A program made the translations under genes and the position numbers. This document shows, piece by piece, positions 1 to 31,422 of a DNA stretch of 31,422 nt (position 1 is the first letter of the stretch; the number at the start of each line of letters is the position of its first letter). The DNA comes from a virus, in the IMG/VR virus record IMGVR_UViG_3300049893_002417, positions 1 through 31,422 of that record. One strand, given 5' to 3'. The notes beneath the pieces are model-generated. The model ran no database searches and was not told where the DNA came from. It was given only the letters and a program-made list of their open reading frames with translations.

Positions 1-480
1 GTGGTGAACAGTGACCGTGTTGTTTTCTCTGCCAAAGCGAACGAAATGATGTTCTTCTCGAAGAAGCAGATGAATTTTTCGACCGATGAGGAAATCACGG
101 TCGATGCCGAGAAGAAGATTACGATGACTTCGTTAGAAAGCTTCTCCATCAACGCACCAAAGTCGTATATCGGAGACCACGGCAAGGAATTTGAGCCAGC
201 CCTACTCGGTAGAACCTCGGTTCTTTGGATGGACAGCATGTGCCAGCTGTTTATAAAAAACATCGACTCTCAAATGAAGGTGCTCGAAAACCTTATCAAG
301 CACCAGCACACCACAAAGGTCGGCCCGACCACCGAACCGTTTATTCCGGGTTCCGTGTTGACCGAGTGGAAGAAAGAACTTTCCAATCTTGGCAAGCAGA
401 AGGCGGCGATGGAAGAAATGCGCAAGAATCTCAACACCCTGATGAGCAGTCGCGTGTTTATTGCAGGAGGAGTGGATTAA
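1..480 (+). CDS. Baseplate spike/hub-like protein, C-terminal fragment
   Basis: The reading frame is open from the first base, so this is the 3' end of a longer gene and the GTG at 1 need not be a real start. The first ~55 residues alternate short polar and hydrophobic stretches (FSAKANEMMFFSK, ITVDAEKKITM, FSINAP), as in the beta-structured ends of phage spike and VgrG/gp5-like hub proteins. Next comes the pattern GRTSVLWMDSM...HTTKVGPTTEP, which I associate with baseplate hub/spike proteins of T4-like phages, and then a charged helical tail. Its position just before gp25 and gp6 fits a baseplate role. The lysozyme or OB-fold part, if any, lies outside the window. The general assignment is moderately secure; the exact T4 equivalent is not. 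Confidence 0.55.
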   Translation: MVNSDRVVFSAKANEMMFFSKKQMNFSTDEEITVDAEKKITMTSLESFSINAPKSYIGDHGKEFEPALLGRTSVLWMDSMCQLFIKNIDSQMKVLENLIKHQHTTKVGPTTEPFIPGSVLTEWKKELSNLGKQKAAMEEMRKNLNTLMSSRVFIAGGVD

Positions 481-481
481 C

Positions 482-697
482 ATGCCCCTGAAATCAAACC
501 TCCCGGTTGGGGACGCTCCCAAAAAAGATGCGCCAAAAACAGAAAAGGCACAAGCAAGTCAACCTTCTCAAGAATCTTTGAAATTGAAAGAAGTCCTGCC
601 ATATTCCGCTTCTGGACGAGGTGGTATTCTCGGCGGGGCAGGCAGTAACTTCAATTCCAAAACGGTAAAGACGTTTGATGGCATAATCAGCGTGTAA
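482..697 (+). CDS. Small hypothetical protein
   Basis: This 71-residue protein starts with MPLKSNLPVGDAPKKD. I chose the ATG at 482 because it follows the stop of the previous gene by one base and has a strong AGGAGG Shine-Dalgarno sequence at 465-470. A longer in-frame TTG start at 461 would overlap the upstream gene and lacks that support. The N-terminal half is rich in Lys, Pro, Ala and Gln and looks disordered. The C-terminal half (YSASGRGGILGGAGSN) is Gly-rich. I do not recognise the family. The location among baseplate genes suggests a small structural or assembly protein, but that is only inferred from context. Confidence 0.6.
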   Translation: MPLKSNLPVGDAPKKDAPKTEKAQASQPSQESLKLKEVLPYSASGRGGILGGAGSNFNSKTVKTFDGIISV

Positions 698-711
698 TAT
701 CCGGTCAACCC

Positions 712-721
712 TATATTTATA
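712..721 (+). promoter_or_regulatory. TATTTATA box upstream of the 737 gene
   Basis: The intergenic sequence contains TATATTTATA. The core TATTTATA is at 714-721, 16 nt before the ATG at 737, with a purine-rich AAAGAGAG in between that can serve as ribosome binding site. The same core recurs before other transcription units here. It is the reverse complement of the T4 late-promoter octamer TATAAATA. The promoter role is inferred from recurrence. Confidence 0.4.
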
Positions 722-736
722 AAGAGAGCCGTATAT

Positions 737-1228
737 ATGAAAAAATCAGAACTACAAGAAATGATTCGTTTGGTTGTGCGCGAGGAAATCGAAAAGTCTC
801 TACCACAGCATCTCATGGAAATCCTCGCGGAAAAAATCGCGGGTGGTGGTCCGGTTGTCACAGAATCTCACCAACCAATCGCTCCCGCTCGGCCAAGCGC
901 ACCAGCCCTTAGCCCGGCCCAGCTCGCCGCAAAAAGAAAAGCGTTGGTGGGCCTTGACGCTCCACTGAAGCAAGCTCCGGTCGCTGCCCCAAAAACTTTT
1001 AGCAAGAACCCAATCCTGAACCAAGTCTTGAACGAGACCGTTGGTGGTGTTCCAAGTGAACAAGAAGCCGAGATGATGACTCCGTCGGTTCTTGACCGCG
1101 TTCCAACTCTCACGGAATCCGTAGCACACGAAAATCCGGCTATTGCGGCTGTCACCGATGCTCTAACCAGAGACTATTCAAAGCTCATTCGCGCCGCAGA
1201 CGAAAAAGCTCGTCGCAGTCGTCCATAA
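737..1228 (+). CDS. Hypothetical protein with N-terminal helix and disordered Ala/Pro-rich middle
   Basis: This 163-residue protein begins MKKSELQEMIRLVVREEIEK, a strongly amphipathic helix likely to form a short coiled coil. Residues ~40-90 are rich in Pro, Ala, Ser and Lys and look disordered. The C-terminal third again has helix-forming character (IAAVTDALTRDYSKLIRAADEKARR). Proteins starting this way sit beside gp25/gp6 in environmental T4-like phages as far as I remember, but I know no function for them. The ATG at 737 has AAAGAGAG upstream and follows a TATTTATA box. The gp25 gene starts 10 nt after its stop, so the two are probably co-transcribed. Confidence 0.6.
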   Translation: MKKSELQEMIRLVVREEIEKSLPQHLMEILAEKIAGGGPVVTESHQPIAPARPSAPALSPAQLAAKRKALVGLDAPLKQAPVAAPKTFSKNPILNQVLNETVGGVPSEQEAEMMTPSVLDRVPTLTESVAHENPAIAAVTDALTRDYSKLIRAADEKARRSRP

Positions 1229-1238
1229 CACCTGAATC

Positions 1239-1643
1239 ATGACACCATCTTTGACAACTTACGGAATAACTCTCCCCATTCGTTATGGTGAGCAGGGCTA
1301 TTTCGCTCAAAGCTTTACGCTGATTGAGCAAGTTAAGTCGAACTTGGTGATGCTCCTGCGAACCAAAAAAGGCGAGCGCAGAATGAACCCAGAGTTTGGT
1401 TCTGGTCTGTGGAGTGTTCTTTTCTCAAATGTTACCGATGACCTCAACCCCATCATCGAAAACACCATTCGCAAAGACGTGGGTCGCTGGATGCCATATG
1501 TGAATGTCAGCGAGGTTGCCATTTCAGTTGACCAACAAAATCCGAACAAACTTGATGTGGCCCTGAAATACACCGTTCCATCCATCGGAGTTACAGAAGA
1601 ACAAACATTGCAAGTGGCAATGAACACCAACAACGCATCATGA
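1239..1643 (+). CDS. gp25: Baseplate wedge protein, gp25 family
   Basis: This 134-residue protein is close to T4 gp25 in length (132 residues). It carries the core of the GPW/gp25 family: LLRTKKGERRMNPEFGSGLW around residues 44-65, followed by IRKDVGRWMPYVNV and a C-terminal beta strand pair. In T4, gp25 is part of the baseplate wedge core with gp6 and gp53 and helps start sheath polymerisation. Its stop overlaps the start of the next gene (ATGA at 1640-1643), which is gp6-like, so the two partners are translationally coupled. The assignment rests on motif and gene order. Confidence 0.9.
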   Translation: MTPSLTTYGITLPIRYGEQGYFAQSFTLIEQVKSNLVMLLRTKKGERRMNPEFGSGLWSVLFSNVTDDLNPIIENTIRKDVGRWMPYVNVSEVAISVDQQNPNKLDVALKYTVPSIGVTEEQTLQVAMNTNNAS

Positions 1644-2653
1644 TTTTCGACACTCCAAAATCTTTTCAGCCGGGAAAAAAGGATATCAACTATCTCAGTC
1701 GCGACTTTGGTCAACTGAAGCAATCGCTTGTTGACTTTGCGAAGACTTACTATCCGAATTCCTACAAGGATTTCAGCGATGCTTCGACCGGCATGATGTT
1801 CATTGAAATGGCCGCATATGTGGGCGACGTGATGTCGTTTTACATCGATTACCAATTCAAGGAATCCATGCTCGTCAACGCCGAAGAGCGCAAGAACATC
1901 ATTGATGCCGCCGCCTCTCTTGGTTACAAGGCAAAAGTAACCTCACCGAGCGTAACAAACTTGGACGTTTATCAGTTGGTTCCAGCAAAACTCGACACCA
2001 GTGGAAGTATTGTGCCAGACATGAGCTATGCTCAAATCATCAAGCCGGGTATGGTCTCGGTGAGTGACGGGGGTGTGTCTTTCTTGACGGAGTCTCCAAT
2101 CGATTTCACCGTCAACACTGCCACCGACCCGCTGGAAATTTCTGTTTATCAGCGCAACAGTTCTGGTCAACCGGAGTTTTATGTTCTCAAGAAAACCGCC
2201 AATGCTTTCTCTGGTCAAATGGTCAGCAAGCAGGTTAGCGTTTCCGCTCCATCCTCATTCTTCCAAGTCAATCTCACCGATACCAATGTGGTGGAGGTAT
2301 TTGATGTGTATGACAGCGAGGGCAATCGTTGGTATGAAACGGATTATCTCGCCCAAGACCTCGTTCCGGTGGAGAACGAAAACATCTTCAAGAACGACAC
2401 CGGTCTTTCGAAATATCGCGACTCCTCACCATTCCTTCTGCAATACATTCGCACCTCGAAGCGTTTTGTAACCGGAGTCAATGCGGATAACACCAAATTC
2501 CTTCTTTTTGGCTCTGGCACAAACATCGCAGACGATGAAGTGATTGTGCCAAACATCTACACCGTTGGCCGTCCCGCCACGTTCCGTTCGGAGAATATTG
2601 CCTATGACCCGGCCAATTTCCTTTCTTCTCGTGCCAGCGGACCCTCACGGTGA
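1640..2653 (+). CDS. gp6: Baseplate wedge protein gp6, N-terminal part
   Basis: This 337-residue frame starts MIFDTPKSFQPGKKDINYLS and contains the gp6 hallmark ASTGMMFIEMAAYVGDVMSFYIDYQ at about residues 54-78 (in T4-like phages, the region where the DFG..LK start leads into helix packing). It ends YDPANFLSSRASGPSR and then TGA at 2651. In gp6 proteins the chain continues through a TLTVRYITGGG segment, which here is found in the -1 frame from 2641. The T4 protein has 660 residues; the two parts here total about 645. gp6 forms the wedge dimer ring around the tail tube. See the next entry for the second part and the separate entry for the break. Confidence 0.85.
   Translation: MIFDTPKSFQPGKKDINYLSRDFGQLKQSLVDFAKTYYPNSYKDFSDASTGMMFIEMAAYVGDVMSFYIDYQFKESMLVNAEERKNIIDAAASLGYKAKVTSPSVTNLDVYQLVPAKLDTSGSIVPDMSYAQIIKPGMVSVSDGGVSFLTESPIDFTVNTATDPLEISVYQRNSSGQPEFYVLKKTANAFSGQMVSKQVSVSAPSSFFQVNLTDTNVVEVFDVYDSEGNRWYETDYLAQDLVPVENENIFKNDTGLSKYRDSSPFLLQYIRTSKRFVTGVNADNTKFLLFGSGTNIADDEVIVPNIYTVGRPATFRSENIAYDPANFLSSRASGPSR
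2639..2653 (+). other. Frame break between the two parts of gp6
   Basis: Frame 1 reads R-A-S-G-P-S-R-stop across 2630-2653. The -1 frame reads T-L-T-V-R-Y from 2641 and carries on the gp6 chain. The stop overlaps a GTG codon (GTGA, 2650-2653) that could restart translation, but no good Shine-Dalgarno sequence precedes it. No slippery heptamer of the X XXY YYZ type is present. The break is either a true gene split, a mutation, or an assembly error. Confidence 0.6.
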
Positions 2654-3576
2654 GATATATCACGGGTGGCGGCATTGCCAGCAACGTGAACGCGAACACT
2701 ATCAAGAACGTTTCGAACGTGGAGTTCTTCGGTGATATCACCCAACTCAATCAACTTGAGCAAGACCTCACCGCACTCGTTCGTCGTAGCGTGCGCGTGA
2801 ACAACCCATCTCCTGCCACCGGTGGCCGTGACGCTGAAACCAACGATGAAATTCGCAACAATGCCTTGGCCAGCTTCTCTGCTCAACGTCGTGCCGTAAC
2901 TCAACAAGACTACGTGGTGCGCACCTATGCCATGCCTGCCAAATACGGCAGCATCGCCAAGGCTTATGCTATCACCGATTCCCAACTCGACCCGGCCAAC
3001 AATCAAGGTGGCGTGAATGGTGTCTCGGCCAACAGCTTGGCTCCACAAAATACCAACATCACGGTGCCAAACAGCAACAATCAGTTTGCGGTAAATTTGT
3101 ATGTTCTTTGCTACGATAACAATCGCCGCCTGACCAATGCCAATCCAGCCATCCGTCAGAATCTTGCGAGCTACCTGAACCAGTATCGTATGCTCACCGA
3201 CAGCGTGAATATCCTCGATGGTTATGTCATCAACGTCGGCGTGGAATTTGGTATCATCGCCTACAAAAATTACAACAAGCGCGAAGTATTGGCCAACTGC
3301 CTTACTCTCGTGCAGCAATATTTCGATGTGAACAACGTTCAGTTCTGTCAACCAATCAATCTCAGCCGCTTGCAGCTTGAAATTGCCAAGGTCGATGGTG
3401 TGCAATCCGTCACCGGCTTGAAAATCAAGAACCTGACCAGTCGGGATGGCGACTATTCGAAATACGAGTATGACATTTCCGCCGCCACGGTGAACAATAT
3501 TGTGTATCCGTCCCTCGACCCGTCCGTGTTTGAAGTTCGCTTCCCGTCGAAAGATATTGTTGGTCGGGTGGCGTAA
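2650..3576 (+). CDS. gp6: Baseplate wedge protein gp6, C-terminal part
   Basis: This 308-residue frame opens with a GTG overlapping the previous stop and continues the gp6 chain: RYITGGGIASNVNANTI, then the conserved block RNNALASFSAQRRAVTQQDYVVRTYAMPAKYG at about residues 75-106. The C-terminal part has NILDGYVINVGVEFGIIAYKNYNKREV, typical of the baseplate_J/gp6 wedge domain. If expressed alone it would be a free C-terminal wedge domain; more likely it belongs to one polypeptide with the part before it. In-frame sequence upstream of 2650 already encodes T-L-T-V, so the GTG start may be an artefact of the break. Confidence 0.8.
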   Translation: MRYITGGGIASNVNANTIKNVSNVEFFGDITQLNQLEQDLTALVRRSVRVNNPSPATGGRDAETNDEIRNNALASFSAQRRAVTQQDYVVRTYAMPAKYGSIAKAYAITDSQLDPANNQGGVNGVSANSLAPQNTNITVPNSNNQFAVNLYVLCYDNNRRLTNANPAIRQNLASYLNQYRMLTDSVNILDGYVINVGVEFGIIAYKNYNKREVLANCLTLVQQYFDVNNVQFCQPINLSRLQLEIAKVDGVQSVTGLKIKNLTSRDGDYSKYEYDISAATVNNIVYPSLDPSVFEVRFPSKDIVGRVA

Positions 3577-3604
3577 ATATAGCGCTCGAATATCGGGTCG
3601 GTGG

Positions 3605-3615
3605 TTATATTTATA
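3605..3615 (+). promoter_or_regulatory. TATTTATA box upstream of the 3633 gene
   Basis: TTATATTTATA lies in the 56-nt gap after gp6, with the core TATTTATA at 3608-3615 and the ATG 18 nt further at 3633. It matches the box at 714-721 base for base in the core. Function is inferred from recurrence. Confidence 0.4.
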
Positions 3616-3632
3616 GTGAGAACGCCCAGACA

Positions 3633-4751
3633 ATGCACTACTTTTTATATCCAGCCAAAGACACATATCTGACGAACGAGCCAGATTATATCACCAAGAA
3701 CGTTGGCCTCGACGAAATTTTGCAGGTTGACAAGGTGATGAGCAACAATGGTTGCGGCAGCGTCAGTGGCAGTCTCAAGCCAATTCTCAGCCGTGCGCTT
3801 CTTCAGTTCGATTTGACTCAGATTTCGGAGTCGATTGCCGCAGGCAGCATCAGCAGCGCCTCATTCTTCCTCAATCTTCGAATCTGTGAATCCAGCGAAG
3901 TTCCAGTGGAATATACCCTCATCGCCGCACCGGTTTCTGAATCTTGGGAAATGGGCACGGGATATCGCTACGATGGCGCTACGGTCAGCACGGGCGCATC
4001 ATGGAAATATCGTGACGTGGCAGGAAGCAGATGGGTCAGTGGTTCAGCAACCGATTGCACCGGTGGTGCCTCTTGGTTTGTTTCTTCCAGTCTTGTAGTT
4101 TCCGGGTCATCCACGTCATACACCGGACCATACGTTTGCAGCCAATCCTTCAACTATCAATCTTCTGACGTGTGCATGGACGTGACCCGAATCGTCAATG
4201 CTTGGCTGAACCGCAGTGTGACCAACAATGGACTGGTGCTCATGCACAGTGACCAAAGCAGTTCCATCGATTATGGTGCCCTGAAGTTCTTCTCAAAAGA
4301 AACCAACACGGTCTATTCACCATATCTCGACGTGTGCTGGAATGACGTGGTGTTCAATACCGGTAGCGCCGACCCAATTACCATCGACGATGCCGTGGTC
4401 AACATCAAGAACATGGCCCCGGAATATAAACATGGCTCGATTGTTCGCTTCAATGTGACAGCCCGCCAACGTTATCCGGTCAAGACTTTCACCAACAGGC
4501 TATCAGACTACTTGGCTCCATACTATCTTCCATATGACAGCTTCTATTGCATTAAGGACGCAGAAAGTGAAATGGAAATCGTTCCATACGATGATTTCAC
4601 ACGTCTCAGCATGGACAGTAAAGGAAACTATTTCAAGTTGGACACAACTGGGTTGCCACAAGAAAGATACTTCAAGGTTGAAATCAGAACAGAGCAAGAC
4701 GGTTCTATTCTCACATACGAGATTCCAACAGCCTTCAAGATTTCTCGATGA
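3633..4751 (+). CDS. DNRLRE-like baseplate/tail structural protein
   Basis: This 372-residue protein starts MHYFLYPAKDTYLTNEPDYITKNVG, followed by SRALLQFDLTQI and SSASFFLNL, later CMDVTRIVNAWLN and LVLMHSD. This order (YPxxDTY, G..E.L.., LLxFDL, A.L.L, V...V..W) is that of DNRLRE-type jelly-roll domains, a carbohydrate-binding-like fold. Environmental T4-like phages have such a protein after gp6. Residues ~250-372 form a second beta-rich region. The protein probably sits on the baseplate or tail. Its stop overlaps the next start (ATGA, 4748-4751). The domain call is moderately secure; the ligand is unknown. Confidence 0.6.
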   Translation: MHYFLYPAKDTYLTNEPDYITKNVGLDEILQVDKVMSNNGCGSVSGSLKPILSRALLQFDLTQISESIAAGSISSASFFLNLRICESSEVPVEYTLIAAPVSESWEMGTGYRYDGATVSTGASWKYRDVAGSRWVSGSATDCTGGASWFVSSSLVVSGSSTSYTGPYVCSQSFNYQSSDVCMDVTRIVNAWLNRSVTNNGLVLMHSDQSSSIDYGALKFFSKETNTVYSPYLDVCWNDVVFNTGSADPITIDDAVVNIKNMAPEYKHGSIVRFNVTARQRYPVKTFTNRLSDYLAPYYLPYDSFYCIKDAESEMEIVPYDDFTRLSMDSKGNYFKLDTTGLPQERYFKVEIRTEQDGSILTYEIPTAFKISR

Positions 4752-4969
4752 ACTACAACCCACAGCTAGCCGATTATAATCAGGACGACGTTCAAAAACT
4801 ATACAGCAGTGGCTCGATAGTTCCGAACGTTGATGTGTATGGCAATCTCGTCATCGAGAACGTCACCGGCAAGCTGTTTTCAACCGCCGTCACCGTGCCG
4901 CTGGTAAACACCGTGTTCAATTCAATCAAGGTTGAAACCAAGTATGATAGCGCGTTCAAAGAACTATGA
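4748..4969 (+). CDS. Small hypothetical protein between structural genes
   Basis: This 73-residue protein begins MNYNPQLADYNQDDVQKLY and has no motif I recognise. Both ends overlap neighbouring genes by four bases (ATGA at 4748 and again at 4966), so translation is likely coupled to the DNRLRE-like protein before it and the 1565-residue protein after it. This tight arrangement suggests a small structural or chaperone partner of one of them, but the sequence gives no direct sign of that. Confidence 0.65.
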   Translation: MNYNPQLADYNQDDVQKLYSSGSIVPNVDVYGNLVIENVTGKLFSTAVTVPLVNTVFNSIKVETKYDSAFKEL

Positions 4970-7900
4970 ATCTGAATGACCTACAGTTTCGCGAGATTTC
5001 CACCTCATCTTTGAGCAAGGGTTCGGTATTTTCTCAGGAAGACTTGAGTTTCTACAGTGAAGGTAGCGGCTCGTTGAATTTCCCGTTTGGAAAATTGGAC
5101 ACCGACCGCGTTTGCTTTTCGGTCTATGACTTGGAAAACAATCTCTTGTCCTCCTCTCTTGTGGACGCGGGTGGCAAATACACCGCATTCACACAGTCAT
5201 TCACGGATGTCAATTCCCGTCAAGTAACCTACAACTACGAAACCTTCATCAGCAATTGGGGCATGTTCGGTTCACCAACCTCATCGCTCTTCATTGATGT
5301 GAGCAAGCAGATGAACTCGTTTGGTCTGGCTAATGGCAACTATGTCATGACGATTGAGCTGGTGAGAGACTTGGTTGGCTCAAAGGACGGGGAACAACTT
5401 GTCGTTGACACCATTTCCACGGGTCGTGACGAAATTGCACTCATTCCAAAGACTCTCGCCGGAAGCAATTCCAACATAGCCTCGGATATGGCGGTGTTTG
5501 GTAAATCGCAGTTTAAGGTGAAGGAAATTGCTCAACAACTGCTCGACAGCATTGCCGCTCCACAATTCTACACGGAGTATTTCAAAGCGGTCAAAGCAGA
5601 CCCAACGGGCTCCGCTGCTTTGAAGTTCTATTATGGCTTCACTGCTCACGGCAGCGGTTCTGCCGCCGACTTCGACGTGGTCTGCTTCCTCACGGACATT
5701 TACTACGGTGTCCAGCGTGGCAAGATTCGTGCCGATGGAACATATGCTCCTTATGACATTCTAGGCATCTACGACCAGTTCAAGAACTGGCTCTATCTGA
5801 ACTACAACGAAGGTGCCACCTTCGAGGATGTGCGCAACTACTACTTCAGCCTGTTTCGCTACGTCATTGACGTGGAGTTGAACCATCTCACCAACCGCAA
5901 GCCGGATGAGTATGACGTGGTGCTCGCCTTCCTGCAAAAAATTTACTTCGACGCCATCTTCCTGACCAATCAAAGCAACATTGAAATGGCCTACAATGAC
6001 CATTTGAATGGTTACTTCAAGACGGAGTTGAATATCGGCAATGAAACGTATTTCGTGATGAATCGAAAGATTGTTGCGAGCACTGACCCGTTGTTCAATG
6101 ATTCGCTCGTATTGAAGCTCGACCGACCGCTCTCATTGGAAATCACCGAGGGTGCCAGCGCGTGGATAACCAACAACTTTGGTTTCCAACCGGTTGTTCA
6201 AAACCTCTATTTCTTCACGCTGCCAAGTCACCAGACCGTTCAACTGCGCGGGCCAAACTTCACCGTGTTGGTAGAAAGCCAAGGCAATGCCACCGAGGCC
6301 GTCTCGATGGAAGAATTGGTTGCTCAAACCGACGATGCCTATTCTGAAATCGTGTCGAAGATTGGAGCACGCACATCGGGAAGCATCGACAACACCGATT
6401 ATCGTAACTTTGGAAACTTCGTAACGTTTTCATCGGCCACCATGCGCGTGGCGGGTTACAACTGGAAACAGACTCGGATTCAAGAACTCAAGGCCGAAAT
6501 CGCTTCGCTTGATTTGAAGGTGATTGAAAATCCCTCGGACACATACTATGTCAGTGAGCGCTCAGACGCCAGCAGAGAAATCGATGAAATCGAAGCCCGC
6601 ATGGACGGATATGAGTGGTTCCTTTACAACAATTTGCATTGGGTTGGTGAACATGAAGCATCGGCTTCTCTCTACGACAAAGAAAACGGAAATTCGCTCA
6701 TCAACAATCTTCCCGAGTTCATCGTCAACGATTCAGAAAACAACAGCGATTATATCACGTTCGTTGGAATGATTGGTCACTTCTTCGACAATATCAGCAT
6801 TGCGGTGAAGCAGTTGACGGAAAAGAACAACTATTCGAGTTCTCCAAACTATGGCATCTCAATTGATGTGGTTTATGATATGCTCGCCTCACTTGGCTGG
6901 GACGCGGAAATCTCCAAGGACAATCTCCCGTTGTTGTTGGCGTCGTTTTCAAAACAAGACTTCGACCCAGACAGTCCACTTTACAGTTCCAGCAATACCT
7001 TCTCGGAAGAAGAGCGCAACAAGATTATCTGGAAGCGTCTTATCAATGCCCTGCCATACCTCTACAAGACCAAGGGCACCGAGGCTGGACTGAACGCCCT
7101 TATCACTTGCTTTGGTATTCCAAAGAACATCGTCAAGATTAAGGAGTTCGGCGGCATTCACAACAAAGCCAACCTACAGGACACGTCCTTGTATGTCATC
7201 GACGAGGTGAAGTATGAACCATACTTCAGTGGTAGTGGAGAATACTTCTCTCTCAACTGGACTGGCAGCGCCACCACAGTTGAATTTACTTTCGCGTTCG
7301 ACCCTTCAAAGACGAGCACCAAAGGTGAGGTGTTCCGTTTGGCCAACTGCTCAAACAAGTGGGTGATTGGCGCATATCGTGAAAAGGGGTTGGATTGGGG
7401 CCGTCTCTTCTTCAGTCTGGATAACGGTTCCGGTGTTACCAAAACCATCATGACCGAAAAGGCTCCAATCTTTGATGGAGCCACCTATCACGCCATGCTG
7501 CGTCGAGCTGACCCAGCCGAAGGATACAATCTGGTCGGAGCCACTCACGCCACCATTGACACATTCCCAGCATGTTACGACCTGATGGTGCAGAAAGCAC
7601 AGGATGCTCGCGTGGTGTTCTCGGCCACGGGCAGTATCTTCTTGAGCGGAAGCTACAACACCAATTTCCGCGCCGGAACGAACGTATTCTTCGGAAATTA
7701 CCAACAAAACACCGCCTCGTTGAACGTTGACCCAGAGGCATTTTTCGGCAACATCGACGAAATCAAAATCTGGCAATCTCCGGTGAACGACGAACGTTTC
7801 GAAAACCACACTCTGCACCAGAGCGCATACGACCTCGATACCCCGGAACAAATGGTCAGCGACAACCTCTGGCGCGTTTCTTTTGAGCGCCCGATTGACC

Positions 7901-9663
7901 TGTATGATTCCGGCAGCGTCGTGACCCTCACCAATCTGGCCTTCCGCCACGACTTCCCAACTTTCACTGCCGTAAACTTCCCAAGAGCGGTATATGATTT
8001 GGTTCGCGTTACGGAATGCGACCCAATCAGCGGCTCCCAATTTCCATATCAGTTCGTTCGCAAAGACACCCGTCAAACCGTGAAGCTACCAGATTATGGA
8101 GCAAACCGTTTCAACAGCAACAAGGTGAACTATGTGGAGCAAGCACTGGTTTCCAATCTTTCTCCAAGTCAGCGCGCCAGTATGCAGTCAAGCGAACTGG
8201 TTTCAGTGGGCAGCAACCGCCTTGGTGTGTTCTTCTCTCCGTCGGAAAATTTGAACATGGAAATCATCAAGTTCTTTGGTGATTATCCACTAACCGACCT
8301 CATCGGAGACCCTGCTGCGATATACGAAAGCAGCTACAAGAAATTCAACAAGTTCAAGGAACTGTTTTACGCCCAAGGCTACGGCATCGTGGATTATCAG
8401 TTCTTCATGAACATCGTGCGATTCTATTTCGACAAAGCCATGTTGAAATACATTCGGGGCATGATTCCAGCCCGTGCCAAGCTCATCGATGGTATCCTAA
8501 TCGAGCCATCAATTCTCGAACGCCCAAAGATTGCGCTCAAGCCACTGAAACAGGAAGTCATTCAACAGAATGTGGCTGGGGTGAACGGTAAACCAGTCGT
8601 TGCTGCAACGAGCGCTCCGCGTCTAGCCGCCGACTTGGCATTGCGCGACCACGGCTACGCCATTTACAATGATGTGAATCACGTTTCTTTCCCAGCAATC
8701 GAAGACAAACTTGGGTTTGGTATCATGGCAGACAATACCGGTTTGGCGTTTTACAACGGAGCATACTATCGCGCAGACGTAATTGAAATCGGCAAGAAGT
8801 ATCAAGTTTACAACAAGCATCGTCTGGACACATCAGCTTCACTCTCTGAAACAGAAAGATATCTCAACCACAGCGGCGAGGTTTCCACAGTGACGAAGAA
8901 ATACAAGACCGTTAGTATTGCAAAACTGCCGGAAGCCACAAGCTATCCGTTCACCATGTCCTTCGCCAACGGACCAAAATCCTTCTATCTCAGCGGAAGT
9001 GTTAGCTTCAATGTTGCGGCACAAGGCACTGGACTTGCCTATCAGGTGATTCTGCCTCACAGTTTCAACGGCATGGTCACTGGTTCCATTTCTGGTCATG
9101 ACCCACGGACCAATTCCGGTTCATTGAACGAATACAAACAGGCGTCGATTCTTTCGACCGGCCTTGTCATTCAAGCAACATCTGAACTTGGTTCCGGTTC
9201 AAGCGTGGTGTTCGGCGGCAAGTTCAGCACCGGTTCAAATGGAACACAATATTTCGAAGGTAGTGTTTCATATCAGCCACAAACCGCATCGTTCTACCCG
9301 GGCATCGCTCGTTGGAATGCCACGGTATATTCCACCGACGCTTCAGGTTCAATCTTCGACTTGTTCAGAACTCGCATCGCCCCAACCACGTCGTCGCTGT
9401 TCGCGGGCCTCGGTGCAGGACTCACCTACCGCAAAGAGCTTTCCATGATGAATTATCCAAGCAACGGCGCACTGTTGCTCGGTTATCATGGCAATCACTA
9501 TAAATACACTCTCCAACACTTCTCGCAAAAGGTCGTAAACTCTTACGACCAGAACAATTCCCCTGTAAAGTGGAAGCGCGGCAGTCAAACTAAAAAAACT
9601 ACTGTCGATGGAACATCCGGCCTCTTTGACGGTTCTGACCCCGTCGAGTCAAAAAGGATATAA
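4966..9663 (+). CDS. Giant baseplate structural protein with internal LamG-like domain
   Basis: The 1565-residue chain is a tail/baseplate protein in the position of T4 gp7 (1032 residues), though I cannot prove homology. The N-terminal ~160 residues are beta-rich and end STGRDEIALIPK, resembling the ISPSRTEVRL segment seen in environmental T4-like baseplate proteins. A helical stretch with alternating charges lies near residues 505-550. Around 695-735 is LPYLYKTKGTEAGLNALI..FGIP, a block I recall from phage baseplate proteins. Residues ~750-941 look like a concanavalin/LamG jelly roll: FTFAFDP, then FFGNIDEIKIW and ENHTLHQ. The C-terminal third is Gly/Ser-rich and beta. The start is coupled to the previous gene by ATGA. 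Confidence 0.75.
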   Translation: MNLNDLQFREISTSSLSKGSVFSQEDLSFYSEGSGSLNFPFGKLDTDRVCFSVYDLENNLLSSSLVDAGGKYTAFTQSFTDVNSRQVTYNYETFISNWGMFGSPTSSLFIDVSKQMNSFGLANGNYVMTIELVRDLVGSKDGEQLVVDTISTGRDEIALIPKTLAGSNSNIASDMAVFGKSQFKVKEIAQQLLDSIAAPQFYTEYFKAVKADPTGSAALKFYYGFTAHGSGSAADFDVVCFLTDIYYGVQRGKIRADGTYAPYDILGIYDQFKNWLYLNYNEGATFEDVRNYYFSLFRYVIDVELNHLTNRKPDEYDVVLAFLQKIYFDAIFLTNQSNIEMAYNDHLNGYFKTELNIGNETYFVMNRKIVASTDPLFNDSLVLKLDRPLSLEITEGASAWITNNFGFQPVVQNLYFFTLPSHQTVQLRGPNFTVLVESQGNATEAVSMEELVAQTDDAYSEIVSKIGARTSGSIDNTDYRNFGNFVTFSSATMRVAGYNWKQTRIQELKAEIASLDLKVIENPSDTYYVSERSDASREIDEIEARMDGYEWFLYNNLHWVGEHEASASLYDKENGNSLINNLPEFIVNDSENNSDYITFVGMIGHFFDNISIAVKQLTEKNNYSSSPNYGISIDVVYDMLASLGWDAEISKDNLPLLLASFSKQDFDPDSPLYSSSNTFSEEERNKIIWKRLINALPYLYKTKGTEAGLNALITCFGIPKNIVKIKEFGGIHNKANLQDTSLYVIDEVKYEPYFSGSGEYFSLNWTGSATTVEFTFAFDPSKTSTKGEVFRLANCSNKWVIGAYREKGLDWGRLFFSLDNGSGVTKTIMTEKAPIFDGATYHAMLRRADPAEGYNLVGATHATIDTFPACYDLMVQKAQDARVVFSATGSIFLSGSYNTNFRAGTNVFFGNYQQNTASLNVDPEAFFGNIDEIKIWQSPVNDERFENHTLHQSAYDLDTPEQMVSDNLWRVSFERPIDLYDSGSVVTLTNLAFRHDFPTFTAVNFPRAVYDLVRVTECDPISGSQFPYQFVRKDTRQTVKLPDYGANRFNSNKVNYVEQALVSNLSPSQRASMQSSELVSVGSNRLGVFFSPSENLNMEIIKFFGDYPLTDLIGDPAAIYESSYKKFNKFKELFYAQGYGIVDYQFFMNIVRFYFDKAMLKYIRGMIPARAKLIDGILIEPSILERPKIALKPLKQEVIQQNVAGVNGKPVVAATSAPRLAADLALRDHGYAIYNDVNHVSFPAIEDKLGFGIMADNTGLAFYNGAYYRADVIEIGKKYQVYNKHRLDTSASLSETERYLNHSGEVSTVTKKYKTVSIAKLPEATSYPFTMSFANGPKSFYLSGSVSFNVAAQGTGLAYQVILPHSFNGMVTGSISGHDPRTNSGSLNEYKQASILSTGLVIQATSELGSGSSVVFGGKFSTGSNGTQYFEGSVSYQPQTASFYPGIARWNATVYSTDASGSIFDLFRTRIAPTTSSLFAGLGAGLTYRKELSMMNYPSNGALLLGYHGNHYKYTLQHFSQKVVNSYDQNNSPVKWKRGSQTKKTTVDGTSGLFDGSDPVESKRI

Positions 9664-9690
9664 AAAAGTTGGAAAATAAACCGGCAGATA

Positions 9691-9700
9691 CATATTTATT
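9691..9700 (+). promoter_or_regulatory. TATTTATT box directly before the 9706 gene
   Basis: CATATTTATT precedes the ATG at 9706 with only 5 nt between the end of the box and the start codon. No Shine-Dalgarno sequence lies between them. If the box works like a late -10 element, the transcript would have almost no leader. The function is inferred from recurrence. Confidence 0.4.
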
Positions 9701-9705
9701 GACAT

Positions 9706-10338
9706 ATGGCGTATATCCCAAACAACACAATTACCGTGGACGCGGTTCTGACACGCAAGGGTAGAGAACTGCTGGCAAAGAATGGCGGATTGAACATCAC
9801 GTCATATGCTCTTGCCGACGACGAAATCGATTATACCCTTTACCAACCAAATCATCCACAGGGCACGGCATACTACGACCTCGCCATTCGCAATACTCCG
9901 GTATTCGAAGCATTCACCGATGAAACTCAGTTGCTCAAATACAAGCTCGTCACGTTGCCTGCCGGTGTGACCTCTATTCCGATTATTTCTCTTGGCCAAA
10001 GCTCAATTGACGTGGCCAGCACCTACACCGGTCAGGTCGTCATTGTTCCTTCCACCAACCCGGTTTACAACACGACTCTTGGCTATACCGCGATTCTTGG
10101 CAACAAGTCAGCGGGCACTATCGTTGGTTCTGGTTTGCAGAACATTAATAATGCCACGATTCCGTCTTACATCGGAGACGTGAGCAGCACAACGGCACAA
10201 ATCGCATTGGGTCTCACCTTCACGTTTGTTCCAAACACGGCTCTCACACAGACTCTCACCACCACTCTAACGATTGTTGGTAACGAAAGCGGCGGCTCTG
10301 TCACAATTCCTGTCACCGTCACCGTAGCTGGAACCTAA
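9706..10338 (+). CDS. Tail/baseplate structural protein of environmental T4-like type
   Basis: This 210-residue protein starts MAYIPNNTITVDAVLTRKGRELLAKN, followed by SYALADDEIDYTLY. This N-terminal block (TITVDAxLTxxGRELLxxN...ALxDDEIDY) is one I recall in small structural proteins of marine T4-like phages; no precise role is known to me. The C-terminal half (residues ~95-210) is Thr/Val-rich and looks like an immunoglobulin-like beta sandwich. No clear Shine-Dalgarno sequence precedes the ATG, which lies just after an AT-rich box. The next gene follows after 11 nt, so they probably share a transcript. Confidence 0.65.
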   Translation: MAYIPNNTITVDAVLTRKGRELLAKNGGLNITSYALADDEIDYTLYQPNHPQGTAYYDLAIRNTPVFEAFTDETQLLKYKLVTLPAGVTSIPIISLGQSSIDVASTYTGQVVIVPSTNPVYNTTLGYTAILGNKSAGTIVGSGLQNINNATIPSYIGDVSSTTAQIALGLTFTFVPNTALTQTLTTTLTIVGNESGGSVTIPVTVTVAGT

Positions 10339-10349
10339 TATCGCATCCC

Positions 10350-11474
10350 ATGATTTTCTCAAAATTTGAAACATCGGACATCGTCACTGGCAGAACCCAG
10401 CCGGTCTCCACAGGTCTCTTTGCCGGTGGAACTTCCAGCTGGTCCAGCTTCCACACAAGCAGTGCTCAGGCCACAAAGTCCTCCTCGATTTACGAGCCAC
10501 TGAACGGTCTTTACTACTTGAACGTCTATGACCGCGAAACCGGTTCCATTGACTCCGAAATTTGTTTCTCCGTTACTTACGGTAATGTGAACGGCAGCGG
10601 CAGCAGCGCGTTTGATACCGGTTCACGGGGCAGTATGCTTTATCCAACAAAGGCCATCTACAATCAATATCGCAACTTGCTTCTCACCCCGGGCGATACT
10701 CGTTTCACCTTTGTTCAATCAAACACTGCGTCGTTCGTTAACACCGAAGTCAACGCCGATGAAATTTATGTCATCTCCTTCGCCGGTTCAAAAATCAAGG
10801 ACCAGCTTGACCCGGGTCAATTTGAAATCACCATCAAGGGCGATTCATCTGACACCATCACTTTCATTGACGACTCGCGCTACAACGCCAATCCCGTATC
10901 GACTCAAGGCGGTGGCAAGATGTATAACCTCATCCAAGGAACGATTGCTGGTGGCTCTGCTTACACCAGCTATTTCTACGAAGGTATTGGCGCGGTCTAT
11001 CCAAGCCTCGGTATCGCGGTATTCAATGCCACAGCACTGCAACGCCTGATTGGTAATGTAACTTTTGCCGGTGTTGCTCGTTCGTGGACATTCACCGCCT
11101 CACAGTGGTCAAGTCAGTTTGCTTCTTTGCCGGGCGTGTTCTTCACCGCCATCAAAAACGGTGCCGTTCAGAGCAGCATGAAGGCCCGAGCCACGGAGTA
11201 TGTTCCTTCCCGTCACTTCTTCGTGCGCGTGAAGAACCAAGAATACAATTACTCCAACAATCCAACTTTCGTATTGTCCAACACAGAGGCATCAAATCCT
11301 CAAGACGCCGGTAAGATTCGTTTCTCCGAATTCTATACCGACCCGAAGGTGTATATCACCACGGTTGGTCTATACAACGAAAACAACGACCTCGTGGCAG
11401 TTGCCAAGCTCAGTCAGCCTCTCTTGAAGGACTTCACCAACGAATGTCTCATCAAGGTCAAGATTGACACTTGA
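10350..11474 (+). CDS. Baseplate-attached structural protein
   Basis: This 374-residue protein starts MIFSKFETSDIVTGRTQPVS. Residues ~287-374 form a domain I recall from T4-like environmental phages: HFFVRVKNQEYNYSNNPTF, then YITTVGLYNENNDLVAVAKL and a final KDF...LIKVKIDT. The same domain ends the next protein, there interrupted by an insertion. The N-termini of both proteins also resemble each other (MIxxFxxxDI). Two proteins with a shared C-terminal end suggest a common attachment site on the baseplate, but this is inference. No Shine-Dalgarno sequence is visible before the ATG, and translation may depend on the upstream gene. Confidence 0.65.
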   Translation: MIFSKFETSDIVTGRTQPVSTGLFAGGTSSWSSFHTSSAQATKSSSIYEPLNGLYYLNVYDRETGSIDSEICFSVTYGNVNGSGSSAFDTGSRGSMLYPTKAIYNQYRNLLLTPGDTRFTFVQSNTASFVNTEVNADEIYVISFAGSKIKDQLDPGQFEITIKGDSSDTITFIDDSRYNANPVSTQGGGKMYNLIQGTIAGGSAYTSYFYEGIGAVYPSLGIAVFNATALQRLIGNVTFAGVARSWTFTASQWSSQFASLPGVFFTAIKNGAVQSSMKARATEYVPSRHFFVRVKNQEYNYSNNPTFVLSNTEASNPQDAGKIRFSEFYTDPKVYITTVGLYNENNDLVAVAKLSQPLLKDFTNECLIKVKIDT

Positions 11475-11511
11475 TATAAAAATTAGGGCATCGGCACCCT
11501 AAAATCTACCC

Positions 11512-11531
11512 GTAGATAGATATTTATCTAC
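11512..11531 (+). promoter_or_regulatory. Inverted repeat overlapping a TATTTATC box before the 11534 gene
   Basis: GTAGATA (11512-11518) and TATCTAC (11525-11531) are a perfect 7-bp inverted repeat with a 6-nt loop. The TATTTAT box at 11521-11527 overlaps it and the ATG follows at 11534. A protein-binding operator, a small RNA hairpin, or chance are all possible. No Shine-Dalgarno sequence lies before the start. Confidence 0.35.
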
Positions 11532-11533
11532 AT

Positions 11534-14500
11534 ATGATTAAGCAGTTTTCTGCGGGCGATATCACAGTAAGGCCATTCGGCACGTTCAAGCATTGGACTA
11601 TCCAAAGCATGGACAGTGGTGCGCTTGACAGATATGGCTATAGCACATTTTATACTGACAAGGTTGAAATCAACGAAGGTAGACCGATTACCGGTTCGTT
11701 CTATCCAAGCAGCAGCGCAAACTACAGTGCAGTCGAAGAGCCGATAAATCTCAGCGGCAAATACTACCGCAATATCTACAGTCTGACCAATGCGATGTTC
11801 TATCGCTATTCCGACGACCCACTCAAACAATTTGGTATTCAACAAACCACGGAAAACCTTGTCACCGGTCAGAAAGAGATTCGAAAAATTCACGACAAAA
11901 TCCGCGTGATGTCGGTGGCAAAAAACGTCTACGGAGAGAGCATTGTGCCAAACACTGTTAGAGTGGTGGACGCTTCGAACATCCATCAAACTTACAATCT
12001 CTTTGATGACGGATACACCAACCTGCGCATTTCCGGTTCCCATTTCCCAGATGTGCGTCAAATCGGCGGCGTGCGCGATGAAGTGGCCACACCACGATGG
12101 GTTTCTGGTCCGGGTAGATTCTTTGTCACGCACACAAATGGTGTCGTGGCGGAAGTCAATGCCAGCAACGCTCGCTACTATATGTCAATGGGCTTGCCGG
12201 TTTCATATGTCCCTCCGGTCAGCGGCAGCGATTGGACTTTCGACGAATCCACGGCAACAGATGAGTTTCAGGCAAACAACGAACACTTTGGCGAATCTGT
12301 CAGCGCGTGGTATAAATACGTGGCGGTCGGTGCCTCGATGGACAAATACAGTCTAGCCACCAGCAGTATTGGCTACGTTGGACTATACAAGTTTGACGAC
12401 AAGAGAGGATATCACCGCCTCGTCAAACAACTACATTTCCCGTTCACGCAAAGTGTCGCGGGCACACTCTTTAAGGATAGCTTTGGTTATTCTGTTGCGG
12501 TCAGGGACAACACCCTTGCAATCGGTTCTCCGACCGGTTCCATCGGCAATGGTCAAAACTACCCGGGGTTTGTTTGCGTGCATGACAAGAAGAAGGGCGG
12601 AAGCGACTATTGGGGCCAAATCAATTTGTTGAAGGGCGAGTCCAGAAATGACCGCTTTGGTCATTCTGTGTCGGTTGACAAAGACATCATGGCCATCGGA
12701 GCGCCCGGAGTTAGTGGCAGCGCGGGCATGGTATACATTTATCGTCGCAAGAAATTCATGAATGGCGATGCCTGCGACAGTATCCCAACAAGCTCGCTTT
12801 ACAGGGACATTCTCACAATCGAAGATTTTGTGTCTGTCGTCGAAACATCCTCCTTCACCCCCGCGAACGGTCAGACGCCAACCCACGTTTCTGGAAATTT
12901 CTCATGGCAGCTTGAGGCAAAGTTGACTTCGAGTATCGCGGCGGCGGTTGATAACTTTGGTTGGTCTCTCGAAGTCAGTGATGACCGCCTTATCGTCGGC
13001 ACAAACAAGACGGGATATGGATACGCCGCGCTGTTCACGTGCTCTTATAGTTCAGCCTCACTCGGAGCTTGCCCAACCGCATCGTGGAGTGAAGCACGAG
13101 TATTCGTTGCCAACAGCGACTACGCCGATTTGGATATGAGCAGCGGTCTTTACAACGTTGACGTTACGGAAAACATCAACTCAGACCGTTTCGGTTTGAC
13201 CGTGGCCATCAACGGCGATGCAATTCTCATTGGTTCACCAGCCGACCGCGCTTTCCGCACACACAATGGGGCGAGCAAGACTTCTATTCTTGGCGCAGTT
13301 TACTTCTACAACATCAGTCTTGATTTCGATTGCAGCTACTACAAGTCTTTCGGCGTGCATGGAAACATGAAAAACAACAACTTTGCCTACAAAGTTGCGG
13401 TCAATGGGAACATGGCGGCGGTAGGATGCTTGCCGGATAAGATGGTCCGCACAGTCGATTTCGTTTCCGGTAGTTATGTCTTGGAAAATTTCAGCTACAA
13501 CAGCACCGGGTCTGAAGATGGTGTGCTTGGCCGCGTTACTCTCTTCAGAGATAGTTCCGGCACTGGTTCTTGGAGCTTGGTTGGAGACATGAAACGAAAC
13601 AAAGAGGCTGGCAAGCCATACAACATCTACGGTTATGATATCGACCTGTCCTCAGATTATCTCATAGTCGGCGCACCAATCATCAACACCGCCAGCGCCG
13701 CAAATTACAACAACATCGTGAATGCATCCAATCAGGAAGCACTGATGCCAAGCAGCTATTCCGGCTCAGTATTCGTTTACGAATTGAATAAGTTTGAGGA
13801 AAACAAGCCGGTTGGAAACGTGTTCTACAAAAACGGTTACATCGCACTAACCGACACAAGCTCAAATTTCAGCGGCATCTTCTCGGGCACCGGCAGTGCC
13901 GGGTTCGAAATGACCTTCCAAGGTAGTCACACCATTTACGAACACGAGTATCTTTGTTCGGTGCGCCCCGGCGAATTCAATTACAGCACCAACCCAACCG
14001 CTTTGCTCGCCAGTCCGATGACGTTTGACGTTAATGGTGACGGCGTGTTCGATTACGCAGACCTTGACCTCATCATGCGTTATTTGCAGCGCAAGAAGTT
14101 TTATGAAGACGCCGCACTTGATGAGAACGGTATCGTGCTCGAACAAAGCACACTGGAAGATTATAGTTGGTGGGGCCATGATATGCTTCTGACCGAGGCA
14201 GAAGACCTTTTGCTTCAAGAAGTGACACAGGAATATATCGCCAGCGCATCGCTGACTCCTTACACCAAGGCGGCATACGATTACATTCAAACGAATCTCG
14301 TCAACACGAAAATCCTCGACATCAACGGTGATGACAAAGTTGATTTGCTCGACGGAAACATTCTGACGCTGTATTTCCTCCATCGTCTCAACCCAACCAC
14401 GCTTGCTCCAAACTTGGCAACAGGCTCGACCAGAATTTACGTCAAGGATGTGGTGGAACACTTGAACCGTCACTGCAAGAAAAACGAAACCGAAGTCAAT

Positions 14501-14683
14501 CCGGTGTTTCTGGGATATCAATACAGTTCATCTTACGACCCAACTGGTTCGTTCCTCGCTCCGGTTGTCACCACAATCGGGCTATATCAAGAAAATCAGC
14601 TGGTCGCCGTTGCGAAACTCGGGCGTCCAATCAAGAATCTTGTGGACTGGCCAACGAATTTTATCGTCCGTTTTGACACGTGA
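11534..14683 (+). CDS. FG-GAP propeller adhesin with dockerin-like insert
   Basis: The 1049-residue chain starts MIKQFSAGDITVRPFGTF. Residues ~245-752 carry seven integrin-alpha-type FG-GAP blades. Each pairs an FG.S or related turn with a following hydrophobic xIG[AS] strand: EHFGESV, DSFGYSV, DRFGHSV, DNFGWSL, DRFGLTV, NNFAYKV, YNIYGYDI. Seven is the number needed to close an integrin-type propeller. Residues ~802-825 (EYLCSVRPGEFNYSTNPT) and ~1013-1049 (TTIGLYQENQLVAVAKL) match the C-terminal domain of the previous gene. Between them lie two dockerin-type calcium motifs, DVNGDGVFDYAD from residue 832 and DINGDDKVDLLD from 929. A role in host recognition is inferred. Confidence 0.7.
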   Translation: MIKQFSAGDITVRPFGTFKHWTIQSMDSGALDRYGYSTFYTDKVEINEGRPITGSFYPSSSANYSAVEEPINLSGKYYRNIYSLTNAMFYRYSDDPLKQFGIQQTTENLVTGQKEIRKIHDKIRVMSVAKNVYGESIVPNTVRVVDASNIHQTYNLFDDGYTNLRISGSHFPDVRQIGGVRDEVATPRWVSGPGRFFVTHTNGVVAEVNASNARYYMSMGLPVSYVPPVSGSDWTFDESTATDEFQANNEHFGESVSAWYKYVAVGASMDKYSLATSSIGYVGLYKFDDKRGYHRLVKQLHFPFTQSVAGTLFKDSFGYSVAVRDNTLAIGSPTGSIGNGQNYPGFVCVHDKKKGGSDYWGQINLLKGESRNDRFGHSVSVDKDIMAIGAPGVSGSAGMVYIYRRKKFMNGDACDSIPTSSLYRDILTIEDFVSVVETSSFTPANGQTPTHVSGNFSWQLEAKLTSSIAAAVDNFGWSLEVSDDRLIVGTNKTGYGYAALFTCSYSSASLGACPTASWSEARVFVANSDYADLDMSSGLYNVDVTENINSDRFGLTVAINGDAILIGSPADRAFRTHNGASKTSILGAVYFYNISLDFDCSYYKSFGVHGNMKNNNFAYKVAVNGNMAAVGCLPDKMVRTVDFVSGSYVLENFSYNSTGSEDGVLGRVTLFRDSSGTGSWSLVGDMKRNKEAGKPYNIYGYDIDLSSDYLIVGAPIINTASAANYNNIVNASNQEALMPSSYSGSVFVYELNKFEENKPVGNVFYKNGYIALTDTSSNFSGIFSGTGSAGFEMTFQGSHTIYEHEYLCSVRPGEFNYSTNPTALLASPMTFDVNGDGVFDYADLDLIMRYLQRKKFYEDAALDENGIVLEQSTLEDYSWWGHDMLLTEAEDLLLQEVTQEYIASASLTPYTKAAYDYIQTNLVNTKILDINGDDKVDLLDGNILTLYFLHRLNPTTLAPNLATGSTRIYVKDVVEHLNRHCKKNETEVNPVFLGYQYSSSYDPTGSFLAPVVTTIGLYQENQLVAVAKLGRPIKNLVDWPTNFIVRFDT

Positions 14684-14717
14684 CGCAATACTTATAATAA
14701 CATAGGAGCACACATTT

Positions 14718-14996
14718 ATGGCAGACCAAAACAAAATCGACAGAAAATCCCTCAACAACGGCGGCTTGCTCGGCATCTACGAGCGTTCGGCTAATATCGC
14801 AAACGTTGGTGGTGGTAGCGCCAAGGACGTGGGCACCAGTCGCGCTCAAACGAATGTCGTTGACGCCGCCCAGAAGTTCTCCAAGCAATTTCAGGTGAAG
14901 AACCCAGCTGGATTCACCAGCACCGCAGAAAATTACTCAACCGACGTTCTCAAGCTCGACACTACAAAGTATTCGCCGGGCGGCAGGAAGGGTTGA
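14718..14996 (+). CDS. Small hypothetical protein
   Basis: This 92-residue protein begins MADQNKIDRKSLNNGGLLGIYERS and is rich in Asn, Ser, Ala and Gly with little predicted hydrophobic core. The start is well supported by AGGAG at 14703-14707, 11 nt before the ATG. AT-rich sequence (TATAAT at 14693-14698) precedes it and may act as a promoter. It sits between the tail adhesin and the resolvase. It could be a small virion protein, but I do not recognise the family. Confidence 0.65.
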   Translation: MADQNKIDRKSLNNGGLLGIYERSANIANVGGGSAKDVGTSRAQTNVVDAAQKFSKQFQVKNPAGFTSTAENYSTDVLKLDTTKYSPGGRKG

Positions 14997-15013
14997 AAAT
15001 ATAAAAAGGTTAC

Positions 15014-15505
15014 ATGAAAGTCCTCGGACTTGACCTTAGCACCACGACATGTGGATATGCCATTTCGGAGAACAACAAAGTTCTTGTTTCCGGCTTCGTG
15101 GACATTTCAAAGGTAACGAAGTATCAAGAGAAGGCGGCACTTATTATAGCCGCTCTTGAAGGACAATCGTTCGAAAAAATACTCATCGAAGAAAGCCTTT
15201 TTGGATTTGCCAACGGCGGCACTTCCCAGCAAGTTATTATCAAGCTAGTAAAAAACAAGGCCGTGGTTGGTTTCATCCTAGAAAACCATTATAAAGTGCC
15301 TGTAGAGTCAATCCATGCCCAAACTGCGAGAAAGAAGGCACTTGGCGCAGCGCGAATCAAAGGGGTCAAACCAAAAGAGTTTGTGAAGATGATGATTGAG
15401 ACAAAATATGGCACCGATGCCTTCGTTATTTATAATACCAAAGGCAACCGCGACAAGCGCACAGAAGACGTGTATGACGCCATCGTTCTCAGCTTGGCGG
15501 GGTAA
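15014..15505 (+). CDS. RuvC-like Holliday junction resolvase
   Basis: This 163-residue protein has the RNase H-like RuvC layout: GLDLSTTTCGYAI with the first acidic residue at D7, KILIEESLFG with E59/E60 at the end of the beta sheet, and EDVYDAIVLSLA near the C-terminus with D152 and D155. The length is normal for RuvC (E. coli 173). It would cut branched DNA before packaging, the job done in T4 by the unrelated gp49 (endonuclease VII). AAAAGG at 15003-15008 can serve as the ribosome binding site. It opens a cluster with primase and Mre11/Rad50-type genes, which fits a recombination and DNA processing role. Confidence 0.85.
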   Translation: MKVLGLDLSTTTCGYAISENNKVLVSGFVDISKVTKYQEKAALIIAALEGQSFEKILIEESLFGFANGGTSQQVIIKLVKNKAVVGFILENHYKVPVESIHAQTARKKALGAARIKGVKPKEFVKMMIETKYGTDAFVIYNTKGNRDKRTEDVYDAIVLSLAG

Positions 15506-15553
15506 CTTATTCTAAATTGACTGTTGCTCGTTATTTGCTATGGTGCTGTTGAA

Positions 15554-16525
15554 ATGGCATCTCTCAAAACATCTGAGTTGACGGGTTTGGTCAACAAGGT
15601 TCTTAAAGAAAGTGGTCGAATGCGTAAGGGCAACAACCTCACGTATCACTGCCCCTTTTGTCACCACCGCAAACGCAAACTAGAAGTTTGCGTCGATGAA
15701 CCATATCAATGGCATTGTTGGGTTTGTGATAGCAAGGGACGTGGTTTGTTTTCTTTGTTCAAGCGTGTTGGTGCGGGACCAGAAACAGTATCGTCTCTTG
15801 AGCGCATTGTTGGAACTCGCAGACCGAGTAAAACGGCGGAATCAATTTTCAAAGACAAGCTGCTCATCAATCTTGGTGACAAGAAAGTTGGTCAAGATGA
15901 AGGACACCAATTGCCACAAGATTTTCGAAGCCTCGCAGACAATGATGGCACTATCGATTTCAAGATTGCAATGAATTACGCGAAGAAGCGAAAACTGAAC
16001 ATGTGTGATATTCTTCGCTACAACATCGGGTTTTGTTCAAAAGGTCCATACGCCAATCGCTTGGTGATTCCATCATACGACAAAGACAATCAGTTGAATT
16101 TTTACAGCTGCCGCAGCTATTCTGATGATGGGTATAAATACAAAAACTCCGAGTTCAGTAAGAATATTATAGGCTTCGAGAATCTCATAGATTTCGACTT
16201 CCCGATATACTTATGTGAGGGCGCGTTGGACGCCATCGCAATCCGCCGAAACGCCATTCCATTGTTCGGCAAAACACTAAGCTCAAAATTGAAGTCGGCT
16301 ATAATCAACAGCAATTGTCCAGAAGTAAATATCGTGCTTGATGACGATGCTCTGGACAGTGCGATTCGTTTGGCGCAATACATTCACAGCGTTGGAAAGC
16401 CGGTGAAGCTCGTGCGATTGGAGGGCCACGACCCAAACGTTCTTGGGTTTGAAAAAACCATGAAGATGATTAGAGAAACAGAAGAGCTTGACTTCTTGGA
16501 ACTAACCAAGTTAAGATTGGAGTGA
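15554..16525 (+). CDS. DNA primase with zinc ribbon and TOPRIM domain
   Basis: Starting at ATG 15554 gives 323 residues. A zinc ribbon is formed by C33-P-F-C36 and C55-W-V-C58. The TOPRIM core follows: YLCEGALDAIAI (acidic Glu in the first motif) and IVLDDDALDSAI (DxD motif), ending in LVRLEGHDPNVLG, typical of primases. It resembles the T4 gp61/DnaG class that makes RNA primers for lagging-strand synthesis. A TTG at 15524 would add ten residues (MLVICYGAVE) that fit no conserved start; no Shine-Dalgarno sequence decides the issue. It shares a tightly packed cluster with the resolvase and the Mre11/Rad50 fusion. I see no helicase domain in it. Confidence 0.85.
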   Translation: MASLKTSELTGLVNKVLKESGRMRKGNNLTYHCPFCHHRKRKLEVCVDEPYQWHCWVCDSKGRGLFSLFKRVGAGPETVSSLERIVGTRRPSKTAESIFKDKLLINLGDKKVGQDEGHQLPQDFRSLADNDGTIDFKIAMNYAKKRKLNMCDILRYNIGFCSKGPYANRLVIPSYDKDNQLNFYSCRSYSDDGYKYKNSEFSKNIIGFENLIDFDFPIYLCEGALDAIAIRRNAIPLFGKTLSSKLKSAIINSNCPEVNIVLDDDALDSAIRLAQYIHSVGKPVKLVRLEGHDPNVLGFEKTMKMIRETEELDFLELTKLRLE

Positions 16526-16526
16526 T

Positions 16527-17024
16527 ATGATTTCTTCTCTACAACAGCATGAAGTTTTTATCTTTGGCTCAAACGCCAATGGATTTCACGGTGCCGGTTC
16601 TGCCGGGCTTGCTTGTCGTGGAGACGCAAAGAATACATGGCGCAAAGACCCGTGGTTTTTGGAAGCGATGAAATCTCCACCGGGCTCGCCAAAGCGCGTT
16701 GGAAAATGGGCGGTGTATGGGGTGGCGCGAGGATTCCAGTGCGGAAAAGAAGGCAAATCATACGCCATCCAAACAATTGAATTTCCGGGGAAGAAGCGCA
16801 GCACAAGTCTTGCTGAAATCAAGAAGCAGTTGCGCGAGTTAGCGGATTACGCTAAAGTAAACCCACAGTATAATTTTCTCATGACTCCAATCGGAGTCGG
16901 CCTAGCGGGTTGGACTAACTCCGAAATGCGCCAAATCTGGACTGAAATTGTTAACGAAATGCCAAACAACGTAAAGGTGCCAAATAATCTTTACATTGAT
17001 GAGGCTGACCCACTGATGACATGA
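16527..17024 (+). CDS. Macro-like protein, A1S_2505 type
   Basis: This 165-residue protein has HEVFIFGSNANGFHGAGSAGLA at residues 8-29, then GKSYAIQTIEFPGKK and FLMTPIGVGLAGWTNSEM. This order (FxFGSN..G.HGAG, SYAIxT, TxIGxGLAGx) is that of the small phage proteins of the A1S_2505 family, with a macrodomain-like look of loops binding ADP-ribose. I infer the ADP-ribose link from the loop pattern only; activity is not shown by the sequence. GGAG lies a few bases before the ATG, which begins one base after the primase stop. Its own stop overlaps the next start (ATGA, 17021-17024), so it is made together with the nuclease complex. Confidence 0.6.
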   Translation: MISSLQQHEVFIFGSNANGFHGAGSAGLACRGDAKNTWRKDPWFLEAMKSPPGSPKRVGKWAVYGVARGFQCGKEGKSYAIQTIEFPGKKRSTSLAEIKKQLRELADYAKVNPQYNFLMTPIGVGLAGWTNSEMRQIWTEIVNEMPNNVKVPNNLYIDEADPLMT

Positions 17025-20000
17025 TAGACACTTACGAGAAACTACCGACAACGCTGACAAAGGTTGAAGAAATCGTTCACATCGCAGACGTTCACATTCG
17101 TCTAACAAAACGCCACGATGAATACCGGGAGGTGTTTGCCAAGGTCTATGCGGAAATCGGAAAGACTTCGCCCAATACGCTTGTTATCATTGCTGGCGAC
17201 CTCTTCCACAGTAAAGTTGACCTTTCGCCGGAGGCTGTGCAAGTGGCCAGCGAGTTTCTCAAGAATTGCGCGGACCTTCGTCCGACTATCATCATCCCCG
17301 GCAACCACGACTGTTTGCTCACGAATGTAACCCGTCTGGACAGCATTTCTCCAATCATCGAGAATCTTGGCCACGAAAGCCTGTATTATCTCAAGGAAAG
17401 CAAGCTTTACAGTTTTGCAAACCTGCTCTTCAACAACATGAGCATCTTCGAGGATTATACCTCTTTTCTCAAGATGAGCAATGTCACGAAGAAAATTCTC
17501 AGCGAGTTTGACACGAAGATTGCTCTTTATCACGGCGGCGTGTTCGACGCCAAGACGGACATTGGTTACACCATCACGAACAAGAGCATCACGAACAATA
17601 TGTTCGAGGGCCACGACATTGCTATTCTCGGTGACATTCATCTTGCCCAAGACTTGCAGAAGTATGACCCAAGTCTCGACAATCCAATCATTCGCTATGC
17701 CGGTTCGCTATTGCAGCAGAATCACGGCGAGGCGCTACTTGGTCACGGTATTTCACTTTGGAACGTCAAGGACAGAACCTACAAGCACATCGAAATTCCA
17801 AACGACTACGGCTATTTCACCATTGACATTGTTGATGGCAAACTGGTCACAGACATTACCGGAATTCCAAAGAAGCCAAAGCTTCGTGTTCGTTGCAAGG
17901 AAAGCGTTGCAACCGAAGTCAAGAAAGTCATTGCCGAGATTCGCAAAAATTGCGAAATCACGGACCTCATTTACATGCGCGTGGAAGGCGATGGCGCAGC
18001 GAAAGCCGCCGCCGTTCAAGCAGCAGCAAACCTGCAACAAATCACAAACGTTGAGTATCAAAACACACTTATTTCCGGTTGCCTCAAGGCCAAGTATCCA
18101 GAGGTCATGGACGATGCAACCATCGAAGCGGTTCACACCATCAACAAAACGCTGAACATTGATTTGAGTAAAGACGACCAGTCTCGTAATATTCGTTGGC
18201 GTCCAATCAAGTTTGAATTCAGCAACATGTTCAGTTATGGCGAGAATAATACCATCGACTTCACCAAGCTGGAAGACGTTTATGGTCTCTTCGCGGCCAA
18301 CGCCAGCGGCAAGTCTTCATTGATGGACGCACTCTGCTTCACTATCTTCGACAAGAGCGCTCGCGCCTTCAAGGCCAGTCACGTCATTAACTCGCAGAAA
18401 ATGTCTTTCAGTGGTCGCTTCACCTTTGAAATCAACGGCACGACATATGTTATTGAGCGCAAGGGTGCCCGCGACAAGAAAAACAACGTCAAGGTGGATG
18501 TCAATTTCTACAAGATTGAGGAAAATAAGAACGTCAGCTTGAACAGTGAAGCCCGCCGCAGCACGAATGAAATAATCCGCGACTACCTCGGTAGTTATGA
18601 CGAATTTGTGCTAACCTCTCTGGCTCTTCAAGGCAATCAGGGTTCGTTCATTGACATGGGTCAAACCGAACGCAAGGAGTTGCTCTCACAGTTCATTGGT
18701 TTGAACATCTTCGACTCGCTTTATGCAAAGGCATCCGACCATCTAAAGGAAATTACTGGTGCTATCAAGATGTTCAACAAGGAACATAACCACGAGAGGT
18801 TGGAATCGATGAAGGGCGACATCACACTACTCGAATCCAAGCTGGAAGACCTCAAGGTTCAACGTGATAAACACGCCGCGAAGAAGCAGGAAGTGGACAA
18901 TGAAATCAAGGTTCACCAAGAGAAGATTGTCACGCTGGAAAATGTGCCGGTGAGTATCGTCGGCATTCAGAAAGAGAAGCTCACGCTGACCGATAAGATT
19001 TCCGATGCCAAGGTGAACCTGACGCGCATTGACCCTGAATTGACTACCAAAAAGGCCGAACAAGCTGAATTGGCGACCAAGCTTGCCGCGTATGCGACTC
19101 TTGGCCTCAAAGAAAAAGCTGAGAAGCATTCCAGTCTGGTCCGTAACCAAGCTCGTCTTGAAAACGAAATTGAAAAGCTTCGCACGCTCGTTAAAGAAAA
19201 ACTCAAGAAGCTTGAACATCTTGACAAGCACGAGTATGACCCGAACTGCACCTTCTGTTCAAATAACATTTTCGTGAAGGACGCCATTGCCACGCGCGAA
19301 AGCCTAAGCAAAGACAAGCAGGAGGCGCGTGAGCTTTCTGATGCGCTGGCCAACATCAAAATTGAAGTGGGAGAATATGCTCCGTTCGTTTCTCAATATC
19401 AAGACAGTGTTGCGTTGAAAGAACGAGCCAACAACCTCAGTGCGCAGGTTAGCAAGAAGGAACTGGACAAGGTCAATCTCATGACTGGTATTGAGAAGGC
19501 TACGGCTCGTGTTGCCGAAATCGATGCCCAAATCGAACTTTATGAACGCTCCAAGGAAGTCATTGAAGCCAACAAGGCCATCGACGCGGTCATTCAAAAG
19601 CTTACTGTGGAGTCCAACAATCTCGCCGCCAAACTGAAGAGTATCAACAAGGAATATGTTGACGCTTACAGTCGCAAGGTATCTCTGACCGACCAACAGA
19701 AGAATATCGAAGAACAAATCGCCAAGATTGAAGCGTGTGAAGTCGAGGAGGCATCGTATGAATATTATCTCAGCGCAATCGGCAAGGACGGTGTGCCATT
19801 CAAGATTATTTCCGACGCCATGCCCAAGATTGAACAAGAGGCCAACAACATTCTTTCGCAGATTGTTGAATTCACCATGAGCCTTGAAACGGACGGCAAG
19901 AACGTGAATGCTTATATCAAGTATGAGGACCGCAAGTGGCCGCTCGAACTTTGCTCTGGTATGGAAAAATTCGTGGCTGCATTGGCCCTGCGCGTGGCGC

Positions 20001-20230
20001 TCATCAATATCAGCAACCTTCCTCGCGCCAATTTCCTCGTGGTGGACGAAGGTTTTGGCGCTCTGGACGCCTCCAACATGGCGATGGTTCATTCTCTGTT
20101 CGACTATCTCAAGACTAATTTTGAGTTCATCGTTGTAATAAGTCACCTTGACGCCATGCGCGACATGGTGGACAAGCAGCTTGAGATTAAGAAGGAAAAC
20201 GGGTTCAGCAAGATTGATAACACGGTCTAG
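17021..20230 (+). CDS. gp47-gp46: Single-chain Mre11-Rad50 (gp47-gp46 fusion)
   Basis: One unbroken frame of 1069 residues holds both halves of the SbcCD-type nuclease. Residues ~15-330 have the Mre11/SbcD phosphoesterase motifs: D23-V-H25, GDLFH (59-63), GNHD (94-97), YHGG, and GDIHLAQ. From ~395 the Rad50/SbcC ATPase begins: a Walker A AANASGKSS (K431), a long coiled coil with a zinc hook C743-T-F-C746, a signature CSGME near 978, and Walker B FLVVDEGFGALD (D1009, E1010). In T4 these are two genes, 47 (339 residues) and 46 (560 residues). The complex processes DNA ends for recombination-dependent replication. Walker A lacks the usual first Gly (Ala425). Confidence 0.9.
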   Translation: MIDTYEKLPTTLTKVEEIVHIADVHIRLTKRHDEYREVFAKVYAEIGKTSPNTLVIIAGDLFHSKVDLSPEAVQVASEFLKNCADLRPTIIIPGNHDCLLTNVTRLDSISPIIENLGHESLYYLKESKLYSFANLLFNNMSIFEDYTSFLKMSNVTKKILSEFDTKIALYHGGVFDAKTDIGYTITNKSITNNMFEGHDIAILGDIHLAQDLQKYDPSLDNPIIRYAGSLLQQNHGEALLGHGISLWNVKDRTYKHIEIPNDYGYFTIDIVDGKLVTDITGIPKKPKLRVRCKESVATEVKKVIAEIRKNCEITDLIYMRVEGDGAAKAAAVQAAANLQQITNVEYQNTLISGCLKAKYPEVMDDATIEAVHTINKTLNIDLSKDDQSRNIRWRPIKFEFSNMFSYGENNTIDFTKLEDVYGLFAANASGKSSLMDALCFTIFDKSARAFKASHVINSQKMSFSGRFTFEINGTTYVIERKGARDKKNNVKVDVNFYKIEENKNVSLNSEARRSTNEIIRDYLGSYDEFVLTSLALQGNQGSFIDMGQTERKELLSQFIGLNIFDSLYAKASDHLKEITGAIKMFNKEHNHERLESMKGDITLLESKLEDLKVQRDKHAAKKQEVDNEIKVHQEKIVTLENVPVSIVGIQKEKLTLTDKISDAKVNLTRIDPELTTKKAEQAELATKLAAYATLGLKEKAEKHSSLVRNQARLENEIEKLRTLVKEKLKKLEHLDKHEYDPNCTFCSNNIFVKDAIATRESLSKDKQEARELSDALANIKIEVGEYAPFVSQYQDSVALKERANNLSAQVSKKELDKVNLMTGIEKATARVAEIDAQIELYERSKEVIEANKAIDAVIQKLTVESNNLAAKLKSINKEYVDAYSRKVSLTDQQKNIEEQIAKIEACEVEEASYEYYLSAIGKDGVPFKIISDAMPKIEQEANNILSQIVEFTMSLETDGKNVNAYIKYEDRKWPLELCSGMEKFVAALALRVALINISNLPRANFLVVDEGFGALDASNMAMVHSLFDYLKTNFEFIVVISHLDAMRDMVDKQLEIKKENGFSKIDNTV

Positions 20231-20232
20231 TC

Positions 20233-20243
20233 AATATTTATAA
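20233..20243 (+). promoter_or_regulatory. TATTTATA box upstream of the 20265 gene
   Basis: AATATTTATAA follows the stop of the Mre11-Rad50 gene by a few bases. The core TATTTATA is at 20235-20242, 22 nt before the ATG at 20265. It marks the switch back from DNA-metabolism to structural genes. Function is inferred from recurrence. Confidence 0.4.
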
Positions 20244-20264
20244 CCATAGGCGTATATACAACCT

Positions 20265-22454
20265 ATGGTTTCAATCTCTGACATAGACCCCCAATCCAAC
20301 GAATACTTTTTCATCACTGGTCTGCGTGAAGACACCTTCAAGGCTGGTCGCAATTCATTCGTTGTCAACTGCACGCCAAAAATCTTGGCCGGGCAAGAGC
20401 TAGAAGTATCTGCCACCAACGCGGCAGGTAAGCCGCTCACCGTTTCACTGGTCAAGGGCAATCGTTCCGGTTTCACCAACAGCTATGGCCAAACTTACGT
20501 GATTGTGGTGCCAGCGGACACGGACGTTGGTATTGGTAATTTGACGGTGAGGGGTGTTGGCATCGACACTGGAAACTACACCGGAAGTTTTGCCTACTAT
20601 CGCGGCAAAGCATATCCCACCACCCCAACCACTCGCTTACCATTGATTGCTCCTCCGGTTGGGGCCACCGCATTTGAGGAAGCGCAAATCACGTGGTCAA
20701 GGAACTATCTCATCGACACGAGCACGCCCACGGACTCGGAAGTGCGCTTCTTTGATTTTCCAGAACTCACTCTTGCACCGAAGATTTTCAACGCACCGGA
20801 ATATCCCGTGGATTCATATCGCATGGCTTCGGGCTCCTGCTCGGGTATCGCCGTGTTACCGAAAAACAATTCTTCCCGCGATTTTGATGTCGGCGGCGAC
20901 CTGCCAATCTATCAGCTCTTTCATTCGGGCGGAACCAAATTCAGTTCTGCGATGGAAGGAGAAGACATTCGCATCAAGAATCCGTTCGTGCGCAGCTTCA
21001 CTTACACAAATTACAGCAACAACGAAATCACATATAATGGTGTGCTGCGCACCGACTTTGTGGGTAAAATCAACAAGGTGGTCAACGATACTACGCTGCT
21101 CATCACCATTCCTTTTGCCGTTGCCAACGAAATTGTGAATCGCACCAATGCCGGGAGCGAAAATGAAGACTCGCAGTATAACCGGAACAATCTCGTTGAC
21201 CCATATGGTTACAATCAAGAGGCGAACCCGGCAAATCAATCAAACTTCATCAAGAAAAACTTCTTCGTGCTCAGTATCGGCAATGCGGAATTTGAGGTCG
21301 TCTATAAAAGCATTCCCACCATTCTACCTCAAAGCAGTGTTGACGGCGATGAACTGAATCAATACAAGAAGACGATTTTGGAAATGGAGTTTGGAAATTT
21401 GCGCGCCCTGTGCGGTAATCTGTCGCGCTACGAAATTTATGGGCGCACCATGAGTGCGCCGGAAACCAAAACAGTGTTGGCGTCGGGAAAAATCGAACCC
21501 GAGGAAACACTAGTGCTCAATAATTTCAACAACGGATATTATAGTAGTGCGGGTAGCTTTTACAATGGTTTGCACGCTCACCGCTACTGGTTGACATCCA
21601 GCGCCGCCTTGGTCTTTTCTCAGACTCACACCCTCCTCATCAACGGGGCTCAAGTCGGTCACGCTGGCAACTCCGCACAAACAGATTACATCATTCTGAA
21701 GGATGATACCACCGGAACGTCGCGAACCCCGGCCATTGTTGCTCCAAGTTTCATGAGCAAGTCATATTGGTATGCCACTCGCGAGGCTTTGATAAACTCA
21801 CAGAGCGTGCCATCATCGTCATATGATTCCGCCGACTCTGTGGTTGGTTTGCCTGCATATGTCGCGTCTCGTGAATTGCTCACGAACGGAGAAAATTACG
21901 ACTCCAATCCAATCAAGTTGCGCAGCAGCACACTTTACCGCTTTTCTCTCAATGTGCGTCACGACCAACGCAATACCCGAGACTCGAAGTTGTATATATA
22001 CTTCGTTTCGGGCGACACAAGAAAGCAAATTGCCATGATTGACAACGCCCCCGGAACTTTGACCGACGGTGTGTTTTCGACCACCTTTTTCTCGGACGTG
22101 ACGCAATATGGCACGCTCATCATTGTTCCGGTTGGTGGATATTGGCACATTTCTGACCTATCTCTTTCACCTCATGCCGCGATGGATTATTCTCCTGACT
22201 CGTTTCGGGTCAAAGTTTCGTGTCCAAATTTTGCGCCAAACGAACTGTATGAGGTCGAGGCGGAACTATACGACGGCGGTGGACGACTTGCATATGGCAA
22301 AGGAGCATACAGCTTCAATTATAATAAGATGTTCTTGCCACTCAAAAAACAGTTCTTCGTCAATCCGCTTGGCGGCGACCTCATTTATGATGGCGGTAAT
22401 GCGTTTACAACACCGCAGGAATACACCAGCACGGTCGATGGTGGGGGCAACTAA
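20265..22454 (+). CDS. Tail/fibre structural protein, unknown family
   Basis: This 729-residue protein starts MVSISDIDPQSNEYFFITGLRED. Residues ~30-115 look like an immunoglobulin-like beta sandwich (GQELEVSAT, then VIVVPADTDVGIGNLTV). The rest is beta-rich with many Tyr, Asn and Ser. A segment at ~590-640 (LYRFSLNVRHDQR...LYIYFV...GTLIIVPVGGYWHISDLSLSP) has the rhythm of a carbohydrate-binding jelly roll, but this is a weak impression. The end is Gly-rich. It directly precedes the giant fibre gene, so it may be a proximal fibre segment or the connector to the baseplate. I do not recognise the family. Confidence 0.6.
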   Translation: MVSISDIDPQSNEYFFITGLREDTFKAGRNSFVVNCTPKILAGQELEVSATNAAGKPLTVSLVKGNRSGFTNSYGQTYVIVVPADTDVGIGNLTVRGVGIDTGNYTGSFAYYRGKAYPTTPTTRLPLIAPPVGATAFEEAQITWSRNYLIDTSTPTDSEVRFFDFPELTLAPKIFNAPEYPVDSYRMASGSCSGIAVLPKNNSSRDFDVGGDLPIYQLFHSGGTKFSSAMEGEDIRIKNPFVRSFTYTNYSNNEITYNGVLRTDFVGKINKVVNDTTLLITIPFAVANEIVNRTNAGSENEDSQYNRNNLVDPYGYNQEANPANQSNFIKKNFFVLSIGNAEFEVVYKSIPTILPQSSVDGDELNQYKKTILEMEFGNLRALCGNLSRYEIYGRTMSAPETKTVLASGKIEPEETLVLNNFNNGYYSSAGSFYNGLHAHRYWLTSSAALVFSQTHTLLINGAQVGHAGNSAQTDYIILKDDTTGTSRTPAIVAPSFMSKSYWYATREALINSQSVPSSSYDSADSVVGLPAYVASRELLTNGENYDSNPIKLRSSTLYRFSLNVRHDQRNTRDSKLYIYFVSGDTRKQIAMIDNAPGTLTDGVFSTTFFSDVTQYGTLIIVPVGGYWHISDLSLSPHAAMDYSPDSFRVKVSCPNFAPNELYEVEAELYDGGGRLAYGKGAYSFNYNKMFLPLKKQFFVNPLGGDLIYDGGNAFTTPQEYTSTVDGGGN

Positions 22455-22488
22455 GCCCCGGTTTTACCTCAATATTGTGGAGGTTGCC

Positions 22489-22500
22489 TTATAATTATAC
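22489..22500 (+). promoter_or_regulatory. AT-rich box before the fibre gene
   Basis: TTATAATTATAC lies just upstream of the fibre start at 22504. It contains TATAAT at 22490-22495 but no good -35 match, and differs from the TATTTATA boxes elsewhere. A promoter is possible but weakly supported. Confidence 0.25.
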
Positions 22501-22503
22501 AGC

Positions 22504-25500
22504 ATGGCGACAAGAATTAGACTAAGACGTGATACCGCAGCCAATTGGACCTTGGCTAACCCGGTCCTTTACTCCGGTGAAGCCGGTGCAGAAATCGATA
22601 CCGGAAACATGAAGGTCGGTGACGGTATTCGCAGTTGGAGCGAATTGGACTATGTCGGTAGTGGTAGTGGTGGGGCGGTAGACACGTCCTCGCTAGAAAA
22701 TGCCATTCGCGCCGTGGTTGTTGACTTGGCGGCGTTTGAGTCCTCATCGGCAGTCATTTCAGCCTCGATGGCGGGCAATATCAACACGGTATATGCCTAT
22801 TCCCAAGCCACGTCCGCGTCACTGAGCGCCAATTTGTCGGCACTCAGCAGCACCACTTACACAATCTCTTCATCGCTGGCAAGCCGTGTGACCACGGCAG
22901 CAGCAGATACTTCTGCTCTAACTGCAACGGTTAATGCCAATTCTGCATCTGCTGCCGCTTCGATTACAACGGTAAGTTCGAATCTGACTTCGGTTTCGTC
23001 ATCCTTGGCAGGTTCAGTTACCACTCTTTTTGCCGCGTCCGCATCGTCGGCAACCCGAATCGACGGAGTGGTTTCGACCGCAACCACCACATCCAGTTCG
23101 TTGGCAAGCAGAATTACGTCTGTGGTTGCGGGTTTGAATGCGTATACCGCATCCAATGACGCCGCCGTTGAAGCGGTGGAAAATCTGGCATTCACAACCA
23201 GTCAATCGCTGGCGACGTTCCAAAATTCCATCGGCGTTGTGTCTGGTTCGCTCACGGCAAGCTTCCAACAGATTCTTGACACGGTGGCGGCAAATTCTGC
23301 TTCCGCAGCTGCCAGCATCACGGCGGTAAACAACAGTCTTACTTCCGCCTCATCTTCGTTGGCCGCGACCATCGTAAGCAACTCGGCATCTTTCTCGTCG
23401 AGTTTGAGTTCTGTCAGCAACACGGTCACGTCCAACTCGGCCAGCGCGGCGGCGAATATCGCAAATCTCTATTCCACGCAGACCACGCAATCATCGTCCT
23501 TTGCGGCAAGAATCGATACGGTCAACAGCCGCGTCACTACAGAAAGTTCTTCTCTTGCGTCGAGTATCACCACAACCAACGCGACGTTCACGAACTATAG
23601 TTCTTCGGCAGCTGGTCGTTTTGATACAATCACGAGTGCCACGACCACGAACAGTTCGTCCCTCGCTGCCAGCATCACGACAAATGCAAATACGGTCACG
23701 ACCCTTTCATCCTCTCTGGCTGGCCGTGTGGATACCATTTCTGCGACTACGACCACGAATAGTTCGTCTCTTGCGGCCAGTATCACAAGTGTCCAAGGCA
23801 CTCTGACATCAGTCAGCTCGTCCACGGCAACTGATATTCGCAACATCAGCGCATCGTATTACGCATCCTCGGCCTCGTTCCTGTCATCCATCAACACAAC
23901 GAACGCCACAGTCACGACGAATTCTTCTTCGGCTGCGACTCGCATGGATTCTCTGAATAGCGCGATTGTCAGCAACAGCGCGTCACTCTCAGCTAGCATT
24001 GCAACCACCAACACGACACTGACGAACACATCTTCGTCTTTGGCTGCTCGTGTGACGACCCTGAACACAACGGTCAACACCAACAGTTCGTCGCTCGCTT
24101 CGTCGATTACCACCGTTCAGGGCAATCTCACCACCACAAGCTCCTCGCTTGCTACTCGTGTTGATAGTTTGTCGAGCACCGTCACCACAAACAGTTCTTC
24201 ACTTGCGGCAAGCATCACGACAAATCAAGGCACTGTAACAACCTTGAGTTCGTCTCTTGCCGGTCGCGTGGATACGTTGTCCAGCACAGTCACCACAAAC
24301 AGCGCATCGCTGGCCGCAAATATCACAAGCGTCTCCGTGACGCAGACAAACACCTCAAGCTCTCTGGCTTCTCGCGTGGACAATTTGGCAGCTGGCGGCA
24401 TTGCTGAAAGTGCTTCGCTCGCCGCAAGCATTTCGTCTCTCCAAGGTGCGTATACCAATTCCAGTTCGTCGTTTGCAAGTCGCATCGATACCGTGTCGTC
24501 AACCGTTACGACAAACAGTTCTTCGCTCGCAGCAAGCATCACCACCACAAATGCGACTCTCACTACCACGTCGTCTTCTCTTGCCGGTCGTGTGACAACC
24601 GTAAGTGCAAGCTTGGTCACTGCAAGCTCTTCGCTTGCGGCCAACGTGACGAATGTTTCTAACACCGTCATATCCAATAGCTCTTCCTTGGCCAGCACAT
24701 TGACCAGCGTGAGCGCCTCGCTGTTGAGTTCAAGTTCCTCGCTCGCCGCAAGCATCGTCACCACAAACAATACGGTAACAAGCAACAGTAGCTCGGCGGC
24801 TTCCCGTTTTGATACGCTAACGACCACGGTCGCGAACAACAGTAGTTCCCTTGCTTCGTCGATAACAACGGTTCAAGGAACGGTAACGACAAACAGTTCT
24901 TCGATGGCGACGGTTGTCACGGCGCTAAGTTCATCATACGTTGCCACATCAGGGTCGCTGAATACAACGAATGCCAACGTAACCAGTCTATCAAACACAG
25001 TAACAAGCAACAGTAGCTCCGCAGCGGCGCGAATGGACACCATTCAATCGACTGCAACATCGAACAGCGCATCCCTCGCCGCTTCCATTACCACGGTTGG
25101 CGGAACGCAGACCACCCTATCTTCATCGTTCGCGGGCAGAATTGACACGGTTTCGACCTCGGTAACAAACAACAGTTCTTCTATTGCGTCAAGATTGACC
25201 ACTACGGAAACGTCGCTGACCACTACTAGCTCGTCTCTCGCATCGCGTGTCTCGACTCTCAGTTCGTCGTTTAACACCACTTCGGCGTCCTTGGCTGCGA
25301 GCGTCGTGTCCCTTGCCGCGACAGATGTTACAAACAGCAGTTCGGCGGCAGTCAGAATGGATGGTTTGCAAACCTCCATCACAACCAATAGCTCATCCCT
25401 TGCATCTTCCATCACGAGCGTATCCAGCACGCAAACCACACTTTCTCAGTCGTTTGCCACGAGAATTGACACGGTTGGTTCGTCCACTCTGACCGCTTCG

Positions 25501-28302
25501 GCATCTCTTGCTGCAAATTTGACCACGCTCTCGGGAACGGTCACAACCAACAGCAGTTCTGCTGCCACGAGGATGGACACCATTCAATCCAGTGTAACTT
25601 CTGCAAGTTCTTCGCTGGCGGCGAGTATCACAACCACAAACGGAGCGGTCACGACCAACAGCAGTTCGATGGCCACCCGCATGGATACTCTTTCGACCAC
25701 GACCACGACAAACAGTGCGTCGTTGGCCGCATCGATTAGTAGCTCGAATGCAACCCAGACCAATCTATCGTCTTCCTTTGCTGGTAGAATTACGACGGTC
25801 AACACGACAGTAAATACGAACAGTTCGTCGCTCGCATCCAGTATCACGACGGTTCAGGGCAATCTCACAACGGTGAGTTCCTCGTTTGCCACATCGTTCA
25901 CAACGTTGAATTCTTCGTTTACCTCGACATCGTCCTCGTTGAGTGCATCTCTGAGCAGTTTGTCGAACACCGTGACCTCGAACAGCAGTTCGATTGCCAC
26001 TCGCGTTGATGGGGTTGTCACGTCGGTCACTAACAACAGTGCATCGCTCGCCGCTTCCATCACAACGGTTGGCTCGGCCCAAACCACGCTGTCGTCTTCT
26101 CTCGCAGGACGTGTTGACACTCTCACAACGTCCGTAACCAACAACAGTTCTTCGTTGGCCAGCCGCCTCACAACCGAGGAAGTTGCATCCACGAACACCA
26201 GTTCTTCGTTGGCCAGCCGGGTCACGACTCTTAACTCATCCTTCACGAGCACGTCCCAGTCCTTGAGCGCGAGTGTGTCGTCGTTGACCAACACGGTCAC
26301 GACCAACAGCAGTTCCGCTGCCACCCGAATGGATGGATTGCAGACCAGCATCACAAATAACAGTTCTTCGCTGGCTAGCAGCATTACAACAGTTCAGGGA
26401 ACACAAACCACATTGTCCTCTTCATTGGCCGGTCGTGTGGACACTCTGAATTCAACCGTGACGACAAACAGTTCGTCTCTTGCGGCAAGCATTACCACGG
26501 TTCAGGGCACCGTGACTACGAATAGCTCGTCAGCCGCAACTGACATTCGCAATCTCAGTTCATCTTTTGCATCCACGTCCGGTTCCTTGAGTGGCTCGGT
26601 AGCAAGCATCAATTCGTCAATCACGAGTATCAATGGAACCATCTCCACGAACAGTAGTTCCGCCGCCACGCGCATGGATTCTCTGCAAAGCAGCATTACG
26701 AACAACAGTGCGTCTATTGCAGCAAATCTCACCACCACACAAGGGACTCAGACTACTCTTTCGTCCTCGCTGGCTGGTCGCGTTTCGACGGCGGAAACGA
26801 GCATCACCAACAACAGCGCGTCTCTGTCGAGTCGTGTGGCCACAACAGAAACCAGCCTGACGAGCACATCGTCGTCACTGGCTTCTCGTGTCACAACGCT
26901 GAACACATCGTTCACGAGCACTTCCTCGTCGTTGGCAGCAAGTGTAGTTACCTTAACCGCTGCGGATAGCACCAATAGTAGTTCCGCCGCCCTGCGCATG
27001 GATGGTCTTCAGACCAGCATCACGACGAACAGCTCGTCCCTCGCCTCTCGCATTACAACGGTAAGCAGCACCGTGACGAGCAATTCTCAGTCGTTCGCTA
27101 CTACTACAACCACGCTGTCTTCGACTGTCACAACCAATAGTTCTTCCCTTGCATCCTCCATCACTCAAACGGCAACAACGCTTGCGGGTGTTTCTGGTTC
27201 TGTCGCCGCCGCTTGGGGATTGAATGTGGTGGCCGGAAGCCGTGTTGCCGGTATCAAGCTATTGAATAGCGGCAACACCACATCATTCACGGTTCAGGCC
27301 GACCAATTCTATATCGTTGATAGCAGCGGTAACTACGCGACTTCGCCGTTCAGCGTCGTGGGTGGCTCGGTTTACATTAACGATGCCACGATTCAAAATC
27401 TTTCGGTTGGCAAGCTAACAACTGGCACGTTCTCGCAAACGATGAACGTTGGCAACAATGGTGTCATTTACGGTGGAACAATGTCGTCGTATAACAGTGG
27501 TATTGGTTTCTATCTAGGAAACGCCGGTGGTAATCAATACTTCTCGATTGGCAACTCTGGTGCTGGTAACATGCGTTGGGACAGTGTCTCAAACGCACTT
27601 AACATCACCGCGAACATTAACGCCGGTTCGATTAGTGGCGCTTCCATTAGTGGCGGCTCCTTTACGTTGGACGACGACGGTGCAGTGCGCATCGCCCGTT
27701 CCGGCTTCCAAAACACTTACAATTCCGGTGACGATACTCGCACTATTGGGTTCGAGCTTGGGTATTGGACTGAAAAGAACACGCACACTTTCATCGACTT
27801 CCACTCAACATCCGGTGGTGATAACGATGCTCGCATCATTCGAACCGCCGGGCTCAACGGCGAGTTCAAATTCGAACAAAATGGTTCGGGCGAAATGATT
27901 ATGTGGCACTTGGGCACGGGCGGCGGGCTGATGCGATTCAAGAACGAATCATATGTCTTCGTGTCAACGGTGGGTTCTGTCTTCGAACACGGTGTTCAGG
28001 CTTTTGCTTTCAACACAAACTCTTCTCTCCGATACAAGGAAAACGTTCAAACGTTGAAGAACCCACTTCAAATTGTGGAAAGTCTTCGCGGCGTGTCCTT
28101 CAATTGGAAGAGCGGAGACAAGCTCCCAGACACCGGCTTCATCGCTGAAGAAATCAATGAAGTTTTGCCTCACCTCGTTGCCAAAAATAAGGAAGGTCAA
28201 CCAGATTCCGTGGAATACAGCAAGGTTGTTCCTTATTTGGTCGAAGCCATCAAAGAGCTTTCCGCCGAAGTCAAATACTTGAAATCTCAACTGAATGCCT
28301 AA
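22504..28302 (+). CDS. Giant tail fibre with 18-residue repeats and S74 chaperone
   Basis: The 1932-residue chain starts with a phage fibre N-domain: RIRLRRDTAANWTLANP, GEAGAEIDTGNMKVGDG and SWSELDYVG, as in the Mtd-type N-terminus that attaches or caps fibres. Residues ~75-1565 are ~80 tandem 18-residue Ser/Thr/Ala repeats of probable helical coiled coil. Residues ~1568-1640 (NVVAGSRVAGIKLL, FTVQADQFYIVD, VYINDATIQNLSVG) resemble the end of lambda J-like tail tip proteins. A beta-rich tip follows, and the last ~92 residues are an intramolecular chaperone of the peptidase S74 type: NSSLRYKENV (likely self-cleavage at a Ser near 1840) and GFIAEEINEVLP. The chaperone would cut itself off after the fibre trimer folds. 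Confidence 0.85.
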   Translation: MATRIRLRRDTAANWTLANPVLYSGEAGAEIDTGNMKVGDGIRSWSELDYVGSGSGGAVDTSSLENAIRAVVVDLAAFESSSAVISASMAGNINTVYAYSQATSASLSANLSALSSTTYTISSSLASRVTTAAADTSALTATVNANSASAAASITTVSSNLTSVSSSLAGSVTTLFAASASSATRIDGVVSTATTTSSSLASRITSVVAGLNAYTASNDAAVEAVENLAFTTSQSLATFQNSIGVVSGSLTASFQQILDTVAANSASAAASITAVNNSLTSASSSLAATIVSNSASFSSSLSSVSNTVTSNSASAAANIANLYSTQTTQSSSFAARIDTVNSRVTTESSSLASSITTTNATFTNYSSSAAGRFDTITSATTTNSSSLAASITTNANTVTTLSSSLAGRVDTISATTTTNSSSLAASITSVQGTLTSVSSSTATDIRNISASYYASSASFLSSINTTNATVTTNSSSAATRMDSLNSAIVSNSASLSASIATTNTTLTNTSSSLAARVTTLNTTVNTNSSSLASSITTVQGNLTTTSSSLATRVDSLSSTVTTNSSSLAASITTNQGTVTTLSSSLAGRVDTLSSTVTTNSASLAANITSVSVTQTNTSSSLASRVDNLAAGGIAESASLAASISSLQGAYTNSSSSFASRIDTVSSTVTTNSSSLAASITTTNATLTTTSSSLAGRVTTVSASLVTASSSLAANVTNVSNTVISNSSSLASTLTSVSASLLSSSSSLAASIVTTNNTVTSNSSSAASRFDTLTTTVANNSSSLASSITTVQGTVTTNSSSMATVVTALSSSYVATSGSLNTTNANVTSLSNTVTSNSSSAAARMDTIQSTATSNSASLAASITTVGGTQTTLSSSFAGRIDTVSTSVTNNSSSIASRLTTTETSLTTTSSSLASRVSTLSSSFNTTSASLAASVVSLAATDVTNSSSAAVRMDGLQTSITTNSSSLASSITSVSSTQTTLSQSFATRIDTVGSSTLTASASLAANLTTLSGTVTTNSSSAATRMDTIQSSVTSASSSLAASITTTNGAVTTNSSSMATRMDTLSTTTTTNSASLAASISSSNATQTNLSSSFAGRITTVNTTVNTNSSSLASSITTVQGNLTTVSSSFATSFTTLNSSFTSTSSSLSASLSSLSNTVTSNSSSIATRVDGVVTSVTNNSASLAASITTVGSAQTTLSSSLAGRVDTLTTSVTNNSSSLASRLTTEEVASTNTSSSLASRVTTLNSSFTSTSQSLSASVSSLTNTVTTNSSSAATRMDGLQTSITNNSSSLASSITTVQGTQTTLSSSLAGRVDTLNSTVTTNSSSLAASITTVQGTVTTNSSSAATDIRNLSSSFASTSGSLSGSVASINSSITSINGTISTNSSSAATRMDSLQSSITNNSASIAANLTTTQGTQTTLSSSLAGRVSTAETSITNNSASLSSRVATTETSLTSTSSSLASRVTTLNTSFTSTSSSLAASVVTLTAADSTNSSSAALRMDGLQTSITTNSSSLASRITTVSSTVTSNSQSFATTTTTLSSTVTTNSSSLASSITQTATTLAGVSGSVAAAWGLNVVAGSRVAGIKLLNSGNTTSFTVQADQFYIVDSSGNYATSPFSVVGGSVYINDATIQNLSVGKLTTGTFSQTMNVGNNGVIYGGTMSSYNSGIGFYLGNAGGNQYFSIGNSGAGNMRWDSVSNALNITANINAGSISGASISGGSFTLDDDGAVRIARSGFQNTYNSGDDTRTIGFELGYWTEKNTHTFIDFHSTSGGDNDARIIRTAGLNGEFKFEQNGSGEMIMWHLGTGGGLMRFKNESYVFVSTVGSVFEHGVQAFAFNTNSSLRYKENVQTLKNPLQIVESLRGVSFNWKSGDKLPDTGFIAEEINEVLPHLVAKNKEGQPDSVEYSKVVPYLVEAIKELSAEVKYLKSQLNA
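22720..27200 (+). repeat. Tandem 54-bp coding repeats in the tail fibre
   Basis: The translated unit is close to TTNSSSLAASITTVQGTV, with a second variant TTLSSSLAGRVDTLSSTV. The two kinds often alternate, giving a 36-residue super-repeat. About 80 copies are present. At DNA level the copies vary strongly at synonymous positions of Ser, Thr and Ala codons. Occasional inserts break the phase (a 21-residue unit near 24,950; an extra seven residues near 26,620). Confidence 0.85.
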
Positions 28303-28654
28303 CGAATACAGAGTGGGTGGTTACGATTTGCGGAGCATTTTTCGCGCCGCTGGTCCGAGCCTTGGATTCAACACCAATTACAAAATCGGTGACACGGACA
28401 TTCGTTACGTTTTCTGGGGCACAACGAATTCGGGCGACCACATAAATTACGATACCGGATACAAGATTTTTTACATGCGATTTTATTTTTTTCGAGCGGC
28501 GCGCCATTACCAACACCGACCCCCACACCGACCCCCACACCATCACCAACACCAACTCCCACGCCAACCCCCGGCAACTTCACGGTTCAAGCTCTCAATA
28601 GCGACGGTGGTCTTTCCGTATCTATTGATGGTAACAGTTCCGGTCAACCATTAA
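28295..28654 (+). CDS. InlB-repeat adhesin, N-terminal part (frame broken)
   Basis: The frame starts MPNEYRVGGYDLRSIF inside the last codons of the fibre gene (8-nt overlap). It has three degenerate copies of a pattern Y-K/R-I/V...D-L/I-R..F: YRVGGYDLRSIF, YKIGDTDIRYVF and YKIFYMRFYF. After a T-rich stretch near 28486-28492 it becomes His/Pro-rich (HRPPHRPPHHHQHQ), which is the out-of-frame reading of a Pro-Thr linker. The real protein almost certainly continues in the -1 frame and ends at 29403. Read that way the product would have about 369 residues. Only the first ~66 residues of this frame are likely to be authentic. Confidence 0.6.
   Translation: MPNEYRVGGYDLRSIFRAAGPSLGFNTNYKIGDTDIRYVFWGTTNSGDHINYDTGYKIFYMRFYFFRAARHYQHRPPHRPPHHHQHQLPRQPPATSRFKLSIATVVFPYLLMVTVPVNH
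28486..28504 (+). other. Frameshift site: T7 run or GCG repeat in the adhesin gene
   Basis: The zero-frame codons are TAT TTT TTT CGA GCG GCG. T at 28486 plus TTT TTT makes a perfect T TTT TTT slippery heptamer for -1 slippage. The -1 frame then gives S-S-G-A-P-L-P-T-P. Alternatively one base is missing in the GCGGCGCG run (28496-28503), giving R-A-A-A-P-L-P. Programmed shift, mutation and sequencing error all fit. Confidence 0.5.
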
Positions 28655-28677
28655 GCCGCCCGGCTGGCACTTATTCC

Positions 28678-29403
28678 TTGTCGGCAACTCCAAACGGGAG
28701 CTATACATTTAATCAATGGACCGGTGATGTTGGAGGGGTGGCGAACATATATGCCAGCTCAACAACCATCACTATTTCGGCTAATACAGTGGTGACGGCA
28801 ACCTTCTCCTCGCCAACTCAGTATACAGTTCAGGCGCTCAATAACAACGGCGGTGTCGTAGTGTATCTCAATGGCAATGGTTCCGGCCAACCGTTTAGTC
28901 TCGCGGGCGGAACTTATTCTCTGAGCGCAGTCGCTTCCAGTGGCTACAGCTTCACTCAGTGGACAGGAGATGTTGGTGGCGTGGCAAATGTATACGCCAG
29001 TTCAACAACCATCACCATTTCAGCCAACACCGTTGTTCAGGCAAATTTTGCAGCGGTTAGTGTCAGTGACCAGAGTGTTTACGGGACGGTTTCTTCGGGT
29101 TATCGTCTCCGTAATGATGGCGTTGCTCTGTTCGCAACAAATGGAAACTACACCGACATTTCTGGTGAGTGGCTGACTTCCGGCAACGTTGGCGACTTTG
29201 AGGTATTGGCCAGCAACAAGACGGGTGATTCGGTGTCGGGTCAATTCGACACGTGGTTGGGCCTGTCAACAACCAGAACATGGACCCTCTCGGCCCCAAT
29301 CAATCAATTCCGTTCGGCACAATTTACGATAAGCATAAGAAACGCCGCCACTCAAACGGTGCTGGATAGTGCTACAATATATCTGGAAGGTGATAATACT
29401 TGA
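28678..29403 (+). CDS. InlB-repeat adhesin, C-terminal part
   Basis: The frame begins with TTG at 28678, but the same frame is open upstream and encodes APLPTPTPTP from 28501 and then GNFTVQALNSDGG. No ATG or GTG precedes it there, so it must join the previous part by a -1 shift. Two full units of the form YSLSAxxxxxYxFxQWTGDVGGVA...TTITISANTVVxAxF are divergent InlB B-repeats, which form stalks in surface adhesins; a half-unit precedes them. The last ~110 residues (YRLRNDGVALF, GEWLTSGNVGDFEV, TWLGLS, AATQTVLDSATIYLEG) form a domain common at the ends of phage tail proteins. The product probably acts with the giant fibre at the tail tip or side. Confidence 0.7.
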   Translation: MSATPNGSYTFNQWTGDVGGVANIYASSTTITISANTVVTATFSSPTQYTVQALNNNGGVVVYLNGNGSGQPFSLAGGTYSLSAVASSGYSFTQWTGDVGGVANVYASSTTITISANTVVQANFAAVSVSDQSVYGTVSSGYRLRNDGVALFATNGNYTDISGEWLTSGNVGDFEVLASNKTGDSVSGQFDTWLGLSTTRTWTLSAPINQFRSAQFTISIRNAATQTVLDSATIYLEGDNT

Positions 29404-29418
29404 TATTGATTGATATAT

Positions 29419-29595
29419 ATGGTTATGAAAGACCTCACACTACCGGAATTAGAAAAAGTAAAACAGAACTATCTTGGTCAAATGCAAGAGACCAGAAACC
29501 GTCTTATCATGCTCGAAGGTGCATTGCAGGCGGTCGAAGCGCTCATCAAGTTGTCCAAGGGTGAAATAAAGCTAGACCAAGAGAACCCTAGCTAA
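29419..29595 (+). CDS. Small coiled-coil protein
   Basis: This 58-residue protein reads MVMKDLTLPELEKVKQNY and then LGQMQETRNRLIMLEGALQAVEALIKLS, a single amphipathic helix fit for a coiled coil. Starts possible are ATG at 29419 or 29425, or TTG at 29410; none has a Shine-Dalgarno sequence. I prefer 29419, which directly follows AT-rich sequence. Small helical proteins of this type often follow fibre genes in phages, possibly as fibre assembly helpers, but the sequence alone does not prove this. The stop codon TAA overlaps the TATTTATA box of the next gene. Confidence 0.55.
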   Translation: MVMKDLTLPELEKVKQNYLGQMQETRNRLIMLEGALQAVEALIKLSKGEIKLDQENPS

Positions 29596-29603
29596 TATTT
29601 ATA
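29594..29603 (+). promoter_or_regulatory. TATTTATA box directly before the 29607 gene
   Basis: AATATTTATA overlaps the TAA stop of the small coiled-coil gene. The core TATTTATA is at 29596-29603 and the ATG of the ligase-like gene is at 29607, only 3 nt further. No Shine-Dalgarno sequence is present. If the box is a -10-like element, the message would start at or near the ATG. Confidence 0.4.
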
Positions 29604-29606
29604 GCT

Positions 29607-31422
29607 ATGGATATCTCCATCAAGAACCTCAAAAAGTATGTCTTTGAGCCGAAGACGGAGCTTTTGCGCGTTAATCGAGCCAAGGATGTGGTCAGCCAGA
29701 AAATGGTTGTCACGGAAAAGGTTGATGGAACGAAACTGACGCTGGTTTTTACCGAGAAACGTCAGTGGATTGTGGCCTACAAGGGCAGCATTCTTCATGC
29801 GAAGGAATTTGCTCATTTGTCGGCAGCATCAAGAAGTGATATCGACAAGAGTTCTATCGGCATCGGCCAATATTACATTGTCTTCGACCACCTCAAGAAG
29901 CTGGAAGCGATGAAGAACAAGATTCCGTTGAGCACCGAGTTCAGCGTGGAATTTGCTCAAAACAAGGATACCCTCACCAGAACCTATGAGCAAAAAGGCG
30001 GAATGTTCTTGCGCAGTTATGGCAAGGTCCACTATCGTATTGTTGGCGGCGAACTTCACACCAGCGTCATTGGCGAGGAAGTGACCGATTACATCAAGGT
30101 CAAGCAAATGGCCAGTGTGCTGCAACTCTCGTCATTTCCAATATTCCACAATGGAGATTTGAGCAAGGAAAGCATTGAGAAAAATCCTTTACTGGCTCCA
30201 AAAATGAAGAGTGTTGACTGGAATAATCCTCTCGATGTTCTCACCAAGTTCTCGGCAGCGGCACTTTCCATTCCTTCGTCCCTCGGTGGCACCACGGAAG
30301 GTGTGGTGCTCAAACTCAGCAATGGTCAGTTTTTCAAACTCGTGCAGGATGACCAGTATGACAGCGAGGTGCGCGGGGCCAAGAAAGACCAGTATCGTCT
30401 CGACCCTGAAGCGGCTACGGCGTATTTCCAGCAAATTCGTGCGCTGGTTGGCAACATTTTCAAGATTATCGGCACGCAGGGCAAGCGCCCAGAGGATATC
30501 ATCTCTGATTCAAATTTCTATCTGGCCCGCTACGCCAACGAACTGAAGAAATTTTATGCTTCACTCAAGCAGATTGCCGGGGACAAAAAGAACCTTGTGC
30601 AAATCAACGACGACATTCACGATACCATTCGACTCTTGGTCTCAAAGCGCGAACTGCTTGGAACAGAAAGCAAGACTCTTGGTCTTATCCCCATCGCGGG
30701 AAAGCCTCTTCATATCGGACACTGGAAGCTGATTGAAATGGCGGCAAAGCAAAATGATTCGGTAGTGGTTTACACCTCTTCCAGCGACCGCGTGCGCAAG
30801 GGAGAATTTCCAATCAAAGGTGATGACTTCGTTCGTTTTTGGACCGACTTTTTTGTTCCGGTTCTTCCAAAGAACGTGAAGGTCAAGTTTGTGGACTCGC
30901 CAGTTCGCTCCGTCATGCATGAGCTTGGTTGGCTTGAACAAACCTTAACCCAAGACAAAGCCAATGTTCCTGTGGTGAATCTGTATTCCGACGCAGAAGA
31001 CGTGGAGTCCAATTTCAAAGACGAAGACCTGAAAAAGTATCCCAATCTGCTGGCTTTGGATAAAATCAAGAAGGTTGGCGTAAAGCGCACCGACACGGTC
31101 AATGTTAGTGGCACGAAGATGCGCGAGTTCTTGGCCGCTGGCAACAAAGAGGAGTTCCTCAAACATCTCCCACCGGTCAGTGCTGCCGACAAGGAATCGA
31201 TTTGGCAGACGCTCGTTGACAGTGCCGCCGAAGTGGAACGGTTGGAAGAGAATGAAGATTTTGAACAGTTCGTTCGTGATGCCGGTATCAGACTGTTCGA
31301 GGGTGGTTGGAGAACCGCTGATACACAAAAAACCGTGATTACTCCAAAGACCGTGGCTAAGATTGTTTCGGCTTTTGAAGACGAGTTCATCACAGACTTC
31401 AACAGGTTCTCTGGTATTACAC
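29607..31422 (+). CDS. RNA-ligase-like and HIGH-motif nucleotidyltransferase fusion (3' end outside window)
   Basis: The frame runs without a stop to the window edge, giving 605 codons so far. N-terminal part (~1-330): the ligase signature K38-V-D-G-T-K is motif I, the lysine that becomes AMP-linked in RNA/DNA ligases. EGVVLK (231-236) fits motif IV and QFFK (K244) motif V. C-terminal part (~360-520): LIPIAGKPLHIGHWKLIEMAA has the HIGH motif (H369-I-G-H372) of NMNAT/cytidylyltransferase-like enzymes, and NVSGTKMREFL (S501) is the matching ISGTxxR motif that binds triphosphate. The ~100 residues between them and after are helical. The protein may join or repair RNA and make a nucleotide product such as NAD. 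Substrates are not predictable from this. Confidence 0.75.
   Translation, partial: MDISIKNLKKYVFEPKTELLRVNRAKDVVSQKMVVTEKVDGTKLTLVFTEKRQWIVAYKGSILHAKEFAHLSAASRSDIDKSSIGIGQYYIVFDHLKKLEAMKNKIPLSTEFSVEFAQNKDTLTRTYEQKGGMFLRSYGKVHYRIVGGELHTSVIGEEVTDYIKVKQMASVLQLSSFPIFHNGDLSKESIEKNPLLAPKMKSVDWNNPLDVLTKFSAAALSIPSSLGGTTEGVVLKLSNGQFFKLVQDDQYDSEVRGAKKDQYRLDPEAATAYFQQIRALVGNIFKIIGTQGKRPEDIISDSNFYLARYANELKKFYASLKQIAGDKKNLVQINDDIHDTIRLLVSKRELLGTESKTLGLIPIAGKPLHIGHWKLIEMAAKQNDSVVVYTSSSDRVRKGEFPIKGDDFVRFWTDFFVPVLPKNVKVKFVDSPVRSVMHELGWLEQTLTQDKANVPVVNLYSDAEDVESNFKDEDLKKYPNLLALDKIKKVGVKRTDTVNVSGTKMREFLAAGNKEEFLKHLPPVSAADKESIWQTLVDSAAEVERLEENEDFEQFVRDAGIRLFEGGWRTADTQKTVITPKTVAKIVSAFEDEFITDFNRFSGIT

Follow-up and report, generated by a model that had tools for sequence, protein, structure and literature searches.

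A phage RNA-ligase domain fused to a HIGH-superfamily nucleotidyltransferase domain: front half of a putative four-domain RNA-repair protein

According to the RNA-repair section of PMC7824862, which summarises Burroughs and Aravind (2016), the syntax of phage RNA repair comprises an RNA ligase, a Pol-beta family nucleotidyltransferase (NTase) named RlaP, a polynucleotide kinase and a phosphatase. For phage T4, a second system of relevance here, internal proteins are known to carry capsid-targeting peptides of 10-19 residues, which gp21 cleaves off behind L/I-x-E (PMC9026906). A ligase domain fused to a HIGH-superfamily nucleotidyltransferase domain is already present in the databases, although without a name. 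The Campylobacter phages CP220 and CP21 (CPT_0026 and CP21_156) and the Vibrio phages SRILMA and phiKT1024 encode proteins (phrog_27149) which share both parts with the protein analysed here over about 500 aa at about 30% identity, which keep all ligase motifs and which are annotated just as hypothetical or as carrying a nucleotidyltransferase domain. They differ from it in their partly degenerate HIGH motif, in the missing first Pol-beta domain (Pol-beta-1) and in a second one (Pol-beta-2) that is encoded by a separate gene (phrog_19290; CPT_0100 in CP220). The preliminary description of the locus had called a ligase-NMNAT fusion unfamiliar in phages; the fusion is real but, as these phages demonstrate, not unique.

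The stretch of DNA analysed (the window) is a virus contig of 31,422 nucleotides (31.4 kb; IMG/VR record IMGVR_UViG_3300049893_002417). It carries T4-type baseplate wedge genes as well as genes for a RuvC-like resolvase, a primase and an SbcCD-type protein, and the carrier phage was therefore considered T4-like. Within the SbcCD-type protein (1069 aa, 17021-20230) SbcD-like and SbcC-like parts follow each other in one chain (phrog_100, then phrog_77), whereas T4 gp47 and gp46 are separate proteins. Large ORFs resembling tail or tail-fibre genes precede the ligase-HIGH gene. A single tail-tip or fibre gene, split by a frameshift at about 28.48-28.68 kb, seems to underlie two successive ORFs at 28295-29403, the first of which ends in H/P-rich low-complexity sequence and the second of which has a TTG start mid-protein. 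The ligase-HIGH frame itself (29607-31421, plus strand) starts with ATG, codes for 605 aa and is free of stops up to the contig end. A true protein length of 605 aa was rejected since the relatives continue; judged from the close relatives, about 700 aa are missing. By sequence comparison the window protein is thus the front half of a large and hitherto undescribed protein, which in complete relatives bears two further Pol-beta-like domains.

Domain organisation of the window protein and its complete relatives

The uninterrupted frame had initially been read as containing ligase motifs I, IV and V followed by HIGH and SGTKMR, with the key residues of both halves intact, and both observations were borne out (Table 1). 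By fold and motifs, the N-terminal domain is an Rnl2-type RNA-ligase domain with predicted sealing activity. The Pfam family RNA_ligase (PF09414) was matched at residues 32-238 (E 1.7e-5) with 25.5 bits, 1.5 bits under the gathering cut-off of 27, and phrog_27149 covers residues 1-393 (E 1e-30). An AlphaFold model built with 67 sequences reached a pLDDT of 92.5 and a pTM of 0.86. In a model-based fold comparison its ligase domain aligned with RNA ligase 6vt9 over 186 residues (rmsd 3.6), and K38 is located at the end of strand 33-38, as the nucleotidyltransferase fold requires. None of the 67 sequences deviates at eight ligase residues (K38, D40, G41, K43, E115, E231, G232 and K244), which excludes a chance origin of the motifs; altogether 15 residues of this domain are invariant.

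Residues 355-544 are, again by fold and motifs, a HIGH-superfamily nucleotidyltransferase domain. Pfam returned weak HIGH-superfamily matches alone for this region (residues 351-397), and the profile of the 67 relatives matched solved PPAT/NMNAT structures with an E value of 2e-8. The modelled domain aligned with NadD 4s1o over 152 residues (rmsd 3.0), and its fold fits NadD, PPAT and NMNAT equally well. The helix that begins with the HIGH residues (370-382) comes after strand 357-362. A K38 outside a nucleotidyltransferase pocket, or HIGH residues away from a helix start, would have spoken against the fusion as it was originally proposed; the model shows neither.

Table 1. Features of the ligase-HIGH gene and the ORF preceding it (window positions; the arrow marks a predicted cut).
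Feature	Position	Strand	Remarks
Small upstream ORF, 61 aa from TTG	29410..29595	+	Not assigned to the repair system; no PHROG match
Ligase-HIGH gene, 5' part (605 aa)	29607..31422	+	Cut by contig end; complete relatives about 1306 aa with ligase, HIGH, Pol-beta-1 and Pol-beta-2
RNA-ligase nucleotidyltransferase domain, residues 1-256	29607..30374	+	T4 Rnl2/Naegleria Rnl/Trl1 fold; Pfam RNA_ligase; VIA Z 12.6 to 6vt9; Foldseek 2hvr, 9r3w
Ligase motif I, K38-V-D-G	29718..29729	+	K, D, G invariant in 67/67 sequences
E115, probable ligase motif III acid (FSVEF)	29949..29951	+	Invariant 67/67; on strand 110-117 in model
Ligase motif IV, E231-G-V-V	30297..30308	+	E and G invariant
Ligase motif V, K244	30336..30338	+	Invariant
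Helical linker domain, residues 257-354	30375..30668	+	All-helical in model; Y273, D336 invariant
HIGH-superfamily nucleotidyltransferase domain, residues 355-544	30669..31238	+	NadD/PPAT/NMNAT fold; VIA Z 12.9 to 4s1o; profile E 2e-8 to PPAT 3nd5
HIGH motif, residues 369-372	30711..30722	+	Opens helix 370-382 in model; final H invariant 67/67
SGTKMR, residues 501-506, second HIGH-superfamily motif (SxTxxR)	31107..31124	+	Opens helix 502-511
LFE↓GGW, prohead-protease-like site (L/I-x-E, then G), residue 565	31293..31304	+	Border to Pol-beta-1; T4 gp21 rule, PMC9026906
First 40 residues of Pol-beta-1 domain (GGWRTADTQKTVITP...)	31302..31421	+	Aligned with L006, whose complete domain has the Pol-beta fold

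A scan of viral contigs with the single window protein as query yielded no relative; with an alignment of five sequences 54 loci were obtained, and further scans added more. Among 84,980 bacterial and archaeal genomes no relative was confirmed, a weak negative as the search used one degenerate pattern only. The close relatives (50-69% identity) mostly comprise 1297-1314 aa from a conserved MDIS start (up to 1350 aa in some if an earlier start codon is counted), with two segments bearing Pol-beta signatures behind the HIGH domain. Pol-beta-1 (motifs GS, GDIDI and QVDL) corresponds to palm and thumb of the DNA polymerases beta, mu and lambda, with a Z of 10.2 to pol beta in a model of the C-terminal half of relative L006 (pLDDT 81.5). 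Pol-beta-2 (phrog_19290; motifs FNGSS, FGDVDV and QIDFE) belongs to the Pol-beta NTase superfamily by its motifs, and the residues G, S, D, D and D (GS, DxD and a third D) are invariant in 26 diverse members. Compared by sequence with the PDB, Pol-beta-2 gave no match, and the list of fold matches for the C-terminal half is filled by those of Pol-beta-1. Profiles of the two domains align co-linearly but insignificantly, and paralogy is therefore not claimed. The RlaP model PF10127 matched none of the 26 members at E values up to 10; true RlaP is encoded elsewhere in three of ten related genomes.

The architecture varies among the relatives. Four of them (L025, L028, L114 and L117; 954-981 aa) are without the first Pol-beta domain. 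At another locus (L059:5737-7937) two tandem Pol-beta gene paralogues lie ahead of the ligase-HIGH gene, an arrangement that recalls the pair of Pol-beta domains in the fused protein. Pol-beta and ligase-HIGH proteins with long C-terminal additions of no clear Pfam family (882 and 986 aa in total) were found at L186:6857-9505 and L188:9242-12202.

Gene company of ligase-HIGH proteins

In the distant relatives Pol-beta-2 is a separate gene, which is located directly before the ligase-HIGH gene on the same strand with a gap of -13 to +3 nt (29 distinct contigs). Both genes also occur together in cultured phages (15 Campylobacter and six Vibrio records), with about 65 kb between them in CP220. 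Other candidates for the Pol-beta partner were rejected, namely CPT_0027 of CP220 (annotated as "possible virion structural protein"), the partner being CPT_0100, and Vibrio ORFs of 264 and 377 aa, the partner in these phages being an ORF of 384 aa. In Vibrio phages (L002:1247-3087) the Pol-beta and ligase-HIGH genes are preceded, at a distance of a few kb, by genes for an annotated tRNA nucleotidyltransferase and a hydrolase.

An HMM census of gene order, run over all fetched loci, revealed two further components in some clusters, a P-loop kinase (AAA_33/Zeta/PNK-like), whose Walker A motif is intact, and a calcineurin-like phosphatase (Metallophos, E 2.5e-8). Operons composed of ligase, kinase, phosphatase and NTase were found in five relatives (L086, L082, L033, L053 and L172), and this gene set thus matches the published phage RNA-repair syntax as given in the RNA-repair section of PMC7824862. 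The order is variable: Pol-beta, ligase, kinase and phosphatase without gaps in L086; phosphatase, Pol-beta, kinase and ligase in L033 and L053; ligase and phosphatase followed by a kinase fused to Pol-beta in L172. In L031 the kinase is fused to the ligase. Near window-type genes neither kinase nor phosphatase was found, the window itself ending inside the gene.

Stenotrophomonas phage BUCT608 (L231:1390-4507) contains an unfused Pol-beta gene (E 6e-18) close to a T4 baseplate gene. Two of its ORFs jointly match one 552-aa family (phrog_12709), possibly owing to a frameshift, and the second has ligase-like motifs, a call based on motifs. A stand-alone HIGH protein with intact HxGH is encoded in the same cluster. 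An unfused HIGH gene thus keeps the same gene company, which argues that the HIGH domain belongs to the repair system.

Prohead-protease-type sites and putative capsid-targeting peptides

Many of the separate ligase, Pol-beta and kinase proteins start with peptides of the types MKRFSDLIFE↓AAN, MDFLRYLNE↓GKE, MKSFNQFITENKILNE↓GGN or MRFIQYLIE↓STI. The pattern L/I/M-x-E↓[AGS] is present in 25 of 53 non-redundant ligase N-termini as compared with 114 of 879 background ORFs (13%; p 7e-9, a value which shared ancestry makes optimistic). Of 42 separate relatives whose MDIS-type core could be located, 28 begin with a putative targeting peptide and its site. The N-termini of these tagged relatives suggest that the proteins are packed in the phage head and injected with the DNA. 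The gp21 protease family (PF03420) was detected in nine of ten related records, as was gp23. In a 185-kb relative of L022 a segment of about 16 kb holds the fused gene and the portal, protease and capsid genes in succession and on the same strand, and gp23 of this fused-type phage contains LIDE↓A in its N-terminal region. The corresponding region of gp23 in L223 and L224 reads AKQLIDE↓A, and a fused repair protein reads AKQLIRE...LLNE↓S ahead of its last domain.

The window protein starts with MDISIKN and has no N-terminal targeting peptide. We infer its packaging from internal sites alone, a weaker case than that of the tagged relatives. Besides the site at the border to Pol-beta-1, where E↓GG is invariant in the fused relatives and the third residue ahead of the cut is L or F, these proteins possess an LxE↓S site before Pol-beta-2, whose variants include LLNE, LLTE, LLME, ILVE and MLIE↓S.

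There is a fair chance, although we do not favour this view, that all of these proteins are ordinary cytoplasmic enzymes, that nothing is packaged and that the L/I-x-E motifs are due to chance or linker sequence. The motif is short and occurs in 13-22% of background N-termini, many members have no N-terminal tag (among the separate proteins several, including those of Vibrio and L106-L109), and the packaging of the family is deduced from sequence signals. Moreover, the 11 virion bands that PMC2853527 reports for CP220 include neither the ligase-HIGH nor the Pol-beta protein. Chance, however, does not readily account for the position of the sites: of the Pol-beta proteins, 19 have their N-terminal extension intact, and each of these 19 has hxE immediately ahead of GGN, at the very point where 30 untagged ones begin with MGGN. 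Likewise, the fused proteins keep L and E before Pol-beta-2 while x varies, and the distant L114/L117 group shows LNE↓S again. Furthermore, a homologous family of cyanophage "cytidyltransferases" (phrog_395/3041), matched by hundreds of cyanophage records and with HIGH domains resembling that of the window, has the same N-terminus: all six sampled members (L232, L233 and L235-L238) start with MKKFSAFLTE↓A or similar. One member, the cytidylyltransferase of cyanophage S-CREM2, was detected in virions by mass spectrometry, with possible contamination mentioned by the authors (PMC10665884).

Proposed RNA end repair and comparison with known systems

The reading we prefer, with a probability of roughly 0.6, is that the window encodes the front half of a four-domain RNA-repair enzyme which is probably capsid-targeted, trimmed by gp21 and injected. 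Its substrate would most likely be tRNA or other RNA cut by host antiviral ribonucleases; this choice of substrate, like each reaction step and the order of steps proposed here, is drawn from fold similarity and gene company. The neighbouring P-loop kinase and calcineurin-like phosphatase of the relatives would produce ligatable ends (5'-P and 3'-OH), and the Pol-beta domains, which are absent from the window but present in complete relatives, would restore nucleotides lost at the 3' end ahead of sealing. The Rnl2-like domain would then transfer AMP from ATP onto K38 and on to the 5'-phosphate end, and seal the break. The HIGH domain is presumed to be a nucleotidyltransferase which joins a nucleotide to a terminal phosphate; our guess is that this phosphate belongs to RNA or to a cofactor of the same pathway. 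Cut at L/I-x-E sites by a gp21-type prohead protease and injected with the DNA, such proteins would put repair capacity in place ahead of phage gene expression.

Conservation differs between the two halves. The HIGH domain has a single invariant residue (H372), and its motif is incomplete in 42 of the 67 sequences. It might therefore be a worn-out enzyme that is retained as a structural or RNA-binding module, leaving ligase and Pol-beta alone active, which we consider doubtful: [HT]xGH and SxTxxR are complete in the remaining 25 sequences, among them the whole window-type group, and the stand-alone HIGH protein of BUCT608 has its motif intact. As the ligase residues are kept throughout, ligation is regarded as the constant function, and the activity of the HIGH domain may vary among groups.

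That Pol-beta-1 has its closest fold matches (Z about 10) among DNA polymerases, namely beta, mu and lambda, is a point against RNA as substrate and makes DNA repair the main rival. In this case a Pol-beta-like gap filler, kinase, phosphatase and nick ligase would act on nicked or gapped phage DNA, as in base-excision or end-joining repair, and DNA ends would suit kinase and phosphatase just as well. Such a complex is nevertheless unlikely, as the matches of the ligase domain are RNA ligases (Rnl2, Naegleria Rnl and Trl1) and the domain behind it is helical instead of having the OB fold of DNA ligases; besides, the carriers are T4-like and some encode a DNA ligase of their own (CPT_0033 in CP220).

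Least probable of all is a polyvalent protein with two unrelated anti-defence activities, the ligase mending RNA and the HIGH domain restoring NAD+ as an NMN adenylyltransferase after attack by host NADases: in fold and in profile the HIGH domain matches not just PPAT but also NadD, NadM and NadR, window-type members have the full motif and HIGH enzymes of phage NAD+ salvage are known (passages of PMC9503650), but a motif so often incomplete would be odd in an NAD+-supplying enzyme, Pfam matched no Nudix domain in the window protein or in the full-length relatives, and neither NadV nor Nudix nor an NadR kinase was noticed next to the ligase-HIGH gene, although the same passages report NadV in every NadM phage. 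Of the early suggestion that the two halves repair attack on tRNA and on NAD, the RNA part is hence supported and the NAD part is not, the neighbourhood of Pol-beta NTase, kinase and phosphatase pointing to one RNA end-repair pathway. The other early suggestion, a nucleotide made by the HIGH domain for use by the ligase, is conceivable.

Extending the preferred reading of RNA repair, we tentatively propose, as a speculation of rather low probability, that T4-like phages inject a virion-packaged RNA-repair kit, either as separate tagged enzymes or as a four-enzyme polyprotein which the prohead protease cuts in the head into its single enzymes, so that RNA cleaved by first-response host nucleases is mended before phage genes are read. 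The HIGH domain would thereby perform nucleotidyl transfer onto an RNA end phosphate, unlike any known HIGH enzyme.

In the literature searched, which did not include the review of Burroughs and Aravind (2016) itself, no description of the ligase-HIGH fusion was found; the HIGH domain is absent from the RNA-repair section of PMC7824862, and passages of the viral NAD survey PMC9503650 mention no ligase fusion. Neither did the searchable literature contain the four-domain form, the new Pol-beta family, the company of kinase and phosphatase or the link to capsid targeting. The analysis offers a coherent role for "hypothetical" proteins of cultured Campylobacter and Vibrio phages and of many uncultured T4-like phages, and extends the known components of RNA repair by a new Pol-beta family and a HIGH nucleotidyltransferase.

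With T4 RNA ligase 2 and Naegleria Rnl (PF09414) the window protein shares the nucleotidyltransferase fold, motifs I, IV and V and a helical C-terminal extension. It is unlike them in its fusion to HIGH and Pol-beta domains, in its score just under the Pfam cut-off and in a motif V of the form K-x-x-Q or K-x-Q-Q. RlaP-associated systems have the same functional syntax; here, however, the Pol-beta family does not match PF10127, and there is an extra HIGH NTase, none being listed in the RNA-repair section of PMC7824862. The bacterial Pnkp-Hen1 and Pnkp1-Rnl-Hen1 systems (compare PMC4411300) also unite kinase, calcineurin-type phosphatase and ligase in one system, whereas in the relatives described here these are separate small genes, Pol-beta and HIGH domains are present, and no Hen1 methyltransferase was noticed in passing. 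The phage NMNATs NatV/NadM and NadR combine HIGH with Nudix or with a kinase; window-type proteins share the HIGH domain without Nudix or NR kinase.

The cyanophage "cytidyltransferases" represent a large phage group with similar HIGH domains and the same capsid-targeting-like N-terminus, those examined being without a ligase, and the present reading offers a reason for their occurrence in virions. T4 Alt and the internal proteins have the same L/I-x-E maturation sites and N-terminal targeting peptides; they are unrelated proteins whose packaging is known, whereas here it is predicted. If the prediction is true, RNA repair belongs, like T4 Alt and IPI, to the weapons that enter the host together with the DNA, and this would account for the survival of phages in the face of nucleases that act before their own ligase can be made.
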